A DNA stretch of 64,000 bases, taken from positions 1 to 64,000 of the forward strand of contig CAJQOH010000024.1 of assembly GCA_905479915.1 (NCBI GenBank), read 5' to 3'. Positions 1 through 64,000 of this stretch are shown piece by piece (the first letter of the stretch is position 1; each line of letters starts with the position of its first letter). The notes below the pieces were generated by a model, which saw only the letters and a list, made by a program, of their open reading frames with translations, made no database searches and was not told the origin of the DNA. The stretch comes from an uncultured Flavobacteriales bacterium. Lineage in GTDB: Bacteria > Bacteroidota > Bacteroidia > Flavobacteriales_E > Vicingaceae. A program made the position numbers and the translations under genes.

Positions 1-1
1 T

Positions 2-790
2 TTAACCATTAACACCTTTGCTAATGGTACAGATGTACAAACAGCTTGTAATTCTTTTACATGGATTGATGGAAATACCTACACATCATCAAACAATACA
101 GCCACACATACTATTCCTAACGGATCTGTAAATGGATGTGATTCTGTTGTTACGCTTGATTTAACCATCAACACTCCTACTACAGGAACTGATATACAAA
201 CGGCTTGTATTACTTATACTTGGATTGATGGAAACACCTACACATCATCTAATAATACAGCTACACATACTATTCCTAACGGATCTGTTAATGGATGTGA
301 TTCTGTTGTAACGCTTGATTTAACCATTAACACCTTTGCTACAGGAACTGATGTACAAACGGCTTGTATTACTTATACTTGGATTGATGGAAACACCTAC
401 ACATCTTCTAATAATACCGCTACCCATACTATTCCTAACGGATCTGTTAATGGATGTGATTCTGTTGTAACACTTGATTTAACCATTAACACTCCTAATA
501 CAGAAACTGATGTACAAGTGGCTTGCACTAGTTATACTTGGCCGTTAAACGGAACAGTCTATACGGCTAGTACCAATACACCAACTGTTACATTAACCAA
601 TGCTTATGGATGTGATTCTGTTGTTACGCTTGAATTAACCATTAACAATTCAAATACAGGAACTGATGTACAAGTAGCTTGTGACACTTATACTTGGCCG
701 TTAAACGGAACAGTTTATACGGCTAGTACCAACACTCCAACAGTTACATTAACCAATGTAAACAATTGTGATTCTGTTGTTACGCTTGAT
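2..790 (+). repeat. Tandem coding repeats, period 159 then 156 bp
   Basis: The marker ttaacc recurs at 2, 161, 320, 479, 635 and 791, giving three units of 159 bp and two of 156 bp. The first three units are nearly identical in DNA and contain the WIDGNTYTSSNN motif. The last two are a diverged subtype with WPLNGTVYTAS. The array continues past the left edge. Period and frame show these are protein-domain repeats, not CRISPR. Confidence 0.92.
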
Positions 791-2530
791 TTAACCATAC
801 CTCAAGCGATTGTATTAAATACCAATAAAGCTGATGCGCACTGTATGCAAGCTGATGGATTGATAGGAGTAACAGCTACTGGAGGAACTGTAGCTATAGA
901 CTACACTTACCTATGGACGGATGCCTTAGGAAATACAGTTGGAACAGTTGCTAATGTTCTTAATTTACCAGCAGGAACTTACACCCTACTAGTAACTGAC
1001 GATTTAGGCTGTACCGCAACCACTACAGTAATAATAAACGATTTACCCGCAGGAACAGTAAGTGCTGTTGTTTCTTCCAATTACAATGGTGCTGATGTTT
1101 CATGTAACGGAGTTTGTGATGGTGAAATAACTCTCTCTATGAATGGAGGACATACTCCATTTACTTTCACAGTTGGTGGAAATCCACAACAAAATACTAT
1201 CATTCCTAACCTTTGTGCTGGGACTTATCCTGTTACGGTAATTGATAATTTTGGATGTGTTGCCAATACCAATGTTATTATTTCCGAACCTTCATCACTA
1301 GTAACAACTACTGCAATTGTTCACGAAGTATGTATCAATGATTGCAATGGTAACATTACCCAATTAGCAAGTGGTGGAACAGCACCTTACACCTATTCAT
1401 TTGATAATGGCGTTAATTATTTAGCTAACAACAATTTGGGGTCACTTTGTTCAGGTAGTTATGACCTTGTAACAATGGATAATAACGGCTGTACTTTTGA
1501 TATAAACGTCCAGGTAAATCCAGGAGCAGTATATGCTGATGCAACGATAAACCCATCAGGACCACATTGTTTAGATGTTAACCCTGTTAATCTTAGCGCC
1601 ATAAATACTGGAGGTACATGGAGTGGAATAGGAATTACTGATCCAGTAACAGGAATATTTGATCCAGCAACAGCAGGCACTGGAACTCATATCATAACCT
1701 ATACAATACCCGGTACTTGTGGAGATGTTCAAACGGAGAACATTATCGTAAATCCTTTACCAACCATTAACTTTTTAGCAGATAACCTTCAAGGTTGTGC
1801 TCCAATAGCCACTAAATTTACCAATACTGGTTCTACGGGGAATTGTGTCTGGGATTTTGGAGATGAAACTACCATTACAGGCTCTGGACCAATCGCATAC
1901 AATTATGCAAATCCAGGCTCTTATGATGTAAGCCTATCAGTTACTGATACAAACAACTGTTACAGTTCATTTACAGCAGTTAATTATATTAATGTTTATG
2001 CTAATCCTATAGCAGACTTTACTTTTGGACCACAACCAGCTAATGTATACGATCCGGTAATTGATTTTACCGATGAGTCATTGTTAGCAGATTCTTGGAA
2101 TTGGGACTTTGCAGGGATAGAAAGTTCAACTCAAACACACCCCTCTTTCGATTTTATCAATGCCGGATCTTATGAAGTAGGTCTTCTGATAACTACAATA
2201 AATGGATGTACTGATTCTACTTCGCACACTGTAATTATAGATGATGTTGCAGACATATATGTGCCCAACACCTTTACCCCTAATGGTGATGGAGATAATG
2301 ATTATTTCTTTCCAGTGCTAAGAGGTTTTGATGAAGACGAATACACTTTTATGATTTTTAACCGTTGGGGAGAACTTTTATTTGAATCAAGCAATCTTAT
2401 AAGTAAATGGGATGGGACATTTAAAGGAAAACCCGTTCAAAATGGAGTGTACGTTTGGAAAATTAAGGCTAGATCAAAGAGTCTCCAAAAGAGTGAAACT
2501 AGACAAGGGCATGTAAATGTATTGAGATAG
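2..2530 (+). CDS. Giant repeat adhesin-like T9SS type B cargo protein (5' end outside window)
   Basis: The reading frame is open from the first bases, so only the last 842 residues are seen. In order they are: five tandem repeats of 53 or 52 residues (to about base 790) with a conserved Cys and a CDSVVTLDLTIN ending; about three SprB-like repeats (about 800-1510) with the LPAGTYTLLVTD and C-N-G-x-C patterns; two PKD-like domains (about 1770-2245, WDFGD and WNWDFAG cores); and a C-terminal CHU_C domain (about 2250-2527: YVPNTFTPNGDGDNDYF, FNRWGELLFES, WDGTFKG, GVYVWKI). CHU_C is the type B sorting signal for the type IX secretion system, so the protein is expected to be exported across the outer membrane and kept at the cell surface. 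An internal ATG at 518 is not the real start because the repeats continue upstream of it. The family match is firm; a role in adhesion or gliding is inferred. Confidence 0.9.
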   Translation, partial: LTINTFANGTDVQTACNSFTWIDGNTYTSSNNTATHTIPNGSVNGCDSVVTLDLTINTPTTGTDIQTACITYTWIDGNTYTSSNNTATHTIPNGSVNGCDSVVTLDLTINTFATGTDVQTACITYTWIDGNTYTSSNNTATHTIPNGSVNGCDSVVTLDLTINTPNTETDVQVACTSYTWPLNGTVYTASTNTPTVTLTNAYGCDSVVTLELTINNSNTGTDVQVACDTYTWPLNGTVYTASTNTPTVTLTNVNNCDSVVTLDLTIPQAIVLNTNKADAHCMQADGLIGVTATGGTVAIDYTYLWTDALGNTVGTVANVLNLPAGTYTLLVTDDLGCTATTTVIINDLPAGTVSAVVSSNYNGADVSCNGVCDGEITLSMNGGHTPFTFTVGGNPQQNTIIPNLCAGTYPVTVIDNFGCVANTNVIISEPSSLVTTTAIVHEVCINDCNGNITQLASGGTAPYTYSFDNGVNYLANNNLGSLCSGSYDLVTMDNNGCTFDINVQVNPGAVYADATINPSGPHCLDVNPVNLSAINTGGTWSGIGITDPVTGIFDPATAGTGTHIITYTIPGTCGDVQTENIIVNPLPTINFLADNLQGCAPIATKFTNTGSTGNCVWDFGDETTITGSGPIAYNYANPGSYDVSLSVTDTNNCYSSFTAVNYINVYANPIADFTFGPQPANVYDPVIDFTDESLLADSWNWDFAGIESSTQTHPSFDFINAGSYEVGLLITTINGCTDSTSHTVIIDDVADIYVPNTFTPNGDGDNDYFFPVLRGFDEDEYTFMIFNRWGELLFESSNLISKWDGTFKGKPVQNGVYVWKIKARSKSLQKSETRQGHVNVLR

Positions 2531-2565
2531 TTATCGAAAAGACATCAATGTAAAATGAAATTGTT

Positions 2566-4599
2566 ATGAAAGAATATTATTTAGCAGATAGAGAAATAAC
2601 TGATGATAGCGCAACTAAAACTATTAAGATCACTGTGCTTTTACTACTATTTTTTTATAGTATACTACCTTCCTTTGCCCAAACTAACCCTGGAGGCATT
2701 TCCACTAATATTCAATTATGGCTTAAAGCTGATAAAGACGTTCTAAATGGTGGGAGTTCTGCAACTGACGGAGATGCGGTGAATACATGGCAGGATCAAA
2801 CTTCAGCAAGAACTAATGATGCAACAGATGTTAATATATCTCCCCCTACATTTCGAAACAACACAAATGATTATATCAACTATAACCCTGTGGTTGATTT
2901 TGATGGAATAAATGATGGCCTTGATTTTGGAAATGATTACATCTTTTCAACTGGGACAGGAAGTCAAAATGGAATGACATTTTTCGCAATTGTACAACCA
3001 GATCCTAGTTCAGGCAAAATATCTCAATACATTACTGATTTTGGTCAACTAGCAAATGCAGGCTACGGATTTCATTATGGTTCAGAAAGATTTGGAATGC
3101 ATACACCAACAGATCATGGAGGAGCTGCATCAAGTCAATCTCACTCTTCAGATACATTAACAACCCTTGTTCGTTTTACTGTAGATTTTGGTACTGATCA
3201 AACCCTTACATTGAATGGTTCCTCCATACCTGCAAAAACTGATGCCATAACTTTAACTGCTTTAACAGCTACAGAAATAAATGAAAATGCTACACATGCT
3301 AATAACGGCCCATTTACAATTGGCCGTCAATCCAAAAACCTCTACTTAAGCTATAATAATGGTCGATTATTTGATGGAAGTATTGCTGAGATTGTTGGGT
3401 ATAATACTGATTTATCAACAGCATCAGGATCAGATATTTCACGAATTGAAAGTTATTTAGCAATTAAATACGGTATAACTCTTGATAACTCTTCTGGTGG
3501 TACTGCAGGAAATTATTTTTCATCTACAGGTACAACCATCTGGAATGCCTCACTGTCACCCTCTCATCATAATGATATTATTGGTATTGGAAGAGATGAT
3601 AATTCTGACTTAACTCAAAAACAATCTCATCAATTAGACGACTCTACCCGTGTATACATATCAACGCTTCACAGCTCCAATGCAGGAAATAGCGGCAGTT
3701 TTTCTACTGATGAACAGTTTTTATTTATTGGACATAATACAGCAGAGTTACAAAGTTTAGGCTCTTCTGAATTTCCTCCTGCACTTAACATTTACAGTAG
3801 AATAGAAAGAGAATGGAAAATAACTAATACAACATTTAATGGTACATTTTCACTAGACATTACGCTCAATACAAGTCCTATAAATCCTACAGACTTAAGA
3901 GTGCTGATTGATACAGATGGTAACTTTATTGATGCAACAATGTTTAGCCCAACTATTTCTGTTTCTGGAACAACAGTTACTATCTCAGAAATCTCAACCT
4001 CAATGATTCCAGTAAACTCTACAAGATATTTAACAATTGTATCATTAAAAGTCTCAACTCCTTTGCCAGTTGAATTGGTCAATTTTAATGCTACTGCAAT
4101 AGAAAATAATTCTGTACACTTAAAGTGGCAAACTGCATCAGAAATGAACAACGATTTCTTTACCATTGAGCGCTCAATAAATGGACAGGACTGGCAAGAA
4201 GTAACTAAAATTGAAGGTGCAGGAAATTCTTCGTCTTTGTTAAGCTATTCAACAACTGATAACAACCCTTATTCGAGAATATCCTACTACCGATTAAAAC
4301 AAACAGACTTTGATGGACAATTTGAATATTCTCAGATAAGAAGTGTCAATATTGAACAGTTAGATAATTCGAGAATAGAAATATATCCTAACCCAGCAAC
4401 TCATCAAATTACAATAAAAGGAAGTTCCAGTGAGTTAGAATCAATTGTTCTTTACAATACGCTAGGACAAAATGTGACTTCATTAATTAATCAAGTTATA
4501 ACTAATGAAACTCAATTGGATATTGATATGTCTAAATTGAATACAGGAATGTATTATGTGAAAACTAAAACTACCGCCAACAAGGTGTATAAGCAATAG
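2566..4599 (+). CDS. LamG-like secreted protein with T9SS type A sorting tail
   Basis: A 677-residue protein. The N-terminus has an unusually long polar stretch of about 20 residues before the hydrophobic signal core (about 23-36) and a probable cleavage near SFAQ. Residues about 45-300 resemble a concanavalin/LamG-type lectin fold (LWLKADKDV, W-x-D-Q, V-x-F-D-G-x-N-D). A middle region carries the HHNDIIGIGRDD motif common in flavobacterial surface proteins. Residues about 503-590 form a fibronectin-like domain (LPVELVNFNA, YYRLKQTDFDGQFEYS). The last about 75 residues are a Por_Secre_tail (IEIYPNPA, GMYYVKTKT), the type A T9SS signal. It starts 35 bp after the upstream gene. The next gene is a paralogue with an almost identical 3' end. 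Ligand unknown. The domain call is firm; a carbohydrate-binding role is inference. Confidence 0.88.
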   Translation: MKEYYLADREITDDSATKTIKITVLLLLFFYSILPSFAQTNPGGISTNIQLWLKADKDVLNGGSSATDGDAVNTWQDQTSARTNDATDVNISPPTFRNNTNDYINYNPVVDFDGINDGLDFGNDYIFSTGTGSQNGMTFFAIVQPDPSSGKISQYITDFGQLANAGYGFHYGSERFGMHTPTDHGGAASSQSHSSDTLTTLVRFTVDFGTDQTLTLNGSSIPAKTDAITLTALTATEINENATHANNGPFTIGRQSKNLYLSYNNGRLFDGSIAEIVGYNTDLSTASGSDISRIESYLAIKYGITLDNSSGGTAGNYFSSTGTTIWNASLSPSHHNDIIGIGRDDNSDLTQKQSHQLDDSTRVYISTLHSSNAGNSGSFSTDEQFLFIGHNTAELQSLGSSEFPPALNIYSRIEREWKITNTTFNGTFSLDITLNTSPINPTDLRVLIDTDGNFIDATMFSPTISVSGTTVTISEISTSMIPVNSTRYLTIVSLKVSTPLPVELVNFNATAIENNSVHLKWQTASEMNNDFFTIERSINGQDWQEVTKIEGAGNSSSLLSYSTTDNNPYSRISYYRLKQTDFDGQFEYSQIRSVNIEQLDNSRIEIYPNPATHQITIKGSSSELESIVLYNTLGQNVTSLINQVITNETQLDIDMSKLNTGMYYVKTKTTANKVYKQ

Positions 4600-4605
4600 C
4601 ACCCT
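4464..4605 (+). repeat. 142-bp repeat copy A (end of T9SS tail plus post-stop bases)
   Basis: By eye, about 138 of 142 bases match 6432-6573, including six bases after the stop codon. Weaker similarity continues about 40 bp further (ACCGTTAT shared near 4632 and 6596). A small GC hairpin (CCCTaaGGG) follows the stop codon. Confidence 0.85.
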
Positions 4606-4776
4606 AAGGGATGCTTCGCTTCATATGCTAACCGTTATGTGCAATTGCAAGCAATGTAGATTCCTGAAACAGGTTGACTAAAAATTAAACCATTAATTAT
4701 AGTCAACTATGAAACAAGAAAACCAGCAGAAGTACATCTCAATCCTAACATTAAATATAAATCATATAAAAGAAAC
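4600..4776. other. 177-bp intergenic gap between paralogous T9SS genes
   Basis: Begins with the hairpin ACCCTAAGGG-type element that has a counterpart after base 6567. No open frame, RNA gene or clear TAnnTTTG promoter box was seen in the remainder. Confidence 0.5.
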
Positions 4777-6567
4777 ATGAAGAAAACAATTTTAATTATA
4801 GCTTTAATACTACCCGCCTTAATAACATTTAGCCAAACAACCTACTATCCTGGTGGTTTAGGATCGACTGATTTACAAGTTTGGTTTAAAGCGGATGCTG
4901 GCATCAATTATGGGACAGCTCCAGATATCTCTTCTTGGAATGATCAAAGTCCAGTAGGGAATGATGTGAGTCAAGGAAACACTAACTGGAGGCCTTCTTA
5001 CAACGCTAGCTTTACCAACGGGATGCCTGGTGTTGAGTTTAATGGAAGCGATGAGTGGTTAGTGACAACAACTTCTCCTGGTAATGGAATATTTAGTCCA
5101 GATGGCGCCATGTTTCTTGTTGTAGAAAACCAATCATCAGGGAGTAGTTGGCGAGGTATGCTAACACAAGGAAGAGATGTTGGTCCATGGTGGGGCTTGT
5201 GGACGAACCCAAACTGGATATTTGGTTCACTTGGATCAAACTCAAGTGGAGGTGCAACAGGTAGCTCGCCAACTATATTAAGTGGTGTACAGCAATCAGG
5301 CACTAACAATAAAAACATATATGTTAATGGGGCTAACATGAACTCTCATAATTCTATTAGTTCAGGAAATACTGCACAGATGGCAGTAGGAAGGGCTCTG
5401 GGTTTAAATGAATATTTTGATGGCTTAATGGGGGAAGCTCTTGTTTACGATGAGTATTTGAATAATAGCAAAAGAACTTTAGTTGAAAATTATTTAAATG
5501 CTCGTTATAACATTACTATTTCTAATGATAAATATGCACAACCAAGTGCAACTACATTTACGTCTGATTTGGTAGGTATTGGACGAGAGAGTGGCTCTGA
5601 TAATTTTACTACATCTGGCTCAAGTGGGGGTCTAATTATTGAAAACTCCTCTTTTCTCCAAGATAATGGGGACTATATTTTAGCAGCTTACAATGGTTCT
5701 TCTGTTTCACGAGATACAACTTCTTCAAATATAAGTAGTAGTACAGTTTTAAGATGGGACAATGATTGGTTTGTGGATGTAACTGATGTAAGTAGCAATG
5801 GAGGAGATGTTATAATAACATATGATTTTAGTGACTTTAGAGCTGGAAATATAGGTGTTGATACAAACTATCAATTACTCTATAGGGCTTCAACTGGTGC
5901 CACTAATTTTACAGAGGTATCTGGAACTATGATAAGTAAATCTGGAGATCAAGTTAGTTTCACCGTTGATGCAAGAAGTTTATTAGATGGTTATTACACG
6001 CTTGGAAGTTCCAACACAAAGGAAAGTCCTCTCCCTATTGAACTTTTAAAATTCACTGCGGTACTTGTTAATAATGAATATGTACAATTAAAATGGACTA
6101 CCTCTTCAGAAATAAACAACGACTATTTTTCAATAGAAAGATCATTAAATGGCTATGAATGGAAAGAAATAAAGCGAATTAATGGTGCTGGAAATTCTTC
6201 CTCCCTATTAAGTTACTCAAAAGTTGACAATAACCCATACGATGGAGTTTCATACTACCGCCTAAAACAAACCGATTTTGATGGTCAATTTGAGTATTCT
6301 CAAATCAAAAGTGTAAATATTGAACAGTTAGTAAACTCGAAAATTGAAGTATACCCTAACCCAGCAACAAATCAAATTACAATAAAAGGAAACTCCAATG
6401 AGTTGGAAGAAATTGTTATTTACAATACATTAGGACAAAATGTGACTTCATTAATTAATCAAGTTATAACTAATGAAAGTCAAGTGGTTATTGATATGTC
6501 TAAATTGAATACAGGAATGTATTATGTGAAAACTAAAACTACCGCCAACAAGGTGTATAAACAATAG
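4777..6567 (+). CDS. LamG-like secreted protein with T9SS type A sorting tail (paralogue)
   Basis: A 596-residue protein with a standard signal peptide (cleavage after ITFSQ, about residue 20), a LamG/concanavalin-like domain at about 25-245 (LQVWFKADAGI, V-E-F-N-G-S-D-E-W), the same IGRESGSD middle motif as its upstream neighbour, a fibronectin-like domain at about 415-505 and a Por_Secre_tail at about 515-596. It should be exported by T9SS after Sec transport. The two N-terminal halves are clearly diverged while the tails are almost the same even in DNA, which points to tail conversion or recent duplication. It is shorter than its neighbour, mainly in the central region. Substrate or ligand is unknown. 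Confidence 0.88.
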   Translation: MKKTILIIALILPALITFSQTTYYPGGLGSTDLQVWFKADAGINYGTAPDISSWNDQSPVGNDVSQGNTNWRPSYNASFTNGMPGVEFNGSDEWLVTTTSPGNGIFSPDGAMFLVVENQSSGSSWRGMLTQGRDVGPWWGLWTNPNWIFGSLGSNSSGGATGSSPTILSGVQQSGTNNKNIYVNGANMNSHNSISSGNTAQMAVGRALGLNEYFDGLMGEALVYDEYLNNSKRTLVENYLNARYNITISNDKYAQPSATTFTSDLVGIGRESGSDNFTTSGSSGGLIIENSSFLQDNGDYILAAYNGSSVSRDTTSSNISSSTVLRWDNDWFVDVTDVSSNGGDVIITYDFSDFRAGNIGVDTNYQLLYRASTGATNFTEVSGTMISKSGDQVSFTVDARSLLDGYYTLGSSNTKESPLPIELLKFTAVLVNNEYVQLKWTTSSEINNDYFSIERSLNGYEWKEIKRINGAGNSSSLLSYSKVDNNPYDGVSYYRLKQTDFDGQFEYSQIKSVNIEQLVNSKIEVYPNPATNQITIKGNSNELEEIVIYNTLGQNVTSLINQVITNESQVVIDMSKLNTGMYYVKTKTTANKVYKQ

Positions 6568-6573
6568 CACCCT
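6432..6573 (+). repeat. 142-bp repeat copy B
   Basis: Partner of 4464-4605. Differences seen are three clustered substitutions in the codons after the shared ACTAATGAAA and one silent change next to the stop codon. An ACCCTGCGGGT hairpin follows the stop codon. Confidence 0.85.
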
Positions 6574-6725
6574 GCGGGTTGTAACTGCTCATAAACAGAC
6601 CGTTATTGGTGGTAATAAAATTAAACGGTAAACAAAGCAAGTTATATAGTGAAATATTAAAATGAAATTTAATAAACACAGTAAATACGAGTCAATACAA
6701 AAAAATGGATATACATACTAAAACT

Positions 6726-8003
6726 ATGAAAAAATATATAGTATTTTTTCTGACTTATACCCTTGTATGTCAAGGGTTTATTTACTCATAAGTTATTCCC
6801 CCTACCAACATAGGAACCTTGGGTAATAACCAAACCCCTACAGGTTGGGTATCGATAGGATCTCCTGAACTATCAAGTACTTCAGATAATTATTATACAG
6901 CTGGATCTGGATGGCTCAATGCTCCGCTTCCTAATTCTCCAGTAAATGGATTTTCTGTTTTTCCCGTAACAAGAGAGGGCTCACCTTTAGAGGGATGCCA
7001 AACAACTATTACGGGTTTAATTGCTGGATCTAGTTACAATATTCTCTATGAGTATATGTGGCCAAAAGGGTTTGGGCTATACGCTTCTAGATTTGATATT
7101 GGCCTCGCCAATCAAGGGTATATTGAAATTGACGGAGTGAAGACATACGTAAGCATTCATTCTGGCAATGGAGGGCTTGTTAACACTTGGTATTGTGGTA
7201 TAAAAACTTTTACTGCTAACGGACCTACAGCTACACTCAAATTAGGGATAGATGTTAGCGGATCAATCGACAATTCTGCTATAGCTTGGGCAATCTTTGG
7301 TAACACATCATCAACAATTAACCTAGGCAATGACACAACCCTATGTCAAGGTGAAACATTAGCACTTGATGCAACTACTCCAAATGCTACTTATCTGTGG
7401 CAGGATAATTCTACAAACCCAACTTTCAACGTTAATCAACAAGGAACATATTGGGTAGAAGTGACAGTAAACAATTGTAACTCTTCTGATACAATCCAAG
7501 TCAACTATACCCCTTCACCAACAATTAACCTAGGCAATGACACAACCCTATGTCAAGGTGGAACATTAGCACTTGATGCAACTACTCTAAATGCTACTTA
7601 TCTGTGGCAAGATAATTCTACAAACCCAACTTTCAACGTTAATCAACAAGGAACATATTGGGTGCAAGTGACAGTAAACAATTGTAACTCTTCTGATACA
7701 ATCTCTATTAACTTAAAAGATTGTCATTGTTCACTATACATTCCTAATTCATTCACTCCAAATTCCGACAATAAAAATGACCATTTTTCACCTATATTTG
7801 ATTGTGATATAACTGAGTACAACTTTACTATTTTTAATCGTTGGGGAGAACTACTTTTCGAGACTACAAACCCAACAAATTCCTGGAATGGAACATTTAA
7901 AGGAAAAATTTGTCAAACTGGCATTTTTATTTATTTATTAAAATATAAAGACAACAAGAATACACATCAAAAGAAATATGGACATGTAAACTTATTAAAA
8001 TGA
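6726..8003 (+). pseudogene. T9SS type B cargo gene interrupted by an in-frame TAA at the signal peptide
   Basis: From ATG 6726 (an in-frame ATG also lies at 6705) the frame reads a typical signal peptide, MKKYIVFFLTYTLVCQGFIYS, written here in pieces as MKKYIVFFLTY then TLVCQGFIYS, and then TAA at 6789-6791. The same frame continues VIPPTNIGTLGNN to the stop at 8003. Cleavage regions in this window usually end in Q, so TAA is most simply a C-to-T change of CAA (Gln). The downstream part is intact: an N-terminal domain of about 170 residues, two near-identical Ig-like repeats of 69 residues, and a CHU_C type B sorting domain (YIPNSFTPNSDNKNDHF, FNRWGELLFET). A TTG at 6819 could start translation but would leave no export signal. 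Recent nonsense mutation, recoding, or sequencing error all remain possible. Confidence 0.8.
7314..7727 (+). repeat. Two tandem 207-bp Ig-like domain repeats
   Basis: The unit starts with acaattaacctaggcaatga at 7314 and again at 7521. The encoded 69-residue modules (LGNDTTLCQG, YLWQDNSTNPTFNV, QQGTYWV) differ at only a few positions, which indicates recent duplication. Confidence 0.88.
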
Positions 8004-8016
8004 TGAAAAACTACCA

Positions 8017-8045
8017 CCAACAATCTCTATATTTCATTATGTTGG
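8017..8045. repeat. 29-bp hairpin direct repeat, left copy
   Basis: Starts CCAACA and ends TGTTGG (6-bp arms, 17-bp loop). It matches 8652-8680 at 28 of 29 positions and in the same orientation; GATTA is shared a few bases further right. The two copies flank the RDD gene. Confidence 0.8.
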
Positions 8046-8055
8046 CTGATTACTG

Positions 8056-8063
8056 TACATTTG
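8056..8063 (+). promoter_or_regulatory. Putative -7 box of the RDD gene
   Basis: TACATTTG fits the Bacteroidota -7 consensus TAnnTTTG and lies 47 bp before the ATG at 8110. No convincing -33 TTTG was seen. Confidence 0.4.
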
Positions 8064-8109
8064 GTTTCAACAAAACGAAAACATAGAGTTGTCGTTGGCA
8101 AACATAAAT

Positions 8110-8640
8110 ATGACAGATAAAAAAGTACCACTTGGACTACGACTTGGAGCAATGTTATTGGACCATTTTATAATGTGTTTCGTCATAGTCCCTCCATTGA
8201 TTGTTATGAGCCTAGTCGTCAGGTCAGAGCCGTTCGAAACTAAACCTATTGAAACTTTTGCTTTTTACCTCATGATGCTTGTTTATCTAAACAAAGATTT
8301 AGCGAAGGGGAAAAGTATATCCAAGAGAATACTCGGATTGAGAGTTATTGACCGTAAAACGGGCGTACCTGCAAGTGAATTCAAATGCTTCTTAAGAAAT
8401 ATGACTATCCCAATAATATGGCCATTAGAGGTTTTGATTTCGTTATTCTCACCAACACGCAGACTCGGAGACCTTATTGCTAATACAAAGCTGGAACTTT
8501 CTGAAAAGGAAAAAGCAACTTCGATTCTACAAGACCTTAAGAGTAAAAAAATAACGCAAACGACTTTCTTGACTTTGGTGGTTGGAATTATTTATATGGG
8601 GGGGCTTTGGTATCTTATGAATAATTTAATGGGAATATAA
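8110..8640 (+). CDS. RDD family membrane protein
   Basis: A 176-residue protein. ATG at 8110 is preferred over an in-frame TTG at 8089 because MTDKKVPLGLRLGAMLLDH is the classic RDD-family opening (R and D of the motif visible). Hydrophobic segments lie at about 18-40, 58-75, 100-120 and 150-172. The motif GKSISKRILGLRVIDRKTG between segments is also typical. RDD proteins are small inner-membrane proteins; some are reported as transporters, but most have no known function. The gene sits alone between two copies of a 29-bp hairpin repeat and interrupts a run of secreted-protein genes. Its codons look slightly more GC-rich than its neighbours, so acquisition as a cassette is possible. Function unknown. 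Confidence 0.85.
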   Translation: MTDKKVPLGLRLGAMLLDHFIMCFVIVPPLIVMSLVVRSEPFETKPIETFAFYLMMLVYLNKDLAKGKSISKRILGLRVIDRKTGVPASEFKCFLRNMTIPIIWPLEVLISLFSPTRRLGDLIANTKLELSEKEKATSILQDLKSKKITQTTFLTLVVGIIYMGGLWYLMNNLMGI

Positions 8641-8651
8641 AAGACGCTTTG

Positions 8652-8680
8652 CCAACAATTTCTATATTTCATTATGTTGG
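8652..8680. repeat. 29-bp hairpin direct repeat, right copy
   Basis: Second copy of 8017-8045, with one mismatch, 12 bp after the RDD stop codon. There is no T-run after the right arm, so it is a poor rho-independent terminator. Confidence 0.8.
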
Positions 8681-8782
8681 TAGATTAATAAATTGTTTTT
8701 CCAATTCATTTGGGGTATTTTGGGATAAAAAACTTAGCTGAAAATATATTTACAATACATTAATCGTACAAAATAAAATATT

Positions 8783-8826
8783 AAAAAACACCAAACAACT
8801 GACTAGCAGATGTTTAGGTGTTTTCA
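8783..8826 (-). terminator. Rho-independent terminator of ssrA
   Basis: On the minus strand the arms are AAACACC...AAACA and TGTTT...GGTGTTT, with one bulge and a 12-nt loop, followed by a run of T. It lies immediately after the tmRNA 3' end. Confidence 0.8.
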
Positions 8827-8830
8827 AAAG

Positions 8831-9229
8831 TGGAGTCGGAGGGACTCGAACCCTCGTCCAAACAAGGAAACGACAAGCTTTCTACGTGTGTAGTCTTTAA
8901 TTAATTGTTAGGCTCAATGCAGGCTAAAAACGACCAACAAAAAGCTTAGTCTTCTAGTATTTCACCGATAAATCGAAGCAATTTACCTAGCTAGTTCAAA
9001 ATTATGAATCTCTAAGCCAACAGTTAATGAACAGAACTGTTGAGAGAATAATGGTTCCGCCACCTAGTGGCTGGAATTAAGCTAATCAGACTGAGTCTGG
9101 ATTATGCAGCCATTGCATAGTTATTTTCGCCAATTAGCGATTTGTGAACCGAGATTAACGAGCAAATTCACAACGCTCGACACGCTTACAGGCCAAATTC
9201 ATCTTGCTGTCAAAACCAAAAACGACCCC
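8831..9229 (-). ncRNA. ssrA: Transfer-messenger RNA (tmRNA)
   Basis: Both ends of the tRNA-like domain are visible. The 5' strand GGGGTCG (9229-9223) pairs with CGACTCC (8838-8832), with one G-U pair. The T-arm GGTTCGAGTCC is next to the 3' end, and the discriminator base is A at 8831. CCA is not encoded and must be added. The tag frame is at 9131-9102: GGC GAA AAT AAC TAT GCA ATG GCT GCA TAA, giving GENNYAMAA, close in pattern to Bacteroidota tags ending in ALAA or AMAA. Length is 399 nt, normal for one-piece tmRNA. It rescues ribosomes stalled on broken mRNAs together with SmpB and tags the peptide for proteolysis. It is followed by its own terminator and preceded by a TATCTTTG promoter box about 30 nt upstream of the mature 5' end, leaving a short leader to be trimmed. 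Confidence 0.97.
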
Positions 9230-9258
9230 AATATTTTTAAAGAACTATATCTTAACAA

Positions 9259-9266
9259 CAAAGATA
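9259..9266 (-). promoter_or_regulatory. Putative -7 box of ssrA
   Basis: TATCTTTG on the minus strand, with an upstream TTTG about 15 nt away (shorter than usual spacing), 30 nt before the mature tmRNA 5' end. Confidence 0.55.
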
Positions 9267-9289
9267 GAACATTATTAAGTTCAAATATT

Positions 9290-9297
9290 TATTTTTG
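9290..9297 (+). promoter_or_regulatory. Putative -7 box of the alanine/saccharopine dehydrogenase-like gene
   Basis: TATTTTTG, 18 bp before ATG 9315. It forms a divergent pair with the ssrA promoter. Confidence 0.5.
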
Positions 9298-9314
9298 CAT
9301 CAAAATTATAGAAC

Positions 9315-10526
9315 ATGAAGATTGGCGTAATTAAAGAAGGAAAAACTCCACCAGACGAAAGAGTACCGTTATCTCCTGCTCAATGCAAAGAGATAACAGA
9401 AAATTTCCCTTCTGTCAATTTAGTTGTTCAAAAGAGTGATGTTAGAAGATTTAAATCTGAAGAGTACGCAAAAAATGGAATTGAACTGGTAGATTCTGTA
9501 GATGATTGTGATGTTTTATTAGGAGTTAAAGAGGTTCCTATCGATCAATTAATTCCCAACAAAAAATATTTTTATTTCTCTCATACCACAAAAAAACAAC
9601 CTTACAATAGAGATTTACTAAAAGCAATGTTAGATCATAACATTACTATGGTAGATTATGAAGGCCTAACAAACGAAAAAGGAATGCGTTTAATTGGGTT
9701 TGGAAAGTATGCTGGCATTGTTGGATGTTACAATTCGTTTTATACTTATGGAAAACAAACAGGTTCTTTTGATTTAAAAAGAGCTTATTTATGTGAGGAT
9801 AGAGCAGAAATGGAAGAAGAATTAGCTAAAATAAAACTACCTAACAATTTTAAAATTGTTACTACAGGTGGTGGTAGAGTTGCTTCTGGAATTATTGAAA
9901 TATTAAATAAAATTGGCCTCAAAAAAGTTTCATCAACAGAAATTTTAGAAAACGATTTTAATGAGCCTGTATTTGCTCAATTATTAGTTACTGATTATTA
10001 TAAAAAACCAGACAATTCTAAATTCGAAAGAAGAGACGTATACAACAACCCTCAAGATTTCGAAAGAGATTTTATGAAGTTTGCAAAAACTGCTAACATG
10101 TATATCTCTGGTCACTTTTGGGATAAAAATGCTCCTTATATCTTTACAAGAGAAGATGCAAAACACCCTGATTTCAAAATAAAAACTGTAGCTGATATCA
10201 GTTGTGATATTGATACTGCAATTGCTAGCACTATAAAACCTTCAACGATTGTTGATCCTATTTACGGATATGATGCACAATCTGAAAGTGAAGTTTCTTT
10301 TGATGCAGAAAATGCAATAACGGTTATGGCTGTAGATAATTTACCTTGTGAGTTACCAAAAGATGCTTCAGATGATTTTGGAAGAGAATTTATTGACAAA
10401 ATTCTTCCTCATTTAATAGATGATAAACAAGGAGTTATTGATAGAGCAACGATTTGTAAAGACGGAGATTTAACAGCTCATCATGAATTTTTAAGAGATT
10501 ACGTTAACGGAGAAGTTACAGCCTAG
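9315..10526 (+). CDS. NAD(P)-dependent amino-acid dehydrogenase-like protein (alanine DH/PNT N-domain; saccharopine DH-like)
   Basis: A 403-residue protein. The opening MKIGVIKEGKTPPDERVPLSP is the alanine dehydrogenase/pyridine-nucleotide transhydrogenase N-terminal domain (K-E and R-V-P/A-L motifs), about 1-130. A dinucleotide-binding loop follows at about 183-200 (VTTGGGRVASGI). The C-terminal part (STIVDPIYGYDA, AVDNLPCELPKDASDDFG) resembles lysine-forming saccharopine dehydrogenase, so the substrate is probably an amino acid or its 2-oxo acid. Which one cannot be told from the sequence. The protein should be cytosolic. The gene has its own promoter box and stands alone. Its last 11 bp overlap the 3' end of the convergent deacetylase gene. 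Confidence 0.82.
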   Translation: MKIGVIKEGKTPPDERVPLSPAQCKEITENFPSVNLVVQKSDVRRFKSEEYAKNGIELVDSVDDCDVLLGVKEVPIDQLIPNKKYFYFSHTTKKQPYNRDLLKAMLDHNITMVDYEGLTNEKGMRLIGFGKYAGIVGCYNSFYTYGKQTGSFDLKRAYLCEDRAEMEEELAKIKLPNNFKIVTTGGGRVASGIIEILNKIGLKKVSSTEILENDFNEPVFAQLLVTDYYKKPDNSKFERRDVYNNPQDFERDFMKFAKTANMYISGHFWDKNAPYIFTREDAKHPDFKIKTVADISCDIDTAIASTIKPSTIVDPIYGYDAQSESEVSFDAENAITVMAVDNLPCELPKDASDDFGREFIDKILPHLIDDKQGVIDRATICKDGDLTAHHEFLRDYVNGEVTA

Positions 10527-11457
10527 CAATTTTATTCTTTCCGATCATTTCCTTTATAAGATAGTATACATATTCATTCTTAATGATCGCTTTACCTGAG
10601 CAATTGGTTTCCATTGCAATACGCTGTAAATGATTTTTAGCAGCATCTTTTTTCAATCCTGCACCACCAAAAGTAATATCAGTTTGATTGTATATTTTAT
10701 CAAAAAAAGCCAATGAAACACCATCATCTGTAAAAGGAAAAGAAAAAGCACTGTAATCCAAACCAAATTGAGAAGTAATCATTTTAACACTTTCATTCGT
10801 CTGAACCAATTGTTCTTCTAAACTTATCTCCTTATATAAAGGGTGATTTTTACTGTGTGCTCCAAATGTAATACCATCACCTATAAGCTCTTTAATTTGC
10901 TCGGAAGTTAAATAAGGAGATGCCTCTTTCAAATAGGCATCAAAATCAATTTGATTCAACAACGCCAATTCATCCAAATGTTGTTCCTTACTATAAGGTA
11001 TAGATAAAATGGATTTATCTTTCAACTTATCAAACAAGATACTTTCTTTAAACCTATAGAAAAGTTGTTTATTGTCAATAAAATCTGAATTTAAAAAAAC
11101 CGTTGCATGCACCTGCTTCTCTTTTAATATAGGCGCAACAACATCATAAAATTCCCTTAACCCATCATCAAAAGTGATATGAAAATAATTCTCATCAATT
11201 TCTTCATCACTATCATTTAATTCAATCAATTGATGTAAAGAAATAGATTTGTAATGCGTTAATAAAAAATCCAAATCAGCCTTAAAAGATGTTATACTTC
11301 TTGATTGATAAAGATGTTGAATATGAATCGGGGTATTGTTTGCTACAGAATGATAAAAAGGCAAAACAATGTGCTGACCAGTTTTTCTAATCAAACCTTT
11401 CACACCATACAAGGGAGCTCCAATCTTAGAAATTGTTTTCGCTATTTTTTTTACCAT
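10516..11457 (-). CDS. Polysaccharide deacetylase (NodB-like) family protein
   Basis: A 313-residue protein. The NodB fold is marked by FHITFDDG (metal-binding Asp pair about residues 97-98), the HSKNH metal motif (H-x3-H) in the GITFGAHSKNHPLY region near residue 200, and FSFPFTDDG further on. Related carbohydrate esterase family 4 enzymes remove acetyl groups from sugars such as chitin, peptidoglycan or surface glycans with a divalent metal. No clear signal peptide is seen, so it may be cytosolic or membrane-peripheral and act on a precursor. It is convergent with the upstream dehydrogenase (11-bp overlap) and monocistronic as far as can be seen. The fold is recognised with good confidence; the substrate is unknown. 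Confidence 0.85.
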   Translation of the reverse strand: MVKKIAKTISKIGAPLYGVKGLIRKTGQHIVLPFYHSVANNTPIHIQHLYQSRSITSFKADLDFLLTHYKSISLHQLIELNDSDEEIDENYFHITFDDGLREFYDVVAPILKEKQVHATVFLNSDFIDNKQLFYRFKESILFDKLKDKSILSIPYSKEQHLDELALLNQIDFDAYLKEASPYLTSEQIKELIGDGITFGAHSKNHPLYKEISLEEQLVQTNESVKMITSQFGLDYSAFSFPFTDDGVSLAFFDKIYNQTDITFGGAGLKKDAAKNHLQRIAMETNCSGKAIIKNEYVYYLIKEMIGKNKIARL

Positions 11458-11514
11458 AAGCCCATCAAAAATAGCTTTAAATATTAAAAACCGCTAAAAA
11501 CTATTTTTATTTTA

Positions 11515-11522
11515 TATTTTTG
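11515..11522 (+). promoter_or_regulatory. Putative -7 box of pdhB
   Basis: TATTTTTG (TAnnTTTG), followed by a long leader of about 125 nt that holds an ACAAGGT/ACCTTGT inverted repeat (11601-11607 and 11621-11627). Confidence 0.5.
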
Positions 11523-11652
11523 GGGCCAGTCAATGACTGGAAATTATTATTTATTGAGATTCTTAAAAAAAGAAACTCTTTAACTAATGAACCTTTAAGA
11601 ACAAGGTATAAAACTTTTAAACCTTGTACTTTTAAACTTTGAACTTAATATT

Positions 11653-12630
11653 ATGAGAGAAATTCAATTTAGAGAAGCTTTAAATGAAGCAATGTGTGAA
11701 GAAATGAGAAAGGACGACACTATCGTTCTTATGGGAGAAGAAGTTGCTGAATATAATGGTGCTTACAAAGTAAGTAAAGGAATGTTAGATGAATTTGGTG
11801 CGGAAAGAGTTATTGATACTCCTATTGCTGAAAATGGTTTTTCAGGAATTGCTGTTGGTGCTGCCATGAATGGTATGCGACCAATTGTTGAGTACATGAC
11901 TTGGAATTTCTCTTTAGTTTCTATTGATCAAATTATCAATAATGCTGCTAAGATGTACAATATGTCTGGTGGACAATTAAACATTCCAATCGTATTTAGA
12001 GGTGGAACTGGTGCCGCAGGTCAATTAGGAGCAACTCACTCTCAAGATTTTTCTAACTGGTACGCAAATTGTCCTGGATTAAAAGTGGTTCAACCATCAA
12101 ATCCTAAAGATGCAAAAGGTTTACTTAAAGCGGCCATAAGAGATAATGACCCTGTATTGGTTATGGAATCAGAACAAATGTATGGTGATAAAGGAGAAGT
12201 ACCTGAGGGAGAATACATTATTCCTATAGGTGTAGCTGATGTAGTTAAAGAAGGAAAAGATGTTACAATAGTAAGTTTCGGGAAAATGATGAAAATTGCT
12301 AACGCAGCAGCTGAAGAATTAACAAAAGAAGGTATTGACGCAGAAGTAATTGATTTGAGAAGCTTACGTCCTATAGACTATGATACAATTATAAATTCTG
12401 TTAAGAAAACAAACAGAATGGTATTTGTTGAAGAAACATGGCCATTAGGTTCTTTTTCAACTGAACTTACTTTTAAAGTACAACAAAATGCTTTTGATTA
12501 CTTAGATGCTCCTGTAGCTAGAGTAACTGGAGCAGATGTTCCAATGAGTTTTTCTGTTCCTTTGATTGAGGCGTACATGCCTAACGTAGAAAAAGTAATT
12601 AAAGCAGTCAATCAAGTAATGTATCGATAG
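11653..12630 (+). CDS. pdhB: Pyruvate dehydrogenase E1 component, beta subunit
   Basis: A 325-residue protein, the normal length for a separate E1 beta chain. MREIQFREALNEAMCEEM, VLMGEEVAEYNGAYKVSKGM, RVIDTPIAENGFSGIAVGAA and the HSQDFSNWYANCPGLKVVQPS loop are characteristic. The transketolase C-domain follows (VTIVSFGKMM, VIDLRSLRPID, VEETWPLGSF). With E1 alpha it decarboxylates pyruvate using thiamine diphosphate and passes the acetyl group to E2, feeding acetyl-CoA to the TCA cycle. No pdhA or pdhC is adjacent; in many Bacteroidota these subunits are scattered. The gene stands alone between its own promoter and a strong terminator. A branched-chain 2-oxoacid E1 beta is a less likely alternative. 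Confidence 0.95.
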   Translation: MREIQFREALNEAMCEEMRKDDTIVLMGEEVAEYNGAYKVSKGMLDEFGAERVIDTPIAENGFSGIAVGAAMNGMRPIVEYMTWNFSLVSIDQIINNAAKMYNMSGGQLNIPIVFRGGTGAAGQLGATHSQDFSNWYANCPGLKVVQPSNPKDAKGLLKAAIRDNDPVLVMESEQMYGDKGEVPEGEYIIPIGVADVVKEGKDVTIVSFGKMMKIANAAAEELTKEGIDAEVIDLRSLRPIDYDTIINSVKKTNRMVFVEETWPLGSFSTELTFKVQQNAFDYLDAPVARVTGADVPMSFSVPLIEAYMPNVEKVIKAVNQVMYR

Positions 12631-12643
12631 ACGAATAACTTAT

Positions 12644-12690
12644 AAAACAAAAAAGCCAAGATGAATCTTCATTTTGGCTTTTTTGTTTTG
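12644..12690. terminator. Strong hairpin terminator after pdhB
   Basis: Arms AAAACAAAAAAGCCAA...TTGGCTTTTTTGTTTT enclose an inner ATGA/TCAT stem. A-run and T-run on both sides make it usable in either direction; here it ends pdhB. Confidence 0.9.
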
Positions 12691-12792
12691 AGATTTTTCT
12701 ATGAAATTGAATACTTAATAGCTTAAAACCGCCCTTTTATACGACAAAATCAAATTCTTTATTCCTGATTCTTCATTCTTCATTTAATTACT

Positions 12793-12800
12793 TACTTTTG
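12793..12800 (+). promoter_or_regulatory. Putative -7 box of the pyrophosphatase gene
   Basis: TACTTTTG, 38 bp before the ATG. Upstream (12755-12785) are direct micro-repeats of the attcttc type. Confidence 0.5.
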
Positions 12801-12838
12801 CCGACCTAAAATTTAAACTAAATAATATATAATATAGT

Positions 12839-15586
12839 ATGGAAGCAATGATGATTTATATGCCAATAGTAATGGCAATCTTAGGCCTAATTTACATGGT
12901 AGTAAAAAAAGGTTGGGTAATGAAGCAAAGTGCTGGTGATGGTAAAATGAAAGAAATTGCTGATCACATTTATGAAGGAGCTTTAGCTTTCTTAAAAGCA
13001 GAGTATAAATTATTAACGATGTTTGTTATCGGAGCAAGTGTTGTTTTAGCTGGTGTAGCATTTGTTGTGCCATCTACTCATTACCTTATTATTCCTGCAT
13101 TTATTATAGGTGCTGTATTTTCTGCTTTAGCAGGAAACATGGGAATGAAAATTGCCACAAAAACAAACGTAAGAACTACTCAAGCTGCAAAAACGAGCTT
13201 ACCAAATGCTTTAAAAGTATCTTTTGGTGGTGGTACAGTAATGGGATTAGGAGTTGCTGGTTTAGCCGTTTTAGGTTTAACCCTTTTCTTTATTATCTTC
13301 TTTCAACTATTTATGGGGGGTGTTTGGACAAACACTGTTGACATGACTATGGTATTAGAAACTTTAGCTGGTTTCTCTTTAGGTGCCGAGTCTATTGCTT
13401 TATTTGCAAGAGTTGGTGGTGGTATTTATACCAAAGCTGCTGATGTTGGAGCTGATTTAGTGGGGAAAGTTGAAGCAGGAATTCCTGAGGATGATCCACG
13501 TAACCCTGCAACAATTGCAGATAATGTTGGTGATAATGTTGGTGACGTTGCTGGAATGGGAGCAGATTTATTTGGTTCTTATGTAGCAACAGTATTGGCT
13601 GCTATGGTTTTAGGTAACTATGTTATTTCTGATATGGGTGGAGCTATTCAAGATGCATTTGGAGGAATTGGTCCTATCCTATTGCCTATGGCAATTGCAG
13701 GTGCTGGAATTATCATTTCTATTATAGGTACCATGTTGGTGAAAATATCATCTAATGATGCTAAAGAAAGCCAAGTACAAACAGCTTTAAATATTGGTAA
13801 CTGGACATCTATAGTATTGGTTGCTGTTGCTTGTTTTGGATTAGTTACTTGGATGCTACCAGAGACCATGCAAATGAACTTCTTTGGTGAAGGAAAACAA
13901 GAAATATCTTCTATGAGAGTTTTCTTTGCAACTCTAGTTGGTTTAGTTGTAGGTGCAGGAATATCATCTTTCACTGAATATTACACTGGATTGGGGAAAA
14001 AACCTATCTTAAAAATTGTACAACAATCATCTACAGGAGCAGGAACAAACATTATTGCTGGTTTAGCTACTGGTATGATTTCTACTTTCTCGTCAGTATT
14101 ATTATTTGCAGCTGCAATATGGGCTTCTTATGCTTTTGCAGGATTTTACGGAGTTGCTTTAGCTGCTTCTGCAATGATGGCGACTACAGCAATGCAGTTA
14201 GCCATTGATGCTTTCGGACCAATTGCGGATAATGCAGGTGGTATTGCTGAAATGAGTGAACAAGAACCAATTGTTAGAGAAAGAACTGATATTTTAGATT
14301 CTGTTGGTAACACAACTGCTGCTACTGGTAAAGGCTTTGCCATTGCTTCTGCAGCATTAACATCTTTAGCTTTATTTGCTGCTTACGTTACCTTTACAGG
14401 AATTGACGGAATTAACATCTTTAAAGCCCCAGTGCTGGCCATGTTATTTGTTGGTGGTATGATACCAGTAGTATTCTCTGCATTGGCAATGAATGCCGTT
14501 GGTAAAGCCGCTATGGAAATGGTTTATGAAGTTAGAAGGCAGTTTAAAAACATTCCTGGAATTATGGAAGGCACTGGTAAACCTGACTATGCCAAATGTG
14601 TTGATATTTCTACCAAAGCATCTTTAAAAGAAATGATGTTACCAGGAATCTTAACCATTGGTTTCCCAATTGCAGTTGTTATCATTGGAAAATTAGTTTA
14701 CCCTGATAACAACATGTTAGTAGCAGAAATGTTAGGTGGATATATGGCTGGTGTAACCGTAAGTGGTGTACTTTGGGCAATCTTCCAAAACAATGCTGGT
14801 GGAGCTTGGGATAATGCAAAAAAATCTTTTGAAGCAGGAGTAGAAATAAATGGAGAAATGACTTACAAAGGTTCTGAAGCGCACAAAGCAGCAGTAACTG
14901 GAGATACAGTTGGTGATCCTTTCAAGGATACTTCTGGTCCTTCAATGAACATCTTAATTAAATTAACGTGTTTAATAGGTTTAGTTGTAGCTCCTATCTT
15001 AGGTGGTCATACGGATGAAGCTCATGCCGAAGAGGTTGTAGCTCCGGTTGAAGAAACAATTACAGAAAAAGTTGTAGCTCCATTAGAAAATTCAAACTTA
15101 ATTGAATGGACAGGAAGAAAAGTTGGTGGTGCTCATACAGGAACATTAGCTGTTTCAGAATCTACACTTAAAGTAGAAGAAGGAAATGTTACAGGTCAAT
15201 TAACTATAGATATGAATTCTATTGCTTGTACAGATATAGAGCCAGGAGAAGACAATGATAATTTAATCGGACATTTAAGAGCTGCTGATTTCTTTGCTAT
15301 TGATTCTATACCTACAGCTAGTTTCGTTGTTACTTCATCTGTTAAAGATGAAGAAAATGAAAACTACTATAAGATTACTGGAGATTTAACTATTAGAGGA
15401 GTAAGTAATCCTATTGAATTTCCTGCAATGGTTTTAAGTACAGATGGTAAAACTCAAATAGAAGCATCATTTGCATTTGATAGAACTGCTTATGGAATTG
15501 AGTACGGATCTAAATCTATGATTGGTAAGTTAGCTGGTAAATTCATTTATGATGAAATTGAGTTATCATTAAAAGGAAACTTCTAA
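12839..15586 (+). CDS. hppA: Ion-pumping membrane pyrophosphatase fused to a C-terminal YceI domain
   Basis: A 915-residue protein. Residues 1 to about 725 are a full membrane pyrophosphatase. The catalytic loop [11 protein letters not shown] is at 202-212, then [19 protein letters not shown] and [14 protein letters not shown], with multiple membrane helices throughout. [10 protein letters not shown] (490-499) has Ala after GNTT, the residue associated with K+-dependent pumps; whether H+ or Na+ is moved cannot be decided. After the last helix ([20 protein letters not shown]) comes an acidic, Val-rich linker (about 725-753). Residues 754-915 are a complete YceI domain ([54 protein letters not shown]). 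YceI proteins are lipocalin-like periplasmic proteins, some binding isoprenoid lipids. The C-terminus of these pumps faces the periplasm, so the fusion is topologically sensible. The fusion is continuous, with no frameshift or internal stop. Confidence 0.93.
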
Positions 15587-15613
15587 AGAGTAGATTCTAA
15601 TATAGAAAACACT

Positions 15614-15643
15614 AAACGGGTATTGTACAATACCCGTTTTTTT
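15614..15643 (+). terminator. Rho-independent terminator after the pyrophosphatase gene
   Basis: Perfect 12-bp arms AAACGGGTATTG and CAATACCCGTTT around TA, followed by a T-run. Confidence 0.95.
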
Positions 15644-15844
15644 ATTCCTATTAATGAACCGCTATCTCAATTAAACTTAGTAAATAAAACAGAGCTATTT
15701 ATGGCCGATTTTAATACAATCGAAAAATAAACTTGTTAAATAATTGTTATTTTTCTTGCCGTTAACAGCTTAATACAACACAAAAAGAAGAAAGAACAAC
15801 CAATAACAAAGGGGGTAGTAGTTATCAACACCCTGTTAACAACT

Positions 15845-15860
15845 ATTAACAATTGTTAAT
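15845..15860. promoter_or_regulatory. Perfect 16-bp palindrome, candidate operator
   Basis: ATTAACAATTGTTAAT equals its own reverse complement and ends 14 bp before the -33 element of the downstream promoter, a position suited to a dimeric regulator. The regulator is unknown. Confidence 0.5.
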
Positions 15861-15874
15861 AAATGAAAAAATAA

Positions 15875-15907
15875 TTTGGCAGATATAAAAAAAATGTAGT
15901 ATGTTTG
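15875..15907 (+). promoter_or_regulatory. Bacteroidota-type promoter of the barrel gene
   Basis: TTTG (15875-15878) and TATGTTTG (15900-15907), separated by 21 bp, match the -33/-7 consensus well. This is the best promoter seen in the window. The leader before ATG 15967 is about 55 nt. Confidence 0.75.
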
Positions 15908-15966
15908 CCCCGAACTAAGAATTTAAAATAATTAATAATTTAAAAGTTTAACTAAAACAATTTGTA

Positions 15967-16869
15967 ATGAAAAGAAAAGTATTATTTGTAGCTTCTTTAT
16001 TTTTAGCTACTGCGACATTCGCACAAGACGGTTTAACGTCAAAAAAAGGAGAAGCTTATTTACCAGAAGCTGGTGATTGGTCTATCGGATTTGATGGAAC
16101 TTCATTAACTCAATTTATTGGTAACGCTTTCAACGGATCAGGGAATTCTACAAGTGTTATTGATCCTACTTCTGGAGTTGTAACAAATGGTGGCTCTACA
16201 AACTCATTAAACGCTGGTGGATGGATGAACGGAACAGTTGGTCAAGAAATTAGGTTTAAAATGTTTAAAGATGAAACTACTGCTTACAGATTAAGAGCAA
16301 GAATTGGTTTCGGAGGAGACAACTCTGATGCTGTAGGAAAATACGATCAAGATGGTGATCCATTAACTCAAGATGTTGACTACACAGTTAACACAAAAAA
16401 TTCTGATGGATTTAGTGTTATTTTGGGAGCTGGTTTAGAAAAAAGAAGAGGGAATACTAGAGTCCAAGGTTATTATGGTGGTGAAGTAGTGTTTGGTATG
16501 ATAGGTAACGGAACTACTACTACTGATGATGGTCGAGTTTTGTCTGACGACTATTCTAATGGTGGAGTAACCAGAACTACAGAAGTTGCAAACGCAAGTT
16601 CTATAGTTTTTGGATTACAAGGTTTTATTGGTGTTGAGTATTTCTTCGCTCCAAAAATTTCTTTAGGCGCTCAGTATACTTGGGGATTAGGATTTGCAAC
16701 TACAGGAGAAACAGAAACTACTACTGAGCGTTGGGGAACTGCATTTGGTGCAGCTGTTGGAACAGCAAATTCTCTTCAAACCGAAACTACTACTACACGA
16801 GGAGCATCTGATTCAATGAACTTAGATACAGGTGGACAGTTTGCATTAAACTTAAACTTCCACTTTTAA
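15967..16869 (+). CDS. Outer-membrane beta-barrel protein
   Basis: A 300-residue protein with a clear Sec signal peptide (MKRKVLFVASLFLATATFA, cleavage before QDG). The rest alternates amphipathic strands (EIRFKMFKDETTAYRLRARIGFGG, GFSVILGAGLEKRRG) with Thr-rich, low-complexity loops (ETETTTERWG, ETTTTRG). It ends in strand-like FALNLNFHF with a terminal Phe, the usual C-terminal signature for barrel assembly by BAM. Good promoter, a 16-bp palindrome upstream and a strong terminator suggest a well-expressed, regulated single gene. No specific porin family was recognised. A structural or channel role is inferred; substrate unknown. Confidence 0.8.
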   Translation: MKRKVLFVASLFLATATFAQDGLTSKKGEAYLPEAGDWSIGFDGTSLTQFIGNAFNGSGNSTSVIDPTSGVVTNGGSTNSLNAGGWMNGTVGQEIRFKMFKDETTAYRLRARIGFGGDNSDAVGKYDQDGDPLTQDVDYTVNTKNSDGFSVILGAGLEKRRGNTRVQGYYGGEVVFGMIGNGTTTTDDGRVLSDDYSNGGVTRTTEVANASSIVFGLQGFIGVEYFFAPKISLGAQYTWGLGFATTGETETTTERWGTAFGAAVGTANSLQTETTTTRGASDSMNLDTGGQFALNLNFHF

Positions 16870-16901
16870 GAAACTATTCTTAAAAAGAAAAGTATAAAAA
16901 G

Positions 16902-16932
16902 AAAGTCCCGATGAAAATCGGGACTTTTTTTT
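16902..16932 (+). terminator. Rho-independent terminator after the barrel gene
   Basis: AAAGTCCCGAT, GAAA loop, ATCGGGACTTT, then a T-run. Confidence 0.95.
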
Positions 16933-17249
16933 GCTTCAAACTTTTTACTTCTTAGTTACCTGACAACTACAATTTAAATTAACAACATCTCGCTTCACAG
17001 CCCAAAGTAGAAGATATCAACTTCTAGACTAACATTTCCAAAAAGAAAAAACCCAACTACAATTAAGATGTGTATTGAACTCTACTTAAGAGCTATTTTT
17101 AGTCACATATAAATAGAATTTACTAATTCCCAAATAAAAGATAAGAACAAGTCTATTCAGCCAAAATACATATAGAATATAAATACCCTTATTGAAGCAT
17201 AAACGTCTACCCTATTCCATTACTTAGGAATTAATAGTAGTAGGGCCAT
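16933..17249. other. Intergenic stretch without recognised features
   Basis: About 317 bp between two terminators. It has stops in all frames at short intervals and shows no tRNA-like or promoter-like element that I can defend. Confidence 0.6.
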
Positions 17250-17286
17250 AAAAAAAGCATTCTCTTTATAGAGAATGCTTTTTTTA
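17250..17286 (-). terminator. Terminator of the GH3-unknown-dNK operon
   Basis: AAAAAAAGCATTCTC, TTTATA loop, GAGAATGCTTTTTTT. It is symmetric, and here it lies just after the deoxynucleoside kinase stop codon on the minus strand. Confidence 0.92.
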
Positions 17287-17302
17287 AGTTATATCCTAAA
17301 AG

Positions 17303-17926
17303 TTACTTCGAATCAAATAGTCCATGCAATTCTGCATCAATACCTTGTATGATTTGCCCTAAATCTTCAGCATTTTCAGAAAAGTTATTTGTATCAACAT
17401 CAACCACTAAGAGTTTACCTTGATCATATGTAGATATCCAAGCCTCATAACGCTCATTTAAACGCTTTAAATAATCCAAACGAATACTTTCTTCATAATC
17501 CCTTCCACGTTTTTGTATTTGATTAACAAGTGTAGGTACAGAAGCTCTTAAGTAAATTAAAACATCTGGTGGTTGTATAAAAGTTTCTTGAAGTTTGAAT
17601 AAAGAAAAATAAGTCTCAAAATCTCGAGTGGTCATTAACCCCATAGAATGTAAATTAGGTGCAAAGATATATGCATCCTCATACAATGTTCTATCTTGTA
17701 TTACATCCTTCTTATTTTCTCTTATCTCTTGAATTTTACTAATTCGACTTGTCATATAGTAAATCTGCAGATTAAATGACCAACGCTGCATATCATTGTA
17801 AAAATCATTCAAATAAGGATTCTCATCCACATCTTCAAAATGAGCATCCCAATTGTAATGCTTAGATAATAAAGTTGTTAACGTTGTCTTTCCAGACCCT
17901 ATATTCCCTGCTACTGCGATTAACAT
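17303..17926 (-). CDS. Deoxynucleoside kinase
   Basis: A 207-residue protein, the usual length for the bacterial dNK/dGK-dAK family. The P-loop GNIGSGKTT is at residues 7-15, the substrate motif EDVDENPYL at about 36-44, and the DRT motif (QDRTLYED, equivalent to the DRS/DR catalytic motif) near residue 97. A LID-like KRGRDYEESI follows. It phosphorylates deoxynucleosides with ATP in the nucleotide salvage pathway, in the cytosol; base specificity cannot be read here. It is the last gene of a minus-strand run with the GH3 gene and a secreted protein (51-bp gap), followed by a strong terminator. Confidence 0.92.
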   Translation of the reverse strand: MLIAVAGNIGSGKTTLTTLLSKHYNWDAHFEDVDENPYLNDFYNDMQRWSFNLQIYYMTSRISKIQEIRENKKDVIQDRTLYEDAYIFAPNLHSMGLMTTRDFETYFSLFKLQETFIQPPDVLIYLRASVPTLVNQIQKRGRDYEESIRLDYLKRLNERYEAWISTYDQGKLLVVDVDTNNFSENAEDLGQIIQGIDAELHGLFDSK

Positions 17927-17977
17927 AATTCAATTTTTAAAGAACTTAAAAATACAAAAAAATACGAGAGATTAATC

Positions 17978-18766
17978 TTACTCCTCAATTTTGTCAATAA
18001 ATAATTGATTCTCACTATCAACAATATAAATCATGTTATTTTCTACACGAACAAAAATAGATGACTTGTAAGTAAGTGGTTTAAATTTAGCCGTTTCTAA
18101 AGTGAAAAAATCATAAGACTCTATCACTCCAAATTTATTCGTATATATTAAATTTTTATCCTTTACTTGAAACGCAGTTGCCCCAACAATAGGTAATGTT
18201 TTTAAATAAGTTCCATAATTATCAAAAACCAAAATACCATGAGTAATGTCATTTAAATACAATTTATTATTGTACTCCACCAAGTAATTAGCTTGGATGT
18301 TTTTATTCAAAAGATTGGCTAAATTTCCTGAAGTATTTGTAGTTATTAGCTCTCTACTTTTTCTTATTAACTCAAAATGAACAGGATCATAATACCATAT
18401 TCCATCATTATAAGACCTACAAACTAAAGTAGTCTCATCCAACTCAAGATCTGTTAAATCTATTATTTCACTAGTTGGTGATAGCGTGTTATCAAGAATT
18501 AAAATCTTTGTAAAATCCTTAAAGTAAACCAAAATCTTTTGAGGATTACTTACATCCACATTCGCAATAACCCCTAAAACATTATTGCTATAAGAACAAT
18601 CCAATTCTCCTTCAATAGAATATTTTTTGATTTCAGTATCACCTACTTCATAATAATAACCAAACTGATCTGTAGTAATAGAATTTCCTTTAAAGGAAAC
18701 AGGTTTAACTTGAGCTAAAGCATCTCCAACAAATACTATTATTAATATGGTCAATAACTTTTTCAT
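17978..18766 (-). CDS. Secreted protein of unknown function, propeller-like
   Basis: A 262-residue protein with a short signal peptide (MKKLLTILIIVFVGDALAQ). The mature part has repeating short strands with aromatic and Asp/Asn turns (YYEVGDTEIKKYS, KILVYFKDFTKILILDN, GILVFDNYGTYLKTLP, NLIYTNKFGVIESYDF), as in beta-propeller or NHL-type proteins. No catalytic motif or sorting tail is present, so it probably stays in the periplasm. It sits 21 bp after the GH3 gene and 51 bp before dNK, most likely in one transcript. Similar three-gene arrangements occur in related genomes as far as I recall, but no function is known to me. Confidence 0.6.
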   Translation of the reverse strand: MKKLLTILIIVFVGDALAQVKPVSFKGNSITTDQFGYYYEVGDTEIKKYSIEGELDCSYSNNVLGVIANVDVSNPQKILVYFKDFTKILILDNTLSPTSEIIDLTDLELDETTLVCRSYNDGIWYYDPVHFELIRKSRELITTNTSGNLANLLNKNIQANYLVEYNNKLYLNDITHGILVFDNYGTYLKTLPIVGATAFQVKDKNLIYTNKFGVIESYDFFTLETAKFKPLTYKSSIFVRVENNMIYIVDSENQLFIDKIEE

Positions 18767-18787
18767 TTCATTTGTGTCTAACCAAAA

Positions 18788-20296
18788 TTAGACCATTTTA
18801 AGCAATTCATTCACATATTTACTATTATTAGACAACCTTGGTATTTTATTTTGTCCACCTAACTTATTATTCCTTTTCATCCAGTTGTAAAAAGTACCTG
18901 GTTTAAGTTGATGTATTTCTGGTTTACCCAACACCAAATTATTGAATCGTTTTGCTTCATAATCAGAATTCAATTGTTTCAATTGAGTATCTAACACTTC
19001 AGAAAAATACTCAATATTTAACGGAGTCTTCTCAAATTCAATTAGCCATTCATGTTTACCCGTTGATTTATCCTCTAAAAACTGTGGAGCTACCGTATAT
19101 TCTTTAATAATTGAATCTGTTTTTTCACAAGCTTTAGAAAGTGCAACTTCCGTATTTTCAATAATTAACTCTTCTCCAAAAGCATTGATAAATTGATTTA
19201 TTCTTCCTGTAACCTTAATTCTAAATGGATTCAAAGAAGTAAATACAACTGTATCTCCTATTACATAACGCCATAAACCCGCATTTGTAGATATTACAAC
19301 TGCATAGTTTTTATGTAACTCAACATGCTCCAAAGTTATTGTTTTAGGATTATCAGAGTCTAGCTCAGAAACATCTATAAACTCATAGAAAATACCATAA
19401 TCTAACATTAAGAGCATTTCTTCAACTTTACTTTGATCCTGTAAACCAAAAAAGCCTTCAGTTGCATTATAATTTTCGTAATAATTCAGTTGGTTTCCTG
19501 GAGCCAACTTTTTAAACTGTTCTTTATAAGGTGAAAAATTTACTCCACCATGCATAAACAATTCCAAATTAGGCCAGATATCCAATATATTTTCTGTCTT
19601 ATTAATTTCAAGAATTCTTTTGAGCAACACTAAAGTCCATGAAGGAACCCCTGAAATATTAGATACATTTTCTTTTGCAGTAGAAACAGCCATCTTCTCA
19701 ATCTTCTCTTCCCAATTGTCCATTATTGCAATGGACATTTTAGGAACCCTACGCTGCTCAACCCACATAGGGAAGTTTTTCATAATAATTGCCGATAAAT
19801 CTCCATAATAAGAGTTATTACTAAAAGAATTAATAGCACTACTCCCTCCTACTACTAATACTTTTCCTAAAATCAATTTTGATTCAGGATGGTTGTTATG
19901 ATAAATAGACAATAAGTCTTTACCTCCTTTATAATGACAATCTATTAATGACTCTTTACTTACTGGGATAAATTTACTTCTACCTGTTGCTGTTCCTGAT
20001 GATTTTGCAAACCATTTTATATCCGTTGGCCACAATATGTTTTGCTCACCATGCTTAATTCTGATAATTTGATCCTTTAAACTTTCATAATCTTGTAAAG
20101 GAACTCTGGAACTATAGGTCTTATAATCTTTAATTGATTTATAATCATACTTCCTACCCCATTCGGTATTCTTTGCTTTATCGATCAAATCAAAAAATAC
20201 TTCATTCTGTACATCGATTGGATATTTCATAAACAACTCCATTTGATGAATTCGTTTTTTTATAATCCAAGAAAAGACCGAGTTAATAAGCACCAT
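18788..20296 (-). CDS. GH3 family (auxin-responsive GH3-like) acyl-acid amido synthetase homologue
   Basis: A 502-residue protein starting at ATG 20296; a TTG one codon earlier is less likely. The adenylate-forming GH3 pattern is clear: KSSGTATGRSKFIPVS (about residues 93-108, ATP-binding P-loop like), YYENYNATEGFFG (the acyl-AMP motif region), and YVIGDTVVFTSLNPFRIKVTGR (the GD-x-V/I and hinge). Plant GH3 enzymes join amino acids to hormone carboxylates via an acyl-AMP. Bacterial members are common in Bacteroidota but their substrates are not established. It should be cytosolic. It leads the minus-strand operon and has a TAACTTTG promoter box just upstream. The family call is firm; the reaction is inferred. 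Confidence 0.9.
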   Translation of the reverse strand: MVLINSVFSWIIKKRIHQMELFMKYPIDVQNEVFFDLIDKAKNTEWGRKYDYKSIKDYKTYSSRVPLQDYESLKDQIIRIKHGEQNILWPTDIKWFAKSSGTATGRSKFIPVSKESLIDCHYKGGKDLLSIYHNNHPESKLILGKVLVVGGSSAINSFSNNSYYGDLSAIIMKNFPMWVEQRRVPKMSIAIMDNWEEKIEKMAVSTAKENVSNISGVPSWTLVLLKRILEINKTENILDIWPNLELFMHGGVNFSPYKEQFKKLAPGNQLNYYENYNATEGFFGLQDQSKVEEMLLMLDYGIFYEFIDVSELDSDNPKTITLEHVELHKNYAVVISTNAGLWRYVIGDTVVFTSLNPFRIKVTGRINQFINAFGEELIIENTEVALSKACEKTDSIIKEYTVAPQFLEDKSTGKHEWLIEFEKTPLNIEYFSEVLDTQLKQLNSDYEAKRFNNLVLGKPEIHQLKPGTFYNWMKRNNKLGGQNKIPRLSNNSKYVNELLKMV

Positions 20297-20313
20297 CAAT
20301 TTAGTATAAAGAC

Positions 20314-20321
20314 CAAAGTTA
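20314..20321 (-). promoter_or_regulatory. Putative -7 box of the GH3 operon
   Basis: TAACTTTG on the minus strand, 18 bp before ATG 20296. It is part of a three-fold AAAGTTA micro-repeat (20315-20334). Confidence 0.45.
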
Positions 20322-20404
20322 AAAGTTAAAAGTTACACTGTCAAAATCTTTAAGCTTTATAAACTTTACTAACTTGCATCTTTATAATATGATAAACAAT
20401 AACA

Positions 20405-21202
20405 ATGGAAATTACTGGTCAGCTTAGAAAAATGCACACCAACTTGGGTAATGAAGTGGAATATCAACTTCCTATCGGTGATGAACTAATTAATATGAAT
20501 CAATTTATAGGTAAAGAGATTACGCTTACTTATCAAAATAGAATTGAATGTGTTAAATGTGGAAGAGAAACGGTAAAATCGTTTAACCAAGGTTTTTGTT
20601 ACCCTTGTTTTAGAGACGCTCCAGAAGCTGCTGAATGGATTATAAAACCTGAATTATCAAGAGCTCATCTAGGAATTGAAGATCGAGATTTAGCTTACGA
20701 AGAATCCGTTCAATTAAAACCTCATGTTGTTTATTTATCATTGACCAGCGGAATGAAAGTTGGAGTAACTAGAGATACTCAAGTACCCACAAGATGGATA
20801 GATCAAGGAGCCGTTAAAGCGATTAAGCTAGCAGAAACTCCAAATCGCTATTTAGCAGGAATGATAGAAGTAAGCTTAAAAGATCATATGGCAGACAAAA
20901 CAAATTGGCGTAAAATGCTAATGAACATGTATCCTGATATTGATTTGATTGAAAAGAAAAACGAAACTAAAACATTGTTAGATCAAGAATATCATCAATA
21001 CATTACTAAAACTGATGAAATAATAGACATCAATTTCCCAGTATTAGATTACCCTGTAAAAGTAAAAAGTATAGGTTTTGATAAAGTACCAGAATATACC
21101 GGAACTTTAAAAGGAATAAAAGGACAATATCTTTTATTTGAAAACGGTATTGTAATGAACATTCGTAAACATGGTGGATACATCGTATCTTTAAAAGGGT
21201 AA
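20405..21202 (+). CDS. DUF2797 family protein
   Basis: A 265-residue protein. A four-Cys zinc-ribbon-like motif is present near residues 55-75 (CVKCGRE...GFCYPCF), followed by RAHLGIEDRD and VYLSLTSGMKVGVTR. The last is reminiscent of GIY-YIG-like folds, with TRWIDQGAVKAIKLAETPNRYLAG after it. These match the DUF2797 family, which has no known biochemical role. No signal peptide, so cytosolic. It lies divergent from the GH3 operon and 12 bp before the Kelch/T9SS gene, with which it may be cotranscribed. Confidence 0.82.
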   Translation: MEITGQLRKMHTNLGNEVEYQLPIGDELINMNQFIGKEITLTYQNRIECVKCGRETVKSFNQGFCYPCFRDAPEAAEWIIKPELSRAHLGIEDRDLAYEESVQLKPHVVYLSLTSGMKVGVTRDTQVPTRWIDQGAVKAIKLAETPNRYLAGMIEVSLKDHMADKTNWRKMLMNMYPDIDLIEKKNETKTLLDQEYHQYITKTDEIIDINFPVLDYPVKVKSIGFDKVPEYTGTLKGIKGQYLLFENGIVMNIRKHGGYIVSLKG

Positions 21203-21214
21203 AACCTCATTATT

Positions 21215-22522
21215 ATGAAAAAAATCCTAGTATTTCTACCTCTACTATATACAATCTTTGGGCAATCTCAAACAGCCGCAATACTCAATATTAATGAAGT
21301 AGCAAATATGCCAATGGCTATTTCAAACAATGCTGTTATTGAAGGCTGGGCAAATGATACTGCTTATCTATATTCTTTTGGAGGAATAGATTCCACTAAA
21401 ATTTGGTCTGGCATAAATAAAAAATCCTTCAGATATAATACAACAACAGACATTTGGGACACTATACCTGATTTACCCAATACAAATGCAGTAATTGCTG
21501 CTGGAGCCAGTTATGTTGACAGTATCATTTATATAATAGGAGGTTATCAAGTATTATCTAATGGAAACGAAATATCATCTAACATTGTTAACCGATTTAA
21601 TCCAAAAACAAATACTTATTTAAGTGACGGAGCTCCTATTCCTGTTGCAACAGATGATCATGTTCAAGTTGTTTATAAAGACAGTTTAATTTATGTAATT
21701 ACAGGCTGGAGCAATACTGGTAACATTCCTGATGTTCAAATTTACGATGCTCATAATGATACTTGGTTAACAGGAACAGCTATTCCAAACAATAATATTT
21801 ATAAAGCATTTGGTGCTTCTGGAACAATTATAGGAGATACTATTTATTATCATGGAGGAGCTAGCACTGCATTTAATTTTCCAGGACAATCTACCTTAAG
21901 GCGAGGTGCTATTGACCCTTTAAACCCTACACAAATTACCTGGACAAATCAAAACACAAACTATACAACTTATCGCTCGGCTTGTACTCAATTTAGTTCA
22001 TTTCCTTTTTGGTTAGGAGGTTCTGAAATTACCTACAATTACAATGGCATTGCTTATAATGGAAGCGGTGGTGTTCCTATTAAATCTACTAACCTGTTTT
22101 TGAATGCAGGTTTACTTGATTCAACATCAACTAATGGCGCAATACTTCCTATGGACTTAAGAGGAATCGCAAACGTAGGAACACATCAATATATAGCAGG
22201 AGGAATGTTAAACAATCAGGTTGTGAGTAATAAAACTTACCAAATTCAAATAGGAATCACTACATCGCTAAAAGAAGAACCAAACACAAAACATCGCTTT
22301 AATATATATCCCAACCCAACATCAAATCAAATTAATCTTGTTTTTCAAAAATCTGAAAACAGAACAATTCAATTACTGAATCTACTTGGAGAAGAAGTTT
22401 TGGCAATCAAAAGCAACAAGAATAATTTAAAGTTTGATGTAAGCTCCTATCCAAAAGGTATTTATTTGGTTACGGTAAAAACAAATCAAGAAAGAACTTC
22501 TAAAAAAATTATTATCCAATAA
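21215..22522 (+). CDS. Kelch-repeat secreted protein with T9SS type A tail
   Basis: A 435-residue protein. A signal peptide (residues about 1-19, ending FGQSQ) is followed by four or more Kelch-type blades (residues about 30-350): YLYSFGGIDS, IIYIIGGYQV, LIYVITGWSN, TIYYHGGAST, each with paired Gly and a following Trp-containing strand (DIWDTIPDLP, DTWLTGTAIP). A Por_Secre_tail closes the protein (FNIYPNPTSNQINLVF, GIYLVTVKTNQERTSKKI). It should be a beta-propeller protein exported by T9SS and released or anchored at the surface. Ligand unknown. It is the last gene of a short plus-strand unit and ends at a two-way terminator shared with the convergent neighbour. Confidence 0.87.
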   Translation: MKKILVFLPLLYTIFGQSQTAAILNINEVANMPMAISNNAVIEGWANDTAYLYSFGGIDSTKIWSGINKKSFRYNTTTDIWDTIPDLPNTNAVIAAGASYVDSIIYIIGGYQVLSNGNEISSNIVNRFNPKTNTYLSDGAPIPVATDDHVQVVYKDSLIYVITGWSNTGNIPDVQIYDAHNDTWLTGTAIPNNNIYKAFGASGTIIGDTIYYHGGASTAFNFPGQSTLRRGAIDPLNPTQITWTNQNTNYTTYRSACTQFSSFPFWLGGSEITYNYNGIAYNGSGGVPIKSTNLFLNAGLLDSTSTNGAILPMDLRGIANVGTHQYIAGGMLNNQVVSNKTYQIQIGITTSLKEEPNTKHRFNIYPNPTSNQINLVFQKSENRTIQLLNLLGEEVLAIKSNKNNLKFDVSSYPKGIYLVTVKTNQERTSKKIIIQ

Positions 22523-22550
22523 AAAAGGAGCTTTAAAAGCTCCTTTTTTA
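22521..22550. terminator. Bidirectional terminator between convergent genes
   Basis: AAAAAAGGAGCTTT and AAAGCTCCTTTTTT arms around TA, overlapping the Kelch-gene stop codon. Confidence 0.92.
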
Positions 22551-22553
22551 TTT

Positions 22554-23378
22554 TTAGTTTTTTCCGTTGGTCATGCCAGGGTCAATTTCAAAACTAACCT
22601 GTTGTCCAGCTAGTTTTTTTGCTTCTGTTTCTACAAATGTATCTTTCCATGATATAGTCATATTGGCAAATTGCATATCTGCAATTCTTCCAGGAATATG
22701 AAAAACAGCTTTAACCTTTATTTTTTCTCCTTTTTTAAAGATCAATTTAGGATCTGAACTCTTAACATCATTTGCGTACTCTTTATCAGTTCCGTCAACC
22801 TTAATTACCAATTGAGAAGGGTCAACTATAGCAATTTTATTTCCTTGATAAGTACATTCAAAAACTAAAGCAGCCTCTTGTGTTCTTAATGAACTCTTTT
22901 TAAGAACTAGTTTAAAGGCATCTGAAGAAATTGAATTTTTACTCGCTGGAACTTGAAAATCTTCCATTTCACTAGTTTTTCCTTTTACAGGAACTAAAGA
23001 AAGTCCATCTACTTTTAAACTAAACTTATCTACTTGAAATTGAGTATTTCCATTTGCTTGTAAAACCTTTTTCTTACTATCGTTTGGCTTGATTATAATC
23101 TTTTTCTTTTTCGGAGAAAACTCTCCAAAATCAAAGTTAAAAACAGATTTCCCTTTTCTAAAAATCAAAAAGTCATTGGTGTTATTACTAACCTTAACAG
23201 CCATTTTACAAAACTCAGCTTGAGATTGAATATCTGAAAAATCTAAAGTATATTCATCAGTTGATATTGATTCAGGCACTTTAAAATGATGTTCATACCT
23301 AGGGTCTTTTTTCTTTTGAGCATTTACAGTAAAAGATCCAATCAAAACTGCTGCTAGTAATATTGTAATTTTTTTCAT
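22554..23378 (-). CDS. Periplasmic or outer-membrane-associated protein of unknown function
   Basis: A 274-residue protein with a signal peptide (MKKITILLAAVLIGSFTVNAQ) and a Lys-rich mature start (KKKDPRYEHHF). The body is strand-rich and lysine-rich with repeated segments (FSPKKKKIIIKPNDSKKK, KLVLKKSSLRTQEAALVF), and no catalytic motif or T9SS tail is present. The pattern suggests one or two Ig-like beta-sandwiches. It lies 50 bp downstream of the M42 peptidase on the same strand and ends at a shared terminator. I do not recognise the family. Confidence 0.6.
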   Translation of the reverse strand: MKKITILLAAVLIGSFTVNAQKKKDPRYEHHFKVPESISTDEYTLDFSDIQSQAEFCKMAVKVSNNTNDFLIFRKGKSVFNFDFGEFSPKKKKIIIKPNDSKKKVLQANGNTQFQVDKFSLKVDGLSLVPVKGKTSEMEDFQVPASKNSISSDAFKLVLKKSSLRTQEAALVFECTYQGNKIAIVDPSQLVIKVDGTDKEYANDVKSSDPKLIFKKGEKIKVKAVFHIPGRIADMQFANMTISWKDTFVETEAKKLAGQQVSFEIDPGMTNGKN

Positions 23379-23428
23379 AGTCTTATTTTTAATTTTTCAA
23401 TTACATGGCAAATCACATGCCAATATTC

Positions 23429-24514
23429 TTATTTTAAATACCTAAAATCGTGATTATTTTTAATTTTTTGAACTGATTCATAAATTAATTTAATCACATT
23501 TTCTACATCTTCTTTATGCACCATTTCTACCGTAGTATGCATATACCTTAATGGTAAAGAAATTAAAGCTGAAGGAACCCCTCCTGTTGCATAAGCAAAT
23601 GCATCTGTATCTGTTCCTGTTGCTCTACTTGCTGCTGCTCTCTGAAAAGGTATTTTCTTCTTATCAGCTGCATCAATGATTAGTTTTAAAAGATTATTCT
23701 GTACTGCCGGACCATAGGTCAAAACAGGTCCCTGTCCTGCATGATTATCCCCTTCAACAATTTTCTTAATCATTGGAGTTTGGGTGTCATGACAAACATC
23801 TGTAACTATAGCAACATCTGGTTTAATATTCTGAACCATCATTTCAGCTCCTCTCAAACCAACTTCTTCCTGAACAGAATTTGTAATGTATAATCCAAAA
23901 GGTAATTTCACTTTATTTTCCTTTAACAAACGAGCTACCTCAGCAATCATAAACCCTCCTATTCTATTGTCCAAAGCTCTTCCAACATAATACCTATCAT
24001 TAAGTACCATAAATTCATCCTCATAGGTAACAACACAGCCTACATGAATTCCTAACTCTTCAACCTCCTCTTTAGTAACACAACCACAATCTAAAAAGAT
24101 ATTATCCAATTTTGGAGGCTCCTCTTTTCCTTTACGTGTGTGAATTGCTGGCCAACCAAATACAGCTTTTACAACTCCCTTGTCTGTATGAATATTAACT
24201 CTTTTTGAAGGAGCAATCTGATGATCTGAACCACCATTTCTTCTTAGATATATAAACCCTTTGTCAGAAATGTAATGTACAAACCATGATATTTCATCAG
24301 CATGAGCCTCAATAACAACTTTATACTTTGTTTTTGGGTTAATTATAGCTGCAACGGAACCATAGTTATCGACAAAATAATCATCAACATAAGGTTTAAT
24401 ATACTCCAACCATAATTTTTGCCCTTCAGACTCAAATCCAGTTGGTGCTGCATTATTGATATACTTTTCTAAAAATTGTAAAGATTTTTTATTGATAATT
24501 GATTTTTTAGCCAT
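23429..24514 (-). CDS. M42 family metallopeptidase (glutamyl/tetrahedral aminopeptidase type)
   Basis: A 361-residue protein starting at ATG 24514 (MAKKSIINKK); the frame could be extended to 24571 but that would run through the divergent promoter region. Metal-site motifs are in order: VVIEAHADEISW (His71, Asp73), GRALDNRIGG (Asp), VQEEVGLRGA (Glu-Glu), VTDVCHDTQTP (Asp), and a late LPLRYMHTTVEM (His). This is the two-metal M42 layout. M42 enzymes form large cytosolic complexes and trim peptides from the N-terminus after proteasome-like degradation. No signal peptide is seen. It is divergent from ribD. Confidence 0.92.
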   Translation of the reverse strand: MAKKSIINKKSLQFLEKYINNAAPTGFESEGQKLWLEYIKPYVDDYFVDNYGSVAAIINPKTKYKVVIEAHADEISWFVHYISDKGFIYLRRNGGSDHQIAPSKRVNIHTDKGVVKAVFGWPAIHTRKGKEEPPKLDNIFLDCGCVTKEEVEELGIHVGCVVTYEDEFMVLNDRYYVGRALDNRIGGFMIAEVARLLKENKVKLPFGLYITNSVQEEVGLRGAEMMVQNIKPDVAIVTDVCHDTQTPMIKKIVEGDNHAGQGPVLTYGPAVQNNLLKLIIDAADKKKIPFQRAAASRATGTDTDAFAYATGGVPSALISLPLRYMHTTVEMVHKEDVENVIKLIYESVQKIKNNHDFRYLK

Positions 24515-24576
24515 GTTTTTATAGTTACTTTTAAGGAAGATGAAATTAATCATTTTTCTTAGAAAAAGCACATTTG

Positions 24577-25668
24577 ATGACTATCGATATTGATAAGAAA
24601 TACATGAACTTATGTATTCAATTAGCAAAAAAAGGAATTCAAGACGTATCACCCAACCCTATGGTAGGTTGTGTTATTGTATACCAAGGAGAAATAATTG
24701 GACAAGGCTACCATGAAAAATATGGTGAAGCTCATGCAGAAGTAAATGCAATAAATAGTGTAACCGATAAAACTATTCTCACCGAATCTACGCTTTACGT
24801 TAATCTTGAACCATGTGCACATTATGGAAAAACACCCCCATGTTCCGACCTAATTATTGAACATAAACTTAAAAAAGTTGTTATTGGATGTGTAGATACC
24901 TATTCTGAAGTTTCAGGTAAAGGAATCAAAAAGTTAAAAGATGCTGGAATAAATGTTGTCAGCGGTATTCTTGAAGAAAAGGCCAAAGAATTAAACAAGT
25001 ATTTTTTCAACTACCATTCTAAAAAAAGACCCTATATCATTTTAAAATGGGCTAAAACTCAAGATGGTTTTATCGATGTAGACAGAACTGATGCTAAACA
25101 CCTTGAAGGTTTAAAAGAAACGGCTCGCATTAAAAATGATGGAAAGGCATACAACTGGATAACAACTGATGAATCTAAAAAATTAGTTCACCGTTGGCGC
25201 ACAGAGGTTCAGGCAATTATGATTGGAACCAATACAGCGTTAAACGACAACCCAAGATTAACTGCAAGAGCTGTGAATGGAGAAAACCCTTTACGCGTAA
25301 TTCTTGATCTTAATTTAAGGCTACCTAAGAGTTTAAATGTCTTTGATAGCAATACCCCAACGATAGTCTTTAATTATTTAAAAGATGAAAAATCTAATAA
25401 TTTAGAATTCATAAAAATTAATCCAAACAATCAATTAATTCCTGAAATCTTAACTGTATTGTACAATTTAAAAATACAATCAATTATTATTGAGGGTGGT
25501 GCTACACTACTTGAAACATTTATTGAAAGTAACACTTGGGATGAGGCTAGAGTTTTTACTGGAATCAAAGAATTTTCAAAAGGTTTAAAAGCACCTATCC
25601 TTCAAAAAACACCAAGTACATCACTTCTTTTTGGGGAGGATCAATTAGATTTTTTCATGAATGATTGA
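24577..25668 (+). CDS. ribD: Bifunctional riboflavin biosynthesis deaminase/reductase RibD
   Basis: A 363-residue protein from ATG 24577; a TTG just before it is unlikely. The N-terminal deaminase domain (1 to about 145) has the zinc site HAE (His53, Glu55) and EPCAHYGKTPPC (Cys80, Cys89), with NPMVGCVIV near the start. The reductase domain (about 148-363) has RPYIILKWAKTQDGFI, IMIGTNTALNDNPRLTAR and IIEGGATLLETF. It carries out the second and third steps of riboflavin synthesis in the cytosol. It overlaps the next gene by 8 bp, indicating one transcript and possible coupling. The other rib genes are not in the window. Confidence 0.95.
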   Translation: MTIDIDKKYMNLCIQLAKKGIQDVSPNPMVGCVIVYQGEIIGQGYHEKYGEAHAEVNAINSVTDKTILTESTLYVNLEPCAHYGKTPPCSDLIIEHKLKKVVIGCVDTYSEVSGKGIKKLKDAGINVVSGILEEKAKELNKYFFNYHSKKRPYIILKWAKTQDGFIDVDRTDAKHLEGLKETARIKNDGKAYNWITTDESKKLVHRWRTEVQAIMIGTNTALNDNPRLTARAVNGENPLRVILDLNLRLPKSLNVFDSNTPTIVFNYLKDEKSNNLEFIKINPNNQLIPEILTVLYNLKIQSIIIEGGATLLETFIESNTWDEARVFTGIKEFSKGLKAPILQKTPSTSLLFGEDQLDFFMND

Positions 25669-26527
25669 TATCCTTTTAACTATAATAGCTTTTAATATTT
25701 TAATCATATTATTTAAGCTATTTCCAAAATACGAAATAGACAATCTCCAAACACTAATTATCAATTATTTAGTTGCTGGTGGATTGAGTCTTTATTTTTC
25801 TGAACAAAGTTTTTCATTACCCTATATTTTAAACGCAACATGGGTTTTTCATGCAGTTGTTATTGGAATATTATTTATTGTAACATTCAATCTATATGCT
25901 AGCGGGACCCAAAAAGTAGGGATTGCCATAACGACAATTGCTAATAAATTATCATTATTGATTCCTGTAGGAGTTGCTTTAATCATTTATCCAAGTGAAC
26001 ACCTTACCTATTTCAAAGTAATTGGTTTTGCTTTAGCCATAATAGGGATTTACCTATCCTCTACGCAACATAAAAAACTCTCATTTGATAAAAAATACAT
26101 TTGGCTAATAATTCTTGTTTTTGTAGGACAAGGAATTGCTGATTCAATCTTTAATAATGCTCAAAAAATCGTAGTTAATGAAGCTGATAAAGGGTTGTTT
26201 TTTATGACATTATTATTTATAGCAGGCATCAGCGGAGTATGTATACTTTTAGGTAAATCGGTAAAATCGAAACCTAAAATTAAATTTAAAAACTTTATAG
26301 CTGGTGTAATTTTTGGCATTCCGAATTACATTTCAATACTTCTTTTTTTTAATGCGCTAGAAAATTCTGAACTGTCTGCCACACAGGTTTATCCTATTAT
26401 AAGTATGGGAGTAATCATTCTTTCAGCCTTGATAGGATTAATTTTATTTAAGGAAAAATTGAGCTTAAGAAATTGGCTAGGTTTAGGCTTTGCTATTTTG
26501 AGTATTTTTATAATTACATTTCTTTAG
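25661..26527 (+). CDS. EamA/DMT family transporter
   Basis: A 288-residue protein with about ten hydrophobic segments arranged as two halves of five, as usual for the drug/metabolite transporter superfamily. Typical features are the helix ends IGIYLSST and AILSIFIITFL and the pattern LSATQVYPIISMGVIILSALIGLILFKEKLSLRNWLG in the last third. It should be an inner-membrane exporter of a small metabolite; the substrate is unknown. It overlaps ribD by 8 bp, so it is cotranscribed with it. A role in flavin transport is possible but has no direct support. Confidence 0.85.
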   Translation: MIDILLTIIAFNILIILFKLFPKYEIDNLQTLIINYLVAGGLSLYFSEQSFSLPYILNATWVFHAVVIGILFIVTFNLYASGTQKVGIAITTIANKLSLLIPVGVALIIYPSEHLTYFKVIGFALAIIGIYLSSTQHKKLSFDKKYIWLIILVFVGQGIADSIFNNAQKIVVNEADKGLFFMTLLFIAGISGVCILLGKSVKSKPKIKFKNFIAGVIFGIPNYISILLFFNALENSELSATQVYPIISMGVIILSALIGLILFKEKLSLRNWLGLGFAILSIFIITFL

Positions 26528-27135
26528 TTATCGATCAATACAAAACCATAGCAAAATCTTCCGAAGGGTATTACAAAGAAAAAGGCAGTAAGTTTACTGG
26601 CTATGCTATTCCTGTATTTTCTGAAGAAGAATTTAGAGAACATTTAGCTCGAATAAAAAGAGAAGTGCCTGATTCTGGTCATTATTGCTACGGTTTAAGA
26701 ATTGGTGCTGATAATAAATTATACCGCTATAGTGATGATGGTGAACCAAGTAATAGTGCCGGAAAGCCCATTTTTGGGCAAATACAATCCTACGAACTTA
26801 CCAACATAATGATAGTAGTCACCCGTTATTTTGGTGGTACAAAATTAGGTGTTGGCGGATTAATAACTGCTTATAGAGCAGCTGCCAAAGAAGCTCTAGA
26901 TAACGCTAAAATCATTAATAGAACTGTAGATAATTTTTATCAAATAGAATTTGGTTATGAGATAATGAGTGAAGTAATGAATTTTGTTAAAAAACATAAC
27001 TTAGAGGTAACTTCTCAGGTCTTAGAAGAAAAAGGTACGATACAATTTAGAATTCGTCAGAGTGAATCTGATAATTTGATAGAACAGCTTGAAAATATTG
27101 AAGGTTTAAAAGTTGAATTTTTAAAAACAATTTAA
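26473..27135 (+). CDS. YigZ/IMPACT family protein (start uncertain)
   Basis: Motifs are YYKEKGSKFTGYAIPV, DSGHYCYGLRIG, YRYSDDGEPSNSAGKPIFGQI, VVTRYFGGTKLGVGGLITAYRAAA and then a C-terminal domain of about 70 residues. These are diagnostic for YigZ/IMPACT proteins, cytosolic proteins related to regulators of translation under stress. No ATG exists before the conserved region. The earliest usual start is TTG 26473, overlapping the transporter gene by 55 bp. Family members normally start about 10 residues before YKEKGSKF, which would put the start near 26518-26536 at an ATT or ATC. The true start is therefore unresolved. It is the last gene of the ribD operon. Confidence 0.85.
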   Translation: MARFRLCYFEYFYNYISLVIDQYKTIAKSSEGYYKEKGSKFTGYAIPVFSEEEFREHLARIKREVPDSGHYCYGLRIGADNKLYRYSDDGEPSNSAGKPIFGQIQSYELTNIMIVVTRYFGGTKLGVGGLITAYRAAAKEALDNAKIINRTVDNFYQIEFGYEIMSEVMNFVKKHNLEVTSQVLEEKGTIQFRIRQSESDNLIEQLENIEGLKVEFLKTI

Positions 27136-27138
27136 AAC

Positions 27139-28773
27139 CTATTCTCCTACAGCCTTTTCAAGGCTCAAAGATTTTTCTTCAATGTGAGTTTTTCCTTTTG
27201 CTAAAGGCAAATCAATCTCAATAGTATTTGTTTTATACCCTTCTGCAGAAATTACAGCTTTATACTTTTTACCTCCATCTAAAGTGATAAAATAATCTCC
27301 ATTATCATCAGAGACAGTTTTTGCTACATCTTTTCCTGTAGCATCCTTAAACGTTATTTCAGCAGCAACCTCATCGTCTCCATTTAAAATTTTACCTTTT
27401 AAAATAGATAAACTAGTTGTGATACCATCAGATAAAATTGGATAATCTGTTAAATCAATTTTATAAATATCTCTTTCACCTAACCCTTCTTTTCTTATAG
27501 ACGAATAATGAGCAGATTTACCATCAGTACTCAATACAAAATGTACATCATCTCCTACTGTATTAATTGGATAACCTAAATTCTCTGGCTTACCCCAAGT
27601 ACTATCTGGCTGCATCTTAGACATAAAAATATCTAAACCACCAATAGACATATGCCCTTTAGAACTAAAAAATAATGTTTTCCCATCTGGATGAATAAAT
27701 ACTGAAATTTCATCTAAGGGCGTATTGATAATTGGTCCTAAGTTTTTAGGTTCACCCCAAACTCTTTTAGATATTTTCTTCGCCATATAGATATCCCCTC
27801 TTCCTTGAGCACCATATTTTTTACCCTCTTTTTCGCTAACAAAGAATAATGTATTCCCATCTGCAGATAAGCAAGCCGAACTTTCAAAGTAAGTTGAATT
27901 AATTGGTTTTTCTAAAGCTCTAGGCGTACCCCAACCTCCAGAACTTCTTTTTTTAGAAACAAAAATATCTCCTATATAAAGCTTTCCATCATTTCTATAA
28001 ATAAATATCTGCTTTCCATCCGGAGAAATACTTAAACTAGCATCATGTCCATCTGTATTTAATTTACCCTCGATAGGCCTTGCTTTCTGCCAAACATTAT
28101 CAACAGTGTCCCATTCAGAAATATAAATATCTTCAAAATATTTAAAGTCTCCTGCTTTATCAACTCCACCACCCTTTGTATCAGATCTTCTTGAAGTAAA
28201 TATCATAGTTCTGCCATCTGCAGAAATAGAAGGAGCATAATCTCCTCCTCTAGAATTAATCTTATCCCCTAAATTTTCTATCCTTACTTTTACAGGAGCT
28301 GCCATCATTTTTTTAGCATAATCAACCTGAGCAATTCGCTTCACTACTTCCAGTTCTCTTTTATCTTTTTTAGAAGCAATTTCATTAAACGCACTATATG
28401 ACTTTGAGGCTTCATCCAATTGATTATTTCTATAATACGCCTCTCCCATATTAAAATGCAATTCATCATCAACCTCAACATCTATTTTCCTTGCATTCTG
28501 AAAATATTCAACTGCTAAATCATACTTTTTCAATCTATAATAACACTCTGCTATTCGGTAATTTACCATAGCATCATTCGTATAATCTTTTAGTATCTCT
28601 CTATAAATGTTTAATGATTCCCTTACATTTCCTTCTGTTAAGAATTTATGTCTTGCATCCTGCATCTTAAACTTGTAAGCAAGCTTACCTGGTTTTTTAT
28701 CCTCTTTTTGAGCAATAACTGCAACACTTAAAAAGTTAAAAGCTAAAATCAGTAGTGTTATTTTCGTTTTCAT
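27139..28773 (-). CDS. TPR and PD40 (WD40-like) envelope protein with CarboxypepD_reg-like domain
   Basis: A 544-residue protein. Signal peptide ends at about VAVIAQ (residue 21). TPR-like helices lie at about 35-150 (YRIAECYYRLKKYDLAVEYF, MGEAYYRNNQLDEASKSY). A six-bladed PD40 propeller is at about 165-435, each blade with SxDGxxxxFxS (APSISADGRTMIFTS, SISPDGKQIFIY, CLSADGNTLFFVS, FIHPDGKTLFFSS, VLSTDGKSAHYSS). A CarboxypepD_reg-like domain is at about 450-530. The order is that of PorE/P60-type proteins linked to the type IX secretion system, but the C-terminal OmpA peptidoglycan-binding domain is absent. It should be periplasmic. A divergent or shortened PorE relative is the best description. 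Confidence 0.82.
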   Translation of the reverse strand: MKTKITLLILAFNFLSVAVIAQKEDKKPGKLAYKFKMQDARHKFLTEGNVRESLNIYREILKDYTNDAMVNYRIAECYYRLKKYDLAVEYFQNARKIDVEVDDELHFNMGEAYYRNNQLDEASKSYSAFNEIASKKDKRELEVVKRIAQVDYAKKMMAAPVKVRIENLGDKINSRGGDYAPSISADGRTMIFTSRRSDTKGGGVDKAGDFKYFEDIYISEWDTVDNVWQKARPIEGKLNTDGHDASLSISPDGKQIFIYRNDGKLYIGDIFVSKKRSSGGWGTPRALEKPINSTYFESSACLSADGNTLFFVSEKEGKKYGAQGRGDIYMAKKISKRVWGEPKNLGPIINTPLDEISVFIHPDGKTLFFSSKGHMSIGGLDIFMSKMQPDSTWGKPENLGYPINTVGDDVHFVLSTDGKSAHYSSIRKEGLGERDIYKIDLTDYPILSDGITTSLSILKGKILNGDDEVAAEITFKDATGKDVAKTVSDDNGDYFITLDGGKKYKAVISAEGYKTNTIEIDLPLAKGKTHIEEKSLSLEKAVGE

Positions 28774-28840
28774 TTTTATGAGTTTTTAATTCTCAACTTA
28801 ACATCAATTATGCCAATAACTGACGCCATTGCAGGTCAAA

Positions 28841-28848
28841 CAAAAATA
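28841..28848 (-). promoter_or_regulatory. Putative -7 box of the TPR/PD40 gene
   Basis: TATTTTTG on the minus strand, 67 bp before the start codon. Confidence 0.45.
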
Positions 28849-28889
28849 ATCAATAAGATGGTGATAAAAAATATAGTTATTAACAAGTC

Positions 28890-29666
28890 TTAAATATCAG
28901 ACAGTAACACTTTATGTGCTTCAATAGATTCTAAAAATAAAGTTACTGCCTTTTGCTTTTTCTCATCAAATGGATAAGAAATGTTTTCGACTAAATAATT
29001 TTTTAAGGCACTTTTAGAAATGCTCTGTTCATCATAGGCACTAAGAACATTTTCAATATTTTCAACCCCTTTATTTAAGGCTTCATTAAATTTATTGATG
29101 AATAATGATGGCAATTCTTTATTGGCAACCCAACACGCAAAAACAAACGGTAATCCTGTAAACTCCTGCCATTGTTCAGACAAATCATACTTAAAAGAAT
29201 ATTTTTTTGGAAGATTAAATGTTCTATCTCCTATGATTACTGCTGCGGTTTTTCCTGATATTTTATTTTCATACCCTACAGCAGCTTGAATAAAGTTTGG
29301 GGAAATATTCCAGTATTTTTTTGCTAAAACTTGCACCAGATTAACTGATGTTTTAGACTGATAATCTAAATAAATATTCTCTATTTCATCTAAAGGAACT
29401 TCACTAAAAAGTGCTACGGAATCAACTTTCCCTTCCGCCCCAATACAATAATCTGAAACAATATAATGCTCCTTTAATTCTGGAATAATAGCAACTGGAA
29501 CTAACCCTAAATCAACTTCTCCAGACAATAATTTCTTAGCACAATCAGACGGTATATCTAACGAAATATCTAAATCTTCTTTAACGGTAGAATTTTCTAT
29601 ACCATAAAGAAATGGTAATGTATTTAAATAAGAAACTGCAGAAACCTTAATCTTCTTTACTATCAT
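28890..29666 (-). CDS. mqnA: Chorismate dehydratase MqnA (futalosine menaquinone pathway)
   Basis: A 258-residue protein, close to the usual MqnA length. VSAVSYLNTLPFLYGI at the start is the family signature. DLGLVPVAIIPE, YCIGAEGKVDSVALFS, YLDYQSKTSVNLVQVLAKKYW and AVIIGDRTF all match the periplasmic-binding-protein-like fold of MqnA. No signal peptide is present, consistent with a cytosolic enzyme. It converts chorismate to 3-enolpyruvyl-benzoate, the first step of the futalosine route to menaquinone. It overlaps the upstream EI24 gene by 20 bp, so translation is probably coupled. MqnD, a relative of similar fold, is a less likely alternative given the start motif. Confidence 0.88.
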   Translation of the reverse strand: MIVKKIKVSAVSYLNTLPFLYGIENSTVKEDLDISLDIPSDCAKKLLSGEVDLGLVPVAIIPELKEHYIVSDYCIGAEGKVDSVALFSEVPLDEIENIYLDYQSKTSVNLVQVLAKKYWNISPNFIQAAVGYENKISGKTAAVIIGDRTFNLPKKYSFKYDLSEQWQEFTGLPFVFACWVANKELPSLFINKFNEALNKGVENIENVLSAYDEQSISKSALKNYLVENISYPFDEKKQKAVTLFLESIEAHKVLLSDI

Positions 29667-30549
29667 CTATCTGTTTAGGATTTTCATCTTCTGGTAACTC
29701 AATATTATCAATAATTTCTTCTTCTTTAACTTTCGAATATGGATTATTTGATAAATCAACCAACTCATGCGTTGCAATTGTTGCCGCAACCACAGAAACT
29801 ATTGCAACAAATCCAGCTATTAAAGTTCCACAAGCAGGTATAAACATTGCAGCAGCAAAAACAATCCCATTACCAATTGCCAATCCTTTATTTGCTCTAA
29901 TAAATTGAACACTTTGTTTTAATGAAAGTCTTCTTCTCTCATTCGTATAATCAATAAAAGCAAATCCGTAAAAATAAGAGGCAATAAAAAACAATATAAC
30001 TGCTCCAATTACTCCTCCTAAAATTGGAATAAAGAAGCTTAAAACAAAAATTACTATCATATAGCCTAACTCAATAAACATGTTTCTAAAGGCAATCATA
30101 ATTCCTCTCACTACATCTCTCATCATCTGATCTCCATTAAAAGGATATTTATTTCCTGTTAGAATCCCTTCTGTTTTTTCAGATAGGACAGCAAATACCG
30201 GAGACATTAGCATAATAATGATATATCCACCAAACAATCCATATAGAACAAAAAATAATAATTTAGAGATAAACCAAACGGCCCATCCTACTGCACTCGA
30301 AATAAAGCCTGAGTTAGATTGTAAATATTCTGCTAAAAAGAAAGAATCATCTTCAAACTTTAATGCTCCATTTGTCCAGGCTTCAGCCGCATCAGCAAGT
30401 GACACAATTCCAAGCCAGCTGGCTATCATCATTAAAACATTTAGTGCAATTGGAAATAGAAAGAACCACCAAAGTCCCTTAGAAAATATCATACTTAGTG
30501 CCTTACCATACGCACCTATTCCTCGTCCAAAATTCTTAAATAAACTCAT
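29647..30549 (-). CDS. EI24/CysZ-like integral membrane protein
   Basis: A 300-residue protein with about five to six long hydrophobic segments. The start, FKNFGRGIGAYGKALSMIFSKGLWWFFLFPIALN, is typical of the EI24 domain (CysZ superfamily), and the middle has the YPFNGDQMMRDVVRGIMIAFRN motif. An acidic, Pro-rich tail follows the last helix (about 260-300). CysZ transports sulfate; whether this member does is unknown. It overlaps the upstream small membrane gene by 4 bp (ATGA) and mqnA by 20 bp, so all three form one operon. Confidence 0.82.
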   Translation of the reverse strand: MSLFKNFGRGIGAYGKALSMIFSKGLWWFFLFPIALNVLMMIASWLGIVSLADAAEAWTNGALKFEDDSFFLAEYLQSNSGFISSAVGWAVWFISKLLFFVLYGLFGGYIIIMLMSPVFAVLSEKTEGILTGNKYPFNGDQMMRDVVRGIMIAFRNMFIELGYMIVIFVLSFFIPILGGVIGAVILFFIASYFYGFAFIDYTNERRRLSLKQSVQFIRANKGLAIGNGIVFAAAMFIPACGTLIAGFVAIVSVVAATIATHELVDLSNNPYSKVKEEEIIDNIELPEDENPKQIDDSKED

Positions 30550-30797
30550 AAAGTAGTAATATAATGAAACCCAAAAATTAAAATAAATACGAATATTAAT
30601 GACACTAAAACTCCCAAACCTGTATTGCCATCTTTTTGATAAATAGTTTTAAAGCTAACTTTTCCAAAAGATCCTAAGAATCTTGATAATGATCCTATAA
30701 ACTTAAAAAAGGGTTTAATAATTTTATTAAAAATAATTTCGACAATTAAATGCCCTAAAATATACACTACAGCTTCTACTATTATTTCACCAACCAT
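30546..30797 (-). CDS. Small membrane protein of unknown function
   Basis: An 83-residue protein from ATG 30797. A TTG at 30818 is excluded because it lies inside the likely -7 promoter box. Two hydrophobic segments (about 4-25 and 62-80) flank a basic amphipathic middle (NKIIKPFFKFIGSLSRFLGSFGKVSF). It heads the operon with the EI24 and mqnA genes and overlaps EI24 by 4 bp. No family recognised. Confidence 0.6.
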   Translation of the reverse strand: MVGEIIVEAVVYILGHLIVEIIFNKIIKPFFKFIGSLSRFLGSFGKVSFKTIYQKDGNTGLGVLVSLIFVFILIFGFHYITTL

Positions 30798-30815
30798 ATC
30801 TACAGTAATTCCTTT

Positions 30816-30823
30816 CAAATATA
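30816..30823 (-). promoter_or_regulatory. Putative -7 box of the small membrane gene-EI24-mqnA operon
   Basis: TATATTTG on the minus strand, 19 bp before ATG 30797. It decides between the TTG and ATG starts. Confidence 0.55.
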
Positions 30824-30859
30824 CACAATAAACGATCTACATATTCTGCTTAAAAGCGT

Positions 30860-30867
30860 TACTTTTG
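30860..30867 (+). promoter_or_regulatory. Putative -7 box of purB
   Basis: TACTTTTG, 28 bp before ATG 30895. It overlaps an in-frame TTG at 30865, so that TTG is not the start. Confidence 0.55.
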
Positions 30868-30894
30868 CCTTTTAACAATTTTTATAATATTAAC

Positions 30895-32247
30895 ATGGGT
30901 TTAAGTGAATTAACAGCAATATCTCCAATAGATGGAAGGTACAGAAGAGTAACAAAAGATTTAGGAACTTATTTTTCTGAAGCTGCTTTAATAAAATATA
31001 GAGTAAGAGTAGAAATTGAATATTTTATTGCCCTTTGTGAGTTACCACTTCCTCAATTAGCTGATTTTGATAAATCACTTTATGGATCTATTCGTGCTAT
31101 TTATGAGGACTTCTCTAATGAAGATGCTTTAGCAATCAAAGAAATTGAAAAAACTACCAATCATGATGTTAAAGCCGTTGAATATTTCATCAAAGATAAA
31201 TTTACTGCTTTAGGAATTAATGAACAACAAGAGTTTGTTCACTTTGGATTAACTTCTCAAGACATCAATAACACTTCTGTTCCGTTATCTTTAAAAGAAG
31301 CTTTAAACGATGTCTACTTCCCTATGTTAGAGGAAGCAGTAACGTTAATTAAAGAAAAAGCAAACGAATGGAAAAACATTCCAATGTTAGCAAAAACTCA
31401 CGGACAACCCGCTTCCCCTACTCGTTTAGGGAAAGAATTTTATGTTTTTGTTGAACGTTTAGAAAAGCAAATTGCACAAGTAAAAGCAGTTCCTTTCTCT
31501 GCAAAATTTGGAGGCGCAACAGGAAACTTAAATGCTCATCACGTAGCTTATCCTGAAACTGACTGGATTAATTTTGCGAACAATTATGTAAACAATGGAT
31601 TAGGTTTAGATCGTTCTCAAACAACAACTCAAATTGAACATTACGATAATTTAGCCGCTCTTTTTGATGGATTAAAAAGAGTTAATACAATACTTATTGA
31701 TTTAGATAGAGATGTTTGGACTTACGTTTCTATGGACTATTTCAAACAAAAAATTAAAGCTGGAGAAATAGGTTCTTCAGCAATGCCGCATAAAGTAAAT
31801 CCTATTGATTTTGAAAATTCAGAAGGAAATTTAGGTTTGGCAAATGCTTTATATGAACATCTATCAGCTAAACTTCCTATTTCTCGTTTACAAAGAGATT
31901 TAACAGACTCTACTGTATTAAGAAATGTTGGAGTTCCAATTGGTCATTCACTCCTAGCTTTAGCCTCATTAATTAAAGGGATGAACAAGTTATTAATTAA
32001 TGAAGCTAAAATTAATTTAGATTTAGAAAACAACTGGGTTGTTGCTGCTGAAGCAATACAAACTGTTCTAAGAAGAGAAGGTTATCCAAAACCTTATGAA
32101 GCTCTAAAAGAATTAACTCGTACGAATGAAAAAATTAATGGTGAATCCATTTCAAATTTTATTGATGGTTTAAACGTTAATGATGACATTAAAACTGAAT
32201 TAAAGAAAATTACTCCATTTAATTTTACTGGAGTAGAGATGTTTTAG
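30895..32247 (+). CDS. purB: Adenylosuccinate lyase
   Basis: A 450-residue protein from ATG 30895. LTAISPIDGRYRRVTKDLGTYFSE is the hallmark start of the longer PurB class. TNHDVKAVEYFI, HFGLTSQDINNT, KTHGQPASPTRLGKE and the lyase signature GSSAMPHKVNP (about 293-303) are all present, with the catalytic Ser in that loop. It makes AMP from adenylosuccinate and also acts on SAICAR in purine synthesis, in the cytosol. It has its own promoter box. A short GCAGG/CCTGC hairpin lies right at its stop codon (32247-32262), before the ABC transporter gene 61 bp away. Confidence 0.96.
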   Translation: MGLSELTAISPIDGRYRRVTKDLGTYFSEAALIKYRVRVEIEYFIALCELPLPQLADFDKSLYGSIRAIYEDFSNEDALAIKEIEKTTNHDVKAVEYFIKDKFTALGINEQQEFVHFGLTSQDINNTSVPLSLKEALNDVYFPMLEEAVTLIKEKANEWKNIPMLAKTHGQPASPTRLGKEFYVFVERLEKQIAQVKAVPFSAKFGGATGNLNAHHVAYPETDWINFANNYVNNGLGLDRSQTTTQIEHYDNLAALFDGLKRVNTILIDLDRDVWTYVSMDYFKQKIKAGEIGSSAMPHKVNPIDFENSEGNLGLANALYEHLSAKLPISRLQRDLTDSTVLRNVGVPIGHSLLALASLIKGMNKLLINEAKINLDLENNWVVAAEAIQTVLRREGYPKPYEALKELTRTNEKINGESISNFIDGLNVNDDIKTELKKITPFNFTGVEMF

Positions 32248-32308
32248 CAGGCAATTCCTGCCGATAATTATTGAGTAAGACAGATAAATATACTTTCTAG
32301 AACTTGAA

Positions 32309-34135
32309 ATGAAAAGTTTCGCTAAAATATTAAAATACGCTATAGGCTATAAAAAATATGGCTTCATCAATATATTTTGCAATATTTTATCAATTATTTT
32401 CGAGCTACTTTCGTTAATGCTTTTTATTCCATTATTAAATTTATTATTTAATCAAGAATCAAAAGTAGTACCAGTAGAACCAAGCTTTGCCTACACCAAA
32501 GAGTTTGCTGCAGATTATTTTAATTATACCATGCAACAATATATTGGAGATAATGATAAGGCTGCAGCCCTATTATTTGTTTGTGTGGCAGTTGGAATTT
32601 TATCTTTACTTAAAAATGTATTTCGTTATTTGGCTTTGTATTACATTTCAGTCTTAAGAACTGGTGTAGTAAGAGATTTAAGGCAAAAAATCCATAAAAA
32701 AACATTAGATCTTCCTCTTTCCTATTACTCAGAACAAAGAAAAGGAGATATTATGGCACGAATGACTTCTGATGTGCAAGAAGTTGAATGGTCTATCCTA
32801 AACTCTTTAGAATTAATGTTTAGAGAACCTATTGCGGTTATTCTTTATGTGAGCACTTTAGTAATTATGAATTCTGAATTGACCATATTCGCTATGGTTC
32901 TCTTACCAACAAGTGGTTTAATTATTGGTCAATTGGGTAAAAGTTTAAGACGCTCTTCTACAAAAGTGCAAGAAATGGTTGGTAGTATTTTATCAAGTAT
33001 AGAAGAAACACTTGGTGGATTAAGAATTATCAAAGCATTCAATGCTGAAGAACATATCAGAAATAAATTTAACACAATAAACGATCAACATACAAAGCTA
33101 ACGCTTAAAATGGCTCGAAAGAAAGATGCCGCTGCACCTATGAGTGAATTCATGGGGATTGTAGTAATGGTTGTTTTAGTATTTTATGGAGGAAATTTAG
33201 TTTTAGAAGGAGGTTCTAATTTTAGTGGAAGTGAATTTATGGCTTATATTATATTATTTGCCAGGTTATTGACTCCAGTAAAAGCCTTTTCTACTGCTTA
33301 TGCAATTGTATTAAAAGGTGCTGCTTCTGCAGATAGACTAGAAGAAGTATTACAAGCAAAAAATGACATTACCGATACATCTAATGCAAAAAATGTAACG
33401 GAATTTTCTAATTCAATCACATACAAAAATGTTGAATTTGGTTATGATGGTTCAACAGTTTTAGACAATGTAAATGTTACCATCCAAAAAGGAAAAACCA
33501 TTGCTTTAGTTGGAGAATCTGGTGGAGGAAAATCTACTTTTGCAGATTTGCTCCCTCGCTTTTATGACATCAATAAAGGAGAAATTTTGATTGATGGGAA
33601 TAACATTAAAGAAATAGAATTAAAGAGTTTAAGAGGGTTGATGGGTATTGTAACACAAGAATCAATTCTATTTAATGATACCATCATTAATAATATAGCT
33701 TTAGGAACTGAAAAGTTCACTAAAGAACAAGTAATAGAAGCCGCTAAAATTGCAAATGCTCACAATTTCATTGTAGAAATGGAAAATGGTTATGAAACCA
33801 GTATTGGTGATAGAGGAAGTAAACTATCTGGAGGTCAACGCCAACGACTAAGTATTGCAAGGGCTGTATTAAAAAATCCTCCAATATTAATCTTAGATGA
33901 GGCTACGTCAGCTTTAGATACTGAATCTGAAAAATTAGTACAAGATGCATTATTTAAATTGATGCAAAACAGAACTTCTATTGTAATTGCTCATCGACTT
34001 TCTACGATACAACATGCTGATGAAATATTAGTGATGCAAAAAGGAAAAATTGTAGAAAGAGGAACCCATACTGAGCTATTAACTCAGGCAGGTATCTATA
34101 AAAAACTTTCGGATTTACAGACTTTTGCTAACTAA
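32309..34135 (+). CDS. ABC transporter, fused permease and ATPase (MsbA-like)
   Basis: A 608-residue half-transporter. The membrane domain (about 15-335) has six hydrophobic segments and the coupling motif LPLSYYSEQRKGDIMARMTSDVQEVEWS. The nucleotide-binding domain has Walker A GESGGGKST (about 402-410), signature LSGGQRQR (from about 506), Walker B and D-loop LILDEATSALD (about 527-537) and the switch His (IAHRLST). The layout matches lipid A or lipid-linked exporters such as MsbA in the inner membrane. It follows purB closely and may share its transcript. Exact substrate unknown. Confidence 0.9.
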   Translation: MKSFAKILKYAIGYKKYGFINIFCNILSIIFELLSLMLFIPLLNLLFNQESKVVPVEPSFAYTKEFAADYFNYTMQQYIGDNDKAAALLFVCVAVGILSLLKNVFRYLALYYISVLRTGVVRDLRQKIHKKTLDLPLSYYSEQRKGDIMARMTSDVQEVEWSILNSLELMFREPIAVILYVSTLVIMNSELTIFAMVLLPTSGLIIGQLGKSLRRSSTKVQEMVGSILSSIEETLGGLRIIKAFNAEEHIRNKFNTINDQHTKLTLKMARKKDAAAPMSEFMGIVVMVVLVFYGGNLVLEGGSNFSGSEFMAYIILFARLLTPVKAFSTAYAIVLKGAASADRLEEVLQAKNDITDTSNAKNVTEFSNSITYKNVEFGYDGSTVLDNVNVTIQKGKTIALVGESGGGKSTFADLLPRFYDINKGEILIDGNNIKEIELKSLRGLMGIVTQESILFNDTIINNIALGTEKFTKEQVIEAAKIANAHNFIVEMENGYETSIGDRGSKLSGGQRQRLSIARAVLKNPPILILDEATSALDTESEKLVQDALFKLMQNRTSIVIAHRLSTIQHADEILVMQKGKIVERGTHTELLTQAGIYKKLSDLQTFAN

Positions 34136-34183
34136 ATTCGTAAAGTTTTTCTATCTTTAAACTTCACAAAACAAACTATAGAC

Positions 34184-34630
34184 ATGAAAAAATTATTAGC
34201 ATTATTAAGCATATTTACTTTTATAATTTTTATTACTTCTTGTGGAAGTGAAGAAATCATCGAAGAAGAAGTAATTGAAGAAGTTGCTCCTAACGATGTT
34301 GATGCTGAAGAAACAGCTGCAGATACAAGCTCTACTGGTGTTTATCAAGAAGAAGTTGAAGAGGAAGAAGTTAGCCTGCAGGAAGCTATGAAAGCTGAAG
34401 CTACTCCAGAAGTTGAGGAAGGCGGAATGTCATTTTGTGATTGTGTTAAAAAGAACAAAGAATTAACGGACAAGATGATGAGTGATGATGCTACTGATGA
34501 AGAGTTTGATAATGCTATGGCAGAATTAGAAGCTATGAAAACTGGAGATTGTAAAATCATGTTCCCAGATCAAAGTAATATTGATGAAGTAGCTGCACAC
34601 AAACGGAAAGTTAAAAAGTGTTTAAAGTAA
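34184..34630 (+). CDS. Small acidic lipoprotein
   Basis: A 148-residue protein with a type II signal peptide; the lipobox FITSC puts the lipidated Cys at about residue 20, followed by GSEE. A strongly acidic, low-complexity region (about 24-75, mostly Glu, Val, Asp) leads into a C-terminal domain (about 80-148) with SFCDCVKKNKEL, DDATDEEFDNAMAEL, GDCKIMFPD and KKCLK. The four Cys and helical pattern suggest a small disulfide-bonded helical domain. It should be anchored in the envelope. No known family recognised. Confidence 0.7.
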   Translation: MKKLLALLSIFTFIIFITSCGSEEIIEEEVIEEVAPNDVDAEETAADTSSTGVYQEEVEEEEVSLQEAMKAEATPEVEEGGMSFCDCVKKNKELTDKMMSDDATDEEFDNAMAELEAMKTGDCKIMFPDQSNIDEVAAHKRKVKKCLK

Positions 34631-34659
34631 GTTATCACTTATTTCTTGATCCTTTTTTG

Positions 34660-34667
34660 TACTTTTG
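34660..34667 (+). promoter_or_regulatory. Putative -7 box of the second lipoprotein gene
   Basis: TACTTTTG, 29 bp before ATG 34696. Confidence 0.5.
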
Positions 34668-34695
34668 GTTAAGTAACCCTTATAATTAAACAACT

Positions 34696-35469
34696 ATGAG
34701 AACTTTTTACAAGCTTATTTTTGCAATAGCAATTCTTTTTTCCATTTTTATTTCTTGTAGTAAAGAAGAAGATAGAAAAGGGTGTACTGATGAAGCAGCA
34801 TTAAACTATAACACTTTAGCAGTAGTTGATGACGGATCTTGTGAATTTTTAGACTCTACCATTACGATATGGAATAATGGAGCATTTGGATTCTGGGGAG
34901 ATGTAAATACAGGTTCATTTGAAGTTAAAAGTTGTTTTACTGATACTACAACTATTTTCTTAAACCCCGATACAACAATAACACCTGCTGACACCGTTAT
35001 AGACAACAATGTAACCCCTCCAGATACAACAATAACACCTGCTGACACAACCATTAATGGTGATACTTACCTTTTAGTAAACAGTGATGCTCAAGGTCAT
35101 TATGGATTTGTAATTCAATTACTTAATAAAAAAGAGGCTACAGACTTTAAAGATGGACAATTGGTCTTTACAGCGAAATTACATCCAGAAGCAACTATGA
35201 ATACTTTTGAAATCATGATTCATGGAAACCATACAAATTCATGGGGAATGAATTGCCCTAATTTATACTTTAGTGATCCTGTAAATATTTCTTCCTCAAT
35301 ATTGGATACAAATAATTTTCAAGAAATTTCTATCCCTTTAACTAGTTTCACAAATAGACATATGGAAAGTATTGATTTTGTATTTGGGATTAAAGGAACT
35401 AACGCGACTCCAAATTCTTCGCTAATAATGATTAATAATATTAGATGGGAAGCCAAATCCCCAGATTAA
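34696..35469 (+). CDS. Lipoprotein with Cys-rich DDGSC motif and PDTTITPADT repeats
   Basis: A 257-residue protein. A type II signal peptide has lipobox FISC (Cys at about residue 22). Next is the small Cys motif GCTDEAALNYNTLAVVDDGSC, common in Bacteroidota surface proteins (calcium-binding-like). A Thr/Pro-rich linker carries PDTTITPADT twice. The C-terminal about 150 residues look like a beta-sandwich, possibly carbohydrate-binding (FWGDVNTGSFEVKSC, LVFTAKLHPEATMNTFEIMIHG). It is envelope-anchored. Its stop codon overlaps the stop codon of the convergent gene. Function unknown. Confidence 0.72.
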   Translation: MRTFYKLIFAIAILFSIFISCSKEEDRKGCTDEAALNYNTLAVVDDGSCEFLDSTITIWNNGAFGFWGDVNTGSFEVKSCFTDTTTIFLNPDTTITPADTVIDNNVTPPDTTITPADTTINGDTYLLVNSDAQGHYGFVIQLLNKKEATDFKDGQLVFTAKLHPEATMNTFEIMIHGNHTNSWGMNCPNLYFSDPVNISSSILDTNNFQEISIPLTSFTNRHMESIDFVFGIKGTNATPNSSLIMINNIRWEAKSPD

Positions 35470-36626
35470 TCTGAGTCCTGTCTTTTCTTTAAAGCTTCGC
35501 TTATTGATATTTTTTCCCCATTGAAGTAGGCCACTATAAACGAGTCTGAATACCCTTTATCTACAACAGTATTCTTAGCTGTTTTGGCCTCATTATATTT
35601 CGCAAAATTACCTGCAATATATCTATAGTAAGTATTGTCAACCTTTTCCGAAGAGAGTGGGAAAATACCATCAAAATGTTCTGGGGGTAATTGACTTTTA
35701 AAAAAACCAATTTGAATTTTAAAAACGAGTCCGTCAGGACCTTTATCATTAGAAGGAATAGGTACATTCTCATTATAAAACCCACCTTTTTCTGTCGTAA
35801 ATATATCTTTATGAACTATCTGTAACATTTCTTCACTTAAATCATTTCTAACATTAATTAACCTATCTTGACTTCCTTTCATCTTTTTAAAACATTCCTG
35901 CTCCTCTGACTTTAATTGTTCTATAGCTTTATTAATTTCATTTAGCTTACCACCTTTACTCCCCTTTGCCTCTTCCTTTAGCAATACCAATTCATCATCT
36001 ATTTCAACCAATCTTTTACCATAGAGTTCTTTAATAGTCATATAAGAAAATTCATCTGCTTCTAATCTTGTAAGCTCTCTAGTATTCTCTTTTTTCTCTA
36101 GCGCTTTTTCTTCCGCTACATCTATAATACCTGTTTTAGTTGAATCTGAATCAGCAGGCGCCTTCAATTCAAATACTAATGATGCATGATAAGCATCAAC
36201 AGCAGAGTTTGCTGCTGCATACATTGATTCTTTAGATAAAGAATGAATCAACTCAACATTATTTAAGTTCTTAATTTTTTTAAACTCAGTAATAGCAGCT
36301 AACTGAGAAGCTTTAGAAGCTAACATAATAGTTTTAGCATACGCGCAAGTATCACAAGCAAAATTTAATGCACTATCTGCATATTGCATTGCCGTTTCTG
36401 ATAATAAAATTGAAGTGTCACAAACCTGTTTGATACTATAAATACTTGAAGAAAAAAAATTCTTTTGAGCCAGTAAATAAGCACTCTTACTATACTCAGC
36501 TGATAAGATAGCAAAAGCTTGTGCTTGATTTTCTTTATTAAACACTTCCGTTTTTTGAGCTTGAGAGGCATTAAAGAATACCAATATCAAACAAATCACG
36601 TTTACTATTTTTAAAATTCGAAACAT
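35466..36626 (-). CDS. Periplasmic coiled-coil protein with SPOR-like C-terminal domain
   Basis: A 386-residue protein with a signal peptide (ending NASQAQ, about residue 23). An all-helical region at about 25-290 contains a likely coiled coil (ELTRLEADEFSYMTIKEL, NEINKAIEQLKSEEQE). A C-terminal alpha/beta domain (about 295-375: GLVFKIQIGFFKSQLPP, YYRYIAGNFAKYNEAKTAKN) resembles the SPOR-like domains of Bacteroidota envelope proteins. These often bind peptidoglycan and act in cell division or envelope maintenance. The N-terminal part is not recognised. It is divergent from the next barrel gene and convergent with the lipoprotein gene. Confidence 0.68.
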   Translation of the reverse strand: MFRILKIVNVICLILVFFNASQAQKTEVFNKENQAQAFAILSAEYSKSAYLLAQKNFFSSSIYSIKQVCDTSILLSETAMQYADSALNFACDTCAYAKTIMLASKASQLAAITEFKKIKNLNNVELIHSLSKESMYAAANSAVDAYHASLVFELKAPADSDSTKTGIIDVAEEKALEKKENTRELTRLEADEFSYMTIKELYGKRLVEIDDELVLLKEEAKGSKGGKLNEINKAIEQLKSEEQECFKKMKGSQDRLINVRNDLSEEMLQIVHKDIFTTEKGGFYNENVPIPSNDKGPDGLVFKIQIGFFKSQLPPEHFDGIFPLSSEKVDNTYYRYIAGNFAKYNEAKTAKNTVVDKGYSDSFIVAYFNGEKISISEALKKRQDSD

Positions 36627-36630
36627 ACCT

Positions 36631-36638
36631 CAAAAATA
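36631..36638 (-). promoter_or_regulatory. Putative -7 box of the SPOR-like gene
   Basis: TATTTTTG on the minus strand ends only about 4 bp before the start codon at 36626. If used, the transcript would have almost no leader. Confidence 0.35.
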
Positions 36639-36740
36639 CAAACAATGTCCATTTAAATCCAATTTAAACATTTTCCATCCTTATAATTTGTAAAACTCCC
36701 AATAAAACCGGATATTTGTTAGTTAATAATTGATTTTCTT

Positions 36741-37832
36741 ATGAAATTTTTAAGATTCTTTTTACTATCTATATTTATTATCTCTTGCAGTGTAAATAGT
36801 TATGCTCAAAAAAGTAATAAATCTTCTAAGGTAAAGAAAGAAAAAAAGACTAAGGAAAAGAAAGCTCCAAAACAAAAGAAACAAAAGAAAGAAAAACCTC
36901 CTAAAGAGCAACAAGCAAAAGAAGAAGGTGTGGATAAAAATTTTGGTCCAATATTCGATGGTGTTTCAATAAGTGCTTCAGCGGGTATTAATATCTACTT
37001 TGGAGATCTTGCTGATTATAATATGTTTCCTAAAATTAACGAAATAGGGAAATATTCGACAAGTGCATTTAAATTCTCTATTGCAAGAGATATTAAATGG
37101 GGTTTAGGTGCAAAATTAAACTATCAATCGGGTAAACTAGAAGGGACGAGACAACCTGGAAAACAATCTTCAACTATATCTTTTGAAAATAGTTTTTATG
37201 ATATTTCTCTACAGCCTCAATTGCTAATTAGCGATGTCTTATTTAAGAAAAATGATTCTCGAAGATTAAAAATCTATGCCCATGTTGGTATTGGCTATAT
37301 GTGGTACAGAACACAACAATACGATACAGAAACACGGTTCACAAGAGATTATGAAGGTTATATTGCCATTGAAGGAACTGAATCTCTATCCCAAAAAACG
37401 TTAAGCGACAAGACCCCAAAAGCAACAGCACTTACAATACCTTATGGCTTAACATTCTTTTATAAAATTAACCATAAAATTGATCTACACTTAGATTTTA
37501 CTCAAAGCAGTACAAATACAGACAGATTAGATGCTTTTCGTAGAGATTGGACAGCAAAGGATAAATATGACTATATAGGAATTGGTTTAACTTATAATTT
37601 TAATAGAACTTCTGATGATGCACCAAAAAAACGCTCAAAAAAGGATGACATCAAAAAATTTGATGAAGAAACAACATTAGACTCTTCAACTAAAGAACCT
37701 AAAAAAGGTTTATTTAATGGGTTAAAAAAGAAGAAGAAATCATCTAAAGAAGATGAATTACTAAACGTTAGACTTAAATTGTTTGAGACTCAACTTAAAC
37801 TATTTGAAATGCAATACCTACTAGGTAAATAA
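36741..37832 (+). CDS. Outer-membrane beta-barrel protein with lysine-rich N- and C-terminal segments
   Basis: A 363-residue protein with a signal peptide (about 1-22, ending SYAQ; an IISC stretch inside could also be read as a lipobox). A highly basic segment of about 40 residues (Lys plus Pro and Gln) is followed by a barrel domain at about 70-290 (VSISASAGINIYFGDL, IKWGLGAKLNYQSGKLEG, YAHVGIGYMWYRTQQY, KIDLHLDFTQSST, YIGIGLTYNF). A second basic tail then ends in an amphipathic helix (about 335-363, KLFETQLKLFEMQYLLG). Barrel placement is inferred from alternating strands; the basic arms may bind peptidoglycan or nucleic acid. Family not recognised. Confidence 0.72.
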   Translation: MKFLRFFLLSIFIISCSVNSYAQKSNKSSKVKKEKKTKEKKAPKQKKQKKEKPPKEQQAKEEGVDKNFGPIFDGVSISASAGINIYFGDLADYNMFPKINEIGKYSTSAFKFSIARDIKWGLGAKLNYQSGKLEGTRQPGKQSSTISFENSFYDISLQPQLLISDVLFKKNDSRRLKIYAHVGIGYMWYRTQQYDTETRFTRDYEGYIAIEGTESLSQKTLSDKTPKATALTIPYGLTFFYKINHKIDLHLDFTQSSTNTDRLDAFRRDWTAKDKYDYIGIGLTYNFNRTSDDAPKKRSKKDDIKKFDEETTLDSSTKEPKKGLFNGLKKKKKSSKEDELLNVRLKLFETQLKLFEMQYLLGK

Positions 37833-37862
37833 ACCTTTCAGATTTAAGCAATTAATATTAGC

Positions 37863-39479
37863 TTAAAACCCAAAATTAATTCCTCCCGATATCGTAGTCT
37901 GAGTTCCTCTAAATATAGTTGGGGTATACTTATCATCTCCTATTATATCACTTACTCGTACTCTGGCAAACAAATACCCATCATTTATAATTTCATATTT
38001 TACAGCACCTTCTATGGTTTGGTTTTTCCATACAACAGTTTCTAAAAAAGATAAACCTCTCACATTCCCATTACCTTGTATTAATTCATAATTATGTTCA
38101 CTACCCTTTTCAGCCAATGTATATGATAAAGAAGTTTTTAAACCTCTAAAAATTCTTACACCACCTTCTAAATAAATTTCTTGAGCATTCTCCCCCAAAT
38201 AATGTCCTAAATTATAATCATTAGATTCATAAGTTGTAGATTTAATTTGATGACGATAAGTCCAAGGATTAGTTCTAGTGTATTCAGCTACAAAATAGGT
38301 ATTTCTTATAGGGAAATTATTAAGTTTAAACCCAGCTTTAACACTTAAAATATTAGAGCTATTTTCCGAATCAAACATATTTCCTAAACTAATTTCATCA
38401 ATAAACAAAGAGGTATATAAATGGAAATGCTTAATCTGTCTAGAGCTAATATTTAAAAACATTTGAGAATTTTGACCCAAAGCATTACTACCAGCACTAT
38501 TATAAGTGTGATCGACAGACTTATAAAACATAAATGGTATCAAATAAAAAGGTTTAACACCATCATCTGCATATATTATTGAATTACCTATTGACACATG
38601 TAAATTCTTTAATGGCTTAAAAGTAAATAGGTTTGCTGCTCTATTTTTATTCACAAATACTTCTCTTTCTTCATTATTATATAAATATATTCGATTACTA
38701 TCTATAATTTCAGACACTAACCATGAATGAGTATAATTTAACTCAAACCATTTAACTGGAGCCAAGTTAAAATCTATATATCCTACAGAAGGAGCTTTAT
38801 TTGAACGAATATTAGCACCATGATAATTATCTCCCCAAGTAAAATTGTTTTTGGCAAACCCTAATCGCATCCAATCAGTAGAATAATAAATAGCTCCATA
38901 CGTTTCACTATAATCACTCCTAGCTGCTGTTTGACCTTGATTGATCTTAAAATTCCCTCCTTGATCATAAGTTAAATACTCAGGAGCAGTTAATATCTCT
39001 GAAATTCCGTTATCTCTTAAACTTCCAGAAAATCCTAAATGTTTCCCAACATAACCATAAAACTCCCCTCCATTCCATCTATGGAGGTAATTCCCAGCAC
39101 TATTTGTTCCATATTCCAATCCAAGAATAGGATTAACAGTTAAAGTAAAAAGGCTGTCTTTATAAAAAAACATATCCTTTCTCTTTTCAAAGTCACCTTT
39201 TGCTTTTAATTCTTTATTGAAATCTTTAAAATAAAAATCTAACTCTTTTTTTTGCCTTTTATTTAACTCTTCTGCATGTTTCTCTATTTCAACTAATTTT
39301 TTAGCAATAAAAATTCTTGAATAAGGTTTTACTGATGAATTAATTTCAATATACTTCATCTGAGCCATCTCATCTAAAAATTCATAAACACTAGATGTTA
39401 TAGGCTGCATAACAATTTGAGAATAAATTGGTAATACCAATGTAATTAGAGCCAATAAAACAATTATTCTTTTTAACAT
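37863..39479 (-). CDS. Wzi-like capsule assembly outer-membrane protein
   Basis: A 538-residue protein with a signal peptide (ending VLPIYSQ). Residues about 28-110 are helical and charged. The remainder is a large barrel with many aromatic-girdled strands (SETYGAIYYSTDWMRLGFAKNNFTWGDNYHGAN, FELNYTHSWLV, YFVAEYTRTNPWTYRH, TISGGINFGF with terminal Phe). This agrees with the Wzi family in Bacteroidota, an outer-membrane lectin that holds capsular polysaccharide at the surface. It sits 7 bp after the sugar transferase gene on the same strand, at the downstream end of the polysaccharide locus. Confidence 0.78.
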   Translation of the reverse strand: MLKRIIVLLALITLVLPIYSQIVMQPITSSVYEFLDEMAQMKYIEINSSVKPYSRIFIAKKLVEIEKHAEELNKRQKKELDFYFKDFNKELKAKGDFEKRKDMFFYKDSLFTLTVNPILGLEYGTNSAGNYLHRWNGGEFYGYVGKHLGFSGSLRDNGISEILTAPEYLTYDQGGNFKINQGQTAARSDYSETYGAIYYSTDWMRLGFAKNNFTWGDNYHGANIRSNKAPSVGYIDFNLAPVKWFELNYTHSWLVSEIIDSNRIYLYNNEEREVFVNKNRAANLFTFKPLKNLHVSIGNSIIYADDGVKPFYLIPFMFYKSVDHTYNSAGSNALGQNSQMFLNISSRQIKHFHLYTSLFIDEISLGNMFDSENSSNILSVKAGFKLNNFPIRNTYFVAEYTRTNPWTYRHQIKSTTYESNDYNLGHYLGENAQEIYLEGGVRIFRGLKTSLSYTLAEKGSEHNYELIQGNGNVRGLSFLETVVWKNQTIEGAVKYEIINDGYLFARVRVSDIIGDDKYTPTIFRGTQTTISGGINFGF

Positions 39480-39486
39480 AATTTTA

Positions 39487-40521
39487 TTATTTACTTCTAG
39501 CTTTATTAATAATAATGTTTGATGAAGCTTTAAATAGATACTTAAGGTCAGTAATAATAGGATTTACTTTATAAGCATTTATGTACCTAATTTCTGATTG
39601 CATAATCTCTTCTAATGTACTGGGTAAATCCGCATAATAAGGAGGCACTAAACCTGGTTTAATCTCAATTCTTTTTTCTTTTAACTCACTAGTATACAAA
39701 CTTAAGTAATGCTTACTTAATGGTCTAACCCCAACAATTTTTAATTGCCCTTTAACCAGATTAAATATCATTGGAATTTCGTCAATCCATAACCTTCTTA
39801 AAACCTTACCCCAAGTAGTTATTCTAAAATCATTTTTAAATTTACCGCCCTTCTGTAAATTATGAATTTTATAAATATATGCTTGTAAATATTCAGCATA
39901 TGGATGCATCGTTCTAATCTTATATACAGTTATCATCTTACCATATTTTCCAACCCTTTTCATTTTAAATAAAATACTAAAACGAGGTTCCTTAACTGAT
40001 TCTACAAATTTTTCTTTTTTAACTACAAAATAGTTAAGGTTATCTATTTCACATTCATCTACTATTTCGAAACCACAATATACTAATCTACCTAAAGCTT
40101 CTGCCTTAGACAATACCTGGTTTCTTCCTGCAGTTACAAAAAAATAAAGCCATTTAGTTACCCATAATTTTGAAAAAACTCTTTTAAAAATAAAATCAAA
40201 TAAATAATATACTTGTGCTATACCTAAAGGATACTTTTTAAAAATTCTACTTCTACGCTCCTCTTTAGTTTCTACACATCCAACAAACACCCCATCTATT
40301 TCTAGTTTGGAGTTAATCAATTTAAAAAACTCATTCATCTTATTGATATCGTTAATCTTCTTTAAATTAACTATACCTGTTTTTCCATTCGAAAATTTTC
40401 GGATATTAAATTTATTGCTCGTTTTTACAACCCCAACATTTTCATCCTCAACATTAATAAACCGTGATATATATGAATACACCTTCTCACCTTGTTCCTC
40501 TATTAAAATATCCTTATTCAT
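39487..40521 (-). CDS. Bacterial sugar transferase (phosphoglycosyl transferase-like) with unusual N-terminal region
   Basis: A 344-residue protein from ATG 40521. The C-terminal about 170 residues carry the sugar-transferase motifs: MKRVGKYGKMITVYKIRTMHPYAEY, the DE dyad in LRRLWIDEIPMIFNLVKGQL, and KIVGVRPLSKHY, then IKPGLVPPYYADLP. In PglC/WcaJ-type enzymes these attach the first sugar phosphate to undecaprenyl phosphate in the inner membrane. The usual hydrophobic re-entrant helix just before the first motif is not evident. Instead there is a region of about 170 residues (RFINVEDENVGVVKTSNKF, IDGVFVGCVETKEERR, YYLFDFIFKRVFSKLW, RLVYCGFEIVDECEI) that looks partly like a degenerate methyltransferase domain. 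It is the likely initiator of glycan synthesis here. Confidence 0.8.
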   Translation of the reverse strand: MNKDILIEEQGEKVYSYISRFINVEDENVGVVKTSNKFNIRKFSNGKTGIVNLKKINDINKMNEFFKLINSKLEIDGVFVGCVETKEERRSRIFKKYPLGIAQVYYLFDFIFKRVFSKLWVTKWLYFFVTAGRNQVLSKAEALGRLVYCGFEIVDECEIDNLNYFVVKKEKFVESVKEPRFSILFKMKRVGKYGKMITVYKIRTMHPYAEYLQAYIYKIHNLQKGGKFKNDFRITTWGKVLRRLWIDEIPMIFNLVKGQLKIVGVRPLSKHYLSLYTSELKEKRIEIKPGLVPPYYADLPSTLEEIMQSEIRYINAYKVNPIITDLKYLFKASSNIIINKARSK

Positions 40522-40531
40522 CAACTAACAA

Positions 40532-41593
40532 TCACTCCTTTCGTTTTCCAACAAAATAATTTATCCATAAACTTACAACATCAACAGTTTCTTTAAGCAT
40601 TTGCTCTTTTCTTTGTGTAAAATCCTTTTTCAGACTATTACTTCCTAACAACTCATCTATTTTAGAAAAAAGCATTTCAGGATTATTCGTTGATACTCCA
40701 AAAGTTAATTGATACTTATGTTCCAATTCTTCCAAGTAACCCAACTTTCCAACAAAATCGTTAAAACGAATTGAAGGAGTTCCTAATATAGCAGATTCAG
40801 CTGCCATTGTTTGGCTATCTCCAATATAAATTTGAGCAAAATACATTGCATGATGAATGTCTTTTGGCTTTATATTTATACGATAAGGTTCTAATTCTGT
40901 TTCTAATTTTCGTTCTGAGGTAATATAAACTCGACCAAAGGGGGTTAATTGAGCTATTAACCTTTTTGCTATCGCTAAATCAATTCCATTTTTACCCTTA
41001 TCATGATGAGCTGTAAGTTCTGCAAACCTTAATATAAAGTATTTATCACCATCTTTCATCAAATCTAAAACCTTAGACTTATCAGGTTTAAAGTAATTGG
41101 GGTGTAAATACGCCAATTCATGATATCCATTATACCCTATTTTTTTATTTTCATAAGGTCCTAAATCGCATGAATTTGGTGCAAAAACAACAGAAGCATA
41201 CTTCATTCCATATTTTGAAAAAAGAGGAACTTCTATAGCATCGTCTTCATTAAGGACAACAGAGTGTATGCCCAACAATTTACCTATGTGAGTGATAACA
41301 ATATCGGTACCAATCATCATCTTTGGTTTATATTTTAACGCTAATCTAAAAAGTATAAACTCTCTTCTTAAGACTGTTGATATAAGTGCCCATTTCCCAG
41401 ATCCATCTTTAGGTTTGATATAGATAATATCATATGGTAATCCTTCCAACAACTCAAACAAAACATCTTTTCCTCGAGCCACAAGAACCACACGATGTCC
41501 TTTTTCTGAAAGCTGTTTTATAACCACCGAAACGTTGTGATAATGCGCTGGGTGCCCTAAATAAAATAAAAATGTTTCTGGTGTTTTAGTCAT
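40532..41593 (-). CDS. DUF354 family protein (GT-B-like fold)
   Basis: A 353-residue protein from ATG 41593; an upstream TTG is less likely. FLFYLGHPAHYHNVSVVIKQLSEKGHRVVLVARGKDVLFELLE is the DUF354 hallmark and resembles the first Rossmann domain of GT-B glycosyltransferases and epimerases. IGTDIVITHIGKLLGIHSVVLNEDDA and YIGDSQTMAAESAILGTPSIRFNDF (about 265-290) match the donor-binding half. DUF354 proteins occur in archaeal and bacterial polysaccharide loci without an assigned reaction. It lies between the sugar transferase and the alpha/alpha-barrel gene. A nucleotide-sugar-dependent role is inference. Confidence 0.82.
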   Translation of the reverse strand: MTKTPETFLFYLGHPAHYHNVSVVIKQLSEKGHRVVLVARGKDVLFELLEGLPYDIIYIKPKDGSGKWALISTVLRREFILFRLALKYKPKMMIGTDIVITHIGKLLGIHSVVLNEDDAIEVPLFSKYGMKYASVVFAPNSCDLGPYENKKIGYNGYHELAYLHPNYFKPDKSKVLDLMKDGDKYFILRFAELTAHHDKGKNGIDLAIAKRLIAQLTPFGRVYITSERKLETELEPYRINIKPKDIHHAMYFAQIYIGDSQTMAAESAILGTPSIRFNDFVGKLGYLEELEHKYQLTFGVSTNNPEMLFSKIDELLGSNSLKKDFTQRKEQMLKETVDVVSLWINYFVGKRKE

Positions 41594-41672
41594 TATCCAC
41601 AAGGATACAAAATTTGCTCTTTAACTTAGCCTTCCTGACAATAATTATTATTAATCACTTAAAAAAATAATA

Positions 41673-42827
41673 TTATTTAAGGTTTTTCAACTCCGTTAAA
41701 GCCAACAACATCCATGCTTGGCTCCAACGCATAAAAGGAGTTTTTATAGTGTATAATGGATATTTTTTATAATAAAAGTGACCTTTTTTACTTTGCATAT
41801 TTTCAACAGTCCATTTGGCAATTTTAGTGGCAAACGGAGCGTATTCTTCTGATAAAAAGGAAAGACGTGCTAAAGTGATTATTCCTTGTGCTTGATTATG
41901 TATTTCTACAGGGTATTGATTCGGAACTCTAAATATAGACCGTCCAGAATCTTTAAACTGATTCTTAAAGTAATAGTCTACACCTATTTTTAATGCTTCT
42001 AAATAAAGAGCATTTTCACCACAATACTTTAATACATAATAAATTGAGTCTAACACATATCCTTGATGAAAATCAATTTGAGTTCGTTCTAAACCTGTTT
42101 TCAAATCAATACTATAATTCCATAAACCAGATTCTTTTTGATAAGCGATTGTAAAATCAGTCATTTTACAAGCCAATTCTTTATACTTTTCTTCTTTTGT
42201 TAAAAAAAATAATCGTGCATACAATTCTGCGCCAAGCATATTTGCATTGTAACAACAATCTACAGCTTTAGTACTATAACTAACACAGTAACCTTTTTCT
42301 GTTTTAGTCCAAGCCAATTTAGTTTCAATAAAGTTGCCAACACTTTTTAAAACTTCTAATGCTTTAGGATTCTTTGTAGACTGATAATATTCAAATATTC
42401 CTTTTGAAACAAATCCACTCACTACAATAGTTGGAGAATGTTTTTCTAAGAATTTAACAGGACTTGCCCAATCAAAATTATAGCCCCAACAATACTCATC
42501 GTATCCTTTAGTTCTATTTTCTATCAACCAATTAAAAAAGAAGTCCATCTTTTTTAATACTTCTTCACTCTTATTGTTTTGATATTCTAGTGAATAAGCA
42601 TGTAACAACAGTCCAATAGCTTTAGGATTATATGCCTTTTTAATCCCTAAAAGACCTCTTATATTAAAAGGGTTTCTCTTTTGAAATTGAATAGCTAATA
42701 CAGGTCCCCACTTACCTAACCAATGAAATGGAATTGGAGAATTTAAAGTGTCATAAGGATCATACCCTTTAAATTCTTCAGCTTCTATATAAGCCTTAAG
42801 TTTGTTAATGGAATCTTTTAAAATCAT
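41673..42827 (-). CDS. Six-hairpin (alpha/alpha-barrel) polysaccharide-locus protein
   Basis: A 384-residue protein from ATG 42827. It is helical throughout with repeating Trp/Tyr-rich helices (GYDEYCWGYNFDWASP, VDCCYNANMLGAELYARLFFLT, QIDFHQGYVLDSIYYVLKYC, FMRWSQAWMLLALTELKNL), the pattern of six-hairpin glycosidases and lyase-like alpha/alpha toroids. No signal peptide, so cytosolic. Homologues in flavobacterial polysaccharide loci are often labelled 'delta-aminolevulinic acid dehydratase', which does not fit, since that enzyme is a TIM barrel with a zinc-cysteine site. It neighbours the DUF354 and two-domain oxidoreductase genes. Reaction unknown; epimerase-like or glycoside hydrolase-like chemistry is possible. 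Confidence 0.7.
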   Translation of the reverse strand: MILKDSINKLKAYIEAEEFKGYDPYDTLNSPIPFHWLGKWGPVLAIQFQKRNPFNIRGLLGIKKAYNPKAIGLLLHAYSLEYQNNKSEEVLKKMDFFFNWLIENRTKGYDEYCWGYNFDWASPVKFLEKHSPTIVVSGFVSKGIFEYYQSTKNPKALEVLKSVGNFIETKLAWTKTEKGYCVSYSTKAVDCCYNANMLGAELYARLFFLTKEEKYKELACKMTDFTIAYQKESGLWNYSIDLKTGLERTQIDFHQGYVLDSIYYVLKYCGENALYLEALKIGVDYYFKNQFKDSGRSIFRVPNQYPVEIHNQAQGIITLARLSFLSEEYAPFATKIAKWTVENMQSKKGHFYYKKYPLYTIKTPFMRWSQAWMLLALTELKNLK

Positions 42828-42845
42828 AGTTAACAATTGAATGCT

Positions 42846-44954
42846 TCAAAACATCCCTTTAATTTTATCAATAACTTGAAAAGTAGCTTCGGTAGAATTG
42901 TAACATTCTGAAAAAGATATTGGCAATTGTTTCCCTTCTTTGATTGCGGATAAAAATTGAGCTATTTCTGTGGCATGACCTTTATCTTGTGATCCATTCT
43001 TTATCGTTTTCTTACTCTTACCTATTACATCCATTGTTTTAAAATCGTCTAACAGAATGACTTTTTCCCCACAAAAAACTTCTAAATATTCTTTATTTAG
43101 CGCTTTACTTCCATTTGAGAAATAAGATATACTTGCCACACTTCCATTTTCAAAAGCCAAGCTAATACTTACTGTATCTAATAAATTATTCGCATCTTTT
43201 AATGCATTAGCATCAACTTTAGTAATTGGAGAGTTAGCAATAAAAGCGCATAAATCTATAAAATGGCAAGCTTCTCCGATTATTCTTCCTCCTCCAATTT
43301 TAGGATCTTGAGTCCAATGATCTGAAGGTAGTTTACCCGCATTAATCCTATAATTAATGGCTTTAGGCAAGTTTTCATTTAACTCTTTTTTCAAGGCTAT
43401 AACCTGAGGAGCAAACCTTCTGTTAAATCCTACCATTACCTGAGCTGAACTTTTACTTTCTGCTTCTTTTATAGCTTCTAATTCTTCTTTAGTTAGGGAA
43501 AGTGGCTTTTCTACAAAAACATTTTTGTTGGCCTCTAAAGCTTTAATAACATAATTCGCATGTAAGTTATGAGGTGTAGCTATAAATAAAGTATTAATAT
43601 TTTTATCATTAATTACCTCATCAGCATTGCCTGTACAATTATCAAAACCAAATTTATCGGCTGCATTCCTAGCTGTTGTAGCTCTTGCTGTAGCCACATT
43701 TACTAAGTTTTGGCTTTTTAAGTTTGGTAATAAAAAGTTTTGAGCAAATGAACCTGCACCAATAAATCCAATGTTTACATCATCAGCTTTATAAGCTTTA
43801 TTATTGATTTGAACCGTTCTTTTTAACTCCTTGGATATATCATATTTCAATACAATACCACATAAGTGTTCTGATCTATCAACAATTAATTGGTAAGCAT
43901 CTTTTGCTTTTTCAAAAGCGAATTCATGAGAAATTAACTTATCTATATCTACACTTCCATCTTCTACCAAATTGACAAAAGCTTGCATATTTCTATTTTC
44001 TGTCCAACGAACATAACCTATAGGGTAATCATTTCCATTTTGTTCATAATCATTATCATAACGACCAGGACCATAAGAGGAAGACATTCTCAAGTCTAAT
44101 TCTTTTTTGAAATAGTGTTTCCTATCAAAACCTGTTGGAACAGCACCTACTATTACCACTTTAGCTTTTTTACGCGCTACCTCTCCAGCAAAATTAACTG
44201 GTTCTAAAGAAGATGTTCCTGCTGTAATAATCACTGCATCTGCACCATTCCCTTTTGTAACTTGTTCAATTACATTTTCAATCCCTTCATCAGCACTATT
44301 GAATGCATTTTTAAATCCATTTCTTTTAGCTAAATCAACTTGATTCTGATCTATATCAGTAGCAATTACATTTACTCCTGAAGCTCTCAATAATTGAATA
44401 GTCAATTGACCAACAATTCCCAACCCAATAACAACACAATTCTCTCCTAATGTTAATTCAGCCTGTCTAACTCCTTGCAGAGCAATAGCTCCAATTGTTG
44501 CAAAAGATGCTCCTTTAACATACTCAGTATTATCTACTTTAACACATAAGTTCTTTGGAACAACTACAACTTCTGAATGGTTAGCTGTTTGCCCTCCACA
44601 CGCTACAAAATCACCAACTTTTAAATGTTTTATATCATCTGCAACAGCTATTATTTCCCCAGCACAACTGTACCCCAAAGGGTTGGGTGACTCTAATTTA
44701 TTCATCACCATTTTGTAGGTTTTCATTACTCCATGTGTTTTAGCTGCAGTAATTACTTTTTTCACTTCTTCTTGCCTAGCTTTTGCTTTACCAACATAAC
44801 TTAAGCGTGCATCTTTTACGGTTTTTCCTTCAGTACCCGCACTAATTACAGAATAATGATTCCTCACCATTACCTGACCTTCTCCTAAAGCAGGAAAAGG
44901 AACCTCCAATAATTGCATGTGCCCATCTTTTAAGTTCTGTGTCAATTGCTCCAT
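42846..44954 (-). CDS. Two-domain oxidoreductase: MDR (alcohol dehydrogenase-like) fused to Gfo/Idh/MocA
   Basis: A 702-residue protein. Residues 1 to about 360 are a medium-chain dehydrogenase/reductase with SVISAGTEGKTV near the start, GYSCAGEI at 94-100 where zinc enzymes have GHE, and the dinucleotide loop VVIGLGIVGQL (about 174-184). Residues about 385-702 are Gfo/Idh/MocA with NVGFIGAGSFAQNFLLPNL, FVEKPLSLTKEE (catalytic EKP) and GGGRIIGEACHFIDLC. The missing GHE and structural Cys cluster suggest a zinc-independent MDR. Two NAD(P)-binding units in one chain could oxidise and re-reduce the same sugar. The protein is cytosolic. Fusions of this kind are known in polysaccharide loci as bi-domain oxidoreductases, without an assigned substrate. 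Confidence 0.88.
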   Translation of the reverse strand: MEQLTQNLKDGHMQLLEVPFPALGEGQVMVRNHYSVISAGTEGKTVKDARLSYVGKAKARQEEVKKVITAAKTHGVMKTYKMVMNKLESPNPLGYSCAGEIIAVADDIKHLKVGDFVACGGQTANHSEVVVVPKNLCVKVDNTEYVKGASFATIGAIALQGVRQAELTLGENCVVIGLGIVGQLTIQLLRASGVNVIATDIDQNQVDLAKRNGFKNAFNSADEGIENVIEQVTKGNGADAVIITAGTSSLEPVNFAGEVARKKAKVVIVGAVPTGFDRKHYFKKELDLRMSSSYGPGRYDNDYEQNGNDYPIGYVRWTENRNMQAFVNLVEDGSVDIDKLISHEFAFEKAKDAYQLIVDRSEHLCGIVLKYDISKELKRTVQINNKAYKADDVNIGFIGAGSFAQNFLLPNLKSQNLVNVATARATTARNAADKFGFDNCTGNADEVINDKNINTLFIATPHNLHANYVIKALEANKNVFVEKPLSLTKEELEAIKEAESKSSAQVMVGFNRRFAPQVIALKKELNENLPKAINYRINAGKLPSDHWTQDPKIGGGRIIGEACHFIDLCAFIANSPITKVDANALKDANNLLDTVSISLAFENGSVASISYFSNGSKALNKEYLEVFCGEKVILLDDFKTMDVIGKSKKTIKNGSQDKGHATEIAQFLSAIKEGKQLPISFSECYNSTEATFQVIDKIKGMF

Positions 44955-45084
44955 TATCTTTAGTAAACAGTTTTAAGTAAATAGTTGTTAGTACTTATTA
45001 TTCAATAAGTTTGATAAAATTATGCAATTTCTATCCTTAGACAACTCCAAAAACGACTAATAACCATAAACAATACACTAAAAA

Positions 45085-46947
45085 CTAATCTATGTACATT
45101 TTATACCATTCCTGAAAAGATATTAAAGCATAAATTAATGCAGAATTATCTTCTCTTCCTGAAAGATGATTTTTAATTATTCGCTCAATATTATCCATAG
45201 AAAAACCTTCTATAGACGAAAATAGCTCTCTATCCAACAACTCATTTATTTTTTCTTCTGAACTAAATATACTTCGTAAAGGCATTCCAAAACCTGCCTT
45301 ACGTCTTTTTGTAACATACTCTGGCAAATCATTTTTAAAAGCTTTTTTTAAGATTGTTTTGGTTACTCCAGTGCTACTCAACTTGTATTTTCTAGGAATA
45401 GTCTGCGCAAACTCTATTATTCGATAATCTAAAAAAGGAACTCTTCCTTCTACCCCATTAGCCATTGTCATCCGATCTAAATAAGATACATTTTTATGTA
45501 AAAAATTTTCATACTCAAAGGTTTTAAAACAATCATAAGGATTGGTACCTTTTGGAAAGTAACTATCTAAAATTTGTTTTGAAGTATTTTCTTTTGAGTT
45601 AAAAACAGACAATGAATTTTCATAATCTCCGACAATGGTGTACAAACCATATTTAAAATGAGGATAGCAGTAATATTTCCCTAATTTATGTAAATACCTT
45701 CTAAAAGCTTTAAACTTACCATTACCTTGATCGATAGCATAAAGTCGTTTCGCTATAAATTTAGAAAAAGGTATGTTGCTCAACCAACTATCTAAAAGCG
45801 TCATTTGATGACCTGCATAACCTAAAAAAAGTTCATCGGCTCCCATTCCACTTAGTATTACTTTAGATTTTTTAGCAGCTTCTTTCGTAATTAAGTAAGA
45901 TGGTATTTGGGAACCGTCTGCAATCAAATCATCACCATATTTAATGGTGTTCCGAATTTGTTCTAAATTGGTATTATCACTTCCTATTGGAATTTCCGTT
46001 ATGTTAATACCCCAATCCTCAGCCAATTTTTGAGCATACTGATAATCTGAAGTAGTTCCTTCTTTTTTTAAATCTTTTGCTTCTTTACTTGCACAAAAGT
46101 GAGTAATATCATTTTTATCTTTTAAGAAAGATGCAATAATAGAAGAATCTAATCCACCAGATAAAAATGTACCTAAAGGAACATCTGCTAACAATCTTTT
46201 TTGCGTAGCATCTTTTAACAAGTGTTTAATTTCCTTTTGAGCTGCTGTATAACTCAAGCCTACATATTTAGTCGATGTATTTGGATCCCAATATCGCTCA
46301 ATATGAACAGTTGAATTACTCAAATCATAAGTTAAAAAATGTGCAGGTTGCAAACGATTAACCCCCTTAAAAAGCGTTTCGTTTCTAGGGGAATATTTAA
46401 ATACAAAATAATTTTGCAAATTTTCTGTTGCCAACTCTGCTTTAACTCCTCCTTTTAAAATAGATTTAATTTCAGATCCAAAAATGAGCTCACTATTTTG
46501 ATTAGAATAATACAAAGGTTTTACCCCTGCTCTATCTCTAATTAAGAACAATTTGTTTTTATTTTCATCTAAAATAGCAATTGAAAAATCTCCATTTAAT
46601 AAATTAACAAATTCAATTCCTTTTTGCTGATACAATTTTAAGACAACCTCTGTATCTGTATTAGATATGAAGTTATCATTATCTAAATATGCTTTTTTAA
46701 GCTCTAAAAAATTATATATCTCACCATTAAATACTAAATGTATTTTTTGATCATCAGATACAAAAGGTTGATTCCCTTTTTCTGATAAATCAAGAATACT
46801 TAAACGTGTGTGACCCAAGCCAATTTGCTTATCATTTACAGCGGTTTGATAAGAACCTAGAGCATTAGGGCCTCGGTGTTGTAATGAATTGACCATTTCA
46901 TCCAATGGCAATTGATTACTCGCTATATATCCTGTTATTCCGCACAT
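45085..46947 (-). CDS. asnB: Asparagine synthase-type glutamine amidotransferase (copy 1)
   Basis: A 620-residue protein. The start is fixed because Met1 must be removed to expose Cys2 of MCGITGYIA, the glutaminase nucleophile; QHRGPNALG and FNGEIYNF complete the Ntn domain (1 to about 190). The synthetase domain has the ATP-PPase loop LSGGLDSS (262-269), SGMGADELFLGYAG and NGVEGRVPFLDYRI. It uses glutamine and ATP to amidate a carboxylate. Free asparagine synthesis is possible, but members inside glycan loci are often thought to make uronamides. It has its own promoter box and a terminator directly upstream, so it is a separate transcription unit. It differs clearly from the second copy at 53187. 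Confidence 0.9.
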   Translation of the reverse strand: MCGITGYIASNQLPLDEMVNSLQHRGPNALGSYQTAVNDKQIGLGHTRLSILDLSEKGNQPFVSDDQKIHLVFNGEIYNFLELKKAYLDNDNFISNTDTEVVLKLYQQKGIEFVNLLNGDFSIAILDENKNKLFLIRDRAGVKPLYYSNQNSELIFGSEIKSILKGGVKAELATENLQNYFVFKYSPRNETLFKGVNRLQPAHFLTYDLSNSTVHIERYWDPNTSTKYVGLSYTAAQKEIKHLLKDATQKRLLADVPLGTFLSGGLDSSIIASFLKDKNDITHFCASKEAKDLKKEGTTSDYQYAQKLAEDWGINITEIPIGSDNTNLEQIRNTIKYGDDLIADGSQIPSYLITKEAAKKSKVILSGMGADELFLGYAGHQMTLLDSWLSNIPFSKFIAKRLYAIDQGNGKFKAFRRYLHKLGKYYCYPHFKYGLYTIVGDYENSLSVFNSKENTSKQILDSYFPKGTNPYDCFKTFEYENFLHKNVSYLDRMTMANGVEGRVPFLDYRIIEFAQTIPRKYKLSSTGVTKTILKKAFKNDLPEYVTKRRKAGFGMPLRSIFSSEEKINELLDRELFSSIEGFSMDNIERIIKNHLSGREDNSALIYALISFQEWYKMYID

Positions 46948-46952
46948 TGTAG

Positions 46953-46960
46953 CAAAGGTA
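46953..46960 (-). promoter_or_regulatory. Putative -7 box of asnB copy 1
   Basis: TACCTTTG on the minus strand ends 6 bp before the ATG at 46947. The start codon cannot move because Cys2 is catalytic, so use of this box implies a leaderless or near-leaderless mRNA. Confidence 0.45.
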
Positions 46961-46984
46961 ACAGAATATTGACTTTCTCCTTAA

Positions 46985-47055
46985 AAAAGACTAACTTCGT
47001 TTAACAACAGATTTTATATCACATTAAAACGTGACATAGAATAGCGTTAAACGAA
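46985..47055 (-). terminator. Branched terminator-like inverted repeat between GT4 and asnB
   Basis: Perfect 10-bp arms TTCGTTTAAC (46996-47005) and GTTAAACGAA (47046-47055), an inner TCAC/GTGA stem in the loop, and a T-run on the minus-strand side near 46985. The outer arm overlaps the GT4 stop codon. Confidence 0.6.
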
Positions 47056-48156
47056 ATTATCCATCAAGACCTTTTCAAAAACTCCTTTTAAGTTTTCTAC
47101 CATTCTTTCTTCAGTAAAATTGGCTTGATATAAAGCTTTAGATTGCTCAGAAAATTGCTTTCTTAAAACTGAATTATTAATTAACTGTTCTAATTTTTCT
47201 GCAATAACATTTGGTTCTTCTGATGGAACAATAAATCCATTTTCTCCATCAATTACAGATTCAACGATTGCTCCTTTATCTGTTGCTATAACAGGTAAAC
47301 CATTAGCCATAGCTTCTACGATTACCCATGGATGTCCTTCTGGCATCTTAGGGCAAAACACAAATACATCCGCATTAGCAAATAATTGCATTTTAGCTTT
47401 ACCAGATTGTGGAGGGTGGAGTTCTATATTTGTGAGCTCATTTTTTTCGATGATTGTTAAACACTCTTTTTCAAAAAATTCTTCATACCAAAAACCGGCA
47501 CCAACTAACTTAAAATTAGTAATTCCTTTTTTCTTTAATAAAGCTACTGCTTTTAAAATATCATCAAAACTTTTAGTAGATAAAAAATTAGCAAAATAGA
47601 GAATTGTTACCTCCTCCGTATTCTTCTCTTGAAGTTCATAATTTGCACCATTAGGCACTACATAAATATGATCTTCATTGAAATAACCTGTAAACAAATG
47701 TTTCAAATTATTTCCTAAAACAATAACTCCTACACACTTTTTAAATGTGCTTTTAACAAGCATTTTTGTTAATGAAGAGGCTTTTTCTAACCAATTTTTT
47801 ATATTACTTCCTCTTAATTGAATCAAGGTTTTACACCCCAAACTATTCGCAATCCATATAAATGGAACATCTTTAATAAACCCTAAAGTTGTTTGACTAA
47901 TTGGTACTAAAACAATTTCAGGTTGATGTTTTCTTATCTTTTTTAAAAAATCTGTGTACAACCTTATACTTCTGTAAATTTTAGAAAAACCCCATTTCCC
48001 CATAGTAACTAGGTTTTCATTCATCCTAGTATCTAAGTGAATTAACTCATATTCATCTTTTAGGCTAGAGTTCAGAATAATATTTGTAGCAATTGCTGGA
48101 CCGATTAATGGAGGCGGCAGTTTTCCAAGTATTAATATAGTTGACTTTTCTTCCAT
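47047..48156 (-). CDS. Glycosyltransferase family 4 protein
   Basis: A 369-residue protein from ATG 48156, which overlaps the polymerase stop codon by one base (TGATG). GT-B fold: ILILGKLPPPLIGPAIATN at the N-terminus, KTLIQLRGSNIKNWLEKA mid-way, and the donor-site motif PKMPEGHPWVIVEAMANGLPVIATDKG with the E-x7-E pair (about residues 276-300). It transfers a sugar from a nucleotide donor to a lipid-linked acceptor on the cytosolic face. It is translationally coupled to the Wzy-like gene and ends in an inverted repeat. Confidence 0.9.
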   Translation of the reverse strand: MEEKSTILILGKLPPPLIGPAIATNIILNSSLKDEYELIHLDTRMNENLVTMGKWGFSKIYRSIRLYTDFLKKIRKHQPEIVLVPISQTTLGFIKDVPFIWIANSLGCKTLIQLRGSNIKNWLEKASSLTKMLVKSTFKKCVGVIVLGNNLKHLFTGYFNEDHIYVVPNGANYELQEKNTEEVTILYFANFLSTKSFDDILKAVALLKKKGITNFKLVGAGFWYEEFFEKECLTIIEKNELTNIELHPPQSGKAKMQLFANADVFVFCPKMPEGHPWVIVEAMANGLPVIATDKGAIVESVIDGENGFIVPSEEPNVIAEKLEQLINNSVLRKQFSEQSKALYQANFTEERMVENLKGVFEKVLMDNFV

Positions 48157-49403
48157 CAATTTTGCATTTTTTTAGGCAAAGCTGCAAAAGCAAAAACAGA
48201 AACAACAACATACATAAATGGAGGATAGTAAGTTGGTACAATACTAATAGAGGATAACAACAAAATCATTAACGTACCATAAACAAGGTACTTTGAAGCA
48301 TTAACCATTTTTATTGATTTAATGAATACCATCAATAAAAATATGAGATAGTAAAAGATCCCAAAATAGCCTGATAAAAAAAGTATTCTCATATAATCGT
48401 TATGAGAACCTACTCCAACATAATGGTAAGAATATTTTAATGTAGTTGGATAACCAAAAAATTGAACAAATATATTTTCGTTAGTAAATGTTTTAAGCAT
48501 ATCTCCCCAACGACCAACTCTACCATGCAACAACTTATCAGACCCTTTATCTCCTTCATAAACAGAAATATCTGTTTCTAATAATGGTACAATTTTTTCT
48601 TCAATTAAAGGTTGACCAAAAATATAAAACATTAAAAATAATATAGTTGATAGTACGATAGCAGATCCTTTGTTTGTCTTAAAATTAAAAATCATAAACA
48701 GCAGTATCAGACCTAAAAATATAGTGTATGAAGCCACGTGATGGATATTGATTAAGATTAATACACTTATCACACCTACAATCAAAACAGTTCTTAATCG
48801 TTTTTTCTTAGAGACTTCTCCTTTCTTAGAAAAATAGAAATAGGTTGCTATTAAAAAACAGAAGAGCAGGTAAATACTATAGCTTACTACATCTCCAAAA
48901 CTACCTTGGATTCTTTCCATTCCTCTACTTTCTTGTACTTCAATAGCTCCAAAAAATAATTCATAAAACAAAATAGCTGCTACTATTATTCCCGAATATA
49001 AAAACGTGGTAAGTATACCGTCTAAATCCTCCCTTGATTGAATGAAAATACGCATAAAAAAATAGAGGTATATAGGGATGGTGAGTTTTAAAAGAAATTC
49101 AAAAGAAGTAATTGATAATGGATCAAAAAGTATAACACAAAAGACACCGATTAAGATAAAGAATGACCATATCTTAAAATACTTATCGAGTTTGTATTTT
49201 TTACTTTTGGGTCTTTTCACTAAAGCTATAACCACCAATATTGGGGTGAATAATCCTACAATATAAAGTGGTGATAAAAAGGGAGAGATGTTCTTTAAAA
49301 AATAAAGGCTATCAATTATTGGGCGAAACAGCACCAAAAGAATAAACCATCTCAGAGTCCAAGGTTTTGATGAAAGCCATATTTTCCAATTCTTAAACGA
49401 CAT
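48156..49403 (-). CDS. O-antigen ligase/polymerase-like membrane protein (Wzy-like)
   Basis: A 415-residue protein with about ten to eleven hydrophobic segments. A large loop between late helices (about residues 270-330) contains GSDKLLHGRVGRWGDM and the VGVGSHNDYMRILFLSGYFG motif (H-N-x-x-L-like), typical of the O-antigen ligase/Wzy_C superfamily. Such proteins polymerise or ligate lipid-linked repeats in the periplasm from the inner membrane. It overlaps neighbours on both sides by one base (TAATG and TGATG), so it is tightly coupled to two GT4 genes. Polymerase versus ligase cannot be decided from sequence. Confidence 0.85.
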   Translation of the reverse strand: MSFKNWKIWLSSKPWTLRWFILLVLFRPIIDSLYFLKNISPFLSPLYIVGLFTPILVVIALVKRPKSKKYKLDKYFKIWSFFILIGVFCVILFDPLSITSFEFLLKLTIPIYLYFFMRIFIQSREDLDGILTTFLYSGIIVAAILFYELFFGAIEVQESRGMERIQGSFGDVVSYSIYLLFCFLIATYFYFSKKGEVSKKKRLRTVLIVGVISVLILINIHHVASYTIFLGLILLFMIFNFKTNKGSAIVLSTILFLMFYIFGQPLIEEKIVPLLETDISVYEGDKGSDKLLHGRVGRWGDMLKTFTNENIFVQFFGYPTTLKYSYHYVGVGSHNDYMRILFLSGYFGIFYYLIFLLMVFIKSIKMVNASKYLVYGTLMILLLSSISIVPTYYPPFMYVVVSVFAFAALPKKMQN

Positions 49404-50578
49404 TAATTTAATCTTGATAACTTAAGTACTCTTTTTGCTATATTTTCAAAAGAATATTTTTTCTCATTAATCATTACTATTTTTTCTCTGTTAAATTTAG
49501 GATTATTTACAGCATCAAAAGCTTTTTGAAAAGTCTCTTCTATACTATTCTCTTTAATATACCAACCTGTTTCTTTATCATCCACAATGTGCCCAATATT
49601 TCTTTTATCTGGTAAAACTGCTAATAACCCTGTTGCTATTGCTTCAAATATAGAAATTGCAGCGGTTGGATAAAAGGCAATATCAGCAGCCATATACAAC
49701 TTATTTAACGCAGTATAATCTAAAAATGGATAGCAATGAAATTTATCTTTATGTACCTTTTTATTGATGTAGTTTTTAACTTCAGAAGCATAATCATTTT
49801 CTAAAAACCCGATAATAATATAATGCAATTGATTACCATTAGTATTCATATCTTCTACCCAATCAATTACTTTTTCTAATTTTTTAAATGGAACAATTCT
49901 TGTCGCTGTAATTAAAGTTGTAGCATCTTCTGTAAGTTTTAATTCTGCTCTTGTTTCAATTCTTAGCTTAGGTGAATAATTAAAATAATCTTTATCAAAC
50001 CCCAAGGTTATTTGTTCTGATTTACTTTCTAATTCAGCATAATACTGTTGCGCAACAATGTCTTTTACTAAATCAATTGTCTCGGGAGTATAAGGCAACA
50101 ATTTATCAGAATGAGTAATCGATTTTTGATAAATTCTTTGTTTTAGTTTATTTTTTACTTTATCCACTATTTTGGATTTGTCTGATTGATAATTATCAGA
50201 GCTATCTCCTAATAGAGTTAATAGTTTATACGCTTTATTTTCAGTATAAATAGCTTCTGGGAACAATTTCCCTACCCCGATAACAATAACCAATTCTGGA
50301 GAAAATTGATCTATTTCTTTTCTTAGTCTTTTAACATAAAGCATTTGACCGAAAGATACAATCGGTTTTAGTCTAAGTATAGTATAATTAAATTCTTCAT
50401 GCTTTGTTACACCAACATTAAAAGCTTCATTTTTAACAATTCCTCTTACGTATTTTGGTACTACTGTTGATGTAAAAACTTTTACCTCATGATGTAGCTT
50501 AGCAAATTCTTTCGCTAAATAAACTTCTACAAAACCCATTTGAGGTATAAAGTGACCGCAGACTATTGCAATTTTCAT
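49403..50578 (-). CDS. Glycosyltransferase family 4 protein
   Basis: A 391-residue protein. MKIAIVCGHFIPQMGFVEVYLAKEFAKLHHEVKVFTS is the GT4 N-terminal Rossmann start. The donor half has TLITATRIVPFKKLEKVIDWV, FHCYPFLDYTALNKLYMAADIAFYPTAA and ISIFEAIATGLLAVLPDKRN (second Glu of the E-x7-E pair; the first position is not Glu, a small deviation). It should act on the cytosolic membrane face in repeat-unit assembly. It sits between the aminotransferase gene (3-bp gap) and the polymerase gene (one-base overlap). Confidence 0.87.
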   Translation of the reverse strand: MKIAIVCGHFIPQMGFVEVYLAKEFAKLHHEVKVFTSTVVPKYVRGIVKNEAFNVGVTKHEEFNYTILRLKPIVSFGQMLYVKRLRKEIDQFSPELVIVIGVGKLFPEAIYTENKAYKLLTLLGDSSDNYQSDKSKIVDKVKNKLKQRIYQKSITHSDKLLPYTPETIDLVKDIVAQQYYAELESKSEQITLGFDKDYFNYSPKLRIETRAELKLTEDATTLITATRIVPFKKLEKVIDWVEDMNTNGNQLHYIIIGFLENDYASEVKNYINKKVHKDKFHCYPFLDYTALNKLYMAADIAFYPTAAISIFEAIATGLLAVLPDKRNIGHIVDDKETGWYIKENSIEETFQKAFDAVNNPKFNREKIVMINEKKYSFENIAKRVLKLSRLN

Positions 50579-50581
50579 TGT

Positions 50582-51682
50582 TTACTTATTTATACCATTC
50601 AGTACAGATACAATTTCTGCAATTATGGATTGTTCTAATTCAGGGTAAATAGGTAAAGAAATGATAGATTCACAGGTTTTATTTGCTACTAAACAAGTCG
50701 TTTTATTTTTAAATATATTCATTTCAGAAAGTGCTTGAGGGTAATGAATGCCTGTAGCAATGTTATTTTCGGCTAATGCTTGAAGTACTTTATCTCGTTG
50801 ATCTGTTTTAATTACATAAAGATGATAAACACTTTTTAAATGTTTGTCGAAAATTGGTTTTTGATAATCTTCATTGATCAATTCATTATAATAATTAGCA
50901 TTGTCAATTCTTGCCTTATTCCATTGATCAATATACTTCAATTTAATAGATAGAACTGCAGCTTGGATACCATCCATTCTTGAATTTCTTCCAATTCTCA
51001 AATGATTATGTTTCACTTCCTGTCCGTGATTAGCAATTTGTCTTGCAATAGTCGTTACTTTATTGCTTTTACAAACAATTACACCAGCATCGCCAAAAGC
51101 GCCTAAATTTTTTCCAGGGTAGAAGCTGAATGTAGCAACATCTCCAAAAGTTCCTACTTTCTGATTGTTATATAAAGCTCCATGTGCTTGTGCGCAATCT
51201 TCAATAAAGTATAGATTATGAGCTTTACAGGTTTTCTGTATTGCTTCAATATTAGCTGGAGTACCGTATAGATGAACGGCAATAATTGCTTTTGTCTTAT
51301 TTGTTATTTTTTCTGCTAACAAATCTGCATCTATTCCGTTATCAGTTGTATTTATATCAACAAATACAGGTTCAGCACCTATATTAACAACTGCTTCTGC
51401 AGTAGAAATCCATGTGAGCGCAGGCACCAAAACCTCATCACCTATTCCAATTCCTAATGCTTGTAAACCTATTTCAATTGCATCAGTACCATTAGCACAA
51501 CTCACTACATTCCCTGTACCAAGGTATGCTTCAAAATCATTCTCAAATTTATTGACAAAAGGGTTATTTGATCCACCAATAAAGGCAGTCTTACTAATTA
51601 CTTCTTGAATAGATTTATCGATTTCTTCTTTTATAGAAAGGTAGTTACTTTTTAAATCAACAAATGGTATTTTATCTTTCAT
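50582..51682 (-). CDS. DegT/DnrJ/EryC1 sugar aminotransferase (WbpE/WlbC-like)
   Basis: A 366-residue protein, normal family length. PFVDLKSNYLSIKEEIDKS, VSCANGTDAIEIGLQALGI, VPALTWISTAEAVVNIGAEPVFVD and ATFSFYPGKNLGAFGDAGV (PLP-binding Lys191) are canonical. FIEDCAQAHGALY supplies the PLP Asp. In the Wbp/Wlb pathway it aminates the 3-keto UDP-sugar to a 3-amino sugar with glutamate as donor. It overlaps the acetyltransferase gene by 11 bp and is next to the Gfo/Idh dehydrogenase, which together support the WbpE assignment. Other 3- or 4-amino sugars cannot be excluded by sequence alone. Confidence 0.88.
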   Translation of the reverse strand: MKDKIPFVDLKSNYLSIKEEIDKSIQEVISKTAFIGGSNNPFVNKFENDFEAYLGTGNVVSCANGTDAIEIGLQALGIGIGDEVLVPALTWISTAEAVVNIGAEPVFVDINTTDNGIDADLLAEKITNKTKAIIAVHLYGTPANIEAIQKTCKAHNLYFIEDCAQAHGALYNNQKVGTFGDVATFSFYPGKNLGAFGDAGVIVCKSNKVTTIARQIANHGQEVKHNHLRIGRNSRMDGIQAAVLSIKLKYIDQWNKARIDNANYYNELINEDYQKPIFDKHLKSVYHLYVIKTDQRDKVLQALAENNIATGIHYPQALSEMNIFKNKTTCLVANKTCESIISLPIYPELEQSIIAEIVSVLNGINK

Positions 51683-52133
51683 TCTTTCTCAAAAATTTTG
51701 CAGGGTTCCCTGCATAAACACCTGGCTTTGTAACTTCTTTTGTTACCACCGATCCTGCTCCTATTACTACGTTATCACAAATGTTTACAGGTAATATTGT
51801 TGCATTACTACCTATCGAAACATTATTTCCTATGTTCGTAGATTTCCATAAAGACTTATTGCCTTGAGCTGGACCACCACCTTCAAATAAATCATTGATA
51901 AACATTACTCCGTGCCCAATAAAACAATCATTACCTATCGTAACCAATTCACAAATAAAACTATGTGACTGAATTTTACAATTATCACCAATAATAACGT
52001 CTTTTTGAATTTCAACAAAAGGGCCTACAAAACAGTTATTACCAAATTGACAACCATAAAGATTAACAGGTTCTACAACCTTGAAATTGGAAGAACAAGT
52101 TACATCCTTTATTTCACATTTAAATATCTGCAT
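51672..52133 (-). CDS. Hexapeptide-repeat N-acetyltransferase (WbpD/WlbB-like)
   Basis: A 153-residue protein from ATG 52133; an in-frame TTG at 52172 would deepen the overlap with the preceding gene. Left-handed beta-helix hexapeptides run from about residue 15 (VVEPVNLYGCQFGNNCFVGP, IGDNCKIQSHSFI, IGNDCFIGHGVMFIND, NIGNNVSIGSNATILP, VVIGAGSVVTKEV) to the end AGNPAKFL. The insert DLFEGGGPAQGNKSLWK is similar to that of WbpD/WlbB, which acetylates UDP-3-amino-hexuronic acid with acetyl-CoA. The gene order dehydrogenase, acetyltransferase, aminotransferase with overlaps supports this role. Confidence 0.87.
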   Translation of the reverse strand: MQIFKCEIKDVTCSSNFKVVEPVNLYGCQFGNNCFVGPFVEIQKDVIIGDNCKIQSHSFICELVTIGNDCFIGHGVMFINDLFEGGGPAQGNKSLWKSTNIGNNVSIGSNATILPVNICDNVVIGAGSVVTKEVTKPGVYAGNPAKFLRKNER

Positions 52134-53154
52134 TCTTTTTAATACTAGTATATATTTTCTCGATAATTTCAACAGTTTTCAGTCCTTCAAAACCATTAGT
52201 AGCAATGGCTCCATTATTCGTTAAAACATCTACAACATTCTTGTAAACGTAATCATGATTAGACATGCTTCCCTGATACTGTCCATAATTATTTGCTGGA
52301 TTTCCTTCAGGCAAACCTTCTATCTGAAAATTAGCAATATGTTGGTAATCCAATTCATTTAAATACTGTCCCCCTACCTTAATAGTTCCTTCCTCTCCAA
52401 ATATAGTTAATGAACCCTCCATGTTTTTATCGTAACTATTAACTGTATAATTAATAGTCCCCAATACGTTATTGTAAAATTTAAGAGCAACAACACCAGT
52501 ATCTTCAAATTCTATTGTTTCCTGATGATTTAAATTGGCTCCCACCGCAAACACTTCTTTTACATCACCAACTAGCCAATACAACAAATCTATAAAATGG
52601 CTAAATTGTGTAAATAAAGTTCCTCCATCTAAATCTTTTGTTCCTTTCCATGAGTTCTCGTAATAAGCCTCATCTCTATTCCAAAAACAATTCAATTGAA
52701 CTGATAATAATTTACCTAGTCTATTCTCATCGATTGCTTTTTTTAACGCTACAATCGGAGGGTTAAATCGATTTTGCTTTACCACAAAAATCCTCCTGTT
52801 TGCTTTCTCCGCTTCTTTGATCATCTCATCACAATCGTGAACATTAATTGCCATTGGCTTTTCGCATAAAACATGATAACCAGCTTTTAAAGATTTAATG
52901 GTATGAGATGCATGCAGTCCATTAGGCGTACATATTGATATCACATCTGCTGTTTTTTCTTCTACTAAAAGATCTTCAATATTCGTATAATAAGGTACTT
53001 GGTATTCTTCTGCTAGCTGTTTCGCTTTTTTTTCATCTACATCACAAACAGCTATTAATTCTCCACATTTACCAATATGGCTAGCGTGTCTGTTTGCTAT
53101 TCTACCGCATCCAACAAGTGCAAATTTTATCAATTTATTGTGTTTTATGTTCAT
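52120..53154 (-). CDS. Gfo/Idh/MocA nucleotide-sugar 3-dehydrogenase (WbpB/WlbA-like)
   Basis: A 344-residue protein. NAD-binding FALVGCGRIANRHASHI (loop at about 14-21), CEKPMAINVHDCDEM (Lys99 of EKP), VVKQNRFNPPIVALKKAI and GGTLFTQFSHFIDLLYWLVGD follow the WlbA pattern. WbpB/WlbA oxidises UDP-GlcNAc-uronic acid at C3. It overlaps the next gene by 14 bp. UDP-GlcNAc 6-dehydrogenase (WbpA) is needed before this step and is not in the window, so it must be encoded elsewhere if the pathway is right. Confidence 0.87.
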   Translation of the reverse strand: MNIKHNKLIKFALVGCGRIANRHASHIGKCGELIAVCDVDEKKAKQLAEEYQVPYYTNIEDLLVEEKTADVISICTPNGLHASHTIKSLKAGYHVLCEKPMAINVHDCDEMIKEAEKANRRIFVVKQNRFNPPIVALKKAIDENRLGKLLSVQLNCFWNRDEAYYENSWKGTKDLDGGTLFTQFSHFIDLLYWLVGDVKEVFAVGANLNHQETIEFEDTGVVALKFYNNVLGTINYTVNSYDKNMEGSLTIFGEEGTIKVGGQYLNELDYQHIANFQIEGLPEGNPANNYGQYQGSMSNHDYVYKNVVDVLTNNGAIATNGFEGLKTVEIIEKIYTSIKKNADI

Positions 53155-53186
53155 CAGCTAAAGTACAAATTATTCAAAATGAATTC

Positions 53187-55115
53187 TTAGACTTTTAAGT
53201 TAAATATGTTATACCATTTTATTACTGAATATGCTCTCCAAAACTCACTTAAGTGAGTTGAATTTGAAAAATCTTGGTCGCACAATTGGAGCACATAGTC
53301 TCGATTCATAATGGATGGGATATTACTATCCTTTAGTTCCGTTGTAAGTGTTTTCATCAACTCACTTTTCCAATCTTGTTGGGGAGTAACAAAACCTTTT
53401 TTATCTTTTCTCCAAACTACCTTATCATCTAACTTACCCACTAACATTTTTCTTAATGCATACTTGGTCCAACCGCCATAAATTTTCTGATTATTAGGTA
53501 GTGTTCTGATAAAATTAACCAATCGATGATCTAAAAATGGAACTCTAGATTCAATTGAGAACGCCATAGAATTTCGATCTTCATACCTCAACAACTCATA
53601 CATTCCATACTTTACACTTAGGTTCGTGTGTTCATCAAAAGTTTTCCCTCCTCTTTTAGGACTTATTAAATCCAATTCATTCAACTTATCTTCTTTAATA
53701 AACTGATAACTCAAACGCTCTCTTGCTCTTAATTTTTGCTGTAAACTATCTGGTAAATAATAATAGGCAGCTCTTAATACTGCATTTTTAATTTGTGGTG
53801 TAAAGTTTTGTTTAAGCTCATCATACTCTTTGAAGAATTGAGCAAATTTGAACTTTTTCAACAACTCTATGAGGTGGATTCCTGCAAAGTTATAGTATCC
53901 TCCTAAAACTTCATCTGCTCCTTGCCCATCCAATAATACTTTAATTTGGTTTTTATTGGCACATTTCATCACTTCCCATTGAGCAAACATTGATGTTGAA
54001 CCTATTGGTAAATCTTGATGATACATCATTTTATCCATATCAGCAACTAATGTCTCTGCATCTGGATAGGTATAAATATCATTAACATTTTCTAATCCTT
54101 GAGCAACTAATTTAGCATAACTAGATTCATCAATAACTTTATTTTCATAAGCCGCAGTAATTGTTTTCAAAGGCTTCCCTATCAACTGCTGGCTCGCTCC
54201 ATAAACAATAGCACTAGAATCTAGTCCACCACTTAAACAAGAACCAATTTCAACATCAGATCTCAAATGTAATGCGATGGAGTCGTTAAATAACGTCTCA
54301 AATTTTTTCACATTTATTTGAAGGTCTTTGCTACTCTTTTCTATATCATCATCTACTGAGAAATAGTTTTCCTTAGTTAATTTTAATGTATTTAAATCTA
54401 AATGATAATTACATCCAGGTTCAATATCAATGATATGCCTAAATAAATTTTGATAAGGTGATGATGTGGTTCCGTAAGCTAAATAGGTTCCTAAGTTTTC
54501 TTCAGAAATGGATTGATCTACTGCTTTTAATTTTAGAAGTGCTTTTATCTCTGATGCAAAAGCAAAATGATGATCATCAGCAAAATAATAAAGTGGTTTT
54601 ATTCCAAATCGATCTCGAGAAAAGGTTAGTGTATTTTCTTGTTGATTGTAAATGACAAAAGCCCACATTCCCATGAATTTGGTAACACAACTACTTCCCC
54701 ATTCAATAAAAGCATTTAAAACTACTTCAGTATCAGTATTAGATCTAAAAACATACCCCTTCTTTTCTAATTCTTGACGAATTTCTTTAAAGTTATAGAC
54801 TTCTCCATTAAAAACAATCGCATAATTTTTATCTTCAGAAATGAATGGTTGATGCCCTAATTCAGAAACATCCAAAATAGACAAACGCCTATGCATTAAA
54901 CCCAACTGAGGTTGATGATTAACTTCTGACAAGTTTTTTAGATGCTGAAGTTGAGTAATAGTATCATTCCCTCTGTAACTTTCAATTTGTCCTTCTCTAC
55001 TCGTTAATACAAAACCTTCGTCATCTGGACCTCTATGCCTTAGAACTTCTGAAAGTTTGATTATTTCGCCAATGTTGACTCCTTTTCGACTATATATTCC
55101 TGCTATTCCACACAT
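53187..55115 (-). CDS. asnB: Asparagine synthase-type glutamine amidotransferase (copy 2)
   Basis: A 642-residue protein. MCGIAGIYS with Cys2, RHRGPDDEGFVL and VFNGEVYNFKEI form the glutaminase domain. It has an insert of about 25 residues near 37-62 that copy 1 lacks. The ATP-PPase loop LSGGLDSS is at 294-301, followed by LDGQGADEVLGGYYNF and FSIESRVPFLDHRLV. The protein is cytosolic. It overlaps the upstream GT4 gene by one base and precedes the WbpB/D/E-like genes by 32 bp, so it is part of that transcript. By analogy with amidotransferases of other O-antigen loci it may amidate the carboxyl of the diacetamido-uronic acid; this is inferred. Confidence 0.9.
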   Translation of the reverse strand: MCGIAGIYSRKGVNIGEIIKLSEVLRHRGPDDEGFVLTSREGQIESYRGNDTITQLQHLKNLSEVNHQPQLGLMHRRLSILDVSELGHQPFISEDKNYAIVFNGEVYNFKEIRQELEKKGYVFRSNTDTEVVLNAFIEWGSSCVTKFMGMWAFVIYNQQENTLTFSRDRFGIKPLYYFADDHHFAFASEIKALLKLKAVDQSISEENLGTYLAYGTTSSPYQNLFRHIIDIEPGCNYHLDLNTLKLTKENYFSVDDDIEKSSKDLQINVKKFETLFNDSIALHLRSDVEIGSCLSGGLDSSAIVYGASQQLIGKPLKTITAAYENKVIDESSYAKLVAQGLENVNDIYTYPDAETLVADMDKMMYHQDLPIGSTSMFAQWEVMKCANKNQIKVLLDGQGADEVLGGYYNFAGIHLIELLKKFKFAQFFKEYDELKQNFTPQIKNAVLRAAYYYLPDSLQQKLRARERLSYQFIKEDKLNELDLISPKRGGKTFDEHTNLSVKYGMYELLRYEDRNSMAFSIESRVPFLDHRLVNFIRTLPNNQKIYGGWTKYALRKMLVGKLDDKVVWRKDKKGFVTPQQDWKSELMKTLTTELKDSNIPSIMNRDYVLQLCDQDFSNSTHLSEFWRAYSVIKWYNIFNLKV

Positions 55116-56242
55116 TATAATACTTCTCTATAAACTGTTAACAAATAGTCTCCAAAACTTTTTAGACCAAAACGACCTTTAATCTCATTGTGTATTTTTT
55201 CACTGTTGTATTTATCTCTATTCAAAATCAAATCTTCCATTGCTCCTGAAATCTCATTAATAGAATCAGGATCTATCAAAATACCATTCTCTTCATTTAT
55301 AAATTCTTTTGGAGCTGTAAGGTTCGTACAGACAACAGGCAAACCACAACAAAGTGCTTCTGCAACAACTAAACCGAAAGTTTCATGCCTACTTGGGAAA
55401 ACGAAAAAACTACTTTCCTTTAATAATCCTGTAATTTGAAGCTTTGTTAATGTCCCTTTAAGTATTATTCTACTTGTTAGATTATTCTCTTCTACATATG
55501 CTCTAATTGCTTCAAATTCTTCTCCATCTCCTCCTATTATTAAGTTGTAATCTGTATACTTATTTGAGATCTTATGAAATGCTTTAACCGTTCTTAACCC
55601 TCCTTTAAATTCATCCAAACGACTTACAAAAAGAATATTTTTAGAAGTAGTCGTTTTTTTAAAATTAAATATATCAGTATTAACAGGATTAAATGACACC
55701 TCAACTTTATCGTCTGAAATTCCTAGTTTTAATATCTCATTCTTTTGATGTTGACTTACTGCTAAAACTTTTGCTGCCTTATTGAATACAAATTTCGAAA
55801 TCTTGCTTTTAATTCTACTATTCAACACACTAGAATATGGCCCAACATGCTCCGTAACAATAAATGGAACATTTAATTTTTTACCGATTAAATAAGCAAG
55901 TGTTCCATTTAAAACACCTCCATGAGCATGAATAACAGTCGTTTCTGAATACGATGCACCGATTTTAACTCCTTTAATAAACCATTTGATGTACATCAAC
56001 GGTTTAATTAAGTTCATTACTTTTTTGTCAGTAATATTTACTCTCTTCAAGTAAAATTGATCTTGATATTTTTCATCTGTAACCCCCTTCTGTTTTCCGC
56101 TTAAGCGAACATAAAGTGTCTGTGGATTCAATGATTGCACACTTTTTAAATAATCTTCTATAAATACTCCTTTCCAATCACCATCAAATTCTGGAAAAAG
56201 TTCTGGTAATACTAATAAATTGATATGTTTTTTGTCGCTCAA
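55115..56242 (-). CDS. Glycosyltransferase family 4 protein (TTG start)
   Basis: A 375-residue protein. No ATG lies near the N-terminus; TTG 56242 is used here and overlaps the preceding stop in TTGA, a coupling arrangement. Motifs: INLLVLPELFPEFDGDWKGVFIEDYL, VIHAHGGVLNGTLAYLIGKKLNVPFIVTEHVG, ILFVSRLDEFKGGLRTVKAF and SSFFVFPSRHETFGLVVAEALCCGLPVVCTN with the E-x7-E pair (about 290-298). A nucleotide-sugar-dependent inner-leaflet transferase is expected. It lies between a methyltransferase gene and asnB copy 2. Confidence 0.9.
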   Translation of the reverse strand: MSDKKHINLLVLPELFPEFDGDWKGVFIEDYLKSVQSLNPQTLYVRLSGKQKGVTDEKYQDQFYLKRVNITDKKVMNLIKPLMYIKWFIKGVKIGASYSETTVIHAHGGVLNGTLAYLIGKKLNVPFIVTEHVGPYSSVLNSRIKSKISKFVFNKAAKVLAVSQHQKNEILKLGISDDKVEVSFNPVNTDIFNFKKTTTSKNILFVSRLDEFKGGLRTVKAFHKISNKYTDYNLIIGGDGEEFEAIRAYVEENNLTSRIILKGTLTKLQITGLLKESSFFVFPSRHETFGLVVAEALCCGLPVVCTNLTAPKEFINEENGILIDPDSINEISGAMEDLILNRDKYNSEKIHNEIKGRFGLKSFGDYLLTVYREVL

Positions 56243-56964
56243 TCTTTCTTAAAAAGATAAATGTAGTCACTTCCTAAAGACGCATTTTTATTATTGTTTA
56301 CATCTCCAAACCATTTTCGCGTTAATTGATATTTTCTATCATTCGAAAAAAGTCTCGAAAAGCCTATAAATGATTGATTGTACCGAAATACTTTTTCGAG
56401 CTTAAAACCCGCCTTTTGAAAACTATCTTCTACTCTTGATGCAGGAACTTTATTCAATCGGTATTTATCTTTTCCAAATAATTGACGAACACCTAAATAT
56501 AAACGTATTAAATGGCTATAAAAATGAGTGCTATTCGTATTCTGTATAATGACATTACCTCCACTTTTCACTTTAGATTGTATGTAATTCAGAAATTTAT
56601 CAATATCATCTAAATGAGCTAAGATCCCTAAAGAAATGATTAAATCAAACGATTCATCTTCAAAATCAGTTTCAAAAATATCTCCACAAATAAAAGATAC
56701 ATTTTCTATTTTTTCTTCCTCCGCCATTTCTTTCGACAACGCAATCATGTTTTTAGAGAAATCCACTAAAGTTAACTCTTTAAAATTTTTACTGTTTTTC
56801 AAAGAAATAAAACCATTACCACATGGCATATCTAATACACAATCATAAGTTGTGTTATTGATCAAGTCGGCAACTATTTCCGTTCTTATTTTAATATTAT
56901 AATCAAAATAAAAATAAATATCAGTTTTCTCAAAAAATGTTTTCACTTCCGCTTTCCTCTCCAT
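56239..56964 (-). CDS. Class I SAM-dependent methyltransferase
   Basis: A 241-residue protein. Motif I CVLDMPCGNGFISL (about 40-53), the acidic loop LTLVDFSKNMIALSKEMA, VSFICGDIFETDFEDESFDLIISLGILAHL (motifs II and post-I) and GGNVIIQNTNS mark a methyltransferase of the UbiE/Methyltransf_11 type. The protein is cytosolic. As the first gene of the long minus-strand unit, with a TATCTTTG box upstream, it probably modifies a sugar or lipid intermediate. The acceptor is unknown. Confidence 0.87.
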   Translation of the reverse strand: MERKAEVKTFFEKTDIYFYFDYNIKIRTEIVADLINNTTYDCVLDMPCGNGFISLKNSKNFKELTLVDFSKNMIALSKEMAEEEKIENVSFICGDIFETDFEDESFDLIISLGILAHLDDIDKFLNYIQSKVKSGGNVIIQNTNSTHFYSHLIRLYLGVRQLFGKDKYRLNKVPASRVEDSFQKAGFKLEKVFRYNQSFIGFSRLFSNDRKYQLTRKWFGDVNNNKNASLGSDYIYLFKKD

Positions 56965-56983
56965 ACTCTTTTTTATAAGCTCT

Positions 56984-56991
56984 CAAAGATA
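56984..56991 (-). promoter_or_regulatory. Putative -7 box of the main minus-strand polysaccharide unit
   Basis: TATCTTTG on the minus strand, 20 bp before the ATG at 56964. It may drive the genes down to about 47047. Confidence 0.5.
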
Positions 56992-57035
56992 AAGTTCTTG
57001 TTCAATTTATAAATTAAAAAATCAATTCATTTTTT

Positions 57036-57043
57036 TACCTTTG
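57036..57043 (+). promoter_or_regulatory. Putative -7 box of the plus-strand methyltransferase
   Basis: TACCTTTG, 68 bp before ATG 57112. Divergent partner of the box at 56984. Confidence 0.5.
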
Positions 57044-57111
57044 GTGCTTATAAACTTCTCCACAGAAGTTTTGCTTCTACTCTCTTATTTTAAGAAAAAA
57101 GTTAATTATAA

Positions 57112-57969
57112 ATGATACAAGAAAAAAAAATAGAACAAGTTGAAAGTTTCTGGAACGAGAACTTATGTGGAAGTCATTTTATAGACAAAGAAAAATTTTC
57201 TGAACAATTTTATACCGACTATCGGGCCTATCGCTTTAAAAAAGAACATCATATCCCTCCGATTATTGAAGCAATGAATACAGCTAATAAAGATGTTTTA
57301 GAAATTGGTTTAGGTGTTGGTGCAGATGCTACACTTTGGGCTAAAAATTCTAAATCTTTTACGGGGATAGATTTAACAGAAGAAGCAGTTTATGCTACTG
57401 GCAGACACCTAGAGTTATTAAATTTAAAAGGAAATATTGTAAAAGGTAGTGCTGAAAATTTACCATTCGAAGATAATTCTTTTGATATTGTATCTTCTCA
57501 TGGAGTTCTTCATCATACACCAAATATTGAGAATACATTCAAAGAGGTGAGCCGAGTCTTAAAACCAGGAGGTTCATTTATCATTATGCTTTATACAAAA
57601 GATTCCTTTAATTATTGGGTGAGAATTCAATTTTACTTCAGATTAAGACTTCTTTTTGAGATGTTTAAACACAAACTAGGCAGTCAACCAAAAGGGTGGT
57701 GGAAAGAGCACATTGATAATATCAAGAAAACAGGTTGGAGCTATTTATCGTGGGAAGAATTCCCTCATCATTGTACAGATGGACCTAACTGTGACATAGC
57801 CAATATTTATTATAAAAAAGAGATCATTGATTTATTACAGAAATATGGATTAAAAGTGACCAATACAAAAAAGTATCATTTTCCAGTATTAAAGCGATTT
57901 CCAAAATTAGAATTAATTCTAGCAAATTATTTTGGATTCTTTCGATTTTATTGGGGAGTAAAAGAATAA
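57112..57969 (+). CDS. Class I SAM-dependent methyltransferase
   Basis: A 285-residue protein. Motif I is KDVLEIGLGVGADATLWA (about 61-78), followed by FTGIDLTEEAVYATGRHLEL, GSAENLPFEDNSFDIVSSHGVLHHTPNI and VLKPGGSFIIMLY. An extra C-terminal region (about 170-285) has QPKGWWKEHIDN and PHHCTDGPNCDIANIYYKKEI with clustered Cys and His, which recurs in methyltransferases of polysaccharide loci. It is the only plus-strand gene inside this part of the locus besides FkbM and MBOAT. Substrate unknown; a sugar O-methylation is likely. Confidence 0.86.
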   Translation: MIQEKKIEQVESFWNENLCGSHFIDKEKFSEQFYTDYRAYRFKKEHHIPPIIEAMNTANKDVLEIGLGVGADATLWAKNSKSFTGIDLTEEAVYATGRHLELLNLKGNIVKGSAENLPFEDNSFDIVSSHGVLHHTPNIENTFKEVSRVLKPGGSFIIMLYTKDSFNYWVRIQFYFRLRLLFEMFKHKLGSQPKGWWKEHIDNIKKTGWSYLSWEEFPHHCTDGPNCDIANIYYKKEIIDLLQKYGLKVTNTKKYHFPVLKRFPKLELILANYFGFFRFYWGVKE

Positions 57970-57976
57970 ACAACTA

Positions 57977-58825
57977 TTAACTCCATTTTTTCACCAACCT
58001 CTTTTCATTCCACTTTTTCAAACCTAGTATCTGTATAAAAAGTATACTTATTTTTTGAATACTCCTTTTGAGTTTACACTTGGTTATTAATTTTTTCATT
58101 CGATCCGTATAAGGAGAATCATATGATTTCAGAATTAAATATCCTTCTTTGTAAGAAGTACAATTTGCACTTGTTACCCCTCCAAGTCTAAAAATTGCTA
58201 GAGGTTTATCTAATAACTCAAAAGTAAAACCAGCCCTATAAATTTTGTAAATCAAATCATAATCTGCTGACACCCTATATTTTTCATTAAACTTTCCTAC
58301 CTGATCATAAACCTGTTTTTTGATAAAAGTGGCTGGATGAAAAATAGGCATTGTTTCTTCAATTAAATCAAGATTTGGTTGTACCTCTTTAAAGTATTCT
58401 TGATTATTTATTTCTTTTAATTTAACGATGCTTCCATAAACAATTTCAGCTTTTGATTGATTAAATTGATTAACCACCAGCTCTATGGTTTCAGGATAAT
58501 AATAATCATCCGCATTTAAAATTGCTATTATTTCTCCTTTAGCTAGAGCTAAACCTTTATTCATCGCATTGTAGATTCCTGTATCTTTTTCTGAAACAAT
58601 TTGCGAAATACTGCTTTTATATTTTTGAATAATCGCCAACGTTCCGTCTGTAGATGCTCCATCAATAATAATGTATTCTATATTGGTGTATGTTTGTGAT
58701 AAAACACTTTGTATGGTTTGTTCAATATGCTTTTTACCATTATATACTACCGTAATTATGGAAACTAAGGGAGAATCAGAAGTTGAGAGTTGAGGAGTGT
58801 GAAGCTGGAAGTTGGAAGTTTTCAA
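57977..58825 (-). CDS. Glycosyltransferase family 2 protein (TTG start, repeat-derived N-terminus)
   Basis: A 282-residue protein if TTG 58825 is used. The GT-A core starts at about residue 21: LVSIITVVYNGKKHIEQTIQSVLSQTYTNIEY is the GT2 start, then IIDGASTDGT and IAILNADDYYY (DxD equivalent), and a late FHPATFIKKQVYD. The first about 19 residues are encoded by a CTTCCAACTTCCAGCTT-type micro-repeat and have no ATG, so the real start may be nearer the core. It resembles WcaA-type transferases acting on lipid-linked intermediates in the cytosol. It is convergent with the methyltransferase gene (7-bp gap). Confidence 0.87.
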   Translation of the reverse strand: MKTSNFQLHTPQLSTSDSPLVSIITVVYNGKKHIEQTIQSVLSQTYTNIEYIIIDGASTDGTLAIIQKYKSSISQIVSEKDTGIYNAMNKGLALAKGEIIAILNADDYYYPETIELVVNQFNQSKAEIVYGSIVKLKEINNQEYFKEVQPNLDLIEETMPIFHPATFIKKQVYDQVGKFNEKYRVSADYDLIYKIYRAGFTFELLDKPLAIFRLGGVTSANCTSYKEGYLILKSYDSPYTDRMKKLITKCKLKRSIQKISILFIQILGLKKWNEKRLVKKWS

Positions 58826-58863
58826 TTTTAATAGTTCTCTTTTTAGTTTACTGGATCAGTTAC

Positions 58864-59454
58864 TTAATTCCTAGTCTTAATTAATTTCAATGGATTACCC
58901 CCATAAATACCATAAGGAATTAGTTCGGTATTTTTTACAACTGTTGAGTTTGACCCAATAAATGCACCCTTAGGTACAATTACGCCCATTAAAACTACAC
59001 AACCAGCACCAATACCTGTATCTTCACCTAAATGGATAGATTGAGACACATTCCCTTGTAATCGGTAAGGCTGATCTTTTAACATTTTATGAAAACTACC
59101 CCTGACACTTACATTTTCTGCTATGGCTGCCCAATCTCCAATCTTAATTTCTGAGATGGTACTTAATAAGATATTATCAGCTAACAATACATTATCCCCT
59201 ATTTGTAGTTGTCCTTTCTCACCTATCTCAAATACAACATTCCTACCTAGCGTAACATAATTACCAATTGTAATGTTTCTGTTTGGAACTGCTCGTAATT
59301 TTGGAAACCCCATACATTTCAAACCTTTCCCAACTTTACAACCATGCATCAATAAATAAAATTTAAAGCAACGCCCTTTGCATCTAAACTTTAAATTTCT
59401 AAATGCTTGTTCTAGGTATATTAAAACGTTAATCATCTTTTTACAATATTTCAT
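58864..59454 (-). CDS. Hexapeptide-repeat acyltransferase
   Basis: A 196-residue protein from ATG 59454 (13-bp overlap with the upstream gene; a second ATG at 59436 would avoid it). A beta-helix with hexapeptides runs from about residue 65 (ITIGNYVTLGRNVVFEIG, LQIGDNVLLADNILLS, IGDWAAIAENVSVRG, GIGAGCVVLMGVIVPKGAFIGSNSTVV) to the typical ending YGGNPLKLI. The His in SFHKM is the probable catalytic base region. It transfers an acetyl or similar group to a sugar hydroxyl or amine in the cytosol. It lies between two GT2-type genes. Confidence 0.86.
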   Translation of the reverse strand: MKYCKKMINVLIYLEQAFRNLKFRCKGRCFKFYLLMHGCKVGKGLKCMGFPKLRAVPNRNITIGNYVTLGRNVVFEIGEKGQLQIGDNVLLADNILLSTISEIKIGDWAAIAENVSVRGSFHKMLKDQPYRLQGNVSQSIHLGEDTGIGAGCVVLMGVIVPKGAFIGSNSTVVKNTELIPYGIYGGNPLKLIKTRN

Positions 59455-60295
59455 GATAAAAATTAGGCGTTTCCATACCTTTTAACTGTTTTGCATATCC
59501 TTTAATAATTCGGACATAAACAAAGCCTAATTGTTCCTTTTCTGAAAATTCCCATTTACTAAAATAATGTTTTTCGTTTGGTCCTGAATACTTTGTTAAA
59601 ATAACCTCATGTTTTTCTCCATAAGACCAGTCTTTAGGTACTACACGTTCATTCTTTATTCCCCTAATTTTAAAATGTTCAACTTGTTTTTTTGCCAGTA
59701 CAATTCTTATTTCATAATCGTGGTCTTCGTATCCGATCCCTGGAAATCGTTCATCAAACCAGCCTACTTTTTTTACAATGGATTTATTCAACATAAAGTG
59801 GCTATAACTACCATTAATCAACCCAAACTCAGTATTTAAAATATTACTTCTTAATAAATCGTCACGAAAAGAGGTTGATAGATTAATATCTTCATTGAAT
59901 AAAAACACCTTATCAGTTACTGAATTAACAACCAACTGATTCCATAATTTACAGAGCCCTTGAGGTGCTTTATAAGTAATTAAACTCACATTTTGATAAG
60001 GCTCAACCCAATCTGAAATTTCTTGAAGATATTCCTCTTGCTCTGCTTGATTGTGATAACCATTCACAGCAATTATAATTGGTGTATCAGGAAAAAGGTA
60101 AACCAATTTTTTAACCAAAGGTTTTAGGTAAGATTCGTAACGTTCTTTGTATGTTGTAATACCCAACGTAAAAGTAGAAGATGAAGTATTAGAGTTACTA
60201 CTTTTAGGCAACTTGATAAACAACCATCTTAACCTAATCAATAACCATATTAATTCTTTCCAAAATTGTTTTACTATTCTTAGTCCTTTACTCAT
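59441..60295 (-). CDS. GT2-like glycosyltransferase
   Basis: A 284-residue protein. Core motifs are FTLGITTYKERYESYLKPLVKKLVYLFPDTPIIIAVNG, FLFNEDINLS (DxD-like, with E-D), and VGWFDERFPGIGYEDHDYEIRI, the ED acceptor motif of GT-A enzymes. The N-terminal about 35 residues are basic and aromatic (KQFWKELIWLLIRLRWLFIKLP) and may lie on the membrane. The donor sugar is unknown. It overlaps the acyltransferase gene by 14 bp. Confidence 0.82.
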   Translation of the reverse strand: MSKGLRIVKQFWKELIWLLIRLRWLFIKLPKSSNSNTSSSTFTLGITTYKERYESYLKPLVKKLVYLFPDTPIIIAVNGYHNQAEQEEYLQEISDWVEPYQNVSLITYKAPQGLCKLWNQLVVNSVTDKVFLFNEDINLSTSFRDDLLRSNILNTEFGLINGSYSHFMLNKSIVKKVGWFDERFPGIGYEDHDYEIRIVLAKKQVEHFKIRGIKNERVVPKDWSYGEKHEVILTKYSGPNEKHYFSKWEFSEKEQLGFVYVRIIKGYAKQLKGMETPNFYHEIL

Positions 60296-60331
60296 AATCT
60301 ATCACAACGGCAACATTATTATGCTCTCACT

Positions 60332-61480
60332 TTAATCTGTTATTTTTTTTAATGCTTGAATATTTTTTGACCAATAAAAATGTTCAGCGACATGTTTATT
60401 TGCCTTTATTCCAGCACCACTTATATCTTTCTCACCTTGAATAATATCATTTAAACAGGTAGCCAATTCCTCTCTATTATTAACTCTTACCTTATGTCCA
60501 AAACTTTGATTACCTGATATATAATCAAAAGAGCTCATCCCATCCGTACCAATTACATAATTCCCAAAATAGAGTGCTTCAATATAAGCTACACCAAAGG
60601 ATTCTAGTACAGATGTTAAACAAAAAACTTTCGATCGATTATAATGTTCATACAACTCTAATCGATCATCAATATTACCTGTTAATTCTATTTTCTCGCT
60701 TAAATGTGGGTGTTCAAAAATTAATTGTTCTACCTTCTTATCAAAATCATTATGTATTTTTCCTACAAAGACAACCTTCCAATCTTCTAGGTTTAATAAA
60801 GGTATAGTTTCTAACAACATTTCATAGTTCTTATCGAATGCTCCAATTCTACCTGTAGTTAAGATAATATTCTCTTTCTCTTCAAAGCTTCTTTTATTTG
60901 GAAAACTTTCATCTAAAAACTTGTCATTTAAATTATGGCTTAATAACACCAATTTATTTTCTGTACCTTCATATTCTTCCGCAAAAGCATCTATCAAATC
61001 AGTAGAATCTGCTGCTATCAGATCTGTTTTACGAAGCATTTTTTTTTCATAAAATTTATGAATTGAATTGAACATCTTTTTTTTAGAATAAAACATTCTT
61101 TTTTTTAGATCTGGAATATGCATATCTAATTTCAAAAGAAGTTTTCCTTTTGGATTAATTAGCTTATAAAATAGCGCATAGTAAATATTCGCTTTATTTA
61201 ATTGTTGGATGTGCAAAAAATCTATTTTTTTTGCTTCCTTCATGAAATATTGTAAAATTCCTATCTCGAAAAACAAAACCCTTCCTTTATTCTCAACAAC
61301 GTGTATTGACTGATTTTTAGCTTCTGTTTTTAAACTTGGAAAAGAGTTATCATTGCAACAAACCAATACTGGTTTTACATCACTATCCAGCTCAGCAAAA
61401 AAATTCCCAATCTGACCAATATCCTTAGAAAGATGCGAATTATCTAGCGTAATAAAAACGCAAGCTATTTTTTTAATCAT
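60332..61480 (-). CDS. Glycosyltransferase family 4 protein
   Basis: A 382-residue protein. IACVFITLDNSHLSKDIGQIGNFFAEL at the start, NIILTTGRIGAFDKNYEMLLETIPLL for the second Rossmann domain, and KVFCLTSVLESFGVAYIEALYFGNYVIGTDGMSSF with the E-x7-E pair (about 298-306) fit GT4. LLKLDMHIPDLKKRMFYSKKKMF is the central acceptor region. It is the first gene of the minus-strand segment upstream of the GT2-like gene (36-bp gap) and is divergent from the FkbM gene. Confidence 0.88.
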   Translation of the reverse strand: MIKKIACVFITLDNSHLSKDIGQIGNFFAELDSDVKPVLVCCNDNSFPSLKTEAKNQSIHVVENKGRVLFFEIGILQYFMKEAKKIDFLHIQQLNKANIYYALFYKLINPKGKLLLKLDMHIPDLKKRMFYSKKKMFNSIHKFYEKKMLRKTDLIAADSTDLIDAFAEEYEGTENKLVLLSHNLNDKFLDESFPNKRSFEEKENIILTTGRIGAFDKNYEMLLETIPLLNLEDWKVVFVGKIHNDFDKKVEQLIFEHPHLSEKIELTGNIDDRLELYEHYNRSKVFCLTSVLESFGVAYIEALYFGNYVIGTDGMSSFDYISGNQSFGHKVRVNNREELATCLNDIIQGEKDISGAGIKANKHVAEHFYWSKNIQALKKITD

Positions 61481-61557
61481 ACACCAAATATAATTTTTTA
61501 TATAAATAATTCAGTTATCTTTATCGCAATATATTTAAATTCTTTTCTCCTCCAAGA

Positions 61558-62217
61558 ATGCAGTATTTCGGACAGTATAAACAGGATAAATACCTCAATA
61601 AAATATTTAAAAACAAATCCAATGGAGTTTTTGTTGATATTGGAGCTCATGACGGCATAACTTTTAGTAATAGCTATTTTTTTGAAAAAGAAAAAAACTG
61701 GAAAGGGATTTGTGTTGAGCCAATTCCTGAGATATTCGACAAATTAAATAAACACCGTAATTGCATCAAAATAAATGGATGCATCTCTAATAAAGTGGGC
61801 AGTGAAAAATTTTTACGGGTAAGGGGTAAATTTGTTGATACGGAAATGTTAAGTGGGTTGGTCGAAGATTATGACAACAGACATCTTGAACGTATTGATC
61901 GAGAGATAAAAGAGTATGGTGGTAGTAAGGAAGAAATTGAAGTAACTTGTTATGATATTAATAACATATTAAAGAAAAATGAGCTTAATCAAGTGGATTT
62001 TTTCACCATTGATACTGAAGGAAATGAATTAAAGATTCTAAAAACCATCGATTTTGATCAATTCGACTTTGATGTTTTCATTGTCGAAAATAATTATAGG
62101 ACTAATGAAATGAATAATTTCATGACCGAAAAAGGATATAAAAGGATTAAAAAAATAGGACATGATGAAGTTTATAGAAACAAAAATAAACTTACAATAA
62201 TGCAACGTTTAATCTGA
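61558..62217 (+). CDS. FkbM family methyltransferase
   Basis: A 219-residue protein. SNGVFVDIGAHDGITFSNSYFFE is motif I of the FkbM family, followed by WKGICVEPIPEIFDKLNKHRN, INGCISNKVGSEKF and VDFFTIDTEGNELKILKTIDF (motif with D-x-E-G). These enzymes transfer methyl from SAM, often to sugar hydroxyls in glycans and natural products. It is on the plus strand between two minus-strand genes and convergent with the oxygenase gene (5-bp gap). The acceptor is unknown; a terminal sugar is a reasonable guess. Confidence 0.9.
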   Translation: MQYFGQYKQDKYLNKIFKNKSNGVFVDIGAHDGITFSNSYFFEKEKNWKGICVEPIPEIFDKLNKHRNCIKINGCISNKVGSEKFLRVRGKFVDTEMLSGLVEDYDNRHLERIDREIKEYGGSKEEIEVTCYDINNILKKNELNQVDFFTIDTEGNELKILKTIDFDQFDFDVFIVENNYRTNEMNNFMTEKGYKRIKKIGHDEVYRNKNKLTIMQRLI

Positions 62218-62222
62218 TCAAC

Positions 62223-63056
62223 TTACTTTTTCATTGATCGAACAGCTTTCCATATAATTGGAGGCACACAATCTTTCAGTAATTGTTTAGTTTTAAATCG
62301 ATCATTTTCCGCAAAAGCTACTTTGTCTGCTTGACTCGTTTTTCTAGCTTGAAACAAGGTGTCATGAGATTTTGGACTAATTTCTTCAGCTGGACGTCCA
62401 TTTGAGTAATAGTAAAGCGCCAATGATTTTCTACTCATCCCTTCTGGACATTTTAACGGGTCGGGATGCCCGTGATAAGAAAAATCAGTAGTTGAAAATA
62501 TAGCCATTGTATTGTAAGTTGGTAATATTTTTTTCTTACACGCTGTCATTTCAGTATCCCAAAGTTCAAAATGCCCCCCATATTCTTCTTTCCAAGACTT
62601 ATTTAGATAAATTAACACATTTATTCTACGATCCAGTTTTGTTGAAGGATGCTTATTAAAATCGGCATGTATTTTTAAAAAACCATCTCTTTTAATTTCA
62701 TGTTGTCCTCCTCCTGAAAAATAAGGATCACTTAACAAAGGTTCTTTAATTCCAGTTAAAATTTGAAGAAACCCCAAAAAGGCCTCAGAATTCAAAAAAT
62801 GCATAAATTTTTTAGTTGCTTCCCCAAAAAATGCTTCACCTTTACCCGCTAACTTCTTTTCTACAGGAGAATTATGCAAAATTGCATCTTTCTTAGACAT
62901 ATCAGGAAATTCAGCAATTACTTTGTCTAAAATTTCAGGATTAAAAAAATTATCTAGTGATATATTTGGAAAAGGATTACCTTGTTGATAGTCCTTTGCG
63001 TATTTAATAGCTATTTCATTTAAGTCAGTATTGTCTTGATTTAAATAGCTATGCAT
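62223..63056 (-). CDS. 2-oxoglutarate/Fe(II)-dependent oxygenase (prolyl hydroxylase-like)
   Basis: A 277-residue protein. The double-stranded beta-helix core has the iron triad: His and Asp in FLKIHADFNKHP (about residues 138-142), distal His in FSYHGHPDPL (about 210), and the 2-oxoglutarate Arg in GMSRKSLALYYYS. RRINVLIYLNKSWKEEYGGHFELWD is a typical prolyl 4-hydroxylase-type segment. No signal peptide is evident. It may hydroxylate a sugar, lipid or protein side chain; being inside the glycan locus favours a glycan or lipid-linked substrate, but this is inference. Confidence 0.85.
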   Translation of the reverse strand: MHSYLNQDNTDLNEIAIKYAKDYQQGNPFPNISLDNFFNPEILDKVIAEFPDMSKKDAILHNSPVEKKLAGKGEAFFGEATKKFMHFLNSEAFLGFLQILTGIKEPLLSDPYFSGGGQHEIKRDGFLKIHADFNKHPSTKLDRRINVLIYLNKSWKEEYGGHFELWDTEMTACKKKILPTYNTMAIFSTTDFSYHGHPDPLKCPEGMSRKSLALYYYSNGRPAEEISPKSHDTLFQARKTSQADKVAFAENDRFKTKQLLKDCVPPIIWKAVRSMKK

Positions 63057-63225
63057 AATTAAATATTATTTTCCATTAAATTCCCTGTGTCTATCGATAC
63101 CTTTTTCACAAAACATATCTATTGTCAAAGATAAATTTTATTTTCAAGTACCTATCAAATAATTATAAACAATATCTCTTCACCATTAATTTCTGAGCTA
63201 ATAACAGTTCCTAAAATAAAAATAT

Positions 63226-63233
63226 TAAATTTG
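63226..63233 (+). promoter_or_regulatory. Putative -7 box of the MBOAT gene
   Basis: TAAATTTG, 70 bp before ATG 63304. Confidence 0.4.
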
Positions 63234-63303
63234 AAACGCTCCCATTTTAATGGAGTAAAACATACCATTTCAACTATGATCTTGAACATCGAAAAATAAA
63301 AAA

Positions 63304-64000
63304 ATGCTTTTTAACTCCATTGAATTTGCTTTTTTTTTACCGATTGTTTTTATATTGTATTGGTTCATCACAAAGAAAAGTTTACAACTTCAAAACTTAC
63401 TCTTATTAAGTGCTTCTTATTTCTTCTACGGCTGGTGGGATTGGCGTTTTCTTTCATTAATTATAGTCAGTTCTTTTATAGATTACACTATAGGTCTAAG
63501 TCTTTCTAAAACTAAAAAAACAATAAATAGAAAAATTCTATTGTGGTCAAGTATTCTTACTAATCTAGGTTTTTTAGGTTTCTTTAAATATTTTAACTTT
63601 TTTGCAGACAGTTTCGAATCAGCTTTCACGTTATTAGGAAGCCCTATTTCTACTGACCGCCTTTCTATATTACTGCCTGTAGGAATCAGTTTTTACACCT
63701 TTCAAACATTGAGTTATTCAATAGATGTTTATAAAAGAAAATTAACCCCAACAAAAGACTTACTTTCTTTTTTTGCGTTTGTTAGTTTCTTTCCTCAACT
63801 TGTTGCTGGACCTATCGAAAGAGCCCAAAATTTATTGCCTCAATTTACTTCAAGAAGAGTTTTTAATCAAAAAAAAGCTATCGATGGAATGCGTCAAATT
63901 CTCTGGGGACTATTTAAAAAAGTAGTTATTGCAGATAATTGTGCAGAATCTGTTGATCTCATATTTAATAATACGGGAGATTATTCGGGAAGCACTCTAG
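63304..64000 (+). CDS. MBOAT family O-acyltransferase (AlgI-like), 3' end outside window
   Basis: The first 232 codons are present. MLFNSIEFAFFLPIVFILYW is the standard AlgI/DltB-like start, followed by YFFYGWWDWRFLSLIIVSSFIDY, LLPVGISFYTFQTLSYSIDVYKRKLTP and FVSFFPQLVAGPIERAQNLLPQF, all hallmarks of membrane-bound O-acyltransferases. The catalytic His comes later and is beyond the right edge. AlgI-type proteins move acetyl groups across the inner membrane for O-acetylation of polysaccharide in the periplasm. It is probably followed by an AlgJ/SGNH-type partner outside the window. It is divergent from the oxygenase gene. Confidence 0.92.
   Translation, partial: MLFNSIEFAFFLPIVFILYWFITKKSLQLQNLLLLSASYFFYGWWDWRFLSLIIVSSFIDYTIGLSLSKTKKTINRKILLWSSILTNLGFLGFFKYFNFFADSFESAFTLLGSPISTDRLSILLPVGISFYTFQTLSYSIDVYKRKLTPTKDLLSFFAFVSFFPQLVAGPIERAQNLLPQFTSRRVFNQKKAIDGMRQILWGLFKKVVIADNCAESVDLIFNNTGDYSGSTL

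Follow-up and report, generated by a model that had tools for sequence, protein, structure and literature searches.

The window, by which we mean the whole 64,000-nucleotide stretch that was analysed, comes from a draft genome of 74 contigs that is 97.5% complete. One of its genes carries a signal peptide, a stop codon and a long coding frame in direct succession. Behind it lie a repeat, a second gene, a truncated copy of the repeat and, on the opposite strand, the tmRNA gene:

6606-6614, plus strand: possible 5' boundary of a cassette-like unit, TTGGTGGTA, suggested by a 9-base complement
6726-6788, plus strand: signal peptide coding part MKKYIVFFLTYTLVCQGFIYS, 21 residues from ATG 6726
6789-6791, plus strand: in-frame TAA stop directly 3' of the signal peptide, as read in the window letters
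6792-7310, plus strand: N-terminal domain, the first 173 residues of the mature frame, without Pfam or PDB match
7301-7703, plus strand: two Ig_7/PKD-like repeats, copies at 7301-7496 and 7508-7703
7737-8003, plus strand: intact C-terminal sorting domain of T9SS type B (CHU_C / TIGR04131), closed by the natural TGA stop
8012-8099, plus strand: attC-like repeat directly 3' of the gene, matched by the repeat model over 8016-8099 (92 bits)
8110-8640, plus strand: RDD-family gene in the neighbouring cassette-like unit, its open frame listed from TTG 8089
8648-8687, plus strand: a further attC-like repeat, truncated (25 bits), 3' of the RDD gene
8830-9229, minus strand: tmRNA gene, right border of a segment specific to this genome

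The TAA at 6789-6791 is in frame both with the ATG at 6726 (an alternative in-frame ATG lies upstream at 6705) and with the open frame closed by TGA 8001-8003. After it, 403 codons stand open in the same frame. In 1000 mononucleotide shuffles of this stretch the longest open frame was 177 codons, and none of the 1000 reached 403. The frame is a real coding sequence, native-like and not decayed, because among 194 segments of 300-600 codons its coding score of 0.70 per codon ranks at the 31st percentile. We saw no second lesion in the 403 codons after the stop. Thus, two claims of an earlier note on this DNA, that the frame runs continuously across the TAA and that the rest of the protein is free of decay, hold.

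The N-terminal 173 residues found no match in Pfam or PDB searches, and a single-sequence AlphaFold model of this domain (pLDDT 34) was unusable. The two Ig_7/PKD-like copies that follow are 95% identical in DNA; away from their junction they differ by three changing and two silent codons, too few for a selection test. The sorting domain scores 60.5 bits with CHU_C (Pfam cut-off 27 bits) and 53.9 bits with TIGR04131 (cut-off 35 bits). The gene therefore resembles T9SS type B cargo in its sorting domain above the curated cut-offs, its Ig-like repeats and the signal peptide encoded upstream in frame with them. Unlike such cargo, it is split by the TAA between the signal peptide and the mature part. 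Judged by its sequence, the assembled allele is best described as a broken T9SS type B cargo gene, not a working one.

The 21-residue signal peptide is of a typical Bacteroidota type and ends in IYS. According to PMC5837995, signal peptidase I of Bacteroidota usually exposes a glutamine, the Q-rule. As in those substrates, the signal peptide of the window gene ends one codon before the Gln position; unlike them, the gene has a stop there instead of Gln. We surveyed the position in 758,018 bases of the same genome, consisting of the window and 37 stretches, a non-random sample inasmuch as the stretches were picked partly because their contigs hold sorting-domain paralogs. Among 197 signal-peptide-like ORFs called in it with a simple home-made rule, the +1 residue is Gln in 95, and the next commonest residue occurs 13 times. 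The Gln codon is CAA in 81 of the 95 and CAG in 14. Nine ORFs of the window itself fit a strict pattern of signal peptide plus Gln, a count that covers ORFs with Gln only. The earlier statement that most signal peptides in the window are followed by Gln agrees with these figures. The stop occupies exactly the +1 Gln site of Q-rule signal peptides, and the earlier reading of the frame is therefore sound.

A signal-peptide-like peptide that ends at a stop and is followed by a coding-like frame was seen in eight rows at six places of the 758 kb sample, the rows being classified by eye with our own criteria. Among the six places only the window gene (score 281) is convincing by eye as a broken secreted gene, and it illustrates cleanly how a break can fall on the Q-rule position. 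We rejected locus L076, which by eye has a complete signal peptide of its own after the stop, and four further places, where the downstream frames, likewise viewed by eye, are short and score 19-68.

The N-terminal domain was found in one of 60 relatives and in one of 46 family genomes, both times in the genome of the window itself. Among 395 class genomes it matched five: itself and four partial, marginal matches with E values of 9e-4 to 6e-3. It was absent from the genome_contigs, viral contigs and plasmids searched, and no intact ortholog turned up in the 60 relatives, the 46 family genomes or genome_contigs. Going by these searches, the domain is lineage-specific.

To the right, the gene for a dehydrogenase at 9315 is present in 12 of 14 genus genomes. 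The tmRNA gene adjoins this dehydrogenase gene in eight of nine relative loci, the ninth being a short contig end. In five of the eight, a T9SS-like gene of about 360 codons lies left of the tmRNA gene, by eye unlike the window genes. The segment left of the tmRNA gene is thus specific to the genome of the window. As a separate observation, the dehydrogenase matches of two relatives (L057 and L060) each contain one TAA, probably where the alignment runs past the natural stop.

The RDD gene was found in one of the 14 genus genomes, again that of the window. Its coding score per codon is near zero, below all 194 comparison segments, which at 300-600 codons are longer. With such strongly atypical codon usage, the gene looks foreign.

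Both genes are bordered by complementary sequences. The bases TTGGTGGTA at 6606-6614 are the exact reverse complement of 8012-8020, and a complement of nine bases was reached in none of 2000 shuffles; GTTGGCAAA at 8094-8102 is complementary to 8648-8656 (one of 2000 shuffles). Integron cassettes are laid out in this way, each unit beginning with bases complementary to the 5' arm of the repeat that closes it. The arrangement is seen in both units of the window and, elsewhere, in one of two clean tandem pairs.

The repeat itself is dispersed. Copies of the sequence at 8017-8045 stand behind the RDD gene (8652) and at two places in contig C25. When two mismatches or fewer were allowed, the repeat pattern gave 32 matches in six of the 14 genus genomes, and a reversed control pattern gave none. 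Its 20-base core occurs in 23 stretches of genome_contigs, 22 of them from Flavobacteriales or Vicingaceae MAGs and one from Shewanella; the last is probably a chance match (12.6 bits with the repeat model). Across 29 aligned sites about 84 bases are common between AAC and CGTT, and both flanks vary. Places of this attC-like repeat of about 90 bases are 8012-8099 and 8648-8687 in the window, 19684-19773 in L079, and L111-L153. Same-strand sites stand in tandem in the window (two, one truncated) and at L126, L131, L139/L114, L141, L147 and L151. Of 30 sites, 16 have an ORF on the same strand that ends at the repeat and 8 have one on the opposite strand, compared with 50 of 500 random places; sites less than 200 bases from a locus edge or below 40 bits were left out of the ORF and tandem counts.

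Two 5' flanks recur before the repeat, one at L131, L142, L146 and L149 and another at L141, L144 and L151; one carries TTGTGCAACAGG, the other GCTGGGCACA or a close variant. It is as if these were shared cassette ends. In the window, the neighbouring T9SS type A genes at 2566-4599 and 4777-6567 have near-identical C-terminal ends; these include a run of 25 bases, the same at 4567 as at 6535, that is 84% like the downstream repeat arm. The end of contig C25 (L079, about 19880-20000, minus strand) and the start of contig C65 (L089) share sequence coding NLTKKVVGSITHNNFFLNNFYSVF, and a repeat probably broke the assembly there. As for the window gene, we hold with moderate belief that it lies in a cassette-like segment, a role suggested by the repeats, with the 5' boundary placed by the 9-base complement.

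We then weighed these features against those of integrons. GTT is kept in 29 of 29 sites, GTT having been required by the site search; judged by eye, the bases that follow vary and often break GTTRRRY, the consensus of the attC right-end box. The hairpin of the repeat has a mean z of -2.3 on the bottom strand and -2.1 on the top strand, the bottom being the stronger in 13 of 29 sites. Among 16 consensus pairs, none shows two-sided changes. An integron integrase (TIGR02249) was sought in the 14 genus genomes and none exceeded the cut-off; the sub-threshold matches are split where, as we assume, the extra IntI segment would lie.

We can compare this with the attC clusters without integrase (CALIN) and the integron cassettes described in PMC9024848. 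The window repeat is like them in its length of about 90 bases with AAC...GTT ends, in the tandem, same-oriented arrangement at several loci and in the genes that end just before it. It is unlike them in lacking a consistent GTTRRRY box and a generally stronger bottom-strand hairpin, and integrons proper would also have an integrase, of which none exceeded the cut-off in the 14 genus genomes. The same paper reports from IntegronFinder 2.0 that complete integrons are rare in Bacteroidetes, with one in Salinibacter ruber. In the literature on Flavobacteriales integrons and nonsense T9SS alleles, taken at the level of titles and abstracts together with portions of PMC9024848 and PMC7370490, we met no description of the repeat.

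The segment is cassette-like, not a proven integron. We do not file it as an integron because there is no TIGR02249 match above the cut-off in the 14 genus genomes, no overall bottom-strand bias, no two-sided change and no consistent GTTRRRY. A bolder reading is that the genus, which belongs to marine Flavobacteriales, carries integron-like cassette arrays bounded by a conserved attC-like repeat and a recombinase other than IntI, the broken gene being a silent, decaying cassette; this we regard as tentative and rather doubtful. If true, T9SS cargo would be traded as cassettes. Should the attC-like repeats mark real cassettes, there would be an integron-like trade of secreted cargo in a lineage where such trade has hardly been described.

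We now propose that a T9SS type B gene was inactivated by one nonsense codon, the gene being part of a cassette-like segment that is lineage-specific, adjoins the tmRNA gene and is bounded by attC-like repeats, and we give this reading a probability of roughly two in three. It starts from what is observed at the locus: the stop, the intact frame on both sides of it, the sorting domain, the restriction to the own species and the repeats. The assembled allele would yield the 21-residue signal peptide only, and the cell-surface protein would not be made. Accessory cassette cargo may be lost at little cost, and because of this a nonsense allele could persist with the remaining frame still readable. 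From these features we infer loss of function, dispensability and an allele that is real in the population. The gene is like one-nonsense bacterial pseudogenes in its single internal stop within a continuous frame and unlike them in that no intact relative was found for comparison. By itself, a nonsense allele in a surface protein confined to one lineage is nothing unusual.

How old the break may be can be bounded loosely. Within the 403 codons 3627 single-base changes are possible, and 171 of them (4.7%) create a stop, so the frame can stay free of a second stop through a few per cent of neutral change. With indels ignored, it would escape a second nonsense codon with a probability of 57% at 1% neutral divergence and of 6% at 5%. 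The clean frame is compatible with a range that extends from one wrong base up to a few per cent divergence. It was earlier proposed that the inactivation is very recent: inactivation fits everything seen, but with this share of stop-making changes "very recent" is too strong.

The main rival to nonsense inactivation is that the gene is intact in most cells and that the stop came into the draft consensus through an error of assembly or consensus calling or from a minority strain; a mixed-population allele was among the earlier suggestions. We consider this clearly the less probable course, yet one to be taken seriously: the genome is a draft in many contigs, and 403 codons without another lesion look like an intact gene plus one wrong base. 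In addition, a second sorting-signal gene of the same genome has a similar isolated TAA. It lies on the minus strand at 11654-7977 of L102 (C1:1-20000) and codes for a choice-of-anchor L domain and TIGR04131 behind a Q-rule signal peptide. Its TAA at 11340-11342 is codon 105, after which the frame stays open for 1121 codons, with coding character on both sides. Alignments with its best relatives begin only at about residue 97 past the stop, or in a few cases at about 56-82, which leaves the stop codon uncovered. Such breaks are therefore not unique in the assembly. Nothing speaks directly against this rival, but such breaks are few: two against 608 dominant coding segments in the sample, a figure obtained by classifying 45 rows by eye with our own criteria, most of the rows appearing, as a group rather than one by one, to be GTG/TTG starts or natural gene junctions.

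The other readings are much less probable. Programmed readthrough of the TAA, yielding some full-length protein, was among the options raised earlier. A hairpin of -9.6 kcal/mol directly after the stop and the clean frame on both sides would suit it; this hairpin is ordinary, though, 3.6% of window positions being as stable, and TAA is generally the least leaky stop. Moreover, ARAGORN, run on 30 loci covering 31 tRNA places (those over the Rfam cut-off), found no UAA-reading tRNA and one Gln tRNA, with anticodon ttg. With no suppressor tRNA and no second convincing case of signal peptide, stop and coding frame in the 758 kb sample, where 95 ORFs carry Gln at the position, readthrough is very unlikely. 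Recoding at the +1 position was rejected on the missing UAA-reading tRNA and on those 95 ORFs with Gln there. A phase-variable ON/OFF allele, another option raised earlier, finds some appeal in that phase variation often acts on surface proteins. At the codon we saw neither a simple repeat nor an invertible segment, and point differences are not known to act as fast switches; with no machinery visible, this option is extremely unlikely.

Equally far-fetched is a reading of the 21-codon frame as a leader peptide with an attenuator, in which a terminator-like hairpin at 6759-6777 stands just before the stop. The region 6640-6830 does fold somewhat better than its shuffles (z -2.7), but one terminator-like site is within chance (1.2 expected in shuffles), and we rejected the reading on this count. 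Moreover, these 21 residues make a textbook signal peptide, and the reading frame runs on with no start of its own. Use of the downstream frame alone, from an internal start and for a non-exported protein, would be helped by the TTG at 6819, which opens a 394-codon frame. Against it, the first ATG comes 88 codons after the stop, and a sorting domain without a signal peptide leaves, to our knowledge, no route out of the cell, so that we think it most improbable. Annotation by open frames would nevertheless name this 394-codon part, from the TTG, as an unexported protein.
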